Source of the DNA: Pseudosulfitobacter pseudonitzschiae
GTDB taxonomy: Bacteria > Pseudomonadota > Alphaproteobacteria > Rhodobacterales > Rhodobacteraceae
Direction of reading: 5' to 3'
DNA length: 64,000 nt
NCBI RefSeq assembly: GCF_002222635.1
Contig: NZ_CP022419.1
Coordinates: 124,001 to 188,000, forward strand
Position 1 is the first letter of the stretch. Every line of letters starts with the position of its first letter. Made by a program: the position numbers and the translations under genes. This document shows positions 1-64,000 of this stretch, one piece after another. The notes under the pieces were generated by a model. That model was not told the origin of the DNA. It worked only from the letters and a program-made list of their open reading frames with translations, and ran no database searches.

Positions 1-132
1 AGCCTTGTGTAAGTCGTGGGGGAAGCCCCCATTGCGGTCTTTTTCCAGCCAGTATTCATCATCGAAATCGGCACAGATACGCAAAACGGTGTCGCGGATT
101 TCCTGCTGCGCCTCAGTATACCGATAAGTCAT
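1..132 (-). CDS. Acyl-CoA dehydrogenase, N-terminal part only
   Basis: The first 44 codons of a gene that runs off the left edge of the window. The N-terminus (MTYRYTEAQQEIRDTV, then FDDEYW and GGFPHDLHKA) has the pattern of the first helices of FadE-type acyl-CoA dehydrogenases, flavoproteins that make the 2,3-double bond in acyl-CoA. The ATG overlaps the TGA of the upstream CoA-transferase gene as ATGA, so the two are probably translationally coupled. The identity rests on the N-terminus alone; the catalytic base lies outside the window. Confidence 0.7.
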   Translation of the reverse strand, partial: MTYRYTEAQQEIRDTVLRICADFDDEYWLEKDRNGGFPHDLHKA

Positions 133-1373
133 TCTTTTTCCTCGGATTCTTGCGGCATGCCCACCACCCCTGACGAGGCCAGCGCCGCGATTTCTTGTTC
201 GTTCAAACCCAGATCGCGCAACACTGCGTGGCTGTCGGCGGCCTCGGCCCGGCCAAGCCAGCGTACGCTTCCCGGCGTGTCTGACAGGTGCGGCACCGCG
301 CCGACCACCCGTGTCTGTTCTCCCGCTACATCCACGATGTCGCCGCGATGGGCGATCTGCGGATGGTTCACAATATCCTCGACGCTCAAAACCCTCGCAG
401 CAACCGCGTCGTTTTTTGTAAACTCGGCCTGCACAGTGTCAAAATCACGCGCCCCAATGAACTTCTGAAGCGCGTCAAAAACCTCGGCCATATTGGCGCT
501 GATCCCGGCCATTGTGGCAAAGCGCGGATCGTCGGCAAATGCATCCCCGGCCGCCGTGCGCAACAGACGCCGAGCGGTTTCTGCCCCGCCTGCGGATACC
601 GTGACCCAGACACCGTCGCTGGTGCGGAACATACCGCCGGGGGCAAAGTCCATCGGTTGGCGAAGACCGTTGCGCAGCGGCGACACGGCCGCGCCTGTCA
701 GCGCCGGCACGTGATAGTCGATCAGCCGCAACAGCCCCTCGAACACCGCGAGGTCGATGACCTGCCCTTTTGCGGTTCCATTGCCACGCGCGTGCAGCGC
801 CAGCATGACACCCAGTGCGCCCATCAGCCCGGTGGTCGAATCCGCCGCCGGAAACCCTGGATGCATCGGCGGCCCGTTGGGGTATCCCGTCAGATGTGCC
901 AATCCGCTCATGGCTTCGGCTGCGCGACCAAAGGCCGGCGTCTTTTTCATCGGGCCTTCCTGCCCATAGCCCGAAATACGCAGGATGATCAGATCCGGGT
1001 TCCATCTGTGCAACACGTCGGGTCCGATATCAGCGCGTTCCAGCACGCCGGGCCGGAAATTCTCAACTAAAACATCACTGACTTCGACCATGCGGCGCAG
1101 AATTGCGCGTCCTTCAGGGGTCTTCCAGTTAAGCGCCAAAATGCGTTTGTTGCGCGCCAGTGTTTTCCACCACACACCCAGCCCGTCATCCTGCGCCTTG
1201 GGGCCGAGATCGCGCATCATGTCACCGCCGCGCGGGTTTTCAACCTTGATCACCTCGGCACCGAAATCGGCCAACAAAGTCGCCGCCAGCGGTCCGGCGA
1301 TCACATGACCAAGTTCGATGATACTAATGTTTTTCAACGGTCCTTGTGACACGCACACACTCTCCTTGGTCAT
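129..1373 (-). CDS. CaiB/BaiF family (family III) CoA transferase
   Basis: A 414-aa protein of normal length for family III CoA transferases, which move CoA between carboxylic acids through an aspartyl-CoA thioester. Near the N-terminus are IIELGHVIAGPLAATLLADFGAEVIKVE and GGDMMRD, the standard CaiB opening; KRILALNWKTPEGRA and VLVENFRPGV follow. It lies 17 bp after the SDR gene and overlaps the next acyl-CoA dehydrogenase gene by 4 bp, so it belongs to a minus-strand fatty-acid operon. The ATG has no clear ribosome site, but AAGGAG within the first codons is well placed for a GTG start at 1352. The acyl substrate cannot be told from sequence. Confidence 0.85.
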   Translation of the reverse strand: MTKESVCVSQGPLKNISIIELGHVIAGPLAATLLADFGAEVIKVENPRGGDMMRDLGPKAQDDGLGVWWKTLARNKRILALNWKTPEGRAILRRMVEVSDVLVENFRPGVLERADIGPDVLHRWNPDLIILRISGYGQEGPMKKTPAFGRAAEAMSGLAHLTGYPNGPPMHPGFPAADSTTGLMGALGVMLALHARGNGTAKGQVIDLAVFEGLLRLIDYHVPALTGAAVSPLRNGLRQPMDFAPGGMFRTSDGVWVTVSAGGAETARRLLRTAAGDAFADDPRFATMAGISANMAEVFDALQKFIGARDFDTVQAEFTKNDAVAARVLSVEDIVNHPQIAHRGDIVDVAGEQTRVVGAVPHLSDTPGSVRWLGRAEAADSHAVLRDLGLNEQEIAALASSGVVGMPQESEEKE

Positions 1374-1390
1374 TCAACAGCGGCGGCTAT

Positions 1391-2221
1391 TTAGATTACA
1401 AAACCCCCGCCGCAGATCACATATTGCCCGGAAATGAAGTTCGATTCCGGCGCACAAAACAGATAGACAGCCCCTGCGGCTTCCTCGGGTGTGCCGACAC
1501 GGCCCAGTGGAATAGACGTTTCCATCTGGCTTAACAGATCGGGGCTGACACCGACGCGGATGTCCTTGCCTTCAACCTTGATCGTGCTGTCCCCCTTGGC
1601 GCTGCCTTCGGTCAGGCGCGTGCGGATCGGGCCAAAGGCCACGGCATTGACGTTGACCTTGTATCGGCCCCACTCTTTTGCCATCGTTCTGGTCAGTCCG
1701 ATGATGCCGGCCTTGGCAGCAGAATAGTTGATCTGCCCCGCATTGCCGCCGGTTCCGGCGATGGACGAAATATTCACAACCTTGCGAAACACTTCCTGCC
1801 CCGCTTCAGCTTCGGCGCGGGCCTTGTCGCGGAACACTGGCGCGGCGGCTCTAAGAATCTGAAAGGGTGCTGTCAGATGAACATCTATGATGGCATGCCA
1901 TTGCTCATCCGTCATTTTCTGGACTACGCTGTCCCAAGTATAGCCCGCGTTGTTAACGATTATGTCCAGCCCGCCGAAGGCATTAACGCCGGTATCAACG
2001 AACCGTTGGGCAAAGCCATCTTCGGTCACCGACCCGGCGCAGATCGCGGCCTCACCGCCCATGTCACGGATCATTTCAGCGGTTTGCGCCGCCGGATCCG
2101 CATCCAGATCGTTGACCACGATCCGCGCACCTTCGGAGGCCAATTTCAAAGCGATCTCGCGGCCAATGCCGCGTCCAGATCCGGATACCAGCGCGACGCG
2201 CCCGTCAAGCCTAGCTGTCAT
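1391..2221 (-). CDS. SDR-family NAD(P)-dependent dehydrogenase (3-hydroxyacyl-CoA type)
   Basis: A classical short-chain dehydrogenase of 276 aa. It has the cofactor motif SGSGRGIGRE near residue 12, NNAG near residue 90, the catalytic Ser in NISSIAG and the YSAAK active-site Tyr/Lys, followed by the NAVAFGPIRT segment. The ATG at 2221 has GGGGAGGA 5 bases upstream; a longer reading from an upstream TTG is less likely. Between a thiolase and a CoA transferase, its likely job is oxidation of a 3-hydroxyacyl-CoA. That role is inferred from context; the family also includes 3-oxoacyl-ACP reductases. Confidence 0.85.
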   Translation of the reverse strand: MTARLDGRVALVSGSGRGIGREIALKLASEGARIVVNDLDADPAAQTAEMIRDMGGEAAICAGSVTEDGFAQRFVDTGVNAFGGLDIIVNNAGYTWDSVVQKMTDEQWHAIIDVHLTAPFQILRAAAPVFRDKARAEAEAGQEVFRKVVNISSIAGTGGNAGQINYSAAKAGIIGLTRTMAKEWGRYKVNVNAVAFGPIRTRLTEGSAKGDSTIKVEGKDIRVGVSPDLLSQMETSIPLGRVGTPEEAAGAVYLFCAPESNFISGQYVICGGGFVI

Positions 2222-2264
2222 GTCTGTCCTCCCCAACCACAGCGTCCGTGCAAATGCGCCGCCC

Positions 2265-3449
2265 TCATACCGCCTCGTACAGCGTCACAACACAAGCGCC
2301 CCCTAGGCCCAGATTATGTTGAAGCGCCAGCCGCGCCCCCGAAACCTGCCGGGCATCGGCCGTGCCGCGCAATTGCTGCACCAGCTCGGTGCATTGCGCG
2401 AGACCCGTGGCCCCCAACGGGTGCCCTTTAGACAAAAGTCCGCCCGACGGATTGGTTACATATTTGCCGCCATAGGTATTGTCGCCATCATCAACGAACT
2501 TTCCGGCCTCGCCACGACCGCAAAGGCCAAGCGCCTCGTAGGTGATCAACTCATTATGGGCAAAACAGTCGTGCAGCTCGACGACGTTGATGTCATCGGG
2601 GCCGATGCCTGCGGCCTCATAGACCTGATTGGCGGCCTTTTTAGCCATGCTGGCGCCAACAACCTCGCGCATATCGTGGGCATTGAAGGTTTCCGGCCCG
2701 TCGGTGGTCATCGCCTGTGCCGCAATCCGGACAGAGGAATCCAGCCCGTGTTTGTCGGCAAACGCCTTTGAACAGATAATTGCCGCCGCCGCGCCGCAGG
2801 TCGGCGGGCAAGCCATCAACCGAGTCATGACACCGGGCCAAACCACTTTGGCGGCCAGAACCTCTTCGGCGGTTACCTCAGTGCGAAACAGGGCGACCGG
2901 GTTTTTTGAGGCGTGCCGACTAGACTTGGCGCGGATCTTGGCGAATGTTTCCAGGGTGGTGCCAAACTCGTCCATATGCGCCTTGCCGGCACCGCCGAAA
3001 TACCGCAGCGCCAGCGGGATCTCAGGACTGCCAACCAGATCGTCGGTTTCGTCGTCAAACGATTGGAATGGGCTTACCCGATCCTCGAACACCGACCCGA
3101 TCGCGCCAGGCTTCATCTGCTCAAATCCTAAGGCCAGGACGCACTCGACCGCCCCACTTTCAACGGCCTGACGCGCCAGAAAAAGCGCTGATGACCCTGT
3201 GGAGCAGTTGTTGTTGACGTTCAGAATGGGAATGCCGGTCATGCCCACTTGATACAAGGCCCGCTGACCACAGGTGCTGTCACCATAAACATAGCCGACA
3301 TAGGCCTGCTGGATCAGGTCGTAGGACAATCCGGCATCCTGCAGCGCGCTGCGGGTGGCCTTTGCCGCCATCACGTCATAGCTTTCCGACGCGCCGGGTT
3401 TCTGAAAGGGGACCATTCCGACCCCGGTTACATAAGCCTTGGTGGACAT
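2265..3449 (-). CDS. SCP-x/lipid-transfer-type thiolase
   Basis: A 394-aa thiolase-fold protein of the sterol-carrier-protein-x type, which cleaves 3-ketoacyl-CoA, often with branched or bulky chains. Visible motifs are the nucleophilic Cys in NNNCSTGSSALF near residue 82, HDCFAHNELITYE, GGLLSKGHPLGATG and the C-terminal HNLGLGGACVVTLY. The ATG is preceded by AGGGGAGG. It is divergent from the acyl-CoA ligase gene and shares its 106-bp promoter region, which holds a palindromic operator. It is first in a minus-strand operon with the SDR, CoA transferase and acyl-CoA dehydrogenase genes. This thiolase class hints at a branched or alicyclic substrate rather than a plain fatty acid. Confidence 0.85.
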   Translation of the reverse strand: MSTKAYVTGVGMVPFQKPGASESYDVMAAKATRSALQDAGLSYDLIQQAYVGYVYGDSTCGQRALYQVGMTGIPILNVNNNCSTGSSALFLARQAVESGAVECVLALGFEQMKPGAIGSVFEDRVSPFQSFDDETDDLVGSPEIPLALRYFGGAGKAHMDEFGTTLETFAKIRAKSSRHASKNPVALFRTEVTAEEVLAAKVVWPGVMTRLMACPPTCGAAAAIICSKAFADKHGLDSSVRIAAQAMTTDGPETFNAHDMREVVGASMAKKAANQVYEAAGIGPDDINVVELHDCFAHNELITYEALGLCGRGEAGKFVDDGDNTYGGKYVTNPSGGLLSKGHPLGATGLAQCTELVQQLRGTADARQVSGARLALQHNLGLGGACVVTLYEAV

Positions 3450-3513
3450 TGAAGCCTCCCCTGATCAAAATCAGTTTCTCGTACGTATAGGACGGAAACG
3501 GTATTGGAATTTA

Positions 3514-3529
3514 TCTAACACATGTTAGA
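3514..3529. promoter_or_regulatory. Palindromic operator, copy 1
   Basis: TCTAACA-CA-TGTTAGA: perfect 7-bp arms around a 2-bp centre, in the divergent promoter between the thiolase and acyl-CoA ligase genes. A near-identical copy lies at 5245-5260. The size and symmetry fit a TetR-type fatty-acid regulator; no such regulator gene sits next to it here. Confidence 0.6.
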
Positions 3530-3555
3530 ATAATTGCAATAGGTGGAGAAAAGCT

Positions 3556-5163
3556 ATGTGCAAGGACCCTCTGAACCGGTTGAGCAGCGGCACCGTAGCG
3601 TCATCCCTCGGGCATGCACCTCAAAGCGCATCACGGACGGATGTTTACCAGCTTTTCCGCAATCGTGGGTCAGCTTTACCAGATGCCATCGCAATCGAGG
3701 ACTCTGACGAACGGACGACTTATGCCGCTTTGCTTTGTCGTGTCGACCAGCTGGCCGGGCACTTAGCGGGACTCGGCCTGAACACCGGAGAGCGAATCGC
3801 AGTATTGTCACGCAACCGACGCGAATATGTCGAGGTCCAACTGGCCGCCGCCGCCACGGGCTTGATCGTCGCTTGCCTGAACTGGCGGCTTCTGGCCGCG
3901 GAATTGCGCCATTGCGTAACTCTGGTTTCCCCGCGCCTGATTATTACCGAACTCGATCTGCAAGAATTGCTCGACCAGACCCCGAATATCCCGACACTGA
4001 CCTTGGGCCGCGAATACGAGGACGCCCTGACGCAGGCCCCCCATTTCACCCCGGTCCCACAAGACCCCGAAAACGGGCTGGTCATTCTGTATACCAGCGG
4101 CACCACTGGCCTGCCCAAGGGGGCAGTCCTAAGCCATCGAGCGATGATTGCCCGCGCGTCAGTCTTTGCCGCCGAACTAGGCCTTGCCCCAACGGACGCA
4201 TTTGTCGCTTGGGCGCCAATGTTTCATATGGCCTCGACCGATCACGCTCTGTCCACGCTTTTGCGCGGTGGCACCGTATTTATGATCGACGGCTATGATC
4301 CGGATGCTATATGCAGGTCCATTGAAACGCATCGCATTGGCTGGCTGGTTCTGATCCCCGGCATGATCGAATCATTCATCGCCCATTTTAAAGAAAAAGG
4401 AATTACACCCATAGGTATTCGAGTCTGCGGTGCCATGGCAGATCTAGTTCCGCCGCATCAGATCTCCGAGATTACCACGTTATTGAATGCGCCTTATCTG
4501 AACAGTTTTGGCTCTACCGAAACCGGGTTGCCACCCGCCACGCGCTCTACAATCCCGATTGGCGTAACGCCTCAAACCCTGTCCAAGCAAATTAGCGCAT
4601 TTTGTGAAATACGTCTGGTGGACGAAACCGACCAGGACGTGCCTGTCGGCACCCCCGGAGAGCTGTTGATGCGCGGGCCGACGTTGTTTTCCGGCTATTG
4701 GAATGCCGACGCCACCAATACCGAGGCGTTTCGCGATGGTTGGTTCCACTTGGGCGACGTGTTCCGACGCAATGCAGACGGAACACTGGGTTTCGCTGAC
4801 CGGGCGAAATATCTCATCAAGACCGGCGGCGAGAACGTCTACCCCGCCGAGATCGAACGCGTGCTGATGGCCGATCCCAACGTCACCGACGCAGCCGTAG
4901 TCCGGGTGCCTGACGATCGCTGGGGCGAAGCGCCGGTGGCTTTTGTCTCACGCTCTGGCGACACTGCAACCCAGGACACGCTAATGGCCGCCTGCCGCGC
5001 CTCGCTCGCGACCTACAAGTTACCCCGCGAAATTCACTTTATTGCCTTTGAGGATTTTCCAAGGTCAACCAGCGGTAAAATCCAGCGGCACGTTCTGGAA
5101 TCGTCATTACGCGCCGATCCAGGGGCAATCGAATTGCAAGAGCTAACCCGACCGGAAACGTAG
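3556..5163 (+). CDS. AMP-dependent acyl-CoA synthetase (fatty-acid-CoA ligase)
   Basis: A 535-aa adenylate-forming enzyme of the ANL superfamily, which activates a carboxylic acid to acyl-AMP and then acyl-CoA. The P-loop-like motif LYTSGTTGLPKGAVLSH is near residue 180, the SFGSTETG motif near 317, the hinge region GWFHLGDVFR and AKYLIKTGGENVYPAEIE near 425, and the catalytic C-terminal Lys in PRSTSGKIQRH near 510. Start: ATG after GGTGGAGAAAAG. It heads the plus-strand beta-oxidation genes. The operator at 3514 lies just upstream. The chain-length preference cannot be read from sequence. Confidence 0.88.
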   Translation: MCKDPLNRLSSGTVASSLGHAPQSASRTDVYQLFRNRGSALPDAIAIEDSDERTTYAALLCRVDQLAGHLAGLGLNTGERIAVLSRNRREYVEVQLAAAATGLIVACLNWRLLAAELRHCVTLVSPRLIITELDLQELLDQTPNIPTLTLGREYEDALTQAPHFTPVPQDPENGLVILYTSGTTGLPKGAVLSHRAMIARASVFAAELGLAPTDAFVAWAPMFHMASTDHALSTLLRGGTVFMIDGYDPDAICRSIETHRIGWLVLIPGMIESFIAHFKEKGITPIGIRVCGAMADLVPPHQISEITTLLNAPYLNSFGSTETGLPPATRSTIPIGVTPQTLSKQISAFCEIRLVDETDQDVPVGTPGELLMRGPTLFSGYWNADATNTEAFRDGWFHLGDVFRRNADGTLGFADRAKYLIKTGGENVYPAEIERVLMADPNVTDAAVVRVPDDRWGEAPVAFVSRSGDTATQDTLMAACRASLATYKLPREIHFIAFEDFPRSTSGKIQRHVLESSLRADPGAIELQELTRPET

Positions 5164-5244
5164 ATCGTTCATGAAAGCTTCAACATTGGCAAAGATACTC
5201 TGCCGACGTTGCGGCTTGGCGTAACGTCGGCCCTTGATCTTTTT

Positions 5245-5260
5245 TCTAACATATGTTTGA
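5245..5260. promoter_or_regulatory. Palindromic operator, copy 2
   Basis: TCTAACA-TA-TGTTTGA, the same as copy 1 at 3514-3529 except for the 2-bp centre and one arm base. It is 45 bp before the ATG of the first acyl-CoA dehydrogenase, in the 142-bp gap after the ligase gene, so the downstream genes probably have their own promoter under the same regulator. Confidence 0.55.
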
Positions 5261-5305
5261 TTTTCCTTGATGGCCAGACAACGGGTCCATTCCGGAAGGA
5301 CGAAA

Positions 5306-6520
5306 ATGAACGCTCACACTGGACCGTCGATTGAAGATATCGCCGCGATCAAAGCCAATTACGCCCTGAACGACGAACAGCGCGCCATCATCGACCATGT
5401 CGATCGTGTGGCGCGTGAAATCCTGCATCCGTTACAGGAAAAGATGGATGCCGAGGAATGGTGGCCAGAAGATTTATTTTCAAAAATGGGAGAGCTGGGC
5501 CTGCTGGGGATTACGGCACCGGTTGAACTCGGCGGCAGCGGCCAGGATGAGTTCACTCAGGCCCTGGTGTCGGAAATCTTGTCGAAATGGAACCCGGCCG
5601 TGGGTCTGTCACACGGGGCGCATGACAATCTGTGTCTGAACAACCTTCTGCGCAACGGGTCGCAAGGCCAGATCGAACAATACGTTCCCGGCCTGTGCAA
5701 CGGCACACTGGTCGGAGCGCTTGGGCTGACAGAGCCGGGTGCCGGGTCGGACGCACTGGGGTCTATGGCGACGACTGCGGTGCGCGACGGCGACGACTAT
5801 GTGCTGAACGGCACCAAAATCTATATCACCAATGGACCGATCGCAGATATCGTCCTCGTTTATGCCAAGACCGACAAATCCAAAGGTGCCAAGGGCATTT
5901 CCGCCTTTATTGTCGAAACGGCTACACCCGGCTTCACGGTGGCGCAGAAACTCGACAAAATGGGCTTTCGTGGCTCTCCCACTGGCGAGCTTGTTTTCCA
6001 GGATTGCCGCGTGCCCGCCGGTAATATGATCGGGGCGGAAAACACTGGCGTTTCAGTGGTAATGAGTGGGCTGGACCTAGAGCGCGCCATGGTTGCGTCA
6101 ATGTGCGTGGGTATGGCCGAACGGGCATTGGAACTGGCACTGGAATACTCGCAGCTGCGTGAGCAGTTCGGCAAGCCAATTTCACAGTTCCAGATGATGC
6201 AGTCCAAACTGGCCGAAATTTATGTCGATGTCGAAAGCGCGCGCGCCATGAGCTATCGCGCGCTGGCCGCCTGTGTTGGCTTGCCAAGAGGCGCGGGCGG
6301 GCGCGGTGAAATTCACAAGCTGACTGCCGCTGCCTGCCTTTATGCCGCCGAAGCCTTCAACCGGTCTGTCACAGCAGCCTGCCACATCCATGGTGGGTCC
6401 GGCTATATGCAAGACACTGAGATCAACCGCCTGTACCGCGCCAACAAGCTGTTGGAGATCGGTGCCGGCACGAGCGAGGTGCGTAAGATCATCATCGCCG
6501 AAGAACTTTTGCGCGGATAG
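5306..6520 (+). CDS. Acyl-CoA dehydrogenase (isovaleryl-CoA dehydrogenase-like), paralogue 1
   Basis: A flavin-dependent acyl-CoA dehydrogenase of 404 aa. Family marks are LGLTEPGAGSDALGSMATTA (FAD/substrate loop), GTKIYITNGPIADIVLVYAK, KMGFRGSPTGELVF, SQLREQFGKPISQFQMMQ and the C-terminal HIHGGSGYMQDTEINRLYRA. The GA.GRGEIHKLTAA segment holds the Glu at the position of the catalytic base in isovaleryl-CoA dehydrogenases. The start at 5306 is preceded by GGAAGGAC. The next gene is a close paralogue, 10 bp downstream. Electrons would pass to ETF, which is not in the window. Confidence 0.88.
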   Translation: MNAHTGPSIEDIAAIKANYALNDEQRAIIDHVDRVAREILHPLQEKMDAEEWWPEDLFSKMGELGLLGITAPVELGGSGQDEFTQALVSEILSKWNPAVGLSHGAHDNLCLNNLLRNGSQGQIEQYVPGLCNGTLVGALGLTEPGAGSDALGSMATTAVRDGDDYVLNGTKIYITNGPIADIVLVYAKTDKSKGAKGISAFIVETATPGFTVAQKLDKMGFRGSPTGELVFQDCRVPAGNMIGAENTGVSVVMSGLDLERAMVASMCVGMAERALELALEYSQLREQFGKPISQFQMMQSKLAEIYVDVESARAMSYRALAACVGLPRGAGGRGEIHKLTAAACLYAAEAFNRSVTAACHIHGGSGYMQDTEINRLYRANKLLEIGAGTSEVRKIIIAEELLRG

Positions 6521-6530
6521 GAGCAAGAAC

Positions 6531-7724
6531 ATGACCACGCATCTGCGCGACAACGCACCCAGCCACTTTGTCACCACCGACCAACAGGCCCTTGCTGATC
6601 AGGCCTACCGATTTTTCCAGTCTGAATTCCACCACCTGAACGCAGAAATGGATGACACTGACGACCTGCCCGCATCGGTTTTCCCGAAGCTGGGGGAGAT
6701 GGGGTATCTTGGCTTAAATGTTTCGCCCGAATACGGCGGTGCCGGGCTCGATTTTACATCGGCTTGTGTCATCACCGAAGAGCTGTCTCGTGCAAACGCC
6801 GCGATCGGCCTTAGCCAGGTCGCGCATGACAATCTGTGCGTCAACAACATTTATCGTAACGCCAATGATGAACTGCGGCGCAAATTCTTGCCGGGGCTAT
6901 GTGAAGGCAAACTGATTGGTGCATTGGGGCTGACCGAACCGGGTGCCGGGTCGGACGCCCTAGGCTCGATGCGCACCACCGCCCGCAAGGATGGCGGCGA
7001 CTACGTCCTGAACGGCACCAAAATCTATATCACCAACGGTCCGATCGCAGACATCGTTCTTGTTTACGCCAAAACCTCGCCAGAAAAAGGTGCCAAGGGG
7101 ATTTCTGCGTTCATCGTTGAAGCGGGGACACCCGGCTTCAAAGTCGCTCAAAAGCTGAACAAAATGGGCTTTCGCGGCTCGCCTACCGGCGAGTTGGTTT
7201 TTGATGAGTGCCGTGTCCCCGTGGAAAATATGGTGGGCCTGCCCGATACAGGCGTTGCCATCACCATGAGCGGGCTTGATCTAGAGCGCGCAATCGTCTG
7301 TTTCAACGCAATGGGTATCGCCCGTCGCGCTCTGGAGATATCCATCGACTATGCCAAGACGCGGCAGCAATTTGGAAAGCCAATCGCCAGTTTCCAGATG
7401 GTTCAGGGGATGTTGGCCGACATGTACACAGAAATAGAGGTCGCCCGGACGCTGTCCTTTCGTACTGCGGCAATGTGCGAGGGTCTCGAAGAGGGCGCAG
7501 GTGGGCGCGGCGAGATTCACAAATTGACCGCCGCTGCGGTTTTTAAAGCCGCTGCGGCGACATCGTTTGTGCTGGACAGGGCGGTGCAAATTCACGGTGG
7601 CGCGGGCTATATGCGCGACACCGAGGTGAACCGGCTCTACCGCACTGGCCGCGTTCTCGAGGTCGGTGCAGGCACGCAGGAAGTGCGCAAGCTGATCATC
7701 TCTGGCGAACTTCTGAAAAACTGA
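6531..7724 (+). CDS. Acyl-CoA dehydrogenase (isovaleryl-CoA dehydrogenase-like), paralogue 2
   Basis: A 397-aa protein closely related to its upstream neighbour: it shares the block from LGLTEPGAGSDALGSM to KIYITNGPIADIVLVYAK almost word for word, plus KMGFRGSPTGELVF and GAGGRGEIHKLTAAA. The two diverge in the N-terminal 100 residues. Start: ATG after AGGAGCAAGAAC. Two paralogues in tandem may form a hetero-oligomer or split the work by chain length or successive cycles. This is inference; in actinobacterial sterol degradation paired ACAD genes encode heteromers, but those are not close relatives. Confidence 0.88.
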   Translation: MTTHLRDNAPSHFVTTDQQALADQAYRFFQSEFHHLNAEMDDTDDLPASVFPKLGEMGYLGLNVSPEYGGAGLDFTSACVITEELSRANAAIGLSQVAHDNLCVNNIYRNANDELRRKFLPGLCEGKLIGALGLTEPGAGSDALGSMRTTARKDGGDYVLNGTKIYITNGPIADIVLVYAKTSPEKGAKGISAFIVEAGTPGFKVAQKLNKMGFRGSPTGELVFDECRVPVENMVGLPDTGVAITMSGLDLERAIVCFNAMGIARRALEISIDYAKTRQQFGKPIASFQMVQGMLADMYTEIEVARTLSFRTAAMCEGLEEGAGGRGEIHKLTAAAVFKAAAATSFVLDRAVQIHGGAGYMRDTEVNRLYRTGRVLEVGAGTQEVRKLIISGELLKN

Positions 7725-7736
7725 CGGGCTAGCAAC

Positions 7737-8588
7737 ATGATTTCACAGACACACCCACGTTATGCGCCCGACCTGATGGCCGGTCAGGTGGCGCTTGTCA
7801 CCGGATCGGGCTCTGGCATGGGGCGGGCAACCGCGCTGGAAATGGCCGGTTGCGGGGCGCGATTGGCCCTGTTCGCACGCCGGTCGGAACCATTGGAAGA
7901 AACCGCCGAAATGATCCGCGCGCGTGGCGGCGACGCCTTTGTCGTGCCCGGCGACACCCGCGACGAGGACACCATCGAAGCCGCCATGCTGAAGATCAAG
8001 GACCACTACGGACAGCTGGACGTCCTGGTCAACAATGCGGGCGGCCAATATATCGCCGCAGCACGTGACATTACCAACAAAGGGTTCGAGGCGGTGATCC
8101 GCAACAACCTCATCGGTTCGTGGCAGATGACGCGTGCGGCGGCCGATCATTTCATGTTTGAACGCGGCGGGTCGGTGGTGTTCGTCACAGCGATTTCCGC
8201 ACGCACGGCACTAACCGGATTTACCCACACCGTTGCGGCGCGTGCCGGTGTCACCGGCATGATGAAAACGCTGGCAGCCGAATGGGGCGAATATGGCATC
8301 CGGCTGAACTGTGTCGCTCCCGGCACAATCAAGACCGACGCCCTTGGCCGCTATCCGATTACGTCCGAGCAGTGGCAAATGCTGAACCGCTCGGTCCTGA
8401 ACAGGATGGGCACAGCCGAAGATATATCGGGCATGATCATCTATCTTGCCTCCAGGTTGGGTGGCTTCATCACTGGCGAGGATGTTTACGTCGATGGCGG
8501 TGAAACGCTTCACCTGGGCCACGACGCCCGCGATATGATCAACCCTGAACTGTTTGAACAAAGAAAACGCGGCGACGGCAAAGAATAA
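7737..8588 (+). CDS. SDR-family protein, 2,4-dienoyl-CoA reductase-like, with altered catalytic residue
   Basis: A 283-aa SDR with the cofactor motif VTGSGSGMGRATA near residue 22 and NNAGGQYIAA near residue 97, like the DECR/PECR group (peroxisomal 2,4-dienoyl-CoA or trans-2-enoyl-CoA reductases). In that group the usual active-site Tyr is already replaced, with the Lys kept in a segment like HxxxAKAGV. Here the segment reads THTVAARAGVTGMMKTLAAEWG, so the Lys position holds Arg. It sits between the acyl-CoA dehydrogenases and the crotonase. It may reduce dienoyl-CoA esters during unsaturated or branched chain breakdown, or act at reduced rate; activity is not certain. Confidence 0.75.
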   Translation: MISQTHPRYAPDLMAGQVALVTGSGSGMGRATALEMAGCGARLALFARRSEPLEETAEMIRARGGDAFVVPGDTRDEDTIEAAMLKIKDHYGQLDVLVNNAGGQYIAAARDITNKGFEAVIRNNLIGSWQMTRAAADHFMFERGGSVVFVTAISARTALTGFTHTVAARAGVTGMMKTLAAEWGEYGIRLNCVAPGTIKTDALGRYPITSEQWQMLNRSVLNRMGTAEDISGMIIYLASRLGGFITGEDVYVDGGETLHLGHDARDMINPELFEQRKRGDGKE

Positions 8589-8619
8589 CTGCCCCACCCC
8601 ACACTGAAAAGGAACGCAG

Positions 8620-9423
8620 ATGACCGATCCGATCGTCCTGCTAGACATTAAAGACCGTATTGCAACGGTCACCCTGAACGACCCCGACCGGCGCAACCCG
8701 ATCACCGGCAATAACATGATCGAGGCTATGCTGGACGTCTTTGATCAGGTGCAGCGCAACCCGGATGTCAGCGTGATGGTCCTGACCGGGGCGGGGTCCG
8801 CCTTTTGCGCCGGTGGCGACATTAAGGCCATGCACAACAAAACCGATCAATTTGGTCTACCGCCTCTTGACGTCGCGGAGAGCTATATCAATGGAATTCA
8901 GCGTATCCCGATCGCGCTTTATAATCTGGATGTTCCGACAATCGCTGCTGTGAACGGCGCGGCGGTCGGTGCCGGGTGTGACCTGACCATGATGTGCGAC
9001 ATGCGGATCGCCTCGGAGAAGGCAAAGTTCGGTGAAGTCTTCCTCAACCTGGGGATTATCCCCGGCGATGCGGGCAGTTGGTTTCTGATCCGTCGGCTGG
9101 GCTATCAGATGGCAGCCGAACTGACGTTTTCGGCGCGGATGATAGACGCGGCCGAAGCGCTGGACCTTGATATGGTGCTAGAGGTTGTGCCCCACAACGA
9201 TCTGATGGCCAGGGCGCGCGCAAAAGCCGCCGTCATTGCCGCCAAGCCGCCGCGCACGGTGCGCACCGCCAAAAGGTTGTTGCGTAATGCCGAGCGCATG
9301 GATCTGCCTGATTTTCTGAACACCGCTGCCGCCTATCAGGCACTCATGCACCAAACCGGTGACCATCACGAAGCACTGTCGGCTTTCCTGGAAAAGCGTC
9401 AGCCGACATATTCGGGGAAATAG
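8620..9423 (+). CDS. Enoyl-CoA hydratase/isomerase family protein
   Basis: A 267-aa crotonase-fold protein. The oxyanion-hole motifs are GAGSAFCAGGDIKAM near residues 56-69 and AAVNGAAVGAGCDLTMMCDMR near 108-128. The region KFGEVFLNLGIIPGDAGSWFLIRRLG has Glu in the first usual acid/base position, but Gly-Asp-Ala where many hydratases have the second Glu, so an isomerase or other crotonase activity is possible. Start: ATG with AAAAGGAACGCAG. It follows the SDR gene and precedes two thioesterase genes in the same operon. Confidence 0.85.
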   Translation: MTDPIVLLDIKDRIATVTLNDPDRRNPITGNNMIEAMLDVFDQVQRNPDVSVMVLTGAGSAFCAGGDIKAMHNKTDQFGLPPLDVAESYINGIQRIPIALYNLDVPTIAAVNGAAVGAGCDLTMMCDMRIASEKAKFGEVFLNLGIIPGDAGSWFLIRRLGYQMAAELTFSARMIDAAEALDLDMVLEVVPHNDLMARARAKAAVIAAKPPRTVRTAKRLLRNAERMDLPDFLNTAAAYQALMHQTGDHHEALSAFLEKRQPTYSGK

Positions 9424-9434
9424 GGCATGCTGCA

Positions 9435-9923
9435 ATGAGTGATACCAAAGATGCAGAACGGTTTGCGATGATCGCAAGCGTCTGGAATTCGAGGGCCAAG
9501 GGCCTGATCGCCGAGATGGACTTAAAGATCGAACGCGCCGACCGGCAAGGCGTTGAAATACGGATGCCATTCAACCCAGATTTCTGTTTGGATGAAGAAG
9601 GCACAATGTTGCACGGCGGTGTCCTGACGGCCCTGCTCGACAGCGCCTTTGGGCTAGCCAACTTTCTGGCGATCGACGACGTCCAGACAATGGCAACCCT
9701 CGATCTGCGTGTCGATTATCTGCGCCCGGCAAGTTCGCGTGCCGACGTCATTGTGTTTGCCGATTGCTACCGGCAGACCCGACACATCGCATTCGGAACC
9801 GGAAAAATTTGGTTTGACACCGCTGATTGCGAAGAGGTCGCCCGAGGATCGGCGACCTTTGCCCTGACACGCGGAAAGGGCAGTTTGTTGGATAAAATGA
9901 ATACAGGAGGCCCAGGCGGATGA
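9435..9923 (+). CDS. PaaI-type hotdog-fold thioesterase 1
   Basis: A 162-aa hotdog-fold protein. The core LDEEGTMLHGGVLTALLDSAFG has the HGGxxxxLxD helix of the PaaI/4HBT family, and ATLDLRVDYLRPAS is the matching strand. Such enzymes hydrolyse acyl-CoA thioesters, releasing CoA when intermediates build up. It overlaps the next thioesterase gene by 4 bp (ATGA). The two proteins share only the fold motifs, so they may form a heteromer or have different substrates. Confidence 0.8.
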   Translation: MSDTKDAERFAMIASVWNSRAKGLIAEMDLKIERADRQGVEIRMPFNPDFCLDEEGTMLHGGVLTALLDSAFGLANFLAIDDVQTMATLDLRVDYLRPASSRADVIVFADCYRQTRHIAFGTGKIWFDTADCEEVARGSATFALTRGKGSLLDKMNTGGPGG

Positions 9924-10321
9924 AGCTCAGCGACATACAGGCGCGATGTGATCGTGTGCCGTTCTTCCGTCACTTGGGTTTTTCAGTAACTGAAGCCAAC
10001 GACACGCATTTTGTGGCACGTATGCCATTCGAACAGCGACACATAGGCAACCCCGTACTTGATACATATCATGGCGGGATAATTGCCAGTTTTATGGAAA
10101 TAATTGCCTCATTGACCGTGTTGGACGATCTAGAATCACCCCCACCAAAACCGATCAATCTGACCGTTGACTATCTTCGACCCGGGCTGCCGGGAACGTT
10201 GAACACACGCGCCACGGTCTCGCGTAAAGGTCGGCGAATGGCAAGCGTCGAAACCATTGCCTGGCTGGAAGATGAGGGAAAGCCAGTCGCAAAGGGCCTA
10301 TTCCACTTTCTGTTGGTCTGA
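9920..10321 (+). CDS. PaaI-type hotdog-fold thioesterase 2
   Basis: A 133-aa hotdog protein. The motif NPVLDTYHGGIIASFMEIIASLTVL has HGG but Glu where its neighbour has Asp in the catalytic helix, and NLTVDYLRPGLPGTL is the typical strand. The start ATG overlaps the preceding stop and has AGGAGGCCCAGGCGG upstream. It is the last gene of the plus-strand beta-oxidation run; the sequence after it is a decayed IS fragment. Confidence 0.8.
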   Translation: MKLSDIQARCDRVPFFRHLGFSVTEANDTHFVARMPFEQRHIGNPVLDTYHGGIIASFMEIIASLTVLDDLESPPPKPINLTVDYLRPGLPGTLNTRATVSRKGRRMASVETIAWLEDEGKPVAKGLFHFLLV

Positions 10322-10416
10322 CCCCAACGGACCCTCAAAAGGGCACCTCCAAAAATTGCCCCGGCCTTGGCGCTCCGATATGATGGGACAGTGACCAGGC
10401 AGTGGGAGATGCATTG

Positions 10417-10611
10417 ATGGCACAGACGGGACCTGCTGATCTTTCTGACTGTTATGCAAAGCGGCACGTGAATAAAGACCCGCTGGTCGAAATTGACGCG
10501 TTGGGGCCGTGGGAGGAGTTTCGCTCAACTCTAGACCGGGTCAGCCGCAAACCGGATGCGGATCACAAGTCACGCGCCGGGTGCCCGCCGATAGACGCAG
10601 TTCTGACGGTC
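10417..10611 (+). pseudogene. IS5-family transposase, N-terminal fragment
   Basis: The reading from MAQTGPADLSDCYAKR to SRAGCPPIDAVLTV matches the usual opening of one IS5-group transposase type (FFDLxDRYxxL...DPLVxIDxxxPWExFRxxLxRVWRKPxxxRKSRAGRKPxDAVLMFK). It then ends in unrelated sequence with no DDE domain. Several conserved residues are already lost. It marks an old insertion at the junction between the beta-oxidation genes and the alk island. The inverted repeats were not found. Confidence 0.6.
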
Positions 10612-10803
10612 GCAGGCTGTTCCCGCTGCCCCGTAGTCGCGAAAACAATCAAAACAGAGGAGCCAAAGATTTAGGCGCAATAAAACTACGAAAGGGTCCC
10701 GCCCAATACTCAAATAAGATCTTTCGCGCTCCACAGACAGAAGCATTTCAGGACCACCGAACCCTTTTACCCTACCATTTTCCTTCCGCCAGCACCGATG
10801 TGC

Positions 10804-10827
10804 GCACCAGCATTTATGTACTGGTGC
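10804..10827. terminator. Hairpin downstream of the minus-strand thiolase
   Basis: GCACCAG and CTGGTGC, 7-bp perfect arms with a 10-base loop, 45 bp past the thiolase stop. No T-run follows on either strand, so termination is weak or unproven. The rest of 10612-10872 shows no gene. Confidence 0.3.
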
Positions 10828-10872
10828 CCAACAATTCATAACTCTTGCGATTTCAGGGCAGACTATAGGACT

Positions 10873-12054
10873 TCAATCCCCCAGTTTTTCTATTGCAATC
10901 GCGATCCCCTGACCGCCCCCAATACACATTGTGATCAGAGCCTTCGTTCCACCAAAACTGTCAAGGGCATTGAGGGCTTTCAGAGTCAGGATCGCTCCAG
11001 TGGCGCTAATCGGATGGCCAAGCGCGATTGCTCCGCCGTTCGGATTTACCTTTTCCGGATTCAAACCAAGCACTTTATTCACAGCCAGGGCCTGCGCAGC
11101 GAACGCCTCGTTTGATTCTATCACGTCGAAATCAGCGATGTTCAGCCCGGTGCGTGCGCATAGCGCCTGTACGGCCGGAATTGGGCCGATCCCCATAACT
11201 TCGGGGTCCACTCCGGCAATCGAGTAACCCAAAATGCGCGCCCGCGGCTGCAGACCAGCTTTTTTTGCTGCGTCAGCCCGTGCTAGAACCATCGCGGCAG
11301 CACCATCGTTAATCCCGCTGGCATTTCCTGCTGTCACGCTGCCGCCCTTGCGGAACACGGGCTTCAGCCCGGCCAGCGCCTCCGCAGTCGTCGCCTTAGG
11401 GTGTTCATCTGTGTCAAACACAGCAGTGCCTTTGCGGGTTTTCAATTCAACTGCCGTGATTTCTCGCTTAAAGCTACCATCACCAATCGCTCTTGCCGCG
11501 CGGGCTTGGCTGGTCAGCGCAAAGGCGTCTTGGTCAGCCCGTGTAATTTGCAGCTCAGTCGCCACGTTTTCGGCCGTAACACCCATATGCCCGGATCCAA
11601 AAGGGCACGTCAGCGCGCCTAACATCATGTCCACCGCGGTGATATCACCCATTTTCTGTCCCCACCGCGCCTGCGGAATGATATGGGGGGAGCGGCTCAT
11701 ACATTCAGCGCCGCCTGCAAGGGCGAAATCGGCGTCGCCCAACATCAACGACTGCGCGGCCGAAACAATCGCCTGAGCGCCGGATCCGCACAACCTGTTG
11801 ACATTCATTGCGGGGGCGCTTGCCGGCACACCAGCCTGCATTGCGACCACGCGCGACAAGTACATATCCCGTGGCTCGGTATTAATGACGTGACCAAACA
11901 CCACCTGGCCGATTTGATCAGCCTTTAAACCTGAACGTTCTAGCGCCGCTTTGGCTACAATTGTTCCCAGTTCGATTGGCGAGGTTCCTGCAAGGCTACC
12001 CCCGAAAGTACCAATGGCGGTGCGTGCGCCATCAAGAATTACAACGTCTGTCAT
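10873..12054 (-). CDS. Acetyl-CoA C-acetyltransferase (thiolase)
   Basis: A 393-aa degradative or biosynthetic thiolase of standard length. The nucleophile is in NVNRLCGSGAQAIVSAA near residue 88, with NPNGGAIALGHPISATGA near 345 and the second Cys in MCIGGGQGIA near 378. It catalyses cleavage of acetoacetyl-CoA or 3-ketoacyl-CoA, the last step of beta-oxidation, or the reverse condensation as in PHB synthesis. It lies 87 bp after alkT on the same strand, so it may be the third gene of an alkS-alkT-thiolase transcript. GPo1 has no thiolase at this place. Confidence 0.88.
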   Translation of the reverse strand: MTDVVILDGARTAIGTFGGSLAGTSPIELGTIVAKAALERSGLKADQIGQVVFGHVINTEPRDMYLSRVVAMQAGVPASAPAMNVNRLCGSGAQAIVSAAQSLMLGDADFALAGGAECMSRSPHIIPQARWGQKMGDITAVDMMLGALTCPFGSGHMGVTAENVATELQITRADQDAFALTSQARAARAIGDGSFKREITAVELKTRKGTAVFDTDEHPKATTAEALAGLKPVFRKGGSVTAGNASGINDGAAAMVLARADAAKKAGLQPRARILGYSIAGVDPEVMGIGPIPAVQALCARTGLNIADFDVIESNEAFAAQALAVNKVLGLNPEKVNPNGGAIALGHPISATGAILTLKALNALDSFGGTKALITMCIGGGQGIAIAIEKLGD

Positions 12055-12141
12055 GTATCTTCCATTTCTTCTGCTTTAGTTTCACCGTAGTTAGAGCATC
12101 TGATTGAATGCCGTCGTTCCGCCGACAATCACCACTGCAAG

Positions 12142-13314
12142 CTATTCGGCAGGGTGGATAAGTTTAGAAAGTTCACTTTGCCGTTTGGACAAGTTGATTG
12201 TTTCGGTCGCGACAAGCCGGTCCCCCGCAAAGGCATGCACTTCCGTCTCAACCCCGTTTTTCCCATTGAACGCAACCAGCTTGTCGTAACGCGTGAGCCC
12301 GCCCAACCCCTGAAGCTTCATCCCCAATAGATCGGACCAGAACCGTGGTGGCGCAGCGTCGGGAATGCGAACGCCACAGATGCTGCTTGCTGCGATCTGA
12401 GCCTGAACCATAGCATTGTGGATTGTCTCAATGCGTATCCGACCGCCATAATAGGAGTTTTCGGCTGCGGCACAGTCGCCGATTGCGTAGATGTCGGGAT
12501 CCGAACTGCGCATGGCCTCATCGACTATGATTCCATTGTCGCAAAGCAACCCAGCGTGGACGGCCAAACCTTGGTTCGGCAAGGCTCCGATGCCGACGAC
12601 GACCAGATCTGCCGCCACTGCTTCACCGCTTTCCAGAATGCAGGTCCGCGCCTGCCCGTCAACGCCATCTATCCGGGCCAATCTGGCGTTCAGAGCAAAC
12701 CGGATGCCAGCGGCCTTAAGCTGCCTTGTGATAACATTGGTGGCCGAAGGTGTGGCGACCCGCGCCATCACACGTCCAGCGGATTCGATTACCGTGACCT
12801 GCTTGTCTAGTGCAACCGCAGCGGAGGCAACTTCCAGCCCGATCACGCCGCCGCCAAGGATAGCCACCGATTTTGCGCTACGTAGCGATTTGTGCAGGCG
12901 CGTGGCGTCAGACAAATTACGCAGATAGCAAACATTGCTCAGACCTGCACCGGGACAGCGCAGGCGCCGTGCGCTGGACCCGGTCGCAAGAATAAGTTCG
13001 TCATAGGGATAATGAACGCCCGCTTTTGTCAGGACGGCCTTGGCAGTCCGATCTATCGCTACCACTCCTTGACCCATTTCCAAGGTGATACCGTTCGTTG
13101 GAAAAAACGCCCCAGGCTTCAATAGCGTCGCTGCGGGCGGCTTATCTTTTGCAAGAAAAGCCTTCGACAGGGGCGGCCTTTGGTAGGGGGCAACGGATTC
13201 AGCCCCCAATATCACGACCTGCCCCTCAAAGCCCTGCTGACGCAGCGCTGATGCCGCATTCACACCAGCGGTTCCGGCCCCTACTATCACGATCTTATCC
13301 AAGTTATCCTGCAT
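12142..13314 (-). CDS. alkT: Rubredoxin reductase AlkT
   Basis: A 390-aa FAD protein that passes electrons from NADH to the rubredoxin AlkG. Two dinucleotide motifs are visible: VIVGAGTAGVNAASALRQQG near residue 9 for FAD and AILGGGVIGLEVASAAVALD near 148 for NADH. IYAIGDCAAAENSYYGG near 272 is the third FAD contact. QRPPLSKAFLAKDK, RVMARVATPSATN and ATETINLSKRQ follow Pseudomonas GPo1 AlkT (385 aa) closely from memory. It lies 21 bp after alkS on the same strand, as in the GPo1 alkST operon. Confidence 0.88.
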   Translation of the reverse strand: MQDNLDKIVIVGAGTAGVNAASALRQQGFEGQVVILGAESVAPYQRPPLSKAFLAKDKPPAATLLKPGAFFPTNGITLEMGQGVVAIDRTAKAVLTKAGVHYPYDELILATGSSARRLRCPGAGLSNVCYLRNLSDATRLHKSLRSAKSVAILGGGVIGLEVASAAVALDKQVTVIESAGRVMARVATPSATNVITRQLKAAGIRFALNARLARIDGVDGQARTCILESGEAVAADLVVVGIGALPNQGLAVHAGLLCDNGIIVDEAMRSSDPDIYAIGDCAAAENSYYGGRIRIETIHNAMVQAQIAASSICGVRIPDAAPPRFWSDLLGMKLQGLGGLTRYDKLVAFNGKNGVETEVHAFAGDRLVATETINLSKRQSELSKLIHPAE

Positions 13315-13335
13315 TTCAGTTCTTTCCGCGTTGGG

Positions 13336-15960
13336 TCATATCAGGTTACGCGCCTGTGCTTCGGTGACCGCCTGTACGCGACTGCGCACATTGAGATCGG
13401 CGAATATTTTTCTCATGTGCCATTTCACGGTGTCTTCACGCACTAAAAGCCGGTCGGCAATCTGCTTGTTGGACAGACCTTCGCGCACGTAGCGCAAAAC
13501 TCTGATTTGTTTTGACGAAAGCGTCGTCCCCTCCCGCCTTGTGCTTTTTGGTAATAAGCTCCGAACTCCCACAAGCTGATCGCTTGTTTCAACTTTCTGT
13601 GCCGGAACAACAAATTCCAGATCGGTAAATGCAACATCGCTGGTGATCGTCAGCCCCGCCAACAGATCGCGGGTATCTCCAGCCGTCTGGAAACACCCCA
13701 GCAGCAAAACCATCTCATACGCCTCGGTCGCAACCTTTCGAGCGATCGGCACTGACTCTGATGCCGCATGTGCACCTGCGGCGCACATCAATGCGCGCAC
13801 TTCCAAGCGCCCGGCGTCAATTGCGCGCGCAGTACGACCTGCTTCATTCGCATTCTTTACGGCCAGACTGTATTGACCATTTCGCAAGGCAGCTAAGGCC
13901 CGCAAAATCGACAATTGAGCGCGCAATGGCCGGGCATGGAGTCCAGAGAACACCGGATCACTTTCTTTCGGCATCGCCTTATCGAATCCCTGTATTCCCT
14001 CGGCTATATACAGTTCGGCAATCTCCATCTGGATGAGTGTCTCCAAACGATACAGTTTTTTCTCCTGGGCAAGTGCACGGACCCTCTCAAGCAAGGCCAG
14101 CGCACCGCGCAGATCGTTCGTTCTCCGCCGCCAAGCCGCAGCCACGCGGCAAACGCGGTAAAGAATATCTGTGACTCCATACTTACCTGCAAATTCCAGA
14201 TAGCTTTCTACTAAATCATCAGAAAACTCCAACATTCCCAGCTCACATGATGCCTCGGCTTCAAAAGAGATAAGCATTTTGGCCGAGAACGGCGTGCGCT
14301 CCACCTGCACGTTCGGATCGATCCGCGCCGCCTCGATCAAGCGCTGTGCACCATACATATCGCCGCGATTTAAGGCCGCTTGGATTTCAGCGGCATGTAA
14401 CCAACCGAATGCAAATCTCTGACGACCCGCAGTATTGGCTGGATTTGCGAGCACCAGAAACTTGCTCAATTCTGAAAACCGGCTTTGGCTGGACATGATA
14501 AAAGTCAAGCAAGTTAAGGCCGCTCCTTTCCCTACAACGTTTACGTTGCCAAATTCGGAAATCCAATTAGTACAAAGCGTTTCACTGAGCTGTAGATCAT
14601 CGTGTGTCGCGTAGCCGATAGCTCGAACCAACTGCCGCCAACCCCAGTCAATTCGCGATGTTTCATTCATGCGAGTTTCGGGCATAGCGTTTAGCAGCTT
14701 TTCCGCTTCCGACGCCTCCTGACTGAAATAGAGTGTCCATGCATAGGCCAGCGTGATGGCGGGGTTGCTCTGCATAGCCCGTTTCGGGACTTGTATCAGC
14801 AAGGATCGTAGCGCTTCAATCTCACCCTGACGCAGAGCTAGATCAAGCATAATATCTTCGCTTAACCCAAGAGCCCAGCGATGATCCCCCGCACGCAACG
14901 CCAAATTGATCGCCTGCTGAAATTCACGGCGTCGCCAATGCCAAAAGGCCGCTCGTTTCAGGAAATAGGATCCCCGCTCTGGGGTACGGGCTAAAAAACG
15001 CTCCTGAAAGTAGTCTCGCAAGGCGGGATGAAGCAAAAAGATATCTGCGTGGATCTTGCTTCTAAGCAACAAGTTATGATCGAAGGCGATGTCACCCATC
15101 AGCGCAGCGGCATCATCTGTCTTGAAAACATAGTTGAAGCTTTCGCTCGAAATCGGAGCGATCGTGGCTGCTCTTTCAAGAAACCTGAGATGCTTTTCTG
15201 TCAGGGATGGCACAATCTCTTCCAGAAAGAAGCGCTTTGTCTCAGGCCATCTACTTGCCTTGTCATCCGGAAACTCTGTGCCGGTCATGATCTTGCAAAG
15301 TGCCGGCCAGCCCCTTGTCTCATGCATCATTTCGTCAGCAGAATATGACTTGCCCGTGTTCGAAAACGCCTCGACCTCTTTCTCGCTAAAAGAAAGGTCA
15401 TCGAGCAATATCTCCAACACGCCGGTTTGAAGCGTGAGCTGAGCAAAACCACGCCGCGATACCGCAGCAAAAGCGAAGTGAAGGTTACGGGGCGATTCGG
15501 TTACGAACACCTCAAGGCGACTGACAAAGTCCCCACCTTGATCCAAATCATCGACACAAATCAGAACTGGCGACATAAGCAGCGAATCAATCTGCCACAT
15601 CGCCGTGGCCAACTGCCGAAAATCTTTTGGCACCGCGGGGGCCCCAACTTGCGTAGGCGGATAAATTTGGCCGCAAATCGCCGCGACCAAATCCGCCTCG
15701 CTATCATAGCCCGCCGCCAAAGACACGTATGCAAAGCGGTTGCCATCATTGGCAAAGTGAAGGCAGTTTTGCGCTAATAATACTGATTTTCCATAGCCTT
15801 GTGGACCACGGTATATCAATGTGCGCAATTCAGACTGCGCCTCAAAGGTGAGATGCGCGCGCGCAATACAGTCCCCGGAAATGGCATTGACCCGCGCCAA
15901 TACACGAGCGCGCCCTGCCTCTCTTGTTGAGGCCGAAATATCGGTGTTCTTGCTAAACAT
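13336..15960 (-). CDS. alkS: AlkS, MalT/LuxR-type activator of the alk genes
   Basis: An 874-aa STAND-type regulator, close in length to GPo1 AlkS (about 880 aa). It has a P-loop in YRGPQGYGKSVLLAQ near residue 53, an acidic Walker B-like stretch LICVDDLDQGG near 135, a long helical TPR-like middle, and a C-terminal LuxR HTH (LSSKQIRVLRYVREGLSNKQ, then VKWHMRKIFADLNV). Known AlkS senses alkanes and activates PalkB and its own gene. It is divergent from alkB across a 219-bp spacer containing a perfect 20-bp palindrome. The specific name rests on the alkT-alkB context as well as on length and domains. Confidence 0.85.
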   Translation of the reverse strand: MFSKNTDISASTREAGRARVLARVNAISGDCIARAHLTFEAQSELRTLIYRGPQGYGKSVLLAQNCLHFANDGNRFAYVSLAAGYDSEADLVAAICGQIYPPTQVGAPAVPKDFRQLATAMWQIDSLLMSPVLICVDDLDQGGDFVSRLEVFVTESPRNLHFAFAAVSRRGFAQLTLQTGVLEILLDDLSFSEKEVEAFSNTGKSYSADEMMHETRGWPALCKIMTGTEFPDDKASRWPETKRFFLEEIVPSLTEKHLRFLERAATIAPISSESFNYVFKTDDAAALMGDIAFDHNLLLRSKIHADIFLLHPALRDYFQERFLARTPERGSYFLKRAAFWHWRRREFQQAINLALRAGDHRWALGLSEDIMLDLALRQGEIEALRSLLIQVPKRAMQSNPAITLAYAWTLYFSQEASEAEKLLNAMPETRMNETSRIDWGWRQLVRAIGYATHDDLQLSETLCTNWISEFGNVNVVGKGAALTCLTFIMSSQSRFSELSKFLVLANPANTAGRQRFAFGWLHAAEIQAALNRGDMYGAQRLIEAARIDPNVQVERTPFSAKMLISFEAEASCELGMLEFSDDLVESYLEFAGKYGVTDILYRVCRVAAAWRRRTNDLRGALALLERVRALAQEKKLYRLETLIQMEIAELYIAEGIQGFDKAMPKESDPVFSGLHARPLRAQLSILRALAALRNGQYSLAVKNANEAGRTARAIDAGRLEVRALMCAAGAHAASESVPIARKVATEAYEMVLLLGCFQTAGDTRDLLAGLTITSDVAFTDLEFVVPAQKVETSDQLVGVRSLLPKSTRREGTTLSSKQIRVLRYVREGLSNKQIADRLLVREDTVKWHMRKIFADLNVRSRVQAVTEAQARNLI

Positions 15961-16035
15961 TTTCTCCCTGAGGCAAGGACATAAGCCTGTGCGCTCTCCA
16001 TATTATTCACCCTAAATAGGAAAAGCAGAAAGCCA

Positions 16036-16055
16036 AACTACACTTTAGTGTAGTT
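16036..16055. promoter_or_regulatory. Palindrome in the alkS-alkB spacer
   Basis: AACTACACT-TT-AGTGTAGTT: perfect 9-bp arms around 2 bp, 125 bp before the alkB start and 76 bp before the alkS start. A dyad of this kind is typical of a LuxR-type dimer, so AlkS is the obvious candidate. Binding is inferred. Confidence 0.5.
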
Positions 16056-16179
16056 GCGGTGGGCAAAACAACCAGCATTTTAGCGAGACACATCGCCGCT
16101 CGTTGGAAAATTCGTCGCACTACGTGGCAAAATCACCAGAAATCGGAGCGGAGACTGCAGTTTCAGGGAGGAAATGCGC

Positions 16180-17385
16180 ATGACCACTGTCTCAAAAGAA
16201 CCCGACTCCATTGCGGAGTACGTCGATAAGAAACGTTATCTATGGATGCTTTCTGTAATATGGCCAGCGACCCCAATCATCGGCCTCTACCTGGTGGCGC
16301 AAACGGGATGGAGCATTTGGTACGGTCTTGTTCTCTTCGTCTGGTACGCGCTGGTTCCGCTATTGGATGCCATGTTCGGAGAGGACTTCAACAACCCACC
16401 CGAAGAAGCCGTCGAGGCTCTGGAAAAAGACCGGTACTACCGCGTCCTGACCTACCTCACCGTGCCTATGCACTATGCTGCCCTTTTGGCGTCAGCTTGG
16501 TGGGTCAGTACGCAAAGCATGTCATTGCTTGAAATCGTCACTCTGGCATTGTCGCTGGGAATTGTGAACGGTCTTGCTTTGAACACTGGCCACGAGTTGG
16601 GCCACAAGAAAGAAACCTTTGATCGCTGGATGGCCAAGTTGGTGCTTGCGGTTGTCGGCTACGGCCATTTCTTTATCGAGCACAACAAAGGCCATCATCG
16701 CGATGTCGCGACCCCAAAAGACCCGGCAACGTCGCGGATGGGCGAAAGCATTTACAAGTTTTCAACCCGTGAAATTCCCGGTGCCTTCCGCCGTGCGTGG
16801 GAACTCGAAGAAGAGCGCCTGTCGCGTCGTGGCAAAAGCCCCTGGAGCCTTGAAAACGAGATTTTGCAGCCTATGCTGATAACCTTTGCTCTCTATGTTG
16901 GGCTGCTCGCCTTCTTTGGCCCCCTGATGCTGATATTCCTGCCCATACAGATGGCATTCGGCTGGTGGCAGCTGACCAGCGCCAACTATATCGAGCACTA
17001 CGGGTTGCTGCGTGAAAAACTGGACAACGGTCGCTACGAGCACCAAAAACCCCACCATTCGTGGAATTCAAACCACATCATGTCGAACCTGATCCTGTTC
17101 CACCTCCAGCGCCACTCCGACCACCATGCGCACCCAACGCGGTCCTACCAGTCGCTGCGTGATTTCAAGGATTTGCCAGCGCTGCCCACAGGCTACCCTG
17201 GCATGTTCTTCATGGCGATGGTTCCGGGTTGGTTCCGCGCTGTCATGGACCCCAAAGTGGTCAACTGGGCGCACGGCGATCTGAGCAAAGTCCAGATCGA
17301 CGACGGCAAGCAGGAGCACTACGAGCAGAAATTTGGGTCGATCGGCGTATCGCCCGGAATTTCCGCAGCCACCGCCGCGGAATAA
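16180..17385 (+). CDS. alkB: Alkane 1-monooxygenase AlkB
   Basis: An integral-membrane diiron hydroxylase that converts medium-chain n-alkanes to 1-alkanols. The histidine boxes are all present: HELGHKKETFDRW, EHNKGHHRDVATPKD, NYIEHYGLLRE and LQRHSDHHAHPTRSYQSLRD, among several hydrophobic spans. The start at 16180 (MTTVSKEPD) is chosen because GGGAGG is 8 bases upstream, the protein is then 401 aa like GPo1 AlkB, and the chain-length-gating Trp (VWY motif) becomes residue 55 exactly as in GPo1. An upstream ATG at 16174 is too near the ribosome site. Similarity to the gammaproteobacterial enzyme is striking for an alphaproteobacterial context and suggests transfer. Confidence 0.95.
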   Translation: MTTVSKEPDSIAEYVDKKRYLWMLSVIWPATPIIGLYLVAQTGWSIWYGLVLFVWYALVPLLDAMFGEDFNNPPEEAVEALEKDRYYRVLTYLTVPMHYAALLASAWWVSTQSMSLLEIVTLALSLGIVNGLALNTGHELGHKKETFDRWMAKLVLAVVGYGHFFIEHNKGHHRDVATPKDPATSRMGESIYKFSTREIPGAFRRAWELEEERLSRRGKSPWSLENEILQPMLITFALYVGLLAFFGPLMLIFLPIQMAFGWWQLTSANYIEHYGLLREKLDNGRYEHQKPHHSWNSNHIMSNLILFHLQRHSDHHAHPTRSYQSLRDFKDLPALPTGYPGMFFMAMVPGWFRAVMDPKVVNWAHGDLSKVQIDDGKQEHYEQKFGSIGVSPGISAATAAE

Positions 17386-17390
17386 CCTGC

Positions 17391-17441
17391 TGATCGGTCC
17401 TGTCAGGGCCGCCGAAAGGCGCGCCCTGACAGGACCGATCA
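17391..17441. terminator. Strong hairpin between alkB and alkG
   Basis: TGATCGGTCCTGTCAGGGC pairs with its exact complement ending at 17441; inside, CGCC-GAAA-GGCG continues the stem with one bulged base, giving a stem of about 23 bp capped by a GAAA tetraloop. It begins 5 bases after the alkB stop. There is no T-run, so it is more likely an mRNA-stabilising or attenuating element that sets alkB levels apart from alkGHJK than a simple terminator. The remaining 142 bp before alkG show no gene. Confidence 0.65.
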
Positions 17442-17583
17442 CAAAACAGTCTCCAAAAATAAAGATGATCGTTGCTTTGTCAGCAGAGCATTCTGATGTT
17501 GCCAAAAATTCTTGTTTGGCCGCCTGAACCCGCTCGCCTCTTTCAAAGCAAGCTAAATGAACGACCAAGGGAGGAAATTGGAC

Positions 17584-18051
17584 ATGGCAAAATACATGTG
17601 CCCCGACTGCAAATATTCATATGATGAAGTTACCGGAGATCCTCATGAAGGGTTTCCGGCAGGGACGCCCTGGGCGCAAATCCCTGAAGAGTGGTCCTGT
17701 CCGGATTGCGCCGTTCGCGACAAGGAAGACTTTGAACTGATTGACGGCTCTGCTGTGTCTGTCGCTGCGTCGGCACCGGCACCAACGGCCCCCACCCCCG
17801 AACGCCCCGTGACCGCGACTAAGGTTGTGGAGGCTGCGGCCCCGCAGCCACCCTCCAAGGCTGCGGCGGAAGGTGCCAAACCTTTCGTGAAATGGATCTG
17901 CATCACTTGCGGCCATATTTATGATGAGGCTCTTGGCGACGATTACGAGGGCTTTGCGCCGGGAACACGTTTTGACGACATCCCTGACGATTGGTGCTGC
18001 CCGGATTGTGGGGCAACCAAAGAAGACTATGTGCTGTACCAAGAAAAATGA
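17584..18051 (+). CDS. alkG: Two-domain rubredoxin AlkG
   Basis: A 155-aa protein with two rubredoxin domains joined by an Ala/Pro-rich linker (residues about 61-100), the layout of GPo1 AlkG. Domain 1 has MCPDCKYSYDE and WSCPDCAVRDKEDF; domain 2 has CITCGHIYDEALGDDYEGFAPG and WCCPDCGATKEDYVLY. Each pair of CxxC motifs binds one iron. It carries electrons from AlkT to AlkB. The start at 17584 has GGGAGG upstream; a longer reading from 17557 would lie before the ribosome site. Confidence 0.92.
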   Translation: MAKYMCPDCKYSYDEVTGDPHEGFPAGTPWAQIPEEWSCPDCAVRDKEDFELIDGSAVSVAASAPAPTAPTPERPVTATKVVEAAAPQPPSKAAAEGAKPFVKWICITCGHIYDEALGDDYEGFAPGTRFDDIPDDWCCPDCGATKEDYVLYQEK

Positions 18052-18106
18052 CCGATGCGAGAATATGAATATCCGCCTTTGAAAGCAGCGGACAGGGAGA
18101 AACACA

Positions 18107-19558
18107 ATGAATATCTACGCTGAAAACGAAACTGCCAACGCGCTGCCGTTCGTCTCAAGAATCGAAGACGTCTTCAAAGCGCAATGTGAAGCCGGTCTGA
18201 TCCGCAGAGGCACCTTTGACCGCAAAGCCCGGATTGCGCAGTTGGACCGGCTAAAAGCTGCAATTTTGCGCCGCGAGGATGAGATCATCGCCGCTTGTTT
18301 TGCAGATTTCAAGAAACCGGCGGCCGAGGTCAAGCTGACTGAAATTTTTCCGATACTGCAGGAAATTTCACATACCAAGCGCCACTTGAAGAGCTGGATG
18401 AAGGTCAAACGCGCGATGCCCACGTTGGGTGTTCTGGGCACAACGGCCCGGATCCAACCGGAAGCAAAAGGAGTCTGCCTGATCATTGCTCCGTGGAACT
18501 ACCCGTTTCAGCTGGCTCTCGGGCCACTTGTTTCGGCGCTCGCCGCTGGCAACAGCGCCATCATCAAGCCATCCGAGGAGACACCGCATACGTCTGCGCT
18601 GGTTGCTGACCTCGTGGCTGAAACGTTTTCGCCTGATCTGGTCGCTGTATTCGAAGGTGACGTGGCCGTTGCGACACAGCTTCTGGACCTTCCTTTCGAT
18701 CACATCTTTTTCACGGGCAGCCCGCAGGTCGGTAAAATCGTGATGACCGCTGCGGCCAAATCGCTGGCCTCAGTCACGCTGGAACTGGGCGGGAAGTCTC
18801 CCACGATCGTCGGTCCAACTGCGAATGTAAAAAAGGCAGCCCGCAATATCGTTTGGGGAAAGTTTGCCAACAACGGTCAGACATGCATCGCGCCTGACCA
18901 CGTATTTGTACACCGTGACATTGCGCTAAAGTTCAATGACGCCGTGAAGAAGGAAATAGGGCGGGTTTTTGGGGAGACCCCCGAGGCCCAAAAACTGACC
19001 CCTGACTATTGTCGCATCGTAAATGATCGCCATTTCAATCGTGTCAGCGGTCTGATCGAGGATGCCAAATCGAAGGGTGGGAAAATCACACTAGGTGGAC
19101 AGGTCGACGCGGCACAGAACTATGTCGCGCCAACGCTGATTTCAAATGTAACCGCCGATATGGAGATCAGCCGGGAAGAACTGTTTGGGCCGATCCTGCC
19201 AATCATCGAATATGAAGACATCGACAAGGTGATCCAACAGATCAACGCGAATCCCAAGCCTTTGGCGCTTTATATTTTCGACAAAGGCAAAACCCTCGTT
19301 GACGAGGTCATTGCTCGCACCAGCTCCGGAGCGGTGGGGGTTAATCTGACCGTTGTGCATTTCCTGCATCCCAACTTGCCATTCGGTGGCGTGAATAATT
19401 CGGGCATCGGTGCTGCTCACGGTGTTTACGGCTTTAGAGCGTTCTCGCATGAAAAGTCAATTTTGCATGACAAGCACTCGATCACACACATGCTGTTTCC
19501 GCCTTACACGGGCTTTGTGAAGCGGCTCATCAACATTGTCGTCAAAGTGCTGGGCTGA
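18107..19558 (+). CDS. alkH: Aldehyde dehydrogenase AlkH
   Basis: A 483-aa aldehyde dehydrogenase, the same length as GPo1 AlkH, which oxidises fatty aldehydes to acids. It has [21 protein letters not shown] near residue 125, [11 protein letters not shown] near 203, [10 protein letters not shown] near 225 and the catalytic Cys in [14 protein letters not shown] near 262. The C-terminus is hydrophobic ([21 protein letters not shown]), as in membrane-associated class 3 fatty aldehyde dehydrogenases. Start: ATG after GACAGGGAGAAACACA. It follows alkG by 55 bp and precedes alkJ by 42 bp. Confidence 0.9.
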
Positions 19559-19600
19559 TTAGCAGCGCACCTTGGAACGAAGAACAGAAAGATATCCACT

Positions 19601-21211
19601 ATGTATGACTACATCATCGTTGGTGCCGGATCTGCCGGCTGCGTTTTGGCAAACCGGCTGTCTGCCGACCCCGCCAAGCGTGTCGCTTTGTTGGAGGCCG
19701 GACCGCGTGACAAAAGCCCGCTGATCCATATGCCGGTTGGCATCGCGCTGCTGGCCAACAACAAAAAACTGAACTGGGCGTTCGATACCGAACCACAACA
19801 TCAGCTGGAAAACCGTAGCCTGTTCTGGCCGCGCGGCAAGACATTGGGCGGATCATCCTCGATCAACGCAATGGTCTATATCCGAGGCCATAAAACAGAC
19901 TACGATGGTTGGGAAACAGCTGCAAGTTCTTCTGTCTGGGGCTGGGAGCGAGTCTCACAGCTTTTCAAGAAAATGGAGGACAATCATCGCTTTGGCAACA
20001 ATGAGCATCATGGCTCTGGCGGCGCGTTGTCCGTGAGCGAGTTGCAGACCGTTAACCCTCTTAGCCGCTCATTTGTCAAAGCTGGTCGCGAATTGCAGAT
20101 CCCTCACAATGATGATTTCAACGGCACCTTACAGGAGGGTGTCGGCCTCTATCAGGTCACGCAAAAAAACGGCCGGCGCTGGAGTTCGGCCAAGGCATTC
20201 CTCGAGGGCGCGCTGGAGCGTTCCAACCTGGACGTCATTACGGATGCGCGGGTCACACGCGTGGTAATGGACGGCCGCCGCGCGACTGGCGTGTCGTATA
20301 AACGGGGCATGGAATACACTCAGCTTCGCCTGAACGATAACGGTGAGGTACTGTTGTCCGGCGGCGCCGTGAATTCTCCGCAACTGCTGATGCTCTCGGG
20401 TATCGGCGCGGCTGACGAATTGAAAGAGCATGGTATTCCGCTTGTTCATGATCTGCCGGAAGTCGGTAAGAACCTGCAAGATCACCTGGACATCACAATT
20501 ATGAGTGCCGCAAATTCGCGGAAACCTATTGGCGTTGCGCTCTCTTTTCTGCCACGCGGCATAGGCGGAATCTACTCATATATCTTTCACAACAAGGGCT
20601 TTCTGACCAGCAATGTTGCTGAGTCTGGAGGCTTTGTGAAAAGCACCCCCGAACAAGCACGTCCCAACCTGCAATTCCACTTCTTGCCCACCTTTCTCAA
20701 GGATCATGGCCGCAAAATCGCCTTTGGGTATGGTTACACCCTGCATATCTGCGACCTGCTTCCCAAAAGCCGTGGCCGGATCGGGTTGAAAAGCCCGGAT
20801 CCACTGGATGACCCGCTCATCGATCCCAAGTATCTGGAGGATCCCGAAGACATGCAAACCATGATCGCAGGGGTCAAGATTGGGCGGCGGATTTTCGATG
20901 CGCCAGCGATGGCCGCGCACTGTAAGCATGAGGTTGTTCCCGGTTCTGCTGTGCAAAGCGATGAGCAGATCGCTGCCGACATCCGCAAGCGGGCCGAGAC
21001 AATTTATCATCCAGTGGGCACCTGCCGGATGGGATCAGACCCCCAGTCGGTGGTTGACCCCGCGTTGAAAGTGCGCGGTATCGAGGGCCTGCGAGTGATT
21101 GACGCTTCCATTATGCCGCGTCTGGTTGCAGGCAACACAAATGCCCCGACCATGATGATCGCGGAAAATGCGGCGGACATAATCTTAGGGAAGGTAAGTG
21201 CAGATGGCTGA
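19601..21211 (+). CDS. alkJ: GMC-family alcohol dehydrogenase AlkJ
   Basis: A 536-aa FAD-dependent GMC oxidoreductase (choline dehydrogenase-like), oxidising alkanols to aldehydes with electrons to the quinone pool. The N-terminal [20 protein letters not shown] binds [23 protein letters not shown] near residue 80 and [16 protein letters not shown] near 250 are the two GMC signatures. The C-terminal [10 protein letters not shown] carries the catalytic His, and [22 protein letters not shown] closes it. It is slightly shorter than GPo1 AlkJ. Its last 8 bases overlap a small Cys-rich ORF. Confidence 0.9.
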
Positions 21212-21374
21212 CCTAACCCAACACACAAAAACACAATCCTCACCTTGCAAGAACTGCTCCGGCAATTGCTGCCAAGCATTCAAGCTGAATGAAACCCGCT
21301 CCGCGACCGGTGACACGGCAATTTCAAACAACACCAAAAACAGCGCAACATGCGCGAAAGGAAAGAGCCAATGA
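21204..21374 (+). CDS. 56-aa Cys-rich small ORF between alkJ and alkK
   Basis: A 56-codon frame starting [16 protein letters not shown] follows GGAAGGTAAGTGCAG; the frame overlaps the end of alkJ by 8 bp, and its TGA overlaps the alkK ATG as ATGA. Residues 14-23 read [10 protein letters not shown], with one more Cys at 50. C-x2-C-x3-CC resembles the opening of YkgJ-type Fe-S/zinc clusters, but the rest of that family is absent. The tight coupling on both sides argues for translation. The rest is polar, with no signal peptide or membrane span. GPo1 is not remembered to have such a gene. A metal-binding helper is a guess; a leader peptide that couples alkK translation is the plain alternative. 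Confidence 0.55.
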
Positions 21375-22993
21375 TCGGCCAAATGATGCAAATTCCCCTT
21401 ACGATCTGTTCACTGATTGATCATGGTGCTCGTTACCACGGCAATACTGAAATTATCTCAGTTGAAACGAATATGACCAAGACCCGCCATACTTGGTCAA
21501 GCGTTGCTAAGCGCGCGCGCCAACTGTCGTCCGCTCTATCCAAATTGGGCATCCAATATGGCGACCGCTGCGCCACAATCGCATGGAACAACGCGCGGCA
21601 TCTGGAATGCTATTTCGGAATTTCCGGCGGCGGTATGGTGTGTCACACGATCAACCCGCGTCTGTTCGCCGAACAGTTAATCTATGTGATCAACCACGCA
21701 GAGGACAAGGTCGTGCTCTTTGACAAGACTTTTCTACCGATCATAGCCAAACTGCGAGGGCACCTGCCTACGGTGGAATTCTTTGTTTTGCTAGGCGCGC
21801 ATGATGAAGAGGCCGCCGCACAGGTGCCTGGCTTAGTATTTTACGATGATCTGATTGCGCAAGGGGATCCGGACCACCCATGGCCGGATGTCGATGAAAA
21901 CGACGCATCCAGCCTGTGCTATACTTCGGGCACCACAGGCAATCCCAAGGGCGTCCTCTATTCGCATCGTTCGACTGTCCTGCATACGCTTGCCGCAGCC
22001 TTGCCGGATACGCTGAATTTTTCGGCGCGCGACACGCTTATGCCGGTTGTACCGATGTTCCATGTTAATGCCTGGGGTGTGCCATACGCTGCGGCGATGG
22101 TTGGTGCAAAAATAGTTCTCCCTGGACCCGGTCTGGATGGTGACAGCCTTGCAGCATTGATTGATGATGAGGCAGTAACCGTAGCGCTCGGCGTGCCAAC
22201 CATCTGGCAGGGTTTGCTCAATGCATTGGCAAAGAAAAGCTCCAGCGCCGAAAGCCTGAAGCGTACGATTGTTGGCGGTTCTGCCTGCCCCCCCTCGATG
22301 ATCGCAGAATTTCGCGATAACTATGGCACCGAAGTTGTGCATGCTTGGGGTATGACAGAAACTTCACCTTTGGGCACTGCAAACGCGTTGCTAGAATGCC
22401 ATATCAACTTGTCAATCGAAAATCAGGCGAAGGTGCGTGAAAGTCAGGGTAGACCCCCTTATGGGGTTGAGATAAAAATCATCAGTGACGATGGCAATCG
22501 TCTGGCAGAAAATGGAGTCGCAAAAGGCAACCTGATGATCCGGGGCCATTGGATCGTGGACAACTATTTCCGCTCGGTCAACGACTCGGCGCTGACTGCC
22601 GACGGTTGGTTCGACACGGGCGATGTGGCGTCAATCAACGCCGAGGGTTTCATGACAATCCGCGACCGCTCCAAGGATATTATAAAATCAGGTGGAGAAT
22701 GGATCTCGACCGTCGAATTGGAAGGAATTGCCATCGGGCATCCGGCCGTGGCCGACGCTGCGGCTATTGCCGCCAAGCATGAGAAATGGGACGAACGCCC
22801 GGTTCTTCTGGTTGTTAAGGCTCCCGATGCCGAAATTACCGAGGCGAATATCATAGCTTTTTTCGAAGAAAAGATTGCAAAATGGCAAATTCCCGACAAG
22901 TTGATCTTCGTGGAAGAACTCCCGCGCAACGCCACGGGAAAAGTGCTGAAGAACAAGTTACGTGAAGAGTATGGCAGTATATTGATGTACTGA
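21371..22993 (+). CDS. alkK: Fatty-acid-CoA ligase AlkK
   Basis: A 540-aa ANL-superfamily ligase activating medium-chain fatty acids. SLCYTSGTTGNPKGVLYSHRSTVLH near residue 183, MFHVNAWGVPYAAAMVGAK near 232, HAWGMTETSPLGTAN near 330, WFDTGDVASI near 415, KDIIKSGGEWISTVELE near 435 and PRNATGKVLKNKLRE near 518 follow GPo1 AlkK (546 aa) closely from memory. The N-terminus [10 protein letters not shown] matches the GPo1 start, which supports 21371. It is the last alk gene; no alkL-like outer-membrane gene follows. Confidence 0.92.
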   Translation: MIGQMMQIPLTICSLIDHGARYHGNTEIISVETNMTKTRHTWSSVAKRARQLSSALSKLGIQYGDRCATIAWNNARHLECYFGISGGGMVCHTINPRLFAEQLIYVINHAEDKVVLFDKTFLPIIAKLRGHLPTVEFFVLLGAHDEEAAAQVPGLVFYDDLIAQGDPDHPWPDVDENDASSLCYTSGTTGNPKGVLYSHRSTVLHTLAAALPDTLNFSARDTLMPVVPMFHVNAWGVPYAAAMVGAKIVLPGPGLDGDSLAALIDDEAVTVALGVPTIWQGLLNALAKKSSSAESLKRTIVGGSACPPSMIAEFRDNYGTEVVHAWGMTETSPLGTANALLECHINLSIENQAKVRESQGRPPYGVEIKIISDDGNRLAENGVAKGNLMIRGHWIVDNYFRSVNDSALTADGWFDTGDVASINAEGFMTIRDRSKDIIKSGGEWISTVELEGIAIGHPAVADAAAIAAKHEKWDERPVLLVVKAPDAEITEANIIAFFEEKIAKWQIPDKLIFVEELPRNATGKVLKNKLREEYGSILMY

Positions 22994-23744
22994 AGTGCCG
23001 CGATCCCATTATCTGGCCCGTTGAATGCAGGATGGTGAGGCAACATCGAAATTAACATCTCTGCGTTAAAAATTGATTATTCGAGGGAGCAAATGATTGG
23101 CAACCGCTACACTCACCTAGATCCGAAAGAACGCCGCGAGATGCAAGTCACATGAAGCCAAAGCCGGTGCCTGCGTTTACGGACCAATCACACTTGTCTT
23201 TGTAGATTTCGACGGGCTCGCGCAGGTAGGATCGGGAAAACCTTGACCAAATAGGACCGTTGAATGGTCGGATAATCACCGCCTTTCTCGTGGAGTTATA
23301 ACAGTTTACAGTCATCTACTTGCTTGCGTGAATGGTGAAAACACTTAGTCCTCCACTAGGCTTTAGGCTCAGGGCTTCGGTAATGGGGTCGTCTTTGTCA
23401 ATGGCAATATGACGAGCGGAACTTGACGACATTGACATTGTCCGTCGTCGTTCCTTTTTGACGAGGTTGGGAGCGGGTTCTCGAATAGCAGTCAATTTGC
23501 GACCCTTCCGTCCAAGATCTTCTCCGGGTGCATGCTTCGGTCCGTGATCAGCGCGATGGCTGCCAACATGATGCTGGTCCAGTGTGGTAGCCCGAAGTGC
23601 CCATCTCATAAGCGTGCTCGAACAGAAGTTCGGCGACAGTCCTGACCACGGCATCTTCGGAACCACGTCCCGGTGGGGACCTCGAAGGGCCGCAGTCAAG
23701 CAGCCTTCAGTGGTTCGCTTCCAAGCGTTCTAATACTGTCTAAA
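22994..23744. other. Non-coding or decayed stretch after alkK
   Basis: No intact gene is seen. At 23093 a short frame MIGNRYTHLDPKERREMQ looks like the opening of an IS30-type transposase but stops after 20 codons. The rest has stops in all frames with only patchy coding character. It appears to be a graveyard of insertion sequences separating the alk island from the efflux genes. Confidence 0.4.
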
Positions 23745-23900
23745 TGCCTCCAACGATTGGTGGGGATGCGTGATTGAACTCGGTGCCGTCCCGCCACATG
23801 CGATGAAGAACAACACCAATGCATCTCGCCAGTGCAACCCTTGCCTTACGCGCCCCCAGAAGGGCGCGATTTAGCCACTCCGACAATGGTCTAGCTTCCA
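23745..23900 (-). pseudogene. Possible IS110-type transposase C-terminal remnant
   Basis: The minus strand reads LNRALLGARKARVALARCIG and HRMWRDGTEF, a pattern reminiscent of the C-terminal helix of IS110/IS116-family transposases. It is preceded and followed by stops. The family match is from memory of a short stretch and could be wrong. Confidence 0.3.
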
Positions 23901-23956
23901 GCCAAATGACTGCAATCGTTCCGGGCAGTGCGTGGCGCAGGCCCCGTTACAGCATC

Positions 23957-24715
23957 TCATAACCAGAATATGACGGTTGGGGCGATGCAGATCGCGCTCA
24001 TGAATGTATGCGCACAGCGGTCGTATCGGGTTGCGACCCTTCGCCAATCCTTGAGCCTGCCGAACATGCGTTCGACCAGATTGCGCTGCTTGTAGAGTTT
24101 TGTGTCGTAGGTGACCGGCACCTTACGGTTCTTGCGCCCAGGAATGCACGGTGTGATGTCGAGATCGGTCAGGGCCTCGCGGAACCAGTCACTATCATAT
24201 CATATTCTCTGTCCGCGATCAGCACGTCGGTGTCTGGCGGGAGGTGGGGCAGCACAGCGTCCGCGCTTTCATAGTCGCTGATCTGACCCTCAGTCAGAAA
24301 CAATATCAATGGCTTGCCGTCGCCGTCACAAACCGAATGCAACTTGGAATTCAAGCCGCCCTTGGTGCGTCCGATACGTCTGGGAACAGCCCCTTTTTGA
24401 TCAGGCTGGCGGCGGAGCGGTGGGCTTTGAGATGGGTGGCGTCGATCATGACGGGGCCTGTTGCGGTGCTCTCAACCGCCAGCGTCGCGAAGATACAGTC
24501 GAACATGCCGATCACGCCGCAGCGGATGAACCGGTTTTAGAGCGTCTTGTGCGGCCCGTATCGCTCAGGCGCATCACGCCACATCAGGCCGCGCCGGATT
24601 ACATGAATGATACCGCTGATGACGCGCCGATCATCCACGCGAGGCACTCCTCTTGACTTGTTTGGCAAAAGTGAAAAGTGAAAACATTCACGGCTCTGTA
24701 ACTTGACACCTTTAC
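23957..24715 (-). pseudogene. IS5-family transposase, multiply broken
   Basis: Nearly the whole transposase can be followed across frames: GVPRVDDRRVISGIIHVIRR, WRDAPERYGPHKTL, then a stop where Tyr is expected, MIDATHLKAHRSAASL (first Asp of DDE), LNSKLHSVCDGDGKP and LLTEGQISDY, IADREYD (second Asp), a frameshift, and MFGRLKDWRRVATRYDRC (Glu region) to the end at FWL-stop. Defects seen are the nonsense codon, a frame change before LNSKLH and a 5-bp duplication (ATGAT) after DREYD. This IS subgroup differs from the fragment at 10417, so the two do not make a composite transposon. Confidence 0.8.
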
Positions 24716-24727
24716 GCTCACAGAGTA

Positions 24728-24763
24728 ACCGACCAACTGGTATATAAACCGACCATTTGGTCA
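24728..24763. promoter_or_regulatory. Two TetR-type operators over the efflux promoter
   Basis: ACCGACCAACTGGTAT at 24728 and ACCGACCATTTGGTCA at 24748 are direct copies 20 bp apart; the second contains the palindrome GACCA-TT-TGGTC. A TATATAA box at 24741-24747 lies between them. This places a repressor right on the promoter of the TetR-RND operon, most likely the TetR protein encoded next. Confidence 0.7.
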
Positions 24764-24773
24764 GGAAGAAATG

Positions 24774-25310
24774 ATGAAACGGTCCCGCAACGCATCTGCT
24801 GACATCCTTGCCGCTGCACGCGAAGTGACGGCGCGGCATGGGGCTGGAAAACTGACAATCGATTCCGTCGCACGCGAGATCGGCATGAGCAAGGGGGGCG
24901 TGCTTTACAACTTCCCTTCGAAGCAGGCTCTGCTATCGGCGCTTCTACAAGACTTGATAGAGGAACATCTCGTGAGCATGAGCGAGATCGATCAGGCCAA
25001 ACCGAACGCAACCCTGCGGGGGCATCTGCATTCGCTCGCTGCGTCAAACAATCTGAAGGAAAACCTTTCCATGGCTATACTTGCGACGGCTGCGGAAAAC
25101 CCCGAACTTCTAGATCCGCTCCGCAACATGATTGAGAGTGACCACCAGAAGGCTACGTCTCAATCCACGGATCCGATCGGGGCACACGTCATACTCGCCG
25201 CACTGGACGGCCTGCGGTTTCAACAACTATTGTGTATGCCCCCCTATGATACCAAGACACGCGACGCGATAAAAGGCCGGCTCGAGAGTATGATCAATGA
25301 CTTGCGGTAA
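24774..25310 (+). CDS. TetR-family repressor of the efflux operon
   Basis: A 178-aa TetR regulator. The N-terminal HTH is clear: ADILAAAREVTARHGAGKLTIDSVAREIGMSKGGVLYNFPSKQALL; the C-terminal ligand domain is unspecific. The ATG at 24774 is taken because AGGAAG is then 5-6 bases upstream; the ATG at 24771 is too close. Two matching operators lie in its promoter and the gene overlaps the adaptor gene by 14 bp, so it probably represses itself and the pump. Confidence 0.88.
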   Translation: MKRSRNASADILAAAREVTARHGAGKLTIDSVAREIGMSKGGVLYNFPSKQALLSALLQDLIEEHLVSMSEIDQAKPNATLRGHLHSLAASNNLKENLSMAILATAAENPELLDPLRNMIESDHQKATSQSTDPIGAHVILAALDGLRFQQLLCMPPYDTKTRDAIKGRLESMINDLR

Positions 25311-26388
25311 GGCCTTAATACGTTTTGGCCGTTCTTTGGGCCTGCTTGCAGCGTTTTTGGGATGCGTCGGAACAGCGTCGATAGCGCAGGATCAGTCAAC
25401 GACCAACACGGCCGTGTCCAAAACGATCACCGTTCCCCTGACGGTGGCGGTGTCTGCGACCAATGATGTGCAACGCGTATTCGTCGGGCGGTTGGAACCG
25501 CTGCGGGTGGTCGATCTGGCATTTCAAATCTCAGGGCAAATTCTGGAATTACCCGTTTCGGCTGGGGAGGGTCTGAAAAAGGGCGAGCTGATCGCCCGTC
25601 TTGACATAACCGACTTCGAATTGGCCTTAGCACGCGCTCAGGCATCTTTCGATCTGGCCACGAGCGAATTTAAGCGGTCTGCGGAACTCGCCAATCGCGG
25701 CGCAGGGTCAGAGGCACGGCTCGACACAGCGAAGGCACAGCTTGCCCAGTCTGAAGTGGCCTTGCGCGAGGCAGAGCGTCGACTGGCACAGACAAGGATC
25801 GAAGCACCGTTTGACGCTCTTGTCGGCCGAATCTTTTCGGAAGCCTACTCCAATACCACACCAGCGGCACCGATCGTTCGGCTACAGGATGTCAGCGAAA
25901 TGCGCGTCTACATATCGCTGCCCGAGGAAATTGCCGCGTTGGCGCGGACCCGCGCGGAGGATTTCAGCATCACCGCGACATTCCCTGCGGCACCGAGATA
26001 CGAGGCCGAGCTGATCCTGCGAGAGTTCGTGACTGAAGCGGATCCGGTCGCCCAAACCTATGTGGTGGAATTCGCAATTGCAGGTGAACTCGATTTCCGC
26101 CTGTTGCCGGGCATGACTGCAAACGTCGTCGCACGTCTCGAAGGGTCGGGAGGCACAGGCAGCGTGGTTATACCGGTTTCTGCCATTGATACGACGAGTG
26201 CACCCGAGCCAAGAGTCTGGATATTCGATGAATCAAATGGAACCGTCCGACCGCGCACTGTGCGTCTCGGACTTCCACGCGAGAACGCAATCGTGGTGCT
26301 GGAAGGGCTCGCCGCTGGCCAGCGCGTTGTCTCAGGTGGCTGGTGGAAACTGACCGACGGCATGAATATCCGTCCAGACGTGCATTAG
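25297..26388 (+). CDS. RND efflux periplasmic adaptor (HlyD/AcrA family)
   Basis: A 363-aa membrane-fusion protein. A signal peptide (SLGLLAAFLGCVGTASIAQ) covers residues 12-30. Then come the lipoyl half-motif VVDLAFQISGQILELPVSAGEGLKKGELIARLD, a coiled-coil hairpin of about residues 108-165 (ARAQASFDLATSEFKR to EAERRLAQ), the second lipoyl half with IEAPFDALVGR, and beta-barrel and membrane-proximal domains. It joins the inner-membrane pump to an outer-membrane channel, which is not encoded nearby. There is no lipobox at the cleavage site. Confidence 0.88.
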   Translation: MTCGKALIRFGRSLGLLAAFLGCVGTASIAQDQSTTNTAVSKTITVPLTVAVSATNDVQRVFVGRLEPLRVVDLAFQISGQILELPVSAGEGLKKGELIARLDITDFELALARAQASFDLATSEFKRSAELANRGAGSEARLDTAKAQLAQSEVALREAERRLAQTRIEAPFDALVGRIFSEAYSNTTPAAPIVRLQDVSEMRVYISLPEEIAALARTRAEDFSITATFPAAPRYEAELILREFVTEADPVAQTYVVEFAIAGELDFRLLPGMTANVVARLEGSGGTGSVVIPVSAIDTTSAPEPRVWIFDESNGTVRPRTVRLGLPRENAIVVLEGLAAGQRVVSGGWWKLTDGMNIRPDVH

Positions 26389-26397
26389 GATCCCGAC

Positions 26398-29300
26398 ATG
26401 GCCATGACTCTCGCTGCAGGCTCAATCAGTCGCCCTGTCACCATCTGGCTGGCCATCATATTTTGCGTCTTGGGCGGATTGTGGGGGCTTAGTACCGTTG
26501 GCCGCCTTGAAGACCCGAGCTTTACCCTGAAGACCGCACTGGTCGTCATCCCATATCCTGGTGCGACCGCGGAGGAGGTCGAGGAGCAGGTTTCCGAAGT
26601 TGTTGAGGGGGCGTTGCAGCAGATGAAGCAGCTTGACCGGATCGAGTCTAAATCGATGCCGGGCATGTCTCAGGTTACTGTTGAAATTGAAGATACCTTT
26701 GGACCTGACGAGATGCCGCAGGTCTGGGACGAGATGCGGCGCCGGTTGCGCGACATACGCGGCGAACTCCCCGAAGGTGCGCGCGAACCAGTCATCAACG
26801 ATGATTTCGGTGACGTCTACGGAATGTTCTACGCGGTGACCACCAATGGTTATTCCCCGTCGGAGCAGCGCGAGATTGCACGTTTTCTGCGGCGCGGTTT
26901 GGTTTCTGTCGACGGGGTCGCAAAGGTCGAGATTCAAGGGTTGATTGAGGAGGAGATAACGGTCGCGATCCCATCCTCCCGCCTTTCCAGCCTCGGGCTA
27001 CAACCAAACCAGATTCTGGCCGCCATTTCGGACGAGAACAGGGTATTCGCGAACGGGGAGATCACCGAAGGGCCCGCACGCTTAGGCGTTTCGGTACCGC
27101 AGGGCTACGCTACGGTCGCCGGCATCGAGGCGCTCCGGCTTGGGGCACCCGGCGAGGTCGGCCAGATCTCCGTTGCCGACATCGCCCGTGTCACACGAAG
27201 TGAGACCGAACAGCCAGGTCAAGTTATTCGTCACAACGGTGAACGCGCCTTTACGTTAGGTATCTCCGCCCTGACAGACCGTAACGTGGTGGAAGTTGGA
27301 AGCGGCGTCGAGGAACGGATGAGCGTCTTGATTGCTCAGCTTCCAAAGGGGGTAGAAGTTGCTCCGATTTATGAACAACACAAGGTCGTGGACGCGGCCG
27401 TTTCGAACTTTCTGGTTGGTCTTGGGCAGTCAGTCGCTATCGTTGTTGGCGCCCTGATGCTCACGATGGGCTGGCGCGCGGGGATCGTTGTGGGCGCGAC
27501 TCTCACCCTGACAGTGCTTGCGACCATTTTTTTCATGTCGGTTTTCGGCATTCCGATGGAGCGCATCAGCCTTGGTGCCCTGATCATCGCGATGGGGATG
27601 CTGGTCGATAACGCAATCGTAATCACCGAAGGCATGGTGATCGGCATGGCTCGGGGCAAGTCCGCTGAAACAGCTGCGTCCGAAACGGAATCCGCAACCT
27701 CGATTCCGCTTCTGGGCGCAACGGTAATCGGAATTATGGCCTTTTCCGGTATCGGGCTATCGCCGGACGCAACCGGCGAGTTCCTTTTCTCGCTCTTCGC
27801 AGTAATCGGCATCTCCTTGCTGCTGAGTTGGATTTTCGCCGTAACAATTACACCCTATCTCGGTGCCCTTTTGTTGCGCGCGCCCAAGACTGTCGCGGAA
27901 GATCCTTACAAGGGTGCTTTTTATGCGGTTTATCGCGGCGTTCTCTGGGGCGCACTTCGGTCTCGCTGGCTCGTTGCCCTAGTGGTCGTTGGTATAACCG
28001 TGGCGTCGCTGATGGCGTTTGGACAGGTCAAGCAGGCTTTTTTCCCGGCCTCGACCACACCACTGTTCTATGTCCAGTATCAATTGCCGCAGGGGACCGA
28101 CATCCGCACCACGGATGAGGACATGAAAAGACTGGAGTCGGTGCTGCGCGAAACCCAAGGTGTCAACGATGTTGCATCTCTTGTCGGTCGCGGTGCAAGC
28201 CGCTTTATGCTGACCTACACTCCCGAACAGGCAAATTCGGGATACGGCCAACTCATCGTCCGGGTTGGGGACGCGGCAGCGATCCCGGCTTTGACCCAGA
28301 GCCTGAGACAATCTCTGCCGTCGCAGTTCCCGAACGCGCTGGTGCGGGTCGAGGAACTCGTCTTTGGTCCGCCATCGGGAGCGGCCGTCGCCGTGCGGTT
28401 CTCGGGGCCGAACCCGATCATTCTTCGTGCGCTGGCGGATGAGGCAATGTTGATTTTCCGGGAGGCGGGAACCATCACCGATCCGCGCACCGATTGGCGC
28501 CAGCGCGAACTTACGATCATTCCGGTCGTTGATGAGGCGCGAATGCGTCTCGCAGGTGCTAGTCGGCAAGCCATAGCTGATACCATTGAATATGGCACCT
28601 CGGGGCTGAGGGTGGGAACCTTGCGGGAAGGCGACACCGAAGTCCCGCTGATTTTGAGACTCCCCGAAAACGAGCGCGATGGGGTCGAAAGGCTTCGCGA
28701 TCTTGAAGTCTGGTCGCAGGGCGGCGGAAAATATGTGCCGATGTCCGGCCTCGTCGAACGATTCGAAACACGGCTTTCCGAAGCCCTGATCCTTCGCCGT
28801 GACCGAGAGCGGACGATATCCGCCCTCGGCGGTGCGCGGGGTGACTTGACCGCAGATGAAGCATTCCGAAGCGTCCGCGACATGATCGAAGCCATCTCGC
28901 TCCCGCCCGGTTACGTTATGGAATGGGGCGGCGAGTTTGAAAGCGCGTCCGATGCGCAAGCGTCACTCGGTAAACAGTTGCCACTGGGGTTCCTCGTGAT
29001 GCTGACAATTTCAATCCTGATGTTTAACAAATTGCGCCAGCCACTGATCCTATGGCTTGTCGTTCCGATGTCGGTCACCGGCATGGTCCTGGGGCTTCTG
29101 TTCACCGGGCTTCCCTTTACGTTCACAGCGCTGCTTGGCTTTCTGTCTTTGTCGGGCATGTTGATGAAAAACGCGATTGTTCTGGTCGAAGAGATTGACG
29201 CTCAGCGCGCCAACGGTGTGGAGAACTACAAGGCTGTAATGGATGGCTCGGTCAGCAGGCTGCGGCCAGTGGTTTTGGCTGCGGGAACCACAATCTTCGG

Positions 29301-29478
29301 CATGTTGCCGCTCTTACCTGACGCCTTTTTCGCTTCGATGGCCGTCACAATCATGGGCGGATTAGCATTTGCCTCGATCCTGACCCTCGTCCTGGTGCCG
29401 GTGCTCTATGCGCTCCTTTTCCGAATTCGCCCGCCCCGGCACGCAAAAGAGATGTATGGCGAAGCATCAACCGCTTAA
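26398..29478 (+). CDS. RND-family efflux pump permease (AcrB-like)
   Basis: A 1026-aa inner-membrane proton-driven pump, the usual AcrB size. TM1 is near residues 11-31 (PVTIWLAIIFCVLGGLWGL), two large periplasmic loops follow TM1 and TM7, and TM4 carries the proton-relay Asp404 in GALIIAMGMLVDNAIVITEG. The late GFLSLSGMLMKNAIVLVEEID repeats the TM4-type helix, as in all RND pumps. It begins 9 bp after the adaptor stop. The substrate is unknown; hydrophobic compounds such as solvents or alkane products would suit the neighbourhood, but this is inference. Confidence 0.92.
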   Translation: MAMTLAAGSISRPVTIWLAIIFCVLGGLWGLSTVGRLEDPSFTLKTALVVIPYPGATAEEVEEQVSEVVEGALQQMKQLDRIESKSMPGMSQVTVEIEDTFGPDEMPQVWDEMRRRLRDIRGELPEGAREPVINDDFGDVYGMFYAVTTNGYSPSEQREIARFLRRGLVSVDGVAKVEIQGLIEEEITVAIPSSRLSSLGLQPNQILAAISDENRVFANGEITEGPARLGVSVPQGYATVAGIEALRLGAPGEVGQISVADIARVTRSETEQPGQVIRHNGERAFTLGISALTDRNVVEVGSGVEERMSVLIAQLPKGVEVAPIYEQHKVVDAAVSNFLVGLGQSVAIVVGALMLTMGWRAGIVVGATLTLTVLATIFFMSVFGIPMERISLGALIIAMGMLVDNAIVITEGMVIGMARGKSAETAASETESATSIPLLGATVIGIMAFSGIGLSPDATGEFLFSLFAVIGISLLLSWIFAVTITPYLGALLLRAPKTVAEDPYKGAFYAVYRGVLWGALRSRWLVALVVVGITVASLMAFGQVKQAFFPASTTPLFYVQYQLPQGTDIRTTDEDMKRLESVLRETQGVNDVASLVGRGASRFMLTYTPEQANSGYGQLIVRVGDAAAIPALTQSLRQSLPSQFPNALVRVEELVFGPPSGAAVAVRFSGPNPIILRALADEAMLIFREAGTITDPRTDWRQRELTIIPVVDEARMRLAGASRQAIADTIEYGTSGLRVGTLREGDTEVPLILRLPENERDGVERLRDLEVWSQGGGKYVPMSGLVERFETRLSEALILRRDRERTISALGGARGDLTADEAFRSVRDMIEAISLPPGYVMEWGGEFESASDAQASLGKQLPLGFLVMLTISILMFNKLRQPLILWLVVPMSVTGMVLGLLFTGLPFTFTALLGFLSLSGMLMKNAIVLVEEIDAQRANGVENYKAVMDGSVSRLRPVVLAAGTTIFGMLPLLPDAFFASMAVTIMGGLAFASILTLVLVPVLYALLFRIRPPRHAKEMYGEASTA

Positions 29479-29567
29479 AATTTGTCATGCACAAGATTTG
29501 TGCGCAGCTTGCCGTGGAGCGGTTGGCAACTTAAGCTGAAATCACCGGGATCGTTCTAAGGAGAGAC

Positions 29568-30179
29568 GTGTTGCGCGAAGAAAAGCTCAGCGATGTCATC
29601 CGTGGAGCGCGCTCGGTTTTTTTCGAACATGGATTAGCGGGCGCACGCGTGGATCAGATCGCTGATGCGGCAGGCGTCTCGAAAGCAACGATGTATGCGC
29701 ATTTTCCCTCCAAGACAGCCCTATTCACCGAAGTCGTATCGAGGGAATGCGACATGCTCGCCGAAGAGCTTGAGACATTGTTGCGGGCACAGGGCCCGAC
29801 GGAGGAAACGTTGCAGTCGTTTAGTGACGCTCTGATCAGTCTTGTTTTCTCGAATGCCTATATTCGGCTTTACCGAATTTGCGTTGCCGAGGCTGGCAGG
29901 TTTCCTGAGATCGGGGAACTCTTCTTCAAAGCCGGACCAGAGCGGGTAAGGCTCATCCTTGCGGGTTACCTGATGGAACGGTGCCAGAGCGGAGATTTGA
30001 TGATCCCGAATCCCGATTTCGCTGCAGATCAGTTTATTCAACTATCCTTTACCAGTATCTTAAATGACCGGTTATTTGGTGTTCAAAAACGCATTTCTAA
30101 ATCCGTGATTTCCGGAAGGGCCAAAAGTGCAACAAGCGCTTTTCTTGCTATCTACACGGCCAAGCCTGGGATGGGCTAA
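29568..30179 (+). CDS. TetR/AcrR-family transcriptional regulator
   Basis: A 203-aa TetR protein with HTH residues ARSVFFEHGLAGARVDQIADAAGVSKATMYAHFPSKTALFTEVV. The C-terminal part has the pattern of the AcrR-like TetR_C group (LYRICVAEAGRFPEIGELFFKAGPERV). The start is GTG at 29568 or, better spaced from AAGGAGA, TTG at 29571. It lies 89 bp after the pump gene and may be a second regulator of it or of something distant. Confidence 0.82.
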   Translation: MLREEKLSDVIRGARSVFFEHGLAGARVDQIADAAGVSKATMYAHFPSKTALFTEVVSRECDMLAEELETLLRAQGPTEETLQSFSDALISLVFSNAYIRLYRICVAEAGRFPEIGELFFKAGPERVRLILAGYLMERCQSGDLMIPNPDFAADQFIQLSFTSILNDRLFGVQKRISKSVISGRAKSATSAFLAIYTAKPGMG

Positions 30180-30531
30180 ATTCATCTGGTGAATGTCGCG
30201 ATCTGCTGGCCTTTGAGACAAGTTGAAAGTCCCCGTTAAAGCATCTGCAAACTAGATCGCTCGAACCGATTGAGATCGCCGTGCGGGCCCAGCGGTAAGC
30301 CAGTTCGGCTCTGTCACCCATGAGTTTGAGCAGGCAGTTGTGGCCCAGATAGGTCAACGGTTTCTGGATCAGTCTTGGCAATTTCTCAGGTCAAATCCTG
30401 TCTGCTGTCAGTTGGCCTTCTAAATGAGAATGTTCTCTCGGTTACCCACGCTTGTTTACGAGGACCTCCGCCAGCAAACCTAACATGTGCGCGCTTATGG
30501 GAATTTGGGTCTCCTTCAAGCAGCTAGCCCA
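30180..30531. other. Spacer without a recognised gene
   Basis: A 77-codon minus-strand frame ends at 30148 (MPRLIQKPLTYLGHNCLL...) but overlaps the TetR gene, has no ribosome site and matches nothing remembered. It is probably not a gene. Confidence 0.4.
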
Positions 30532-30786
30532 CTAACAACCGCTCTTGCTTGACGGTTTTCGAAGCCGCCTGAGAAAAGCAATCACATCGTCAGGTGTTGC
30601 CTCTTTGGCCCTAGTTAACATTTCTGAGCGTATTTTGGGGTCAATGAACGCCGCCGTATCTGGCTCGTTAATCCATAAGATCGACAACTCCGAAGTCTCC
30701 CAAACATAGACCCAACCAACCGTGTGCTTGCCATCGGGTCCAATCAGCCGAGCAATGGGTGATGCTTCTTCGTTAAAATGGGTCAC
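30532..30786 (-). CDS. Hypothetical 84-aa protein
   Basis: A GTG-started frame: MTHFNEEASPIARLIGPDGK, then VGWVYVWETSELSILWINEP, and a charged helical C-terminus ending in KSGC. The composition is protein-like, with Trp-rich strands followed by helix, and an even spread of charged residues. No family is recognised. It stands alone between the efflux genes and the transfer region. Confidence 0.4.
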   Translation of the reverse strand: MTHFNEEASPIARLIGPDGKHTVGWVYVWETSELSILWINEPDTAAFIDPKIRSEMLTRAKEATPDDVIAFLRRLRKPSSKSGC

Positions 30787-31028
30787 TATCTAATTCACTT
30801 TGGACTTGCTGGCCGGATGTCGGGACGCCAGAAAACAACTTGGTTTTGTGGGGTTGAGGGGCTATCTTGGAGCGGCGGCGCGAGAAATTCGTGGGCTAGA
30901 GACCGCCTCAGCTTGAATACTTTTGATCATGAATTCTGAGAGGTACCTCGGCCTTCGTTTGATAAAATGATGTTGTCAAAATTCATGCCCAACCCTCACG
31001 TGCAATTTCCACTTTATACTCTCCTATA

Positions 31029-31352
31029 ATGGCGCTGGACCCCAATTCGGGAAATTATCAGCCGAAGACAATAGTCTACCATACGAATGTAGAATATATT
31101 GCGTGGTTAAATACTCTACATCCGGGCTCTGCCTTAGGCATGAAGCTACGGGTACAACTTGGTCTAAATATTCAGGAGGCGCGCCGATCCAGAGGGTTCA
31201 GCCAAGAAACCCTTGCGCATCGCGCGGACATTGATCGCGGCTATATTGGCAAGATCGAGAACGCAAAGCATGCCGCGTCGATCGATATGGTCGAAGCGAT
31301 TGCGGAGGCATTGGGTATTGAGGCGCAAGAACTTCTTAAGCCTAGAATTTGA
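31029..31352 (+). CDS. XRE-family HTH transcriptional regulator
   Basis: A 107-aa protein whose C-terminal 60 residues form a Cro/CI-type HTH: IQEARRSRGFSQETLAHRAD, then YIGKIENAKHAASIDMVEAIAEALGI. The first 37 residues are unlike the domain and an inner ATG at 31140 (MKLRVQLG) would give a 70-aa protein of a common size. Neither start has a good ribosome site. It may regulate the transfer genes downstream. Confidence 0.75.
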   Translation: MALDPNSGNYQPKTIVYHTNVEYIAWLNTLHPGSALGMKLRVQLGLNIQEARRSRGFSQETLAHRADIDRGYIGKIENAKHAASIDMVEAIAEALGIEAQELLKPRI

Positions 31353-31385
31353 TTGCGCGCCATTTCCACCGCCGGGCGGGCAAGG

Positions 31386-31664
31386 CTAACGTTCAACCAA
31401 CCCCAAGAACCGCCCATATTCTTCGCTGACCTCCCGCGCTTCCTGAAACGCGCGCGCCCGTTCGTCGTCAAGGCAGCGGAAATAGCTCTGAATGTCCTGA
31501 ATGTAAGCCTCAAAGTCGTTCCGGATTAGATCAGCATATTCTTGAGCAGCTTGCGGGTCGTTCGGGACGAAGGGCCGTGGGGGCGCAAGGCAGGTTTCTG
31601 ATAACGCACCACCAGCCAGAAACATGAGATAAACGATAACGAGCACACAGCGATTTCGCTGCAT
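31386..31664 (-). CDS. Small exported protein of unknown function
   Basis: From an inner ATG at 31664 the protein is 92 aa: a signal peptide (MQRNRCVLVIVYLMFLAGGALS) followed by a polar, helical domain with two Cys (TCLAPPRPFVPNDPQAAQEY, YFRCLDDERARAFQEAREVS). The single pair of Cys could form a disulfide in the periplasm. It is divergent from the virB operon. Its position suggests an accessory role in the envelope-spanning transfer machine. Confidence 0.55.
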   Translation of the reverse strand: MQRNRCVLVIVYLMFLAGGALSETCLAPPRPFVPNDPQAAQEYADLIRNDFEAYIQDIQSYFRCLDDERARAFQEAREVSEEYGRFLGLVER

Positions 31665-31835
31665 ACGACTGCGCCAAAACGACCATGTAACCTTGAAAGA
31701 ATCCACTCTGCATGCCTAATGGGTGCGCGACCACAGTACAGCCGCAACGCATAAATATATCTTGCGGACATTTATATACTATCGTATCTCTGGGCTTCAA
31801 GTAGGAATGCCTAGCGTTGCGTCTTTAGAGAAAGC

Positions 31836-32201
31836 GTGAGCCGGGCCATGAACTGGGAAGTCGAAGCACCAAATGTGGTTACGGAGGCGAGATTCCGCGA
31901 ACTCGTGGAAAGCGGCTATAGCGCCGAAATCTTGTGCCAGGAATCTGCGCACAAGAAAGGCCCGAGCTATTACGGGGTCTGGATCCTGCGTGCCGTCTCA
32001 GCCGACGGCGTGGAAAAGCTATTGGTTACGGCCCGGACCCGCACAACGCATAACGACATCAAAATCCGCGAATTCAAAACCATCACTGGCGTCGTGTCGT
32101 TCCTTGTTGGGATCGGCTTCTCACATGCCGATGTCCCGCTCGAAGAGGGCCAGCGGACCGCGCATAAGCTCATTGCGCCGGTCAAAGGCAGCAGCGACTA
32201 G
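31836..32201 (+). CDS. Conserved hypothetical protein, first gene of the virB operon
   Basis: A 121-aa soluble protein, GTG start at 31836 or ATG at 31848 (MNWEVEAPNVVTEARF). It has an alpha/beta look with a basic middle (VTARTRTTHNDIKIREFKTI) and no membrane span. It overlaps the signal peptide of the transglycosylase gene by 29 bp. No family recognised; the position suggests a plasmid-transfer accessory protein. Confidence 0.6.
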   Translation: MSRAMNWEVEAPNVVTEARFRELVESGYSAEILCQESAHKKGPSYYGVWILRAVSADGVEKLLVTARTRTTHNDIKIREFKTITGVVSFLVGIGFSHADVPLEEGQRTAHKLIAPVKGSSD

Positions 32202-32865
32202 CCTTCTTTTCATTTGGCTGCTTGCACCACCTGCGGCAGCCCAAATGGTTCTGGTCATGGAGAGCGACGGATCGCTGACCGCCACGCAATCCCAAAACAG
32301 CTTTGCTCGGAACTACAACGACGGCGTAGGCCGAAGCTCGGCGGCCGATGCGCTCACTATACTTGACGAACCTGATGTTGTCGCAGCAACCGAAGAAATA
32401 CGCATTGCCGCCATCGCGCCGCGTACTCCCCTGCCCCGTGCGGACGTTCTTTCGGCGATTGAGGCCACGGCGCTACGCTACGGCAGCCATACCGGCTTGC
32501 GCCGCGCGGGACTTTCGGTCTCGGACTGGATCGTCCTCTTCCGCGCCAACATCGAAATCGAGAGCGCCTATCGGCAAAGTGCCGTTTCCAGTGCAGGTGC
32601 CATTGGCCTTGGTCAACTTATGCCAGCGACAGCTCGCGACCTCGGTATCGATCCTCGCGACCCCTTGCAGAACCTTGATGGGTCAGCTCGTTACCTCGCG
32701 ATGATGCTGTCGAAATTTGGCGATCCATTGCTCGCCTTGGCCGCCTACAACGCCGGCCCCGATGCCGTGCGCCAATATGGCGGCATTCCCCCTTACCGAG
32801 AAACCCAAAATCATGTGGCCCGCGTCATGGCGGTAGCCGCACGTCTGGAAGGAACAAATCCATGA
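32173..32865 (+). CDS. virB1: VirB1-like lytic transglycosylase
   Basis: A 230-aa periplasmic SLT-fold enzyme that opens peptidoglycan for the transfer channel. The TTG at 32173 gives a complete signal peptide (MRRSKAAATSLLFIWLLAPP, then AAAQ); no ATG does. The catalytic Glu is in RANIEIESAYRQSAVSSAGAIGLGQLMPATA near residue 130, and AAYNAGPDAVRQYGGIPPYRET near 193 is the Goldman-type AYNAG motif. It overlaps virB2 by 4 bp. The upstream gene overlaps by 29 bp, consistent with coupled translation from the weak start. Confidence 0.8.
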   Translation: MRRSKAAATSLLFIWLLAPPAAAQMVLVMESDGSLTATQSQNSFARNYNDGVGRSSAADALTILDEPDVVAATEEIRIAAIAPRTPLPRADVLSAIEATALRYGSHTGLRRAGLSVSDWIVLFRANIEIESAYRQSAVSSAGAIGLGQLMPATARDLGIDPRDPLQNLDGSARYLAMMLSKFGDPLLALAAYNAGPDAVRQYGGIPPYRETQNHVARVMAVAARLEGTNP

Positions 32866-33155
32866 GATTCAGCCCATCTTTCTTCGTCGCCGTCTTGGCA
32901 GCCTTTGTGCTCATGGCAGAGCCTGCCCTTGCGCAAAGCATCGACCTCTCCCCAATTCAAAGTCTGCTACAGGGCATCGTCGATGCGCTGACGGGTCCGC
33001 TCGGCGTCGTCATCGCCACGCTCGCCGTTCTTGGCGTCTTCCTGAGCTGGTTTTTCAACATCATCGATCTGCGCCAAGCGCTTTGGGTGTTGGTTGGCAT
33101 CGCAGGCGTCGCCGCCGCGCCCACAATCGTTGCTGCGGTCTTTGCAGGTGGCTGA
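32862..33155 (+). CDS. virB2: VirB2/TrbC-like pilin
   Basis: A 97-aa prepilin with signal peptide (FFVAVLAAFVLMAEPALAQ), a short polar stretch (SIDLSPIQSLLQGIVDALTG) and two membrane spans separated by FNIIDLRQ. This is the TrbC/VirB2 pattern for the T-pilus subunit. Start ATG overlaps the preceding stop. Confidence 0.85.
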   Translation: MRFSPSFFVAVLAAFVLMAEPALAQSIDLSPIQSLLQGIVDALTGPLGVVIATLAVLGVFLSWFFNIIDLRQALWVLVGIAGVAAAPTIVAAVFAGG

Positions 33156-33426
33156 GCGTTCGCCCCTCTTTCTCGGCCTCGTGCGCCCGCCCAAGCTTCT
33201 GGGCCTGCCCATCATGTATGCGATGGTCTGGCTTTTTGGCTCGGTGCTGCTCTTTGTGTGGATCCAGCACATCGTGATCCTAGCCGTGGCTGCCGTGCTC
33301 TACCCCGTGCTGTGGAAAGCTGCCGATTGGGACCCGCGCTTTATCGACGTGATGATGACGGCGTTGCAAGAAACCCCACCGACGCGAAACAAACAGGTGC
33401 ATGGCGGGGATAGCTATGCCCCGTGA
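33148..33426 (+). CDS. virB3: VirB3-like inner-membrane protein
   Basis: A 92-aa protein from a GTG at 33148, overlapping virB2 by 8 bp. The opening SPLFLGLVRPPKLLGLP is typical of VirB3, followed by a membrane hairpin (YAMVWLFGSVLLFVW, VILAVAAVLYPVLW). VirB3 works with the VirB4 ATPase at the inner membrane. A longer reading from 33094 would run through the virB2 coding region. Confidence 0.85.
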   Translation: MAERSPLFLGLVRPPKLLGLPIMYAMVWLFGSVLLFVWIQHIVILAVAAVLYPVLWKAADWDPRFIDVMMTALQETPPTRNKQVHGGDSYAP

Positions 33427-35779
33427 CGAGGTCCTCGATCCCCGCACTTTGACGCCGGATTGGTATGCCCGCGAGACGCGGCTTGCGCATATGCTGCCCT
33501 ATGTCAGCTTGGTCGGTGACCAAACGGTGCGCACGCGGGTGAACGAACTGTTCCAATGCATCCGCTTGGATGGGGTAAACAGCTACACAACTGATGATGC
33601 CTACCTCGACAAGGTCACGTCCCTGTTTGCCCGTATCGTCGCGCAGCTGGGTCCAGATTTCAGCTATTATGTACATAAGGTCTCAAAAGCGATCGCGCCG
33701 GAGCTTGAACCAGTGCGCGACGAGAGCTTTGCAGGCGAAGTGGATCGCCAGTGGCGCGAGAAACTGGCGACCAGCGGGCTGCGCGACAAGACACTGACTC
33801 TCACAGTCATGCACCGTCCGCCGTCCAAGAGTTTTCTTCCATTTCTCAATCGCAGCGCACCTGAGCGCTTCAAACAAGAAACTCAAAAACGCCTTCGACG
33901 GCTGAACGAGGCCGTGAATGTCTTTGCGACAGGGCTGGCTGATCTCAAACCGCGCGTGCTGTCGGCGAAATCAGGCGAGCTGGTTGGGTTCCTCGGGGCG
34001 CTCAATACGGGCCAAGAACTGCCGCTGTTTCCGGCGAGCATCTACGGCTTCCTGTCGTTCAACGTGGCCAACACCCGCGTGACATTCCTTGAGGATCACT
34101 TTGAGCTTTCAGAAGGCGTCGTAGGCCACCGCTACGGCAAAAGTTTCACCATCGGTGAATACTCCGAGGCCACGTCTTGCACGATGTTCGACATGCTCAA
34201 TCTACCAGTCGACATGATCGTCACTCATTCGTTCACACCGATCAATTCCAACCTCATGGCCGGACGGATCAAGCGCCAGAAACGACAGATGCAGGCGTCA
34301 CAGGATGCTGCTCTCTCGCTCATGGAAGCCCTCGATATCGCCGCCGATGATCTTGAAGCCAAACGCCAAAGTTTTGGTGAACACCACATGGTTGTGACGA
34401 TCTTTTGCGACACGCTTGATGAGCTGCAGACGGTGAGCGCCGAGATCGTCAATGCCGCCGCTGCTGAAGGTGTGAAGATGATCGGCGAGCGGGTCGCAGC
34501 AAAAGCGCATTATCTGAGCCAGCACCCCGGCAATCAGCCCAAGCGCGTGCGCGCGAGTGCCATCACGAACCGAAACTTTGCAGATTTCGCAGCGTTTCAT
34601 CGCACACAGCTCGGCAAAGAAGCGGGTGACGTGCCTTGGGGCAAGGTGATCACCATGCTCCCCACGCCTGAGCAAAGTGCTTATCGGTTTTCTTATCACG
34701 AGCAAGGCAGCCCAGACAAAGAGCCGACCAGCGGACATACCTTAATCATGGGACGGCCCGGATCTGGTAAATCCGTCCTTTCCGCATTTCTCATGACCCA
34801 AGCCCGTCGAGCAGGCGCGCGAATCTTCGTCTTTGATTACCGACTTGGTATGGAGATGGCGGTCCGCGCCAACGGGGGCAGCTATGCGGCTTTGAAGGCT
34901 GGACAAGCCACCGGCCTCAATCCGCTTTGGACGGAAGTTGACAATCGCGGCACGGCTTGGCTGTCAGACTGGCTGGGCACCCTGCTCTACCGCGCAGACA
35001 AGCCACTGACGCCCGTTCAAACCAACCGTATCCAAGAGGTCGTGCGTCAAAACGCCAATGCCACGGATCCAGCGTTGCGTAATTGGAAGGACTTCGCCTC
35101 GCTCTTTGTTTCCACCGATGATGGCGGCGATTTGCACCAGCGACTGCTCGAGTGGACCAGCGATGGCCGCTACGGCTGGATCTTCGGTCAGTCTTTGGAA
35201 GACACCTTTTCTCTCGAAGGTGACGTCGTCGGGTTTGATCTAACGGGTATTCTGGATTCTGAGTCCGAGAAAGAACGGATGGCCGTCTTGAGCTATCTGT
35301 TCCGCCGCGTTGAACGTGAAATCGAAGATCGTCGTCCCACGATCATCGTGATTGATGAAGCCTGGAAAGCCCTCGACAACGCCTATTTCGCAGAACGGCT
35401 TTCGAACTGGCTTGTGACGGCGCGCAAGCAAAACACCGTTGCCGTGATGATGACGCAATATGCGAGCCAGCTGGAACGCACACGTACCGGTAAGACCATT
35501 GTCGAAGCGGTCCCGACACAAATCCTGCTGCCCAACATCCGCGCCCATGCGTCTGACTACCAGATGCTGAACCTCTTCGACAAAGAGCTCGATGTGCTTT
35601 TGAACACCGGCAGCAATTCGCGGTTGGCCCTTATTCGCGACGACCAAGGATCTATCGTGGTCGATGCCGATCTTAGCGCATTAGGTCGTAACCTCACCAT
35701 CCTCGGCGGCATGGAAAAGGGCGAGGCGCTTGTGGGAGCTGACTACCGAGACCGTTCTGACTTCTGGAGACTGACATGA
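33401..35779 (+). CDS. virB4: VirB4 transfer ATPase
   Basis: A 792-aa ATPase of standard length that powers pilus assembly and substrate transfer. Walker A is GRPGSGKS at residues 451-458; Walker B is PTIIVIDEAWKAL near 647; VMMTQYASQLERTRTGKTIVEAVPTQILLPN follows as in CagE/TrbE/VirB families. It overlaps virB3 by 26 bp if the ATG at 33401 is used, or 11 bp from the ATG at 33416. Confidence 0.93.
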   Translation: MAGIAMPRDEVLDPRTLTPDWYARETRLAHMLPYVSLVGDQTVRTRVNELFQCIRLDGVNSYTTDDAYLDKVTSLFARIVAQLGPDFSYYVHKVSKAIAPELEPVRDESFAGEVDRQWREKLATSGLRDKTLTLTVMHRPPSKSFLPFLNRSAPERFKQETQKRLRRLNEAVNVFATGLADLKPRVLSAKSGELVGFLGALNTGQELPLFPASIYGFLSFNVANTRVTFLEDHFELSEGVVGHRYGKSFTIGEYSEATSCTMFDMLNLPVDMIVTHSFTPINSNLMAGRIKRQKRQMQASQDAALSLMEALDIAADDLEAKRQSFGEHHMVVTIFCDTLDELQTVSAEIVNAAAAEGVKMIGERVAAKAHYLSQHPGNQPKRVRASAITNRNFADFAAFHRTQLGKEAGDVPWGKVITMLPTPEQSAYRFSYHEQGSPDKEPTSGHTLIMGRPGSGKSVLSAFLMTQARRAGARIFVFDYRLGMEMAVRANGGSYAALKAGQATGLNPLWTEVDNRGTAWLSDWLGTLLYRADKPLTPVQTNRIQEVVRQNANATDPALRNWKDFASLFVSTDDGGDLHQRLLEWTSDGRYGWIFGQSLEDTFSLEGDVVGFDLTGILDSESEKERMAVLSYLFRRVEREIEDRRPTIIVIDEAWKALDNAYFAERLSNWLVTARKQNTVAVMMTQYASQLERTRTGKTIVEAVPTQILLPNIRAHASDYQMLNLFDKELDVLLNTGSNSRLALIRDDQGSIVVDADLSALGRNLTILGGMEKGEALVGADYRDRSDFWRLT

Positions 35780-35961
35780 CACGCATTTTGATCCTTTTCG
35801 CCGCACTCGGCATGCTCGCCTCCTGTGCCCAGTACCAAAAACCACAGGCGAATTGTTTCACATTCCGCGCTGCTGTCGCCCCGGCCGAGCCGGTCGCTCC
35901 GGTCGCACCAGATTGCATCTTTACCCCTATGAACGGGTCGGAGGGTGACATTGCTGTCTAA
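35776..35961 (+). CDS. Small lipoprotein, VirB7-like
   Basis: A 61-aa protein with a signal and lipobox (ILFAALGMLASC, Cys17), then a Pro/Ala/Val-rich run (APAEPVAPVAPDC). VirB7 is the small lipoprotein that anchors VirB9 in the outer membrane; here the gene lies after virB4 rather than before virB8. Stop and start codons overlap at both ends. The assignment rests on size, lipobox and context. Confidence 0.65.
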   Translation: MTRILILFAALGMLASCAQYQKPQANCFTFRAAVAPAEPVAPVAPDCIFTPMNGSEGDIAV

Positions 35962-37105
35962 GCTCGCTCATATCCTCTGCGTGTCTTTGCTGCCCGGTCT
36001 CGCCTTCGCTCAAGGTGTGCCAACGGTCGATAACGGTCTGACCGCACGCGACATCGTGGAAACCGGTGACCGCGAAGTCGATCTCGCAACCCAAGCCGAC
36101 AAGCTGTCCGTGCGCGAACTCATTGCCGAGATTGAACGTGAGCAATTGGAGACGCTGGCGCGTATTCTCGATGCCCAATCAAGCTTTGGAGGCCAAGGCC
36201 TGCCCGCAATCGTGTCCGGTTTGGAATCTGGCAGTGGTGATCCTGCGCGCTCGGTGGAAGCCGTTTATGGCTCAGGCGGGATTGATCCTAATCCCGGTGG
36301 CACGCAGATGTTTGGCGATGCGGCCCAGAATATCGAACAACTCATTATCCGCGTCGCTCAAGAGACCAGCGGCTTTGCGGGCGTAGGGCGTGCCGGACTC
36401 TCTTCGGTCCAATGGCGCGCCCTTCTTCAAGCCCTGATTTGGCAGGAAAGTCGTTTTACCATCGGTGCGCGTTCTCCCGTTGGCGCATTTGGCCTGACCC
36501 AAATCATGCCGGGCACCGCGAGCGACCTCGGCATCAATCCTGCCTACTATGACAGCCCCTATTTACAGGTGCATGGCGGCGCGCGGTACTTGGCCACGCA
36601 ACTCAACACCTTTGACGGCAACATCATCAACGCGCTTGCCGCCTACAATGCAGGGCCGGGCCGCGTGTTTGAATATAGCGGAGTGCCTCCGTTCCGCGAA
36701 ACACAACACTACGTCACAGTCATCCCCGAACGCTACAATCTCTATCTCAGCCGGATCGGCGGTATCGAAGCCTTGGGAACAATCGATCCAGCGCTACTGG
36801 CCAATGCCAACCTCTCGATCACAGGGCATGGCGCTGCTTTCTACGGAAACAATTCCCCTGCCGCCATCAGACAGGCCGCCTTGCGGATCCGTGACATCGT
36901 GGAGCGCATTTCCGAGACAGAGGACGTGTCGGAAAGCATGGCGCTTAACACCTACGCCCGCGCTGAACTCGTGCGCCTCGTCGCTGCCCGCATTCGCCTG
37001 CAAGCGGCAAGAACACGGGCCTTGAGCGCGGTTGAATTGGCCCAAGCCTCCGCCCGCATGGCCGAAGGCAACTTTATGAACTTTACAATCGAGGAGTTGG
37101 ACTAA
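35945..37105 (+). CDS. Second lytic transglycosylase of the virB operon
   Basis: A 386-aa exported protein with GTG start after GGGTCGGAGG and a signal peptide (LAHILCVSLLPGLAFAQ). A helical region of about 100 residues comes first, then an SLT domain with the catalytic Glu in LIWQESRFTIGARSPVGAFGLTQIMPGTA near residue 164 and AAYNAGPGRVFEYSGVPPFRET near 235, then a helical tail. Both this and the first transglycosylase have all visible catalytic motifs. One may serve the pilus and the other the core channel. Confidence 0.85.
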   Translation: MTLLSKLAHILCVSLLPGLAFAQGVPTVDNGLTARDIVETGDREVDLATQADKLSVRELIAEIEREQLETLARILDAQSSFGGQGLPAIVSGLESGSGDPARSVEAVYGSGGIDPNPGGTQMFGDAAQNIEQLIIRVAQETSGFAGVGRAGLSSVQWRALLQALIWQESRFTIGARSPVGAFGLTQIMPGTASDLGINPAYYDSPYLQVHGGARYLATQLNTFDGNIINALAAYNAGPGRVFEYSGVPPFRETQHYVTVIPERYNLYLSRIGGIEALGTIDPALLANANLSITGHGAAFYGNNSPAAIRQAALRIRDIVERISETEDVSESMALNTYARAELVRLVAARIRLQAARTRALSAVELAQASARMAEGNFMNFTIEELD

Positions 37106-37920
37106 TGCTTAGATCCAAATGGCTTTTGAAGACTGCTTTGGTTGGCACGCTTGCCATGGGGTTCCACGCGGCGTCGCCTACCTCGGTCTTCGCGCAAGGC
37201 GTTCCTGTGGTCGACACCCAGAATATCGCCCAAAATATCCAACAGCTTCGGCAGATGATCGAAGACGAGATCCTGCAAAACGAGCAGCTGACGCAGCTGC
37301 GCGAACAGCTTGCCACACTCACGGACCAACTCGCAGAGCTGCAACGCACCTATGAGGCCCTGACCCGTCTTGCCGAACTGCCGGAAATAATCCGCACTCA
37401 AATGGAGGACGAGCTTAACGGCCTCCTCGACCAAGAGTTCGGCGATATCATCGCGACCATCGAGGCTATCAAGAACGGGGACTTTTCTGGTTTGTCCGGG
37501 TCGGGCGCAGGCGAGATCGAAACCCAGATGGACCGCGTTCTGGCCGATCTTGGGTTTGATGACGATACACTATCGGAAATGGCCAGCAGCGGGAACGCAA
37601 GTGCCAATCGGATTGCGACCCAAGCCACAACTGGCGCGCTGGTCTCGGCAGCCGCCCAAAATAGCTATGGCGATGCAGGTCAATCGCTTGAGCGCGTGGA
37701 CCGGCTCGTTGGCCTTATCGACGACATGGATGAGTTAAAAGAAAGCGTCGATCTCAATACGCGCGTGACGGCAGAACTTGCGATTGCGCTTGTTGCCATG
37801 TGGCAGCTTGAAGCCATTCAAACCGTCGGCGACGGCACCGGTGGTGTGATCGATGCCGCCACCATTGCCGAAGAGCAGCGGTTCATGGATTTCACCTTGC
37901 CCGATCTCAGTGCTGATTAA
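37105..37920 (+). CDS. virB5: VirB5-like pilus-tip protein
   Basis: A 271-aa exported protein: signal peptide to about residue 32 (FHAASPTSVFAQG), then a long coiled-coil region rich in Gln/Leu/Glu (QNIQQLRQMIEDEILQNEQL) and a second helical region. This pattern fits VirB5/TrbJ. The start overlaps the previous stop by one base. The gene ends directly before a long inverted-repeat element. Confidence 0.75.
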   Translation: MLRSKWLLKTALVGTLAMGFHAASPTSVFAQGVPVVDTQNIAQNIQQLRQMIEDEILQNEQLTQLREQLATLTDQLAELQRTYEALTRLAELPEIIRTQMEDELNGLLDQEFGDIIATIEAIKNGDFSGLSGSGAGEIETQMDRVLADLGFDDDTLSEMASSGNASANRIATQATTGALVSAAAQNSYGDAGQSLERVDRLVGLIDDMDELKESVDLNTRVTAELAIALVAMWQLEAIQTVGDGTGGVIDAATIAEEQRFMDFTLPDLSAD

Positions 37921-38017
37921 GGCGTTTCGAAATTGACCAGCAATATCAAATATCGGTTTTCGCGTTCGAGCGAAGCGAGAGGCAGCGAAGAACCGATTCA
38001 GTTTATTTCGAAACGCC
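37921..38017. repeat. 97-bp inverted-repeat element inside the virB operon
   Basis: Perfect 13-bp ends GGCGTTTCGAAAT (37921-37933) and ATTTCGAAACGCC (38005-38017) enclose a second pair ATCGGTTTTCGC / GCGAAGAACCGAT and a TCGAGCGAAGCGA core. It begins right after the virB5 stop, 18 bp before the virB8 start. It may be a MITE-like palindromic insert or an mRNA hairpin that shields virB5 mRNA or weakens read-through. Confidence 0.75.
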
Positions 38018-38035
38018 AAGACCGAGGCGTGATGC

Positions 38036-38689
38036 ATGGCGAGTGAACAAGACATTATTGAAGAAGAACTGGTTTACGGTGCGCTGCGTCGTGAACGTCT
38101 TTGGCAGCGGCTTGGCTTGATCGGGCTGATCTTTGGCATTCTGGGGTGTCTGAGTGCTGCGGCTGTCTCGATCCTCGATATTGATCCGCCGCCTGTCGTG
38201 GTGCCTTATGATCCCGCGACCGGCTTTGCCCTGCCGGAGGCTTCTGTCGGGGCAACGACCGTCACAGAAAACCAAGCCATTATCGAGGCGGAAGTCTTCC
38301 GCTACATTAGCGATCGCGAAGTCTACAACCAACTCGACAATGATGTTCGGGTCCGAAGTGTACTGCGCCGCTCTGATGGCGCGGCCGAAGCATCTTTGCG
38401 CCAAATCTGGAACAGTGCGAATGCAGACTATCCGCCCACGCTCTATGGCACGAGCGGCCGCTTGGATGTCGAAGTCTTAAGCATCAACCGGATCGGCACC
38501 AATCGCGCCACAGTCCGCCTGCGCAAGCGCCTGAACTCAATCAATGGCGTCCAGACCGGTCTCTTCACAGCAACCCTGCTCTTCGAGTTCCGCCCCGAGA
38601 CCAGCCGCTCCATCGATCAGGTTTGGTCCAACCCCTTCGGCTTCACCGTCTTGGAATATTCCATCCGCTCCGACAGATTGGAGAACTAG
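38036..38689 (+). CDS. virB8: VirB8 inner-membrane channel component
   Basis: A 217-aa bitopic protein: short cytoplasmic part, one membrane span (LGLIGLIFGILGCLSAAAVSIL, residues 24-45), then a periplasmic NTF2-like domain (VFRYISDREVYNQLDND, TVRLRKRLNSI, NPFGFTVLEYSI). This is the standard VirB8 layout. It is the assembly hub of the inner-membrane complex. Confidence 0.9.
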   Translation: MASEQDIIEEELVYGALRRERLWQRLGLIGLIFGILGCLSAAAVSILDIDPPPVVVPYDPATGFALPEASVGATTVTENQAIIEAEVFRYISDREVYNQLDNDVRVRSVLRRSDGAAEASLRQIWNSANADYPPTLYGTSGRLDVEVLSINRIGTNRATVRLRKRLNSINGVQTGLFTATLLFEFRPETSRSIDQVWSNPFGFTVLEYSIRSDRLEN

Positions 38690-38690
38690 T

Positions 38691-39386
38691 TTGCTTACAA
38701 AGTTGTTCAGTATTCTCGTGCTTGCCGTGATGCCGGGTTTGGCCATCGCTGAAGCCATTCCGCGTGGCGGACCCAATGACAGTCGCGTTCGGTTGGCGAC
38801 ATATCAAGAAGCGCAGGTCTACCGTCTCAGTGTGTCCCTCACACATGTGACAACAGTCGAATTCGGTGAGGGCGAGAGCATTCGCTCGGTCATTGCAGGC
38901 GACACCGAGGGTTTTGAAATCGATGGTGTGCCGGGCGGTCAGGCCTTTGCGATCAAGCCAGTTGCGCGCGGCGTCCATACCAATGTGACGGTCTATACCA
39001 ACCGGCGCAGCTACTACTTCAACGTCCAAGAGGTCCAAAGCCCCACCTTCTATGTGGTCCAGTTTCGCTATCCTGATGATGACGCGAGATCGGCCCGCAC
39101 AATTGCCCAGCAAGCCCCCAACTATAATTATGGAGCTAGCACGCAGGTCCAGTTCACTCCGACACGCGTCTGGGATGACGGGACGTTTACGTATTTCGCG
39201 TTTCCCCGAAATGCGCCTGTGCCAGCCATCTTCCGATACTCCAGTAGCCGTGAGCGCACGGTAAACACGCAAGCCGTCGAGGACGGTGTGATCCGCGTCT
39301 CAGGCCTGAACACGCAGTGGGTGTTGCGCCTCGGGGATGAGGTGGTTTGCATTCAAGCAACCCCACCCGCAGGGGCGTCATCATGA
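38691..39386 (+). CDS. virB9: VirB9 outer-membrane core component
   Basis: A 231-aa exported protein from TTG at 38691, with GGAG 7 bases upstream and a full signal peptide (LFSILVLAVMPGLAIAEAIP). The N-terminal domain contains TYQEAQVYRLSVSLTHVTTVEFGEGE and the C-terminal CagX-type domain has TRVWDDGTFTYFAFPRNAPVPAIF. A longer reading into virB8 is ruled out because only this start gives the signal peptide. It overlaps virB10 by 4 bp. Confidence 0.9.
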   Translation: MLTKLFSILVLAVMPGLAIAEAIPRGGPNDSRVRLATYQEAQVYRLSVSLTHVTTVEFGEGESIRSVIAGDTEGFEIDGVPGGQAFAIKPVARGVHTNVTVYTNRRSYYFNVQEVQSPTFYVVQFRYPDDDARSARTIAQQAPNYNYGASTQVQFTPTRVWDDGTFTYFAFPRNAPVPAIFRYSSSRERTVNTQAVEDGVIRVSGLNTQWVLRLGDEVVCIQATPPAGASS

Positions 39387-40777
39387 GCGATACAGGGGAC
39401 GCAGAGCTCGAGAAACGCCTCGCCGCACTAGAACAGGGCGGAAATCGCGGGGATTCACCTAAAGCCAGACGCTCGCCCCTTCTGGCCGTCATCGTCGTCG
39501 CACTCGTTGGTGCAGGTGGCGCCGTCCTCTACATGATCTCCGGATCAGACGAAGAAACGGCGTTGCCAACAGCCACACCTGATGTGTTTCAAAATGAGGG
39601 TGACGGCTTTGGTGCGATCGAAGCCATTCCGCCGCCCCCTGCCCCGGAAACGCAAATTGTCGTAGCCCCCGCCGCACCTTCTGAGCCCAACGCAGAACTT
39701 CTTGGTCAACTGGCTGCCCTTCAGGCCCAGATCGAGGAATTGCGCAATGCGCCGGAACCGGTGGTAGAAGAAGATACGGCCGCCGCAGACGCCATTGATG
39801 GGCTAACAGCTCAGATCGCGACCTTGCAAACCGCATCGCAGGCAGCCCAACAGCTGTTTCAGGACGAACTGGCGGCGCGTGATCGCGAATTGGAACAAAT
39901 CCGTATGGACTTGGAGTTGGCCCGACTTGAGGCCAATCGGCCAGTGCCTGCGCCGGTTCCTATTGGACCGTCTGAAGAAGACCTCCTTGCGCGCGAGGCA
40001 GAACGGTTGCGCCGCGAAGAGGAGGCACGTCGCATGGCTGATCTGGAGCGCCGCGCGGCAGAAGAACGTGCGTTTCAGGATCGTCGCGTTACCTCCCCTA
40101 CAATTGCATTTGGCGGCACGTCAGGAGCGAACGAAACACCGCTTACCGAGCGCACATTCGGCGAAGTGACAGACTTTGTGTTGAACGGCGCGTTGCCGAC
40201 CACCGTCACACAAGCCGAAGTCATCGCCAATCCTTCCAACACCATCATTCAAGGGACTATGATCCAAGCCGTGATGGAAACGGCTCTCGACAGCTCCCTG
40301 CCCGGCCAAACCCGCGCGGTCGTCTCCGAAGATGTCTTCAGCTTTGACGGATCGCGCCTTCTTATCCCACGCGGGTCGCGGCTGATCGGGCGCTATCGCT
40401 CGGGGCTAGATATTGCACAGCAGCGCGTCACCATCGCCTGGGACCGGATTATCCTGCCAGACAATCAAACCATCCGGATCAGTTCCTTTGGTGGTGATGA
40501 GCTGGGCCGTTCGGGTGTTACGGGTTTTGTCGACACCCGCTTTGATGAACGTTTCGGCTCCGCAGCACTGATTTCTCTCATCTCTGCAGCCCCGAGTGCT
40601 GCTGCGGCCTCTGTTGAAGATGAAGCCGCCGCAGATGTGCTCGAGGATGTTGGCGATGACCTGGCCGATGCCACAGACAGCGTCATTGGCGACTACCTCT
40701 CTATCGGCCCCGTTATCTATGTCGATCAAGGCGCACGTGTCACCGTCATGGTTGACCGTGATCTAGAGATCTTTTGA
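39383..40777 (+). CDS. virB10: VirB10 channel protein
   Basis: A 464-aa protein: cytoplasmic head, one span (SPLLAVIVVALVGAGGAVLYMI), a Pro- and coiled-coil-rich periplasmic arm (residues about 80-235), and a C-terminal TrbI domain with VSEDVFSFDGSRLLIPRGSRLIGRY and PVIYVDQGARVTVMVDRDLEIF. VirB10 spans both membranes and gates the channel. Start ATG overlaps the virB9 stop. Confidence 0.93.
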   Translation: MSDTGDAELEKRLAALEQGGNRGDSPKARRSPLLAVIVVALVGAGGAVLYMISGSDEETALPTATPDVFQNEGDGFGAIEAIPPPPAPETQIVVAPAAPSEPNAELLGQLAALQAQIEELRNAPEPVVEEDTAAADAIDGLTAQIATLQTASQAAQQLFQDELAARDRELEQIRMDLELARLEANRPVPAPVPIGPSEEDLLAREAERLRREEEARRMADLERRAAEERAFQDRRVTSPTIAFGGTSGANETPLTERTFGEVTDFVLNGALPTTVTQAEVIANPSNTIIQGTMIQAVMETALDSSLPGQTRAVVSEDVFSFDGSRLLIPRGSRLIGRYRSGLDIAQQRVTIAWDRIILPDNQTIRISSFGGDELGRSGVTGFVDTRFDERFGSAALISLISAAPSAAAASVEDEAAADVLEDVGDDLADATDSVIGDYLSIGPVIYVDQGARVTVMVDRDLEIF

Positions 40778-40780
40778 TCC

Positions 40781-41767
40781 ATGTCACTGAGCTATCTCCA
40801 GACCTCGCTTGATAAGCTGGACGCCGCATCCCGCAACGATGTCATCGAGATTTGTATCAATCCGGACGGCACCTGCTGGGGAGAATTTCAGGGCGATCAT
40901 TTTATGCGGTTGCTGGACCAGCGGCTGTCAGAAACGGAGGTCAAAGATCTGGGCAATCAGATTGCCTCCAGTGCAAACACCACCATGAGTAAGGACAGGC
41001 CCATCGTATCGGTCTCGATTGCCTACAAAGATCGCCCGATCCGCGCACAGGTCATCACGCCGCCCGCCGTCATGTCGGCCATGTCGATCAGCTTGCGGTT
41101 CTTCTCAAGCCTTTCCCTCGAAAAAATTGAGCTGTCGTTTCTGTTTGGCAAGGAACGCAAGCTTGAAGAGGTGCGGCAAGAGAAAACCCAAGAATTGCGC
41201 GCAGTCGTGGAAGCCGGCGTGATCGACGATGCGCTGGCCTTTTGCGTTGAGAATAGGCTCAACATGATCGTCTCGGGTGGTACCTCGACAGGCAAGACCG
41301 TGGCAGCCCGCAAGATACTTTCGTATGTCGGCGCTGAGGAGCGGATCATCACGATCGAGGAGGCTGCCGAGCTTCTGCCCGCTCAACCAAACGTGGTGAC
41401 GCTGATCGCAAACCGTGATGCAGCGTTCCAAACCGCAGACGTTCTCCTCACCGCGACGCTGCGCATGCGGCCGGACCGGATCATTCTTGGCGAGGTCCGC
41501 GGTAAAGAGGCCATGACCTTCCTGGAAGCCATCAACACGGGTCACGGCGGATCAATGACCACGCTACATGCCGAAACCCCGCAACTGGCGGTGCAGCGAT
41601 TGGCGATCGCCGCCCTCAAAACAGAAATCCCGATGACCTATGCGGACATGGTTCGATACATCGAGAATTCCATCGACGTGATTATCCAAACCGGGCGTCA
41701 CAACGGTGCGCGCGGCATCACCGAATTTTACCTCCCTGGCATGGAGCAGATTGGAGCAACCGGATGA
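40781..41767 (+). CDS. virB11: VirB11 traffic ATPase
   Basis: A 328-aa hexameric ATPase. Walker A is GGTSTGKT at residues 166-173; the Asp box ERIITIEEAAEL, Walker B region MRPDRIILGEVRGKEAMTFL and the His box INTGHGGSMTTLHAE follow in order. VirB11 switches the system between pilus building and DNA export. It overlaps the next small gene by 4 bp. Confidence 0.93.
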   Translation: MSLSYLQTSLDKLDAASRNDVIEICINPDGTCWGEFQGDHFMRLLDQRLSETEVKDLGNQIASSANTTMSKDRPIVSVSIAYKDRPIRAQVITPPAVMSAMSISLRFFSSLSLEKIELSFLFGKERKLEEVRQEKTQELRAVVEAGVIDDALAFCVENRLNMIVSGGTSTGKTVAARKILSYVGAEERIITIEEAAELLPAQPNVVTLIANRDAAFQTADVLLTATLRMRPDRIILGEVRGKEAMTFLEAINTGHGGSMTTLHAETPQLAVQRLAIAALKTEIPMTYADMVRYIENSIDVIIQTGRHNGARGITEFYLPGMEQIGATG

Positions 41768-41967
41768 AAACCTATGAATACGAGATCCTGTCGTTCCCGA
41801 TGGATCGCAAAAATAGTCTGATTGAAATGCAGGCCGCGTTGAATGCGAAGGGCCAGATCGGGTGGGAGGTTGTCTCAATCAGCTCGTCCGAGTTTGCCAA
41901 TATCGGGCACACAGCTTTCCTGAAACGTGAATCCTTCGAAGGCGCAGATGTTGGTGGTACCCGATGA
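41764..41967 (+). CDS. Small DUF4177-like protein
   Basis: A 67-aa protein: MKTYEYEILSFPMDRKNS, then LNAKGQIGWEVVSISS and a short C-terminus. The pattern (YEY opening, then a GWE-VV core) is that of the DUF4177 group, small beta-alpha-beta proteins of unknown role. It is translationally coupled to virB11 and to the next gene (ATGATG). Confidence 0.65.
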   Translation: MKTYEYEILSFPMDRKNSLIEMQAALNAKGQIGWEVVSISSSEFANIGHTAFLKRESFEGADVGGTR

Positions 41968-42377
41968 TGCATCGTACTATCCGTCTCACTTGGCTCACGA
42001 TTGTTTTGGGGCTGACTGCACCGCCCTTGGTGGCGGAGCGTAATCTAATCCCCAGCCTCGAGAGCATTCCGGATGTCTGCTCTGAGCGCCCAAACGAACC
42101 CAATTGGATGGAGAACATCGCGCTGCGAGACGCCTACCAGCGTGTCTTGGTCCAAGACATCTATCGAGCACAGAGCATGGAGCGGGTCGTTGAGACGGGA
42201 TCCTGCGACTGCGCCGCGCGCTTCCCAACTTGGGATTCAGCCGAAGGCACCTTCCGAGAAAACCATGCCGGAGCGAACCGTTCAGAAATGCTGCAAGCCT
42301 CGGACATCTACAACCGCCGCGCAAATGAACTTCGGCCTCAAGCCAAAACGATCTGCGAAGCCGCAGGCAATTGGTAG
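41964..42377 (+). CDS. Exported protein of unknown function in the virB operon
   Basis: A 137-aa protein with signal peptide (LTWLTIVLGLTAPPLVAE) and a mature domain with four Cys (VCSERPNEP, SCDCAARFP, TICEAAGNW) and helical composition. It is probably periplasmic and disulfide-bonded. The start may be 41964 or 41967. Its location just before virB6 suggests a channel accessory protein; no family is recognised. Confidence 0.7.
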   Translation: MMHRTIRLTWLTIVLGLTAPPLVAERNLIPSLESIPDVCSERPNEPNWMENIALRDAYQRVLVQDIYRAQSMERVVETGSCDCAARFPTWDSAEGTFRENHAGANRSEMLQASDIYNRRANELRPQAKTICEAAGNW

Positions 42378-42389
42378 GGACATCCTGAA

Positions 42390-43466
42390 ATGAGCGTCGT
42401 CACCTACTTCGTTGAAACCTCCCAAGGCTATCTCGACACCGCCGCCGAAACGCAATTCGGATCTGTTGCCGCTACAGTGGGTACGCTGCTCGTCCTTGGA
42501 ACAACGGTCGTCGTGATCTTCGTCTTCCTGAACATGATCTACCAATACAAAGCGATGGACGGACGAACGGCGTTCTGGCTTGCGGTGAAGATCGGGTTGA
42601 TTGGAATATTTGCGACCAATTGGGTGCAGTTTAATGCACTGTCATCAGCCATACTAGCTGGCATCGATAGCATCGCTGGCGCGCTTGTTGCTTCGGTTGG
42701 TGGCGGCGTGCCCGGCCCCTCCGGCACCTTCGCCGAAGAGTTTGACAGGCTCATTGCCGAGCTCGGGGAGTATCTGAATGCGGCGGGGTCGGAGCTCAAC
42801 TGGATGGCGGGCGCGATGCTCGATATCGTCGGGGTCCTGATGCTGTCGATTTTAGGTGGGCTTGCGGCGTTCATTTTGGTGGCTTCGCGTCTGATGATCG
42901 CCCTGCTTATTGGCATCGCGCCGGTGATGATGTTCCTGACGCTGTTTGACGTCACCAAAGACTACTTTGCTCGGTGGCTCTCCGCGCTGATCTCTTTTGC
43001 CATTTATCCCATTGTCGTGGCAGGTGTATTTGCAACGATCACAGGTGTTGCCTCCGCATTGATCGGGGAACTTGGTGATCCTGAAGGAGCGACGAACATC
43101 GGCGCGCTCATCCCGTTTTTTATGATGGTTCTCATGGCCAAAGGATTTATCGTCGCAACGCCATTCATCGTGCGGGCGATATCGGGGAATATCATGATGC
43201 CTGCGCTGTCGGGTGGCCTGAGTGGAAGCTATGGATTTGCCCGTGCGGCCATGGGCAATCAACAGGCTTACAATCGCTATCTCGTTGGAGGTGCCAGCGG
43301 GGCAGAATACGCCGCACTCAGAGCGCGTCAGATGTTTGGAGTACAACAAATGCCACAACGGCCGGGGATGGCAAATGTGACACCCACAGGAAGCAGTCCA
43401 TCGACCGGAACTGGATCGCAAATGCTGGCTCAGCTTGCGAGGCTTGGCAGATTGGGGAGACGATGA
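42390..43466 (+). CDS. virB6: VirB6/TrbL-like polytopic channel protein
   Basis: A 358-aa inner-membrane protein with about six hydrophobic spans (VGTLLVLGTTVVVIFVFLNM; AAFILVASRLMIALLIGIAP; FMMVLMAKGFIVATPFIV) and a central periplasmic loop with Gly-rich SVGGGVPGPSG. RLMIALLIGIAPVMMFLTLFDVT is a typical TrbL/VirB6 stretch. In most clusters virB6 stands between virB5 and virB8; here it follows virB11. The tail is Gly/Ser/Thr-rich. Confidence 0.85.
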   Translation: MSVVTYFVETSQGYLDTAAETQFGSVAATVGTLLVLGTTVVVIFVFLNMIYQYKAMDGRTAFWLAVKIGLIGIFATNWVQFNALSSAILAGIDSIAGALVASVGGGVPGPSGTFAEEFDRLIAELGEYLNAAGSELNWMAGAMLDIVGVLMLSILGGLAAFILVASRLMIALLIGIAPVMMFLTLFDVTKDYFARWLSALISFAIYPIVVAGVFATITGVASALIGELGDPEGATNIGALIPFFMMVLMAKGFIVATPFIVRAISGNIMMPALSGGLSGSYGFARAAMGNQQAYNRYLVGGASGAEYAALRARQMFGVQQMPQRPGMANVTPTGSSPSTGTGSQMLAQLARLGRLGRR

Positions 43467-43633
43467 GCATGCCCGACCCAGACGCGGAAATTGTAATTAA
43501 GGAGCAGGCCGACCTATGGGCCATGTCGCATGGGTTTTCTGATGCAGACGAAATGAAGCAGTGGGGCGAGCAAATGGAACGTGAGCGCCTTGCAAAATTT
43601 GCCTTAAAAGAGGTGACTGAGAATGAACAATAG
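43463..43633 (+). CDS. 56-aa acidic small protein
   Basis: ATG at 43463 overlaps the virB6 stop by 4 bp and has GGGGAGA upstream. The frame reads MSMPDPDAEIVIKEQADLWA, then a charged helix. It overlaps the next small ORF by 11 bp. The tight junctions support translation. It has no recognised family. Confidence 0.5.
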   Translation: MSMPDPDAEIVIKEQADLWAMSHGFSDADEMKQWGEQMERERLAKFALKEVTENEQ

Positions 43634-43814
43634 TAGAGTAGCAGATCGCCTGGGTGGCTTTATCATCGGGCTTCCAACAGTGGCATTTCCCATATGGATT
43701 GCGGGTTGGTCGCCGTGGCTGGGCGTAATTACGACGACCCTGTTTTTGGTTGTAGCCGTGTCTTACGTTTGCGGCGCTACGCCTAAATGGTTTCAACATG
43801 GAACTGCGAAGTAA
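43623..43814 (+). CDS. Small two-span membrane protein
   Basis: A 63-aa frame with two hydrophobic helices (FIIGLPTVAFPIWIAGW and GVITTTLFLVVAVSYVCG). It starts in the end of the preceding small gene. A membrane peptide at the end of a virB operon could act in entry exclusion or as a channel accessory; this is inference. Confidence 0.5.
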   Translation: MNNSRVADRLGGFIIGLPTVAFPIWIAGWSPWLGVITTTLFLVVAVSYVCGATPKWFQHGTAK

Positions 43815-44101
43815 GCGCAGCTTAGACAACACTTTCCGATGACGCGTTTACCTCAATATGTTGCTGATATGGGGTTCTCTGGTAGGGGCAGGACCATATA
43901 TTAGTGAAACCAGCCGTTCGTGCGTGATGCAGCGAAAGAGGAAAACGAGCCCATTTTACCTCTTTTTTGTGGTGCAGCGAATGTCTGGTATTGAGAAACG
44001 GTTAAAGAAAATGCTGAACCCACCCAAAGGAGCGAGCTAATTACCAGCTCTCCTTCTTCAAATGAAAACTGGGAGACCGAAAACAAATTTGGAGCAGCTG
44101 T
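43815..44101. other. Junction between the virB operon and the cox cluster
   Basis: A 287-bp convergent gap. A 60-codon plus-strand frame at 43858 has no ribosome site and an unlikely composition. No clear terminator hairpin with a T-run was found. This is the left border of the cox block. Confidence 0.4.
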
Positions 44102-45073
44102 CTAAAAGGAAAGTTGCGCAGTTTGATAGGCCTGCTGAACGTCAACAACCAATTGTTGGTCATACGCAAAGGCCTGCGCGATTTCGGCCAGCGCAGAGAT
44201 TGCAATCAGGTCGGCATTTCGCAGCGAAGGGACAAGGCCAATTGGGCCCCTAATGCGCTGCAGGTCCCGATCCGAGACACCCATGTCAGCTAACTGGGCA
44301 AGCCGGGCGGTGTGGGTTCTCTGGCTGCCTAACGCCCCGACAAATCCGGCCGTGGTAGCCAGCGCCGCGACAAGGAACGCAGGTTCCCAATCGTGATCGT
44401 GAAACAGAGTTAAGAAACCACTGGTCTTGTCCAAATCTAGTGTGGTGATGTTTCGCTGAGACGTCACATGAGTTGGGGCGTCTTTACAGTAAGCCGTGAT
44501 TGCAGCGAGGTCATGGATGTCGGGGGAAAAGCCAGTCACATCAAATCCGATGACATGAGCAACTTTGGCGGTAGCTCGAAAAACAGCGCCCCGCCCAGCA
44601 AGGGTCAGGGCCACCTTGGGCTGATAGGCAATCGTGATCGGGAGGAGAGCCGCCTCAGTTGCTTTGGGATGGAACGTCAGGGATACGGGCTCGCGTGCCA
44701 ACAAAGCAGTGTAGGCTGCCACAAGCGCTGCTTTGTCGGGTGCAGGGTCGATCCACACCGACAATGCCCCACCGCAAGGCAAAGCCAAATCATGGAAGGG
44801 TGACCCATCTCCGTAACGCAACAAGCGGGCTGATCCTGACTGCAAACATTCCAACGCCTGAAGCAAGATATCCTGATCAATGCAGCCGTTGGACATATAG
44901 CCCGTCATCTCGCCGATATCATTGACGACAGCCAGTGATCCCAGATCACGTGCGCTGCCGCCCTTGATATCCACCGACGTAATCAACACAAAACGCTGCC
45001 CTGTTCGCACAAAGGTCGCGACCTGCGCCAAAACGTCGACCGCATGGTCTTGATATGCGATGGGATTAACCAA
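44102..45073 (-). CDS. coxI: XdhC/CoxI family maturation protein
   Basis: A 323-aa protein with an N-terminal XdhC_CoxI domain (TFVRTGQRFVLITSVDIKGG, SNGCIDQDILLQAL, PCGGALSVWIDP) and a C-terminal Rossmann domain (TAKVAHVIGFDVTGFSPDIH, FVGALGSQRTHTARLAQLA). Oligotropha CoxI is similar in size (about 330 aa), and the position at the end of the cox order matches. The family serves insertion of the sulfurated or copper-containing molybdenum cofactor. The start is taken as TTG at 45073, overlapping coxG by 8 bp; no ATG is available without running through coxG. Confidence 0.8.
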   Translation of the reverse strand: MVNPIAYQDHAVDVLAQVATFVRTGQRFVLITSVDIKGGSARDLGSLAVVNDIGEMTGYMSNGCIDQDILLQALECLQSGSARLLRYGDGSPFHDLALPCGGALSVWIDPAPDKAALVAAYTALLAREPVSLTFHPKATEAALLPITIAYQPKVALTLAGRGAVFRATAKVAHVIGFDVTGFSPDIHDLAAITAYCKDAPTHVTSQRNITTLDLDKTSGFLTLFHDHDWEPAFLVAALATTAGFVGALGSQRTHTARLAQLADMGVSDRDLQRIRGPIGLVPSLRNADLIAISALAEIAQAFAYDQQLVVDVQQAYQTAQLSF

Positions 45074-45518
45074 CCGTTTCTTCATCCAGCACTTCGGCAA
45101 ATTTCTTGAAGAACTTGGCCGCGAGCTTCTTCGAAGTGCTTTGAATAAGCCGGCTGCCGAGTTGTGCCAGCTTGCCGCCGATCTGCGCCTTGGCATCATA
45201 GGACAAGATCGTGGAGTCTCCGTCTGCAACCAGCGTGACATCCGCGCCGCCTTTGGCATGACCCGCAGCGCCGCCGCTGCCCTGTCCCGTGAGCGAAAAC
45301 GCGTCTGGTGCACCACTTTTGTCGAGTTGAACGTCTCCGCTAAAGCGCGCCTTCACCGGCCCGACTTTGAGCACGATCTTTGCTTCAAGTTCAGTGTCCG
45401 AATGTTGGATCAGCTCTTCACACCCTGGGATGCATTCACGCAAGATTTCGGGGTCGTTCAATGCTGCGTAAACGCGCGCCATGGGCGCATTGATGATGAT
45501 TTCGTCTTTAAGTTCCAT
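45066..45518 (-). CDS. coxG: CoxG, SRPBCC-family membrane-anchoring protein
   Basis: A 150-aa START-like protein: MELKDEIIINAPMARVYAAL, LRECIPGCEELIQHSD, KVGPVKARFSGDVQLD. This is the CoxG (CODH subunit G) core; known CoxG recruits CO dehydrogenase to the cytoplasmic membrane. Longer CoxG forms have a C-terminal hydrophobic extension that this one lacks. Confidence 0.88.
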   Translation of the reverse strand: MELKDEIIINAPMARVYAALNDPEILRECIPGCEELIQHSDTELEAKIVLKVGPVKARFSGDVQLDKSGAPDAFSLTGQGSGGAAGHAKGGADVTLVADGDSTILSYDAKAQIGGKLAQLGSRLIQSTSKKLAAKFFKKFAEVLDEETVG

Positions 45519-45530
45519 GGATTGTTTTTC

Positions 45531-45632
45531 CTAACAGCAAGGGGATTTGATGGACGCAAGCATTTCGGCCTGCGCAGGAATGAGGGCCCATTTTTGACGG
45601 CAGGCCCGAAGATAGGTGCGTAACTTTTTCAT
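45531..45632 (-). CDS. 33-aa coupled ORF between mobA-like gene and coxG
   Basis: The start ATG overlaps the stop of the mobA-like gene as ATGA. The frame reads MKKLRTYLRACRQKWALIPA and ends in SIKSPCC: a basic amphipathic N-terminus, three Cys, and a CC C-terminus. It ends 12 bp before the coxG start. The 4-base coupling makes translation likely, but a short leader ORF for coxG is an equal reading. Confidence 0.45.
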   Translation of the reverse strand: MKKLRTYLRACRQKWALIPAQAEMLASIKSPCC

Positions 45633-46240
45633 GTCAGATCCTTTTGCGGCATCATTTGTTCGAAGGCCCCAAACGCGGCGGGGGTGTCGATGTCATTGAA
45701 GAATCCGGCTTGTGTCATTGGGACATGCTGGGTCAGTTCAGGATGTGCCCGCGTGAATTTCCCACAGCCAGGGTTGGCCTGATCTGCAAGCAATCGGGCG
45801 CGCATGGCCGCGGGCACAACGATAGGATTGCCGCGTGCGGTGTCTTTGAAAGGGATTGAGATTTTCTGAACGTCCCCCGCCAAATGCGCTGTAATTAATG
45901 CACGAAGGTCGTCTGTTGTAAGGTGTGGTTGGTCGCCAAGCCCGATCAGATATTGCTGCGAGCCGCGTGCCTTAAGAAGCCCCGCGCGGACTGAAAACGG
46001 TTGCCCCGCGTCGAAATCTGCGTTGTGAATAAACTGGATCGGTAAGCCGTCAAGGGCAGCCTCGATCCTATCGGATTCAAATCCTGTCACCACGCACACC
46101 CGACCGTCCAAGGCCGCAATGTAGGTTTCAACGACGTGCCGGATCATCGGTTTGCCGTGGATCGGCAACAGTAATTTGTTGCGATCTTCCATGCGTCGCG
46201 ACAGACCTGCGGCCAAAATGATCGCGCCAAAACTATCCAT
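45629..46240 (-). CDS. MobA/MocA-like nucleotidyltransferase for the molybdenum cofactor
   Basis: A 203-aa NTP transferase of the MobA-like fold. GAIILAAGLSRRMEDRNKLL is the nucleotide-binding opening, GLGDQPHLTTDDLRAL holds the metal-binding Asp, and GNPIVVPAAMRARLL follows. CO dehydrogenase uses molybdopterin cytosine dinucleotide, so a CTP-dependent MocA role is inferred. ATG at 46240 overlaps coxF by 8 bp. It is inserted between coxF and coxG compared with Oligotropha. Confidence 0.85.
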   Translation of the reverse strand: MDSFGAIILAAGLSRRMEDRNKLLLPIHGKPMIRHVVETYIAALDGRVCVVTGFESDRIEAALDGLPIQFIHNADFDAGQPFSVRAGLLKARGSQQYLIGLGDQPHLTTDDLRALITAHLAGDVQKISIPFKDTARGNPIVVPAAMRARLLADQANPGCGKFTRAHPELTQHVPMTQAGFFNDIDTPAAFGAFEQMMPQKDLT

Positions 46241-47012
46241 TCTGGGCGACACTCGCCAAAAGATCACGTTTGACCTGTGTCAGTTCCGCAAGAATCGACA
46301 GCGCGATCTCGGCAGGTGTGACAGCGCCAATGTTCAGCCCGGCGGGCGCACGGACAGTGGCGATTTGTGCGGGATCGGTACCTGCCGCGATCAGCTTTTC
46401 GGACAGGCTCGCAAACTTTTTGGAGCTGCCAACGAAGGCGACGTACTCAACAATACCAGCCAACCCTGTCTTCAACGCAGCCAGATCACCTTGGCCTTGC
46501 GTCGCAATCACAAGATACCGTGCGCGATTGGGTGTGCGTGCGGCCAAAGGGGCGTCCACGCTGACAGTTTTGACGGCCCAACCAAACTGCGGTGCGAGCT
46601 CTGTCAGCTTTTCAGCCACTGGAGATTCTCCAAAGACCAGCAAATCAGGCGTGGGGAGGTGAGGTTCGATAAAGATGTCGATGGTGCCTTTGGAGGGGCA
46701 TCCGTTGCGTGCAAAACGGACGCCATCAACGTCATCGCCTGCAACCACGCCCTTTTCCGTCAGCTCCTCTTGCGGGGCGACCGAGATGAATTGGGGCTGT
46801 CCTGTCGCATAGGCCCGCAAGGTCGCCTCTTTGATCGCACCACGCACGCAGCCGCCGCCAAGCCATCCTTGAAGGATCTTTCCATCTTCGCGCAACAACG
46901 CCTTGGCGCCGGGTTTGGCTGAGGTGGTTCCTGCGGTGCGCACAATCGTGGCGATGGCGAAACAGTCTTCGCCCTCGTTCAATCCGTGGTCCATGATCTG
47001 TTTGGGTGTCAT
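46233..47012 (-). CDS. coxF: XdhC/CoxF family maturation protein
   Basis: A 259-aa XdhC-type protein: FAIATIVRTAGTTSAKPGAKALLREDG, then the conserved GGGCVRGAIKEATLRAYATGQ, then a Rossmann part (YLVIATQGQGDLAALK, RAPAGLNIGAVTPAEIALSI). It takes the coxF place, after coxE. Known coxF mutants in Oligotropha make an immature CODH lacking the full [CuSMoO2] cluster. Confidence 0.85.
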   Translation of the reverse strand: MTPKQIMDHGLNEGEDCFAIATIVRTAGTTSAKPGAKALLREDGKILQGWLGGGCVRGAIKEATLRAYATGQPQFISVAPQEELTEKGVVAGDDVDGVRFARNGCPSKGTIDIFIEPHLPTPDLLVFGESPVAEKLTELAPQFGWAVKTVSVDAPLAARTPNRARYLVIATQGQGDLAALKTGLAGIVEYVAFVGSSKKFASLSEKLIAAGTDPAQIATVRAPAGLNIGAVTPAEIALSILAELTQVKRDLLASVAQNG

Positions 47013-48190
47013 AGCCGCGCCATTTCGGTCTCGAGCGCTGCCAAGTCGCCCAGAGTATTGGCTGCGCGAAAGAGATCCAGATGCGGCAATGCCCCTGCCA
47101 TCGCTTTGGCAGTCGGTTCATAACCGTCCCAACCTTTGAGCGGGTTAAGCCAGATGATCTTGCAGCCGCGTTTTTTCAAGCGAGCGAGCGCGTCGGAAAT
47201 CCCGTCTGGTGATGCGGTGTCATAACCGTCCGACAGGATCATCACGACGGTTCGGTTATCAACGAAGCGACGGCCATAGGTGTTTGCAAACGTATCAAGG
47301 CTCTTCGCGATCTTTGATCCACCTGCGAAACCTTCGGCCAGCAAAGACAATCGGGCCAGCGCGCGCAGTGCATCCTTGTCGCGAAGGGCTTCGGTAATTC
47401 GCACAAGGCGGGTGTGAAACAGATATGCATCGGCACGAGAATCGGCGCGCATTAAGCCTGCAAGGAACGCAAGGAAAATACGTGAATAGACGGTCATCGA
47501 TCCCGACACATCACAGATCGCCGTGATCCGCAGCGTGCGGTCAGGCCGCTGGCGTTTGGGCAGCGCGAAGGGTTCGCCACCCGTCGCAAGGCTTTGCCGC
47601 ATGACTTTGCGAAAGTGGATTTGATCCCCTTTGCGCGCGGCTTTTCGACGACGTGAACGGCGATCCCGCAGCACTGCCCCAAGACGCAAGGCGATCTTTT
47701 CAGCCTCGGCAATATCCTCGGGGCGGACAAGGTCGCGCAGGTCTTTCTTGAACAGGTTGGTGACATCCGTTGCAATCAATTTGCCCTCCCCGTCGCTTTC
47801 GGCTTCGCCATCGCCACCGTCAGGGCCGCCGATGTCGCCAGTTCCGCTGCTTGCGTCTTCGCTGGTTTCGCGACTGGACTGTACGTTTTCACTTTGACTT
47901 GGGGTCGCTGTTGCGGTCACACGGGTTTTGACCCGCCCGCCATTCATCCAAAAGCTGTTGAACAAACCGTCGAACTGCGCCGCTTCTTCGGCGCAGCCGG
48001 TAAACACAGATTTCAGTGCGCGGCGTGCATCGTGGGGGTTTGCCGCGTTGATATGGGTCAAGGCATCCAGTGCCGCGCCCGTTTCACCCACGCCAAGCCG
48101 CAAGCCGTTGTCACGTAGATGCGCAACAAATCCGGCCATTCGGGCGGCAGGGCCGGGATCGCGGGCGGCAAATTTGGTCACAAGGCTCAT
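47009..48190 (-). CDS. coxE: CoxE, VWA-domain protein
   Basis: A 393-aa protein. The C-terminal von Willebrand A domain has the MIDAS motif in TAICDVSGSMTVYSRIFLAF near residue 231 and DNRTVVMILSDGYDT near 316. The N-terminal half is helical with an acidic, low-complexity linker (ESDGEGKL region). CoxE partners with the AAA+ protein CoxD in copper and sulfur insertion. Overlaps of 4 bp on both sides indicate one transcript. Confidence 0.9.
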   Translation of the reverse strand: MSLVTKFAARDPGPAARMAGFVAHLRDNGLRLGVGETGAALDALTHINAANPHDARRALKSVFTGCAEEAAQFDGLFNSFWMNGGRVKTRVTATATPSQSENVQSSRETSEDASSGTGDIGGPDGGDGEAESDGEGKLIATDVTNLFKKDLRDLVRPEDIAEAEKIALRLGAVLRDRRSRRRKAARKGDQIHFRKVMRQSLATGGEPFALPKRQRPDRTLRITAICDVSGSMTVYSRIFLAFLAGLMRADSRADAYLFHTRLVRITEALRDKDALRALARLSLLAEGFAGGSKIAKSLDTFANTYGRRFVDNRTVVMILSDGYDTASPDGISDALARLKKRGCKIIWLNPLKGWDGYEPTAKAMAGALPHLDLFRAANTLGDLAALETEMARL

Positions 48191-49062
48191 GCGGCTTTGC
48201 CTGCCAAAAGTTGTGCGATTTCTGTTGGGATCGCATCGTGGTCCATTTGCGTTTTTAACAGGGTCGTCAGCGTCGCCTGCAAAATCGCCGGATCGGTCGT
48301 CAGATCGGCCACGCCAAGACCCATCAGAGCAGCGGTAAAATCAAGCATCTCGGCAATGCCCGGTTTCTTTTCCAGTTCCTGTTTGCGCAATGCCTGAACG
48401 AACCCAACGATTTGCGCGCACAGACGATCGGTGATGTCAGGATAGCGCGTGATCAGGATCGCAAGCTCGGTGTCGTGATCGGGATAGGGCACGTGGGCAT
48501 ACAGGCAACGACGGCGCAATGCATCGCTTAGATCGCGCGTGCCGTTGGCGGTCAGGATAACCATCGGCCGCGTCGTTGCGGTGATTGTGCCCATTTCGGG
48601 AATGGTCACCTGAAATTCTGACAGAATTTCGAGCAGGTATGCCTCGAACTCCTCATCGGCGCGGTCAATTTCGTCGATTAGCAGAACCGGTGCTTTGTCT
48701 TGGCGGATCGCCTTGAGCAACGGGCGTTCAAGCAGAAACTCGTCTGAGAATATCCGTGCTTCAACGGTTTTACCCGTCTCGCCATCTTCAGAAGCTGCGC
48801 GGATTGCCAGTAGTTGGCGTTGATAATTCCATTCGTAAATTGCCTGCGCGGCGTCCAGTCCTTCATAGCACTGCAAACGGATCAGTTGCGTATCTTGAAC
48901 AGCCGCCAAAACACGCGCGACTTCGGTCTTACCTACACCGGCGGCCCCTTCGAGCAGCAATGGACGGCCCAGCGACAATGACAAATGCAGCGCCATCGAA
49001 AGATCACCCGAGGCGATATACCCCTGATCGGCCATAGCCGTTTGTAACGTTGTCCAAGTCAT
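48187..49062 (-). CDS. coxD: CoxD, MoxR-type AAA+ ATPase
   Basis: A 291-aa AAA+ chaperone of the MoxR group: Walker A in LEGAAGVGKTEVARVLA near residue 37, Walker B in VLLIDEIDRADEEFEAYLLEIL near 126, sensor 1 in VILTANGTRDLSDALRRR near 170. Known CoxD is a membrane chaperone that unfolds apo-CODH for [CuSMoO2] assembly. It follows coxL by 51 bp. Confidence 0.92.
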   Translation of the reverse strand: MTWTTLQTAMADQGYIASGDLSMALHLSLSLGRPLLLEGAAGVGKTEVARVLAAVQDTQLIRLQCYEGLDAAQAIYEWNYQRQLLAIRAASEDGETGKTVEARIFSDEFLLERPLLKAIRQDKAPVLLIDEIDRADEEFEAYLLEILSEFQVTIPEMGTITATTRPMVILTANGTRDLSDALRRRCLYAHVPYPDHDTELAILITRYPDITDRLCAQIVGFVQALRKQELEKKPGIAEMLDFTAALMGLGVADLTTDPAILQATLTTLLKTQMDHDAIPTEIAQLLAGKAA

Positions 49063-49113
49063 CGGTGTCCTCCCAGACGATGCGGGCCGCGCAAGGCAGC
49101 CCGCATCAATACC

Positions 49114-51540
49114 TTAGTCGTGCATGCCAAGATTGTTGGCTGTCTGCCAAATGCGCCAATGATCATGGGGCATATTGGTATGACGGTTGCCAAATGGTCT
49201 GAACGCATCTTGCACAGCATTTGAGAAGCAAGGCACGCCACCGACATGTGGGCTTTCGCCCACACCCTTGGCCCCAATCGGGTGGTGCGGGCTTGGGGTG
49301 ACAGTGAAGTCGGTCTCGTAATTTGGCACTTCCCATGCTGTTGGCAGAAAGAAGTCCATCAACGTGGCCGTTTTGACGTTGCCCATGTCGTCATAGGCAA
49401 TCTCTTGCCCCAAGGCGACGGCAAGTGCTTCGGTCAGGCCACCATGGATTTGCCCTTCGATGACCATCGGGTTGATCCGTGTGCCACAATCATCCAGCGC
49501 ATAGAAACGGCGGATTTCAGGCACGCCAGTATCGACGTCGATGTCCATGACACAGACATAGGCCCCAAACGGGTAGGTCATGTTTGGCGGATCATAGTAG
49601 CTGACCGCCTCAAGACCTGGCTCAAGCCCTGGGATGGCCTGATTGTAGGCAGCGTAAGCGATTTCCTTCATTGTCTTGAACTGCTCAGGCGATCCTTTGA
49701 CGACGAACCGGTCCACGTCGAACTCCACGTCGTTGTCGTGAACTTCTAGCAGATAGGCCGCAATCATCTGCGCCTTGGCACGGATTTTGCGACCTGCCAT
49801 TGCTGCTGCTGCACCCGCAACTGGAGTGGAACGAGAGCCATAGGTGCCCAGACCGTAAGGCGCTGTATCGGTGTCGCCTTCCTCAATCGTGATGCTTTCA
49901 GCGGACAGGCCAATCTCGGTCGCGAGGATTTGCGCGAAGGTCGTGGCGTGGCCTTGGCCTTGGCTGATCGTCCCAAGCCGCGCGACGGCCGATCCTGTTG
50001 GGTGGATGCGGATTTCGCAGCTGTCAAACATGCCCATCCCAAGGATGTCGCAGTTCTTGACAGGTCCCGCGCCGACGATCTCGGTGAAGAACGACAGACC
50101 GATGCCCATGACCTTGCGCGTTTCGCCGCGTTTGAAAGCCTCGACCCGTTCTGCTTGTTCAGCACGCAGACCTTTGTAGTCCACGGCCAACAACGCTTTG
50201 TCCCACGCGGTTTGATAATCGCCGGAGTCGTATTCCCAACCAAGGGCAGCGGTATATGGGAACTGCTCTTTCTTGATGAAGTTGATCGAGCGCAACTCTG
50301 CGGGGTCCATGTTGAGTTCAATCGCGAGGACTTCGATCATGCGCTCAATGAAATACACAGCCTCAGTGACGCGGAATGAACAGCGGTATGAAACGCCGCC
50401 CGGGGCCTTGTTGGTGTAGACACCGTCAACGCCAAGATAGGCGACGGGGATATCATAGGATCCCGTACAGATGTTCATGAAACCCGCTGGGAACTTGGTC
50501 GGGTCGGCACAAGCATCAAACGCGCCGTGATCGGCTGTGACGTGGCAATGCAGGCCAGTGATCTTGCCCTCTTTGGTGGCGCTGATCTTGCCCTTCATCC
50601 AGTAATCGCGGGCGAAGGCAGTGGACATCAGGTTTTCCATCCGGTCCTCGACCCATTTCACAGGAACGCCCGTGACGATGGATGCGACGATTGAGCAGAC
50701 ATAGCCGGGGTAGACGCCAACTTTGTTGCCAAACCCACCACCGATATCGGGGGAAACGACACGGATGTTGTGCTCTTCAATACCTGACAGCAGGGACGCA
50801 ACCGTACGCACCACATGCGGGGCTTGGAAAGTGCCCCAAAGGGTCAGTTTGCCGTTCACCTTATCCATCGACGCAACAGAACCGCAGGTCTCAAGCGGGC
50901 ACGGGTGGGTGCGGTGATAATACATTTCTTCAGTGGCAACGACTTCGGCGTTGTCGATCACTTGATTGGTGGCCTCTTCTTCGCCAGCTTCCCATGTGAA
51001 GATGTGATTGGGGTGCTTGCGTGGGCCGTGCGCACCGTTTGGAATTGATCCATCTTCGGCCACCAGATCTTCGCGCAGGACAACATCCGATTGCAGCGAT
51101 TTAAATGGATCGACGATGACTTCGAGTTCTTCGTAATCTACCTCGACTAGCTCAACCGCGTCGGCCGCGATGTAGCGGTCGTTGGCCACGACGAAGGCGA
51201 CCTCTTGGCCTTGGAACAAAACCTTACCGTCGGCTAACACCATTTGCTTGTCACCCGCGAGCGTAGGCATCCAGTGCAGGTTCAACGGTTCAAGGTCTTT
51301 GGCCGTCAGAACCGCGACAACACCAGGCAGCGCCATTGCGGCGTCGATGTTGATCGATTTGACCCGAGCGTGCGCATAGGGCGACCGTACGAAATCGCCG
51401 TGCAACATGCCGGGCAGTTTGATGTCATCGACGTAGTTGCCCTTGCCTTGGGTAAAACGTGCATCTTCGACCCGCTTGCGCGAGCAACCCATGCCTTTAA
51501 GGTTAGCGACCCGTTCGTCGCGTGTGATTTCATCCTTCAT
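49114..51540 (-). CDS. coxL: CoxL, large subunit of form I aerobic CO dehydrogenase
   Basis: An 808-aa molybdenum hydroxylase subunit, the usual form I length, oxidising CO to CO2. The form I signature is SYRCSFR, where most have AYRCSFR; the copper-binding Cys is residue 387, one off from Cys388 of Oligotropha. [13 protein letters not shown] carries the active-site Glu762. [20 protein letters not shown] near residue 265 is a cofactor-binding loop. Form II enzymes have AYxGAGR instead, so true CO oxidation is likely. It overlaps coxS by 4 bp. Confidence 0.95.
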
Positions 51541-52031
51541 TGTGCCGCCTCCTTGGCTGCATTCATCTCAGACGCCGCTGAGAGAATTGATTTCACGATG
51601 TTCTGATAGCCGGTGCAGCGGCAGATGTTGCCAGCAATGCCGAAGCGCACATCTTCCTCGGTCGGGTTGGGATTTTCCTCGAGCAACTTGGCCGCACGTG
51701 TGATCATGCCTGGTGTGCAGAAACCGCACTGAAGCCCGTGGTGCTCTTTGAAGTTCTCTTGCAGGACGTGCAGCGCGTCTGGGTTGCCGAGTCCTTCGAT
51801 GGTGGTGACCTCTGCGCCATTGGCTTGAGCCACAAAAACTGTACAGGATTTCACCGACTTGCCGTTCATCGTGACCGTGCAGGCCCCACAATGGGACGTT
51901 TCACAGCCCACGTGTGGACCCGTGATGTTGAGCTTTTCCCGCAGTGCGTAGATCAGCAGTTCGCGTGGCTCAGCGAGGAATTCGTGGTCTTCGCCGTTGA
52001 CGTTAAGTTTGACGTGCATCTTGTTTGACAT
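51537..52031 (-). CDS. coxS: CoxS, iron-sulfur subunit of CO dehydrogenase
   Basis: A 164-aa protein with two [2Fe-2S] clusters. The plant-type cluster uses [11 protein letters not shown] and a downstream Cys in SVKSCTVF; the second uses QCGFCTPGM and [13 protein letters not shown]. The start at 52031 ([18 protein letters not shown]) follows an AGGAGAAATA ribosome site; a longer frame from 52115 runs into coxM. It passes electrons from CoxL to the FAD of CoxM. Confidence 0.95.
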
Positions 52032-52044
52032 GTTTATTTCTCCT

Positions 52045-52899
52045 CTACGCCCGTGACCAAGCGCGCGCGATGGCGCGGCCAAGGACGATGCCAGCAGCGT
52101 GGCGTTTGAATGCAACGGGGCCGCGGTTGTCTTCTGTTGGATCGATGTCGACCAGCATGGCGGTCACGGCAGCTTTCACGGCCGCTTCATCGCACGCTGT
52201 GCCAACGAGTGCCGCGCCTGCGCCTTTTGACCAGACCGGCGTATCGCTGAGGTTGGTCATCGCGATTGAGGCCGCAGCAACTTTGCCACCCTCTTTGGAG
52301 ATTTGCGCGGCAGCAGCAGCCGTCGCATAATCGCCAATCTTGCGCTTTTGCTTTTCATAGGCGAAGCCACCGACGGGGACTGCAAAGCTCACAGCTGTCA
52401 GGACCTCTTCGTCTTCGCGTTCGGTCATATACGCGGCTTCGTAGAAATCGCGCGCATCGACCACTCGGTCCCCGTCAGGGCCAACGAGGTGAAACTGTGC
52501 GTTCAGGCATTGCATCAGGCCAGGCATGTCGTTGCCAGGATCCCCGTTTGCGACGTTGCCACCCACTGTGCCCATGTAACGGACCTGTGGGTCTGCAATT
52601 TGCAGGGCCGCCTCTTTCATGATGGGGGCGGCCTTTTCCATCTCTGCAGAATTGATGATCTCGTGCTGTGTAACCATCGCGCCGATCTTGATGGTGCCGC
52701 CTGTAATTGCGATCCCGTTCAGCCCCTGAATTGCTTGCAAATCGATCAGATGCGGCACCTCGGCCATCCGCAGCTTCATCATCGGGATCAGGCTGTGCCC
52801 ACCCGCGATCACCCGCGCATCATCTCCATGTTCTTGAAGCAGGGCGATTACGCCTGCCATGTCTGTCGGCCTGTAGTACTCGAACGCCGCTGGTATCAT
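52045..52899 (-). CDS. coxM: CoxM, FAD subunit of CO dehydrogenase
   Basis: A 284-aa flavoprotein: [22 protein letters not shown] near residue 32 and [24 protein letters not shown] near 111 are the two FAD motifs of xanthine-oxidase-family medium subunits. It is the first structural gene of the coxMSL set. The 135-bp gap upstream carries a three-copy direct repeat likely to be the regulator's site. Confidence 0.93.
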
Positions 52900-52974
52900 T
52901 GCTTCGCCTCCCGTTTCCGCAATTAAGTTCAGAAGGACAGACTGTACGCAGCGGTATGCAGGCGCTTGCGTTTA

Positions 52975-53029
52975 TCAACGAAGTGATCGCGATTTTGCAC
53001 GAAATGCGCCTCAGACTGCACGAACTGCG
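52975..53029. promoter_or_regulatory. Three direct repeats with 21-bp period upstream of coxM
   Basis: TGCACGAAATGCG at 52996 and TGCACGAACTGCG at 53017 differ in one base; a weaker third copy TCAACGAAGTGAT lies exactly 21 bp further on at 52975. All share ACGAANTG in register. Tandem direct repeats two helix turns apart are the expected form of a LytTR-domain binding site, and the next gene, coxC, encodes such a protein. Confidence 0.6.
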
Positions 53030-53034
53030 ACAGT

Positions 53035-54156
53035 CTAAAGACCCAATGCGTCGTGGACGAGCTTTAGATTCGAGCGGCTTACCGGAACAGAGGGCAGCTT
53101 GGCGTCGCCAAAGCGGCACACACCGTTGTCTTTCAGCCGCTCGAAATGCTCGACCAGCTTTGGGTTCACCAAATAGCTCCGGTGGGTTTTGATAAACCCA
53201 ACCCTATCCAGCCGCTTAAACGCCTCGGTGATTGGCCAAGCGCAGAAGTGCTGTTCTTTCAGGGTGTAGACGTTGGTGTAATGGCCTTCGGCGCGCACAA
53301 ACGCGACCTGAGCGGGATCAATCAATTGCGTAACCCCATTGCGTTCGCAAGGAATGCGTAAAGCTATTTGTACAGGTGCTGACATAGTGGGTACCTTGGA
53401 GGGACTCGCCGAAACCACAGAAGGTTCCGCCGCTTGGGGCGTGACCGGGTCAAGGAACGTCACTCCCATCCAGAGGAATGCGCCAAAGATGACAAAGCTT
53501 GATAAGATAACGCCCATCGCGAGCGTTTCGTTACTCATGACTGGGCCGAATTCATTCAAAGTCGGAACAGCGACAAAATTGGTCCCAGCCATGGCAGCAA
53601 AATGAACAGCGCTGACAGCGGCCCCAAAGCACAACGTTCCAAGTAAAATGCTGCGATTGGTTCGTTGGCCATAAGCAATCCAAAACGCGGCAATACAAAG
53701 CACGACTGCAGACACGACGGCCACAAGGATACCCGAAGGTGTATAGACCGCGCGGCACAATTGCAGACCGGCCATGCCCACATAATGCATCGCCAGAATT
53801 CCAAATCCAACCAACGCGCCTGCCGCAGACAAGGTGAAAGGTGTCCGTTCGCGAAAGTGCAGTAACAGCAAAGCCGTCCCCACAATAAGGATAGCCAGCA
53901 ATGCGGACGCGAGCGTTATCGCGGCATCATAGTAAAATAGGATGGGCATCTGAATGCCAAGCATTGCCACGAAATGCATCGACCAGATACCACCGCCCAA
54001 AGCGACAGCTGACATTGCTATTGACGCTTTGCGGCGCAAAACGCTTTGCTTGGAAAGATCCTTGGACAACGTCAAACCCGTGAAGCCCGCGATAAAGGCA
54101 ACTACGATCGATGCGATGACAAGTGCAGCGTTATGGCTAAAGTCTAGGAATTCCAT
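53035..54156 (-). CDS. coxC: CoxC-like membrane sensor-regulator (MHYT + LytTR)
   Basis: A 373-aa protein. The N-terminal 230 residues have seven or so spans with MHYT-type motifs (GIWSMHFVAMLGI, GILAMHYVGMAGL, SAVHFAAMAGTNF), thought to bind a metal and sense CO, O2 or NO. The C-terminal LytTR DNA-binding domain runs from about 270 (QIALRIPCERNGVTQLIDPA, VGFIKTHRSYLVNPKLVEHF). Oligotropha CoxC and CoxH have this layout. Start ATG at 54156; an upstream TTG is possible. It probably activates coxMSL in response to CO. Confidence 0.85.
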   Translation of the reverse strand: MEFLDFSHNAALVIASIVVAFIAGFTGLTLSKDLSKQSVLRRKASIAMSAVALGGGIWSMHFVAMLGIQMPILFYYDAAITLASALLAILIVGTALLLLHFRERTPFTLSAAGALVGFGILAMHYVGMAGLQLCRAVYTPSGILVAVVSAVVLCIAAFWIAYGQRTNRSILLGTLCFGAAVSAVHFAAMAGTNFVAVPTLNEFGPVMSNETLAMGVILSSFVIFGAFLWMGVTFLDPVTPQAAEPSVVSASPSKVPTMSAPVQIALRIPCERNGVTQLIDPAQVAFVRAEGHYTNVYTLKEQHFCAWPITEAFKRLDRVGFIKTHRSYLVNPKLVEHFERLKDNGVCRFGDAKLPSVPVSRSNLKLVHDALGL

Positions 54157-54195
54157 GTCGCTTGCATGCACCAAATTTTGTACAAATCAAACCCA

Positions 54196-54221
54196 TAAGA
54201 TTGGCTGTCAACTCAATCTTA
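54196..54221. promoter_or_regulatory. Inverted repeat upstream of coxC
   Basis: TAAGATTG and CAATCTTA, perfect 8-bp arms with a 10-bp spacer, 40 bp before the coxC start. A possible operator; no known match. Confidence 0.35.
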
Positions 54222-54605
54222 CGCCATCAACCAAGTGTGCCAGATGCCGCCTACAGGCATTTTACCCGTCTATCTGAGTGCGCTTGTGACCGGACAAGAC
54301 ACACCGAACAGGCGGCATGACGTTCTAGAATACTAGAGGCCCTTTGTGACTTCTTTTTTGAACTAAGTGCCAAAAATTGTCTGTGTAAGCGTGCTGGTTT
54401 GTTCCAATGCGCCTCTTGCCGTTAATGCCGGACCGAAGTCTCATAAATCTTACCGAACTTGGTTTTGGCTGCGCCATTTTTCGAGAAGCGGACATTGGAG
54501 CAGCTGCAGCGAATTCACCCTTCGTCCCGCTGAGCCGCCGTTCGTCTAGGGCGCGGCGAATGTCAGCTTCCCGTCCTCCCCGACAAACAGGCGATGTCCG
54601 CCACC
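54222..54605. other. Right border of the cox block
   Basis: A 384-bp spacer between coxC and virD4 without a convincing gene. The plus strand near 54407 reads MPDRSLINLTELGFGCAIF, faintly like the opening of an aldo/keto reductase, but the frame loses that pattern within 20 codons. It may hold a gene remnant from the cox insertion. Confidence 0.35.
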
Positions 54606-56618
54606 CTATCGCGCAACCAGCCTTTCACCATCCTCCTCTCGCAGCATCGCTTCCATTTCGTCCAAGCCATCGACTGCAGAGCGCATCTGCGCCTCATCAG
54701 CTACGCTCGCAGCTTCAGAATCCACGACGCCGCTGCCAAAATCCATCTCCATCTGGCGCTGTTCCTCGGCGATGACGGCTTGAACGACAGGCGCGGTCTT
54801 CTTTGGAGCGGCGTCGGCTTGGCCTGACGGTTGACCATCGCCAGCCTGGCTCGCCCTCTCCACATCGGCTTCTGTTCCCCCTGGCCCATCCGACGGCGGC
54901 GTCATCGGCATGGCGCGCACACTCAGCGGCAGCGTGCCTTGCGATCCCCCTCCCCCCGGCTCTGGAAACGGCAATTCACCCGTCTGCGCCGCGTGGATCG
55001 CTTTGAACAGCCGGTCGTCAAAATACTGAATCCGCTTTGCACGGACCGGCATCTGCGCATCGATCACCATGACGATCTCGTCGAGCGGCAGGCGGCGCGC
55101 CTCGTCTTCAGGGAGCAAGGAGCTTTCTTCGGTCCGGGTCGACTGGCTGCGCCCTTCAAAGGGGTTCTTGCCGATGGACTGGGATCGCGTGATGACGGTC
55201 TTCGTGGTCTTGCCAACCGCCTTGCTCAGCTCTTCGACGGTTTTTTCATCCGAAGGCGTGAGATAGAGTTTCACGCCCGCGTTGCCCTGCAGGGCGCGGC
55301 GGGTGTTCTCGCCGTAGATTTCATCGAGGGCGGGGATGGTTTGGGTGACCACGGCCAAATGGCCGCGATAGGTACGCAGGGTCTCGATGCTCTCGACCAC
55401 GATGGGCATCTTGCCGAGGCGATTGAACTCGTCGAGCATGATCATCACTGGCCAGGGTTCATCCGGCCCGGGATCCTTTTCCTGCATGGCCGAGAGCAGG
55501 TCGGAGAAAAACAGCCGGATCAGCGGCGCGAGCGGCTTCACCATCAGCGGCTGGACCACGAGATACACCGAAAAGGGTTTCTTGCGGATCGTGCGGAAAT
55601 CAAAGTCCGACACGGACGTCGCCTCATCGATGGCCGGGTTCTGCCATTGGTCGAGCCCCGAGGTCATCAGGAGCGAAACATAAGAGGTCAGCGTGTCATT
55701 GTTGGTGGACGCCAGCCGGGTGAAGATAAGCTTGGCGGCCCTGTTGTCGACCTCGTGGCCGCGCGCGAAGTATTCCTTCTGCTTGTTCCCGCCCGAGGCC
55801 GCGATGCGATAGATCTCGCCCAAGGTGGGGCGCTTGCGCTGGAAGGCCAGCAGGCCTGCCGCCACGAAGAGATCGATCCCGCCCTTGAGGAGGCCCTGCA
55901 CCCGGTCGTTGTCGCTCTGCAGGAAGAGCGTCGCGAGAAGCTGCAATTCCATCTGCTGGCGCGCGGGATCTTTCAGTTGATAGAGGCGCAAGAGCGGGTT
56001 GTAGCGATGCGTGCGCTTGCCCTCCCAATCGGTGGGGGCAAAACGATAGACCTTGTCACCTTGGGCGGCGCGGTGCCGGGCCGTGGCCTCGAAACACTCG
56101 CCCTTCACATCGAGCGTCACGGCGGAGCCTTGCCAGGTCAGCAGGTTCGGAATGACGAAGCCCGTGGTCTTGCCGCGGCCCGTGGGCGCCACGATCAGCG
56201 CATGGGGGAAAACCTTGGAGCAGATGTAATTGGCGCGGGAGCCCGGCGGCCCCAGCTTGCCGAGGATGAACCCGGTCCCGGGCGCCCCGAAGAAGCCATT
56301 GGCCTTCATCTCGCGCGGGGTCTGCCAATGGGTCTGGCCAAACCGTGTCAGGGCGGACCCCGAGAGGGCGAGGCTTAGCATCAGGCCGGCGGCGGCGAAG
56401 CTGCCGATGATCAGGTGAATAAGTTGCGCGTCCTCCGGGCGGCGATCGAGGATCGCCAGATAGTTCTGCGCGATATAGGCAAAATCGATCTCGGCCCCGA
56501 AGCCGAGATCCTGGTAGGTCAGCACCGCCGAGGCGATGGTATAGCCCATGGCCCCGGTCACCAGCGTCACCAGCAAGACGCCGGTTGCGATCCGCGCTTT
56601 TCCCATGGAGGCGCTCAA
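54606..56618 (-). CDS. virD4: VirD4/TraG coupling protein
   Basis: A 670-aa coupling ATPase that brings the relaxase-DNA complex to the channel. Two N-terminal spans (TGVLLVTLVTGAMGYTIAS; LIIGSFAAAGLMLSLALSG) precede Walker A in LIVAPTGRGKTTGFVIPNLL near residue 145 and Walker B in WPVMIMLDEFNRLGKMP near 393. The C-terminal 130 residues are Pro/Gly/Ala-rich and poorly conserved. TTG at 56618 overlaps the relaxase stop (TTGA); the ATG at 56606 is an alternative. GC content is higher than in the virB operon. Confidence 0.92.
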   Translation of the reverse strand: MSASMGKARIATGVLLVTLVTGAMGYTIASAVLTYQDLGFGAEIDFAYIAQNYLAILDRRPEDAQLIHLIIGSFAAAGLMLSLALSGSALTRFGQTHWQTPREMKANGFFGAPGTGFILGKLGPPGSRANYICSKVFPHALIVAPTGRGKTTGFVIPNLLTWQGSAVTLDVKGECFEATARHRAAQGDKVYRFAPTDWEGKRTHRYNPLLRLYQLKDPARQQMELQLLATLFLQSDNDRVQGLLKGGIDLFVAAGLLAFQRKRPTLGEIYRIAASGGNKQKEYFARGHEVDNRAAKLIFTRLASTNNDTLTSYVSLLMTSGLDQWQNPAIDEATSVSDFDFRTIRKKPFSVYLVVQPLMVKPLAPLIRLFFSDLLSAMQEKDPGPDEPWPVMIMLDEFNRLGKMPIVVESIETLRTYRGHLAVVTQTIPALDEIYGENTRRALQGNAGVKLYLTPSDEKTVEELSKAVGKTTKTVITRSQSIGKNPFEGRSQSTRTEESSLLPEDEARRLPLDEIVMVIDAQMPVRAKRIQYFDDRLFKAIHAAQTGELPFPEPGGGGSQGTLPLSVRAMPMTPPSDGPGGTEADVERASQAGDGQPSGQADAAPKKTAPVVQAVIAEEQRQMEMDFGSGVVDSEAASVADEAQMRSAVDGLDEMEAMLREEDGERLVAR

Positions 56619-58954
56619 TGGACCTGACCCCGCTCGGTCTCGCCATCCACGTCTGTCGCGCGGTGTTTTTCATATTCGGTGTCGGCAAGATCATCGACCA
56701 CCTGGCGCAAGGCCTCCGTGTTGGCCGTCGGTGCATCCGATTGCAGGTAAACCTTGGCGACATAGAGCCGGTCGAGACGGTCCTCGAGAACCTTTTCCAG
56801 CGCATCGGCATCGCCGGATGTGAGCCGCTCAAGTTGACGGTTATCAAGCACCCGCGCGATCTCGTCGCGGAAGGCGTCCCGCTCCGCCTCGGTCTCGAAG
56901 GGCGCGGACAATTCCCCGGCCCGCTCATGGTCCACGACACGCGCAATCTCGTCTGCAAGGCGGTCGGCACGGTCAGACCGCATCGGCGTTCCATCGCGGG
57001 TTGCGAGGATGTCGTCGCGCGTGCCAACCCCAAGCCCGTCGCGCATCTCGGTTTCGCGGCGGACCTGATTGATGGCCTCCGTGTCCCGGATCTCGACGAC
57101 AGCCGCATAGGTCGCGCCGAGCCCGCGGGCGAGGTGGGACGGCATGTCCGGATAGCGCTCCCTGAATTCATCCGTGACAGCATCTGCAACGGGCGTGCGG
57201 ACGTCGCGTCCCTCCATGATCCGGTCGACCTCGCGGGTGATCTCGCTGGCGCGGGCCGCATCGGTGATGGTCTCCCTGTAAGGCTCAGACCGGTCAATCA
57301 CATCGCCAGGGCGTGCGAGCAGATCCGGGTGTGCCTCGAGATACGCGCGCTGCTCCGTCTCGATCCGGCGCTCCGCCCGTGAGACCACTTCCCAATCCCG
57401 GTCCTCCACCTGCTGCGCGGTCAGGCCGTCGGCGCGCATCTCCTGACGGATTGTTCCTTCCATCGCCCGCACCGCGCCCTCATGATAATGGAACCGCTCG
57501 CTGACCGCTTCCGCTTCCATGACACCATCCCGGCGCAGCACGTTCTCCCGTTCCAGCAGCGTGCCAAGCGCGACATGCACATCGTTGAGAACGTCGCGCG
57601 CCTGTTCCAGATCAGCGCGGCGTTCAAGGTTCAGATCCCGCGCCTCGGCCACCTTGGCGAGATCATTGGCAATCCATTGATGCTCGAGCGCTGCATTTGA
57701 GGCGCCCGTCTCGATCCGGGCCACCACTTCCGATGTGCTGATCCCGGTGCCCCGTAGTGCCGCGTCAATGCGCGATCTCAGGTCGGGCTCGGCCAGTCGC
57801 TCGCGCTGGCTGGCGTCAATATTGGCTTCGGAATAGATCCCGCCCTCCGAGGGGGTCTCTGAAAGCGTGGATGATCGCAAACCGAGAGGCTGCATGTGCT
57901 GGACCTGCGTCTGGATCTCGATGAGACGTTTTTCCAGCACGGGACGTTCCGTGTCGGACTTCTCGGCGATCATGCCCTGCACCCGCGCCAGCTTCTCCGC
58001 ATAGAGGCTTCTGAGATCCTCGAAACTCTGATCCTCGGCCATATACACATCTCCTGTTCGGTCCACCTGCCCGCCGCGCGCCAGCACCTCGCCCGCGCGG
58101 AAGAGTGCCGCGGCAATATCCTCGCGGGCCTCCCGGGAGGCCTCCGCGGCAAGCGAATGGTAGACGGTTCTGGTGTTGGCGATCTCCGCCAGCGTCCGGG
58201 TCAGGTCCTGCCCCACGCGTTCGCGCTCGCGGGGCGCGCGACCCTCTTCTTTCGCGGCGTAGACCTCGCGGGTAGGGGCTGGGTAATGCACAACCCCGCG
58301 ATCCACCCGGCGCGTGGCTTCCAGCCGCACGCCATACTTCTCGGCCTCCTCGACCATGGCGAGGCGAAAATCATCATAGTTGAAGCGGTGATTGCGGCCG
58401 AGGAAGAAGAACTCGCCTTCTTGCGAGCGGCGGTTCAGCACCAGATGCGCATGGGGGTGATCGCGGTCCTCATGCACCGCGATGATGTAGTCGAAATGCC
58501 CCGCGTCGGTCTGGAAGAACCGCTCGGCCACATCCGTCGCGATGTCGCGCACATCCTCCCCGCGCGTGCCGATGGGGAACGACATGAGCATATGGGTCGT
58601 CTGGCCCAGCTTGGGCTTGAAGCCCGCATCCCACCGCTTGGCAAAGCGCTCGGTGAGGTCCTTGATGTCGCCCGCCTCGAGCTTCGCCTTGCCATCCAGG
58701 AACCCGCTACTGTCCACGATATGGGTGGACTTGGTCGTGAGGTAATCGAGCTGGTTTGCGAGCTGCGATTTGGTATGCGTTCCCCCGCCCCGGATCGCCT
58801 TGAAGACTGCTGGCCGATGCCCTGCTGCCGCGCGCACAAGCTGGGTCTGCTTGGCCACGTGCAGCCCCTGCATTGAGCCCCGGACGCGGCTCCAGCCATC
58901 CCGAAAGACCTCGCCCGTGACGGCATGGACGGCATCATTCAGCTGCATGCGCAA
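56615..58954 (-). CDS. Conjugative relaxase (VirD2/MobP-like)
   Basis: A 779-aa protein. The relaxase domain is in the first 250 residues: TKSQLANQLDYLTTKSTHIV (with a candidate catalytic Tyr), GQTTHMLMSFPIGTRGEDVRDIA, and the metal-binding His cluster VHEDRDHPHAHLVLNRR near 160. The remaining 500 residues are charged and helical with repeated RxE-rich stretches, much longer than a minimal MobP relaxase, and have no helicase motifs. It would nick oriT and pilot the strand through VirD4. It overlaps mobC by 20 bp. Confidence 0.88.
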   Translation of the reverse strand: MRMQLNDAVHAVTGEVFRDGWSRVRGSMQGLHVAKQTQLVRAAAGHRPAVFKAIRGGGTHTKSQLANQLDYLTTKSTHIVDSSGFLDGKAKLEAGDIKDLTERFAKRWDAGFKPKLGQTTHMLMSFPIGTRGEDVRDIATDVAERFFQTDAGHFDYIIAVHEDRDHPHAHLVLNRRSQEGEFFFLGRNHRFNYDDFRLAMVEEAEKYGVRLEATRRVDRGVVHYPAPTREVYAAKEEGRAPRERERVGQDLTRTLAEIANTRTVYHSLAAEASREAREDIAAALFRAGEVLARGGQVDRTGDVYMAEDQSFEDLRSLYAEKLARVQGMIAEKSDTERPVLEKRLIEIQTQVQHMQPLGLRSSTLSETPSEGGIYSEANIDASQRERLAEPDLRSRIDAALRGTGISTSEVVARIETGASNAALEHQWIANDLAKVAEARDLNLERRADLEQARDVLNDVHVALGTLLERENVLRRDGVMEAEAVSERFHYHEGAVRAMEGTIRQEMRADGLTAQQVEDRDWEVVSRAERRIETEQRAYLEAHPDLLARPGDVIDRSEPYRETITDAARASEITREVDRIMEGRDVRTPVADAVTDEFRERYPDMPSHLARGLGATYAAVVEIRDTEAINQVRRETEMRDGLGVGTRDDILATRDGTPMRSDRADRLADEIARVVDHERAGELSAPFETEAERDAFRDEIARVLDNRQLERLTSGDADALEKVLEDRLDRLYVAKVYLQSDAPTANTEALRQVVDDLADTEYEKHRATDVDGETERGQVH

Positions 58955-59528
58955 ACTCCCTCAGCGCGGCCGTGGCCTGCAGCTGCATTGCGTCCCGACG
59001 GCGGCGCAGAAGCAGATCGATCTCGTCAGCGGAGTCCAGGATGAACCGCGCCAGCCCGCGCATCTGCGCAAGGCGCAATTCGGTGAACTCGGCACTCGTG
59101 CCGCCCCCTGCCCCCTGCCCCCGCCGGTTGGCCTGCGTCATCTGCTTGGCGATCTGCGCGACCCCATTGCCGACCTCGTGCAGCGAGGCGCGATAGCGCG
59201 CCATCTCAGCCGCCATCTGCGCGTCCGGGACAAACACGCCACCCGCCGCCTGAATGAGCCGCCGCAACCCCTCGGCCCGGCTCTCGATCCCCGCCTTCGC
59301 CAACACCTCGTCGAGCGCCGCCAGCTCCGCAGCCGTGACCTTCACACTGACCGCCGAGACCGGGATCGCGGCATCGGCCTGGCGCTCGGCATCAGCTTTC
59401 AGGACGTAGCGCACGGCCCGCGATGTGACCTCGAAACGCTCAGCCAGCTCGGACGTCGACACACCCTCCGCGGCCTCGCGGACGATCTGCATCTTCTCGA
59501 TCTCTGTCAGGCGTTTTGTTCGGGACAT
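58935..59528 (-). CDS. MobC-like relaxosome accessory protein
   Basis: A 197-aa DNA-binding protein. The N-terminus has an HTH (KMQIVREAAEGVSTSELAER and FEVTSRAVRYVLKA), followed by a MobC-like helical part with AAELAALDEVLAKAGIESRA, EVGNGVAQIAKQMTQANRRG and a charged C-terminus. Such proteins bind near oriT and help the relaxase. The ATG at 59528 is the likely start. The oriT-like inverted repeat is 35 bp upstream. Confidence 0.78.
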   Translation of the reverse strand: MSRTKRLTEIEKMQIVREAAEGVSTSELAERFEVTSRAVRYVLKADAERQADAAIPVSAVSVKVTAAELAALDEVLAKAGIESRAEGLRRLIQAAGGVFVPDAQMAAEMARYRASLHEVGNGVAQIAKQMTQANRRGQGAGGGTSAEFTELRLAQMRGLARFILDSADEIDLLLRRRRDAMQLQATAALREFAHAAE

Positions 59529-59562
59529 GCGGAAGAAAGACCCCCTATTTCCTGCCACCTTC

Positions 59563-59647
59563 ATACAAGGCTGCACCTACCATACGAAACTATACTAATC
59601 TGTCAATAATATACTTACGGTGATTAAGGGCGCAGGCAGCCTTGTAT
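59563..59647. other. Candidate origin of transfer (oriT)
   Basis: A perfect 12-bp inverted repeat, ATACAAGGCTGC (59563-59574) and GCAGCCTTGTAT (59636-59647), encloses an AT-rich stretch with ACTATACTAA and AATATACTTA. Position next to mobC and the relaxase, the inverted repeat and AT-rich core are the usual oriT features. The nick site cannot be read. Confidence 0.6.
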
Positions 59648-59749
59648 TCCGTTTAACGCCGAGCACCGCAGGTGCGAGGCCGCGCCCGAGAGGGCGCCAA
59701 CCAACACCAGCCACAGGCTCTAACATGGGCCGCTCTCAACAGTGTCCGC

Positions 59750-60100
59750 GCCTGATGTCTGTCTGAACATGTAATGTTCGGACGGAAACGAAGGGGCGGG
59801 ACAAACCCCCAGCGACGGGGCTGACAGACAGGGTCAAGGGAGGCCAGAATTGGCGTGCCAATTCTCTGCCGCAAAAACCTGAAGGCATCGCCGATCGGTT
59901 TTTGGGGATGGCCCCCTTGAGGCTGGCTGGCGGCTCTGTCACCGCGCAGGGTCAAATACAACAGGAACCATCAGGACTGCATTGCAGTCCTGTCACCCGG
60001 AACCGTGACCGCGGCCTATGGCAGAGGTCTCAACGGACCGCACAGCGATCTCTGGAACAGAGATAGGGCCGCCTAACGGCGACCCATCCTCGGGGAGGAT
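59750..60100 (+). ncRNA. Hairpin-dense block, candidate structured RNA
   Basis: At least seven helices can be drawn: 59758-59770/59774-59786 (13 bp); a closing helix 59822-59828/59935-59941 around hairpins 59846-59865, 59873-59903 and 59904-59915; 59972-59992 (10-bp arms); 60011-60019/60063-60072 around 60026-60039; 60048-60064; and 60086-60100. The internal imperfect pairs in the 13-bp and 60026 helices are U-G on the plus strand, which favours a plus-strand RNA. A direct repeat CAGGGTCAA occurs at 59829 and 59947. No convincing gene is present. It could also be folded single-stranded DNA of the plasmid leading region. Confidence 0.45.
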
Positions 60101-60307
60101 TTACTCTTGGGGTTCCTTTGAGCTTGGTGGGAACATCACCAGCTCTTGGACGCCGACGGGGAAGTCGAGCTTGAGGCTGAAGAACTCCGAGCCATCCCCG
60201 TTGCGGGTGTTGCGAAACATGGCGCCGACGCGTTGGAAGCGGGTGCGCTCCTGGCCTTCGCCATCGGTGTATTTGACGGGAACTGTTGCGACGTAGTGGT
60301 TGGTCAT
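60101..60307 (-). CDS. Conserved small plasmid protein, function unknown
   Basis: A 68-aa protein reading MTNHYVATVPVKYTDGEGQE, then RFQRVGAMFRN and FFSLKLDFPVG. A strong ribosome site, AAGGAGAGACTAAA, precedes the ATG, so it is surely translated. The beta-rich pattern (YTDxxGxERxRFxRVGxxFxN...SLKLD) resembles small proteins seen beside plasmid transfer genes, remotely like DUF736. It sits between two hairpin-rich non-coding stretches. Confidence 0.75.
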   Translation of the reverse strand: MTNHYVATVPVKYTDGEGQERTRFQRVGAMFRNTRNGDGSEFFSLKLDFPVGVQELVMFPPSSKEPQE

Positions 60308-60667
60308 TTTAGTCTCTCCTTTTTGCGATGAGGATCAAAAAGCACGGGGCATCAGGACCGGTCGCAAGCGCAAATGCGGAGGGTCCGCGCCACAGGCGTG
60401 GAAGCCGTATTTGTGCTTGCCGGAGCGCAGCGTAGGGAACGGCCGGTCCGACCCCATGCGATCCACATCAATGAGCAAAAAGAAGAGACCAAAATGTTTG
60501 CCCCCACATCGCAGTCGCCACGGTTCTCGTTGATCTCGATGGAGGTGAAAGTCGGGTGCGCTCTGATGCAACGTGTTGAGGTTTGGTCTGTCGCGCGCAT
60601 CGAAAGGCAGGGCGGTTGTTCAGCCTCGGGCGAAGATCAATTTCTCGGTGTTGAGATGGTTGTGATG
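60308..60667. other. Spacer with a nested stem structure
   Basis: No protein gene is convincing here. At 60355-60449 GGACCGG pairs with CCGGTCC, and inside it AAGCGCAAATGCGG (60366-60379) pairs with CCGTATTTGTGCTT (60405-60418) over 14 positions, two of them G-U on the plus strand, with a small CGCC/GGCG hairpin at the tip. The stretch lies upstream of the small gene at 60101. Confidence 0.4.
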
Positions 60668-61744
60668 TTATCCGCACCAAGCTTGAGGACGCGGAGGACA
60701 GCTGGTCCGGCCGCACCGGTATGGCACGGCCAGTCCTTCCCCAACTAGAGTGCGTCCAACATCCTGACCGTCTACGAACAGCGATCCACATAGGCGTCCA
60801 AAGTTACAACGGTCAGTACCTTCGGTTCCGGGCCTGCACGAACATGCCACGCGTTCAAATTCTATCGATACCGCATTCCGCACCAGTTGGCTCAAACGCG
60901 CCGTTGCGCGTTCCCCGACCTGACGCTCTGCAGCGCAGGAAGGCCGCCACGTCTCAGGAGCATTGAATCCGACAAGGCGTACGTTCGCCGGCAGCCCGCG
61001 AATATCGACGGTATCACCGTCGATGATCCGCACATCGCTTGAACGGAGGGTCCGATCCTGTGCTGTAGGTTGCGCCACGGCCGGCCCATTGAGAGACAAG
61101 AAGCTGGAGGACATCCAGCCGGTTCCCAAGTCAGACCTAATTTGCGCCCATTGTCCTTGGTCACGAAGCAGTTGAACCTGTGTGCCTTCAACCAGAACGC
61201 CCATGACCCGATCAGACGTGGACGGCCCGTCCCGTTGATTGACCCGTGTCCCCGTCACATAGACGTAAGTTCCGCTCGTCGTTTGCGGTGCGGACGTCGC
61301 TAGTGGGCTGTAGGATGTGGATCGCGATGATGTTGTATCGGACAAAGATCCAATCAGCGCGAAGAACGCCACCGCAATAACGAGCGGCACCATGATTTGT
61401 CGCTGAGCCCTACGGACCGCCCGCCGCGGTGCAGTGATTGCACGGGTTACAGACATCGGTCGGGTTTTTGGTTGGTAAGATTTGGTGCTGCGCTTCGGAG
61501 CCGGACGCGGAGGGCGTTCGTTGGCCTGAGATGAGGTCCGCGATGATGGCTCACGTTCCAACTTCAGGGCTTTATGCAGGCTGGCATATTGGGCCTTACT
61601 CAGACGTGTTTCGGTTCCGTACTGCTGAAACCGCGCGGCCATGTTCGTGAGAAACGACACCTCCCAATCGTTCGCCTGCCCAGACTGCAAACGCGCATCA
61701 ATGCGCGATTGAATCTCTTTGGTGCGGTCTGGAGAAAAGGGCAT
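60668..61744 (-). CDS. Membrane-anchored SH3 plus thermonuclease-domain protein
   Basis: A 358-aa protein: basic, disordered N-terminal part, one span (IMVPLVIAVAFFALIGSLS near residue 130), an SH3_3 domain (VTGTRVNQRDGPSTSDRVMG to TGWMSSSF) and a C-terminal SNase-like domain (DVRIIDGDTVDIRGLPANVRLVGFNAPETW, CAAERQVGERATARL, CGSLFVDGQDVGRTLVGEGLA). Several SNase residues are in place (Asp-Gly-Asp-Thr and FNAPET), though the third catalytic region is rearranged with extra Cys. It could trim cell wall-bound or incoming DNA. ATG at 61744 has a weak ribosome site. Confidence 0.75.
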   Translation of the reverse strand: MPFSPDRTKEIQSRIDARLQSGQANDWEVSFLTNMAARFQQYGTETRLSKAQYASLHKALKLEREPSSRTSSQANERPPRPAPKRSTKSYQPKTRPMSVTRAITAPRRAVRRAQRQIMVPLVIAVAFFALIGSLSDTTSSRSTSYSPLATSAPQTTSGTYVYVTGTRVNQRDGPSTSDRVMGVLVEGTQVQLLRDQGQWAQIRSDLGTGWMSSSFLSLNGPAVAQPTAQDRTLRSSDVRIIDGDTVDIRGLPANVRLVGFNAPETWRPSCAAERQVGERATARLSQLVRNAVSIEFERVACSCRPGTEGTDRCNFGRLCGSLFVDGQDVGRTLVGEGLAVPYRCGRTSCPPRPQAWCG

Positions 61745-61978
61745 CGACTGAAAAACCTGCGCGCATGATATGCTGTCCAACAAAAGTCATTTGTGGCGCG
61801 GACACAATAGACAGGGATTACATTGAGATAAGGTCAAGCTAATCGCAAAACGGGAAAATCGCACATCCACCGTCATGACCTAAATGAACCCTTGCTGCAG
61901 ACCATCAACGTGAATCTGAACTTGGACCCATGCTTTTGAGAACGAAGGAAGGGCCACCCGAAGGTGACCCTCTCTGAC

Positions 61979-62908
61979 TTATGCTTCTGCCTTCTCCTTC
62001 GCTGGATCCGCGACTCGCATCACCGTCAGACCCTTCGCTTCGGCTTTCTGGCCGAGGTTCAGTGCGACCCCGTTGCCTCCAAAGAGGACAACTCCCGTAG
62101 CGGCGAACTTATCGTCCAGCATCTCATCGTTGCACTTGAAGGGTGCCGCGCGTCCGTGTGCGGACCAGCGCGGATCAAAGCGCGCTTGATTGATACCCCG
62201 CGCACGTGCCCACCGGGCCGCGATCATTTCCGCCCCATGCTTGCCGCCTTTGTGGCAGAGGAAGATATCTTGATTGCGGTTTTGCTTAATGCGGTCGCGC
62301 ACCTTATCGAGTGTCTGGAAGATGACATCGATATCTGTCCAATCGGTTGCACCAGAGACGATCAGCGGCACACCTTCGACTTTCGACTTGGCGGCAGTTT
62401 CCCGATCATGCTGCTCCAGAAGCTGCTTGGCCTCGAAGACGGCTCCCGTCTCTTGCGCCCGAACGCTGGCGCGCGATCCCGCTGCCGGGATGAAGGCATT
62501 TCCTGTCTCTACCTCGTAGCACTCTGCAGCGGCCTCCCCCATCGTCTCGATGGCATCCACGATCTCGCGCAATTGCACGAAGCGCGCTTGCGCCTCTTCC
62601 AGTGCGGTCTCTGCGATCTCTGATCCATCGTGGCATTTTGCCAATGCGCCGATCTTATCGGCTGTGCGGTCGACTTCCTTACCGAGGGCAACCTTGCGGC
62701 GCTGCAGGATTGTCGCCAACCCGTGCGCGAGAGGTTCGATCTCTCCTTCAAGTCCGGTATTCCGCAATTGCCCGAGCAGGGTCTCGAAGGCTTCGCGGAT
62801 GATGCTGTCTTTCAGGATATCGTCCTGCGGGATTGGCAGGTGTGCATCTTTCTCCGTCAGGCCGAAGAGTTCGATTGTCTCGTATGTTGTCGCTTGATCG
62901 TAGGCCAT
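61979..62908 (-). CDS. DUF2493-domain protein
   Basis: A 309-aa protein starting MAYDQATTYETIELFG after TTGGAGATGAACCC. The first 180 residues are helical and charged (KEVDRTADKIGALAK, AQARFVQLREIVDAIETMGE). The C-terminal part (VPLIVSGATDWTDIDVIFQTLDKVRDRIKQ, FLCHKGGKHGAEMIAARWARARGI, VVLFGGNGVALNLGQKAEAKG) is the Rossmann-like DUF2493 domain, often plasmid-borne and distantly akin to SLOG/DprA-type nucleotide- or DNA-binding folds. Its role is unknown. Confidence 0.8.
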   Translation of the reverse strand: MAYDQATTYETIELFGLTEKDAHLPIPQDDILKDSIIREAFETLLGQLRNTGLEGEIEPLAHGLATILQRRKVALGKEVDRTADKIGALAKCHDGSEIAETALEEAQARFVQLREIVDAIETMGEAAAECYEVETGNAFIPAAGSRASVRAQETGAVFEAKQLLEQHDRETAAKSKVEGVPLIVSGATDWTDIDVIFQTLDKVRDRIKQNRNQDIFLCHKGGKHGAEMIAARWARARGINQARFDPRWSAHGRAAPFKCNDEMLDDKFAATGVVLFGGNGVALNLGQKAEAKGLTVMRVADPAKEKAEA

Positions 62909-63839
62909 GGGTTCATCTCCAATGTTTGAGTTTGATGACCACCACGTGAGTGTGGGGGCATGGCCGATTTCTGGTTCACCGAATCTGTTCGGGTCAGGGA
63001 CGGCGTAGCCGCCAGCTTGCTGGGCGCAAAAGTTTTCCAAGCGCCGCTGCTCACAACAAGCGCACCCTCACGCGCGCGACTGACCCCCCCACACAGCCAA
63101 CTCTCGCCGAAAAGTTTTGCGATCCTTGAGGCGGGCTGATTTGGGGGCCATCCGGAGGATATGCTTCCATACTCATGTGTGTGTGTTTTGACGCAAGGTT
63201 TGCCCGACGCGAGCAGGCAAGCGGTGGGAGTGGGACACGCAGGCGGGTGCAGCGGCGGGATCGTTTTGCCTCGGCAAAACAGACCAGAGCGAAGACCGCA
63301 GGCGTGGCCGAGACCCGCCGTGCTCGCGAGACGGGCAAACCGGGACCCACAGTGCGACATCGCGGTAAGGCCGCATGGCCGCATGCGCGACGGACCGCAG
63401 GGCCGTTCTCACCTGTGACACGCGAAGCCGAGCAGGTGAGGCCGTTAGGTATTGCGTCAGGGGTTCAGTTGATTGGCGAGCACGTCGGAGCGGACTTTGA
63501 AATTCTATCGCTAAAGGTCAACAGCGCGGACGAAGCTGACTTTAACTCCGCGAAGATCAATGGCCGCATTTAATGGGGGCATATTTAGAGAAAGCACCTC
63601 GGGTGGGAACTGGGCCTCCGAGTCGAAAGTCACTTTCCCTTTTGGTCCATTTAAAGTCCCCACTTCGGGGAACCATTTCAATCGGCAGGACTTCATCCCA
63701 ACGACAGAACAGCCCAAGAATTTGAAAAAGGAGGGCGTCAAAATTTCTTGGCGCAATGAGCCCCACTGGCAGTGAAGGTTAGGACAGTAGTCGACAAACC
63801 GAGACCAGCGCGTCTTAATGATGCTGTAGGGAGAGCAAA
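62909..63839. other. GC-rich spacer, no recognised gene
   Basis: About 930 bp with frames in several phases but no ribosome site or family match. Two symmetric elements stand out: GTTTTGCC-TC-GGCAAAAC at 63263-63280 and CTCACCTG (63408-63415) with CAGGTGAG (63433-63440). From 63560 a plus-strand 71-codon frame (MAAFNGGIFREST...) and overlapping minus-strand frames are all plausible-looking and unsupported. Confidence 0.4.
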
Positions 63840-64000
63840 ATGACACCAAAGGCATCGCATGCTGATATTGTGATGGAGGCAACGCAGTCGACATCGGCTG
63901 CGGCAAAGTCGCGGGTTGCTGCGAGTTGGCACCGTTCTGTCATTAAGCATGGACTGGACCCTGATGAGCATCGGGCACCTGACCGAATAGAGCAAAAAAG
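63840..64000 (+). CDS. GAF/Fis-type (AcoR-like) regulator, N-terminal part
   Basis: The gene starts at ATG 63840 after AGGGAGAGC and runs off the right edge. The 53 visible codons include AAAKSRVAASWHRSVIKHGL and DPDEHRAPDRIE, the usual opening of GAF-domain regulators with a C-terminal Fis HTH (VAASWxRSxxxHGLDP). With such partial data, the presence of a sigma-54 AAA+ domain cannot be told. Confidence 0.65.
   Translation, partial: MTPKASHADIVMEATQSTSAAAKSRVAASWHRSVIKHGLDPDEHRAPDRIEQK

Follow-up and report, generated by a model that had tools for sequence, protein, structure and literature searches.

Plasmid F carries two single-stranded DNA promoters, Frpo1 and Frpo2, reportedly described by Masai and Arai in 1997. 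A second kind of folded DNA on the transferred strand (T-strand), the ssi or primosome assembly site, starts synthesis of the complementary strand. On the incoming strand of F, Frpo1 and Frpo2 form folded structures that contain -10 and -35 boxes; they sit upstream of leading-region genes such as ssb, whose early expression needs them (PMC9849209). Anti-defence genes gather in the leading region (PMC11541004), and ArdC is required in the recipient (PMC7213743). A literature search, with preprints and most subscription papers lying outside it, returned no paper on Frpo in Alphaproteobacteria or on single-stranded DNA promoters of Rhodobacter plasmids, and the words 'oriT' and 'non-coding' are absent from the main text of a paper on conjugation in Dinoroseobacter shibae (PMC4886583). 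Here we describe two conserved structured elements, E1 and E2, beside a predicted oriT, and we propose, with a probability of roughly 0.62, that they are leading-region single-stranded DNA elements acting like Frpo promoters (or as priming sites), and not a plus-strand RNA.

The window, by which we mean the whole 64,000-nt stretch of DNA analysed, lies on contig C5 of a Roseobacteraceae-type genome. Its transfer genes lie on the minus strand: a VirD4-type coupling protein (54606..56618; Pfam T4SS-DNA_transf, 5.7e-85), a MOBP relaxase of MobA/VirD2-like type (56615..58954; Pfam Relaxase, 2.5e-13) and, upstream of the relaxase, a helix-turn-helix (HTH) protein (58935..59528; Pfam HTH_23 at the cut-off), whose frame is open back to 59576 and whose gene is labelled 'transposase' in some public records. 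A block dense in hairpins lies in the gap between the HTH gene and a conserved 68-aa gene, also on the minus strand (60101..60307; 95% mean column identity in 10 sequences) and DUF736-like by its relatives. Further into the leading region, still on the minus strand, Pfam identifies a protein with bacterial SH3 and SNase-like nuclease domains (60668-61783) and, as the next conserved gene, a DUF2493/YAcAr protein (61979..63040). The 68-aa protein of the window has no Pfam match, and for a relative of 71 aa the DUF736 score is 16.5 bits, short of the 22.1-bit cut-off. A search of PDB with its predicted structure (pLDDT 80, pTM 0.46) gave no match at E<=0.001; the top matches were SSBs, with E about 0.1 and TM 0.2-0.4, which we do not count as evidence.

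Relatives of the block occur in 154 of 72,556 plasmid records (170 for the wider interval 59400-60500), 147 of the 154 being typed as conjugative, and the family to which the window belongs has MOBP/MPF_T systems of Alphaproteobacteria. We gathered 112 sequences with the 68-aa gene, the window being included and both its own second copy (L001) and L008, which lacks the gene, being left out; the alignment is based on the 98 distinct sequences, and one set of relatives consists of the best 80 of 200 loci. The HTH gene is on the same strand as the 68-aa gene in 106 of the 112 sequences, with a gap between the two of 494-583 nt in 105 sequences and of 380 nt in one (L032). No relative of the 68-aa protein was found in viral contigs among 53 pattern matches. 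Using covariance models of E2 (R1) and E1 (R2), we found matches in 36 and 37, respectively, of 196 genomes of the order, and in two and three of 289 genomes in a scan of the whole class, the strict filters of which may have lost weak matches; beyond the window's genome and one family member, that scan returned only G508, from another family (R2, 33 bits, E=1.2e-4). Among 100 fetched loci, some of which went into building the models, E1 was matched in 97 (the exceptions being L032, L082 and L094) and E2 in 99 (the sequence of L045 ends there, and the copies in L075 and L064 are damaged). For the 69 loci fetched by the 68-aa protein alone (L034-L102), the counts are 67 and 68. One locus, L043, is from Nitratireductor, and the family is thus not wholly restricted to Rhodobacterales.

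Several individual copies are worth recording. A second set of E1 and E2 lies on another contig of the window's own genome (G000:C8:14673-15437). Most of E1 is missing and E2 is kept in L032 (Phaeobacter inhibens P72) and in L094, which are possible natural tests of E1. E2 is in two pieces about 1.2 kb apart, as if by insertions, in L075:934-2508 and L132:3859-5383. In Litoreibacter arenae (L073:2851-3055), the inner domain of E1 seems to be inverted between its closing arms, and the E1 model scores higher on the opposite strand (129 bits) than on the expected one (100 bits).

A near-invariant nick-like site of the VirD2/IncP type, TATTTCCTG/CCA, lies on the plus strand 190 nt ahead of E1. Across the 98 sequences, none of the 15 consecutive columns from 59543 to 59557 (CCCTATTTCCTGCCA) falls below 98% identity, and here we predict a nick-site core, CCCTATTTCCTG/CCA (59543..59557, plus strand), which we take to resemble the nick sites of RP4/IncP oriT and of T-DNA borders. 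The nick is predicted from sequence to fall between 59554 and 59555, such that 59555 would be the 5' end of the T-strand; in that case the plus strand would be the one transferred, with E1 and E2 as the earliest structured DNA to reach the recipient. An oriT inverted repeat with perfect 12-bp arms (59563-59574 and 59636-59647) follows the core. Between the arms, on the minus strand, is a promoter-like match, TTGACA-16-TATGGT (59606-59579), that is likely to be the promoter of the HTH-relaxase operon.

A first-pass annotation had described 59750..60100 as a hairpin-dense non-coding block near oriT and a candidate structured RNA. The block does fold: for 59650-60100 as RNA, z is -6.9 (plus strand) or -5.2 (minus strand), with none of 100 shuffles as good on either. 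As to its extent, the core (59745-59945, mean pairwise identity 0.833) and a group of hairpins at 60048-60100 are conserved, whereas 59946..60043 between them is poorly conserved (mean pairwise identity 0.545). The core is E1, and E1 and E2 are two islands of conservation amid diverged stretches, the others being 59691-59744 (identity 0.515) and 60510-60580 (0.572). E1 (59745..59945, plus strand), which is supported by covariation, wobble asymmetry, folding energies and model matches, has two parts: a hairpin on its 5' side (59751-59795), with 59758-59786 as the inner stem, and a multibranch domain, closed by 59814-59831/59923-59940, within which lie hairpins at 59846-59865 and 59869-59907. 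E2 (60301..60506, plus strand), supported by covariation, wobble asymmetry, DNA folding and model matches, is outside the annotated block; it is a near-continuous stem of about 200 nt over the RBS and start codon of the 68-aa gene, with a mean pairwise identity of 0.855-0.888 (60308-60496) and a left edge that falls in the conserved gene start (identity 0.949). Folded as DNA, E1 has z = -7.6 on the plus strand and -3.6 on the minus strand, with 0 of 200 shuffles as good, and E2 has z = -7.1 and -6.7.

Both elements covary. In E1, 15 of 69 pairs have both sides changed in an alignment of 21 of 23 representatives (L073 and L094 did not align and were left out), giving 60 both-side-changed cells against 19.8 (sd 3.5) in shuffles; in E2, the figures are 13 of 76 pairs and 52 cells against 18.2, from 31 of 32 representatives (the partial L110 was left out). 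None of 500 shuffles reaches the observed count in either element, although these shuffle counts are not probabilities, since the sequences are related. When the partners are slid by 1-3 columns, paired cells drop from 94-95% to 32-51%. Covariation across homologues was the check that had been suggested for the block, and it bears out a conserved structure; a coding explanation, which would have undone it, is rejected, because there is no conserved reading frame in E1 (the best of six frames is stop-free in only 63 of 97 copies) and the lengths of its copies spread over all three classes mod 3. The three tandem hairpins just past the stop of the 68-aa gene (60048-60064, 60066-60085 and 60086-60100) covary more weakly, with 25 both-side-changed cells against 12.3 in shuffles (0 of 500) and shuffle ranks of 61/500 for the number of both-side-changed pairs and 450/500 for pair types. 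They have one terminator-like match per strand (two found, 1.2 expected), and may be the terminator of the 68-aa gene. GNA-type triloops were considered as a DNA signature, with CGCAG present in 84 of 98 sequences at the first hairpin (59667-59671); because the E1 hairpin loop is mixed, this signature was dropped.

We reasoned about which strand folds from the wobble pairs, an A-C on the plus strand being a would-be wobble on the minus strand. At strand-neutral pairs, plus-strand G-T outnumbers A-C both in E1 (45 vs 11 cells, 16 vs 4 pairs, p=0.012) and in E2 (57 vs 20 cells, 22 vs 9 pairs, p=0.029); the hairpins at 60048-60100 have no strand preference (16 vs 27 cells, 4 vs 4 pairs). In all 98 sequences, G-T and A-C number 239 and 153 at the shared pairs of the 59650-60105 alignment and 204 and 40 at those of E2, and the minus-strand structure of E2 is still G-T-rich (205 vs 138). 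Among the individual wobbles on which the first-pass annotation had relied, 59760/59784 is well conserved (T-G in 78 of 98 sequences), 59764/59780 is T-G in 15 sequences, the window among them, but C-G in 80, and 60030/60035 falls outside the consensus structure. Conserved wobbles in E2 are 60370/60414 (G-T in 88 of 98), 60376/60408 (92) and 60387/60399 (92). By RNA and DNA energies alike, 96 of 97 copies of E1 and all 97 copies of E2 fold more stably as the plus strand, with mean differences between strands of 12 and 23 kcal/mol against a standard deviation of 10.4 kcal/mol for random 205-nt pieces of the window. Kinship among the sequences inflates these strand counts. Diverged copies, compared for the 12 of 15 E1 and 11 of 17 E2 matches with a gene alongside, behave similarly: the plus strand is more stable in 12/12 for E1, and in 9/11 (RNA) or 10/11 (DNA) for E2. 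Wobbles and folding energies thus point to the plus strand as the functional one, in keeping with the earlier description of a plus-strand structure near oriT. It is very improbable that the elements are leaders of minus-strand mRNAs, sites for proteins on double-stranded DNA (cruciforms), or dispersed hairpin repeats with no role in transfer. The minus strand too folds better than shuffles, and such a role would accommodate the inverted and the weak E2 copies described below, but a minus-strand RNA would have A-C mismatches where the plus strand has conserved G-T pairs (60376/60408, for example), and neither an mRNA leader nor a double-stranded site would explain a strand preference in both elements.

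The first-pass annotation had taken its wobbles to point away from DNA sites and toward an RNA of the plus strand. Since the predicted T-strand is this same strand, wobbles on it cannot separate RNA from single-stranded DNA, and that reading is not supported. A structured plus-strand RNA would show the same wobble preference, whether it is a free non-coding RNA (about 350 nt) or a set of short antisense RNAs that lie over gene leaders and repress those genes in the donor, and E2, which overlaps an RBS and start codon, would be antisense to an mRNA leader. In our pattern scan, no plus-strand promoter turned up ahead of E1 or of E2, the sole plus-strand match being a weak one (9/12) inside E1 (59821-59850); E2 has its 5' end within a gene, so a promoter for an E2 RNA would have to be in coding sequence. 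There is, moreover, no Rfam match at gathering scores in the whole window. We consider a plus-strand RNA quite improbable, also in view of the spacing of the diverged copies of E1, which stop 59-66 nt short of the ardC start, such that an antisense RNA would leave that start uncovered. On the gene-sense strand, canonical -35/-10 boxes were not found in 97 copies of E2: the best match is 6/12 in 71 copies, 7/12 in 25 and 8/12 in one, and shuffles score higher (12 at 6, 52 at 7, 28 at 8 and five at 9). The scan likewise found no minus-strand promoter match in E1.

The diverged copies lie antisense before particular genes. Eleven of 17 diverged E2 matches have the start codon of a DUF736-like (six), DUF736 (three) or SSB (two) gene at an offset of -13 to +5 nt from the end of the element, and 12 of 15 diverged E1 matches are 59-66 nt before ardC (nine) or a gene of one 102-aa family (three); the other six E2 matches and three E1 matches are not beside the genes sought. 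Pfam supports the identity of the neighbours (ArdcN, 1.3e-39; SSB, 1.1e-8; DUF736, 3.6e-15). The neighbour-gene queries were picked after viewing the neighbours, and the constant spacing is the less biased part of this result. Left out of these counts were, for L132, the main-family E1 and two rows of its interrupted main-family E2, together with a 9.3-bit L129 row and 15 E1 rows below 25 bits. The contigs with diverged E1 (0.13-3.0 Mb) mostly carry HTH, relaxase (about 49% identical) and virD4 genes; their size and gene content lead us to call them integrated elements. Wherever such a locus has both E1 and the HTH gene (eight of eight), the two are on opposite strands. In all eight integrated-element loci compared for the nick-like core, CCCCTATTTC(C/T)TGCCA occurs at the matching place beside the HTH gene, and an inverted repeat follows the core, as in the window.

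Other E2 matches fit this picture less well. Of the diverged E2 copies, 11 share a contig with a relaxase or HTH gene, and four of these would be on the non-transferred strand if the geometry of the window holds there: G195 4537+, G276 22111+, G170 3332+ and G130 1621-, all before DUF736-like small genes. These inverted copies (L126:4537-4736, L129:3112-3312, L130:3332-3530 and L128:1621-1823) run against the direction of the rest of their leading regions, and they are not explained by a T-strand model. Weak E2 matches (35-41 bits) in L133, L135, L136 and L138 are on large contigs, match best in the apical part and have none of the sought genes beside them; to judge from these matches, they are perhaps a dispersed hairpin repeat.

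The first-pass annotation had also allowed for a folded single-strand promoter or origin, and the antisense position of sister copies before the start codons of early-establishment-type genes makes this the better supported of its two suggestions. We propose that the relaxase nicks the plus strand at 59554/59555 and that this strand would enter the recipient 5' end first, with E1 and E2, 190 nt and about 750 nt from that end, folding into long stems on it. By analogy with Frpo, the E2 stem would be a double-stranded start for RNA polymerase or primase, from which transcription on the T-strand template could run back toward the nick through the 68-aa gene. The 68-aa gene reads toward the predicted nick, and its template would be the predicted T-strand. 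From the small gene up to record position 79,000, pDSHI03 has 19 annotated genes, of which 11, including the first three, are T-strand-templated; four adjoining SOS/polymerase genes are not. Sister copies would serve SSB, DUF736 and ArdC genes likewise, each early gene having a T-strand element of its own. In the window, no gene lies between E1 and the nick-like core; there E1 more probably yields a primer for synthesis of the second strand or, once the ends have rejoined, transcription that reads through into the HTH/relaxase operon.

If E1 and E2 were ssi sites, the folded T-strand would load primase or the primosome for the complementary strand and would have no promoter role. Evidence from strand and place is the same for ssi sites as for promoters, and both the lack of canonical boxes in E2 and the geneless E1 of the window would suit them. 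Against this, each gene has an element to itself, which covers the start codon or ends shortly before it, at constant spacing in diverged copies; this points to expression of that gene, and several copies per element would be redundant for priming; we regard a purely priming role as unlikely. Counting against Frpo-like promoters are the absence of boxes from E2, the absence of homology to F, the four inverted E2 copies among 11, the diverged matches that are not beside the genes sought, the genes of pDSHI03 that are not T-strand-templated, the plus-strand promoter-like match inside E1 and, again, the geneless E1. On the Frpo-like reading, E1 and E2 belong to one family of structured elements on Rhodobacterales conjugative plasmids and related integrated elements. 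Chances are about even that this is an undescribed family of single-stranded DNA promoters, unrelated in sequence to Frpo and without -35/-10 boxes, in which each early gene (DUF736-like, DUF736, SSB or ArdC) has its own T-strand element. If so, the use of incoming single-stranded DNA for early expression, demonstrated in F and suggested for related plasmids, reaches beyond enterobacteria; given its hundreds of homologues, its strong covariation and its lack of canonical boxes, such a family would mean that the trick arose or diverged outside that group. The covariance models would then be a route to finding such elements, which would mark genes (DUF736-like, SSB and ArdC) that act first in a new marine host and would make it testable how a polymerase or primase reads a folded strand that has no standard boxes.

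Our elements resemble Frpo in being long, stable stem-loops of the predicted T-strand with conserved structure (in both E1 and E2), and in occurring in more than one copy. If the predicted nick is right, they would also share its place in the leading region and, apart from the four inverted E2 copies, may share its position upstream of ssb and other leading genes with the T-strand as template. By the annotation of F, its genes read back toward oriT, the position of which we assume, as the 68-aa gene reads toward the predicted nick. They differ in that E2 lacks the canonical -35 and -10 boxes present in Frpo and overlaps a start codon, and in belonging to MOBP/MPF_T systems of Alphaproteobacteria, F being MOBF. 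In the 23-kb leading region of F, there is no covariance-model match to E2, and the E1 model reaches only 11.5 bits (E=0.085). Lacking two features that define Frpo, the boxes and homology, E1 and E2 are not counted as members of that group. Their likeness to ssi sites is drawn from the description of those sites, not from sequence. Frpo-like candidates in anti-defence islands were sought with five known Frpo/ssi sequences together with TTGACA/TATAAT, in a study whose main text does not contain the word Alphaproteobacteria (PMC11541004). Those islands, as described there, likewise have ArdC- and SSB-type leading genes with structured regions upstream, as do the relatives of E1 and E2.
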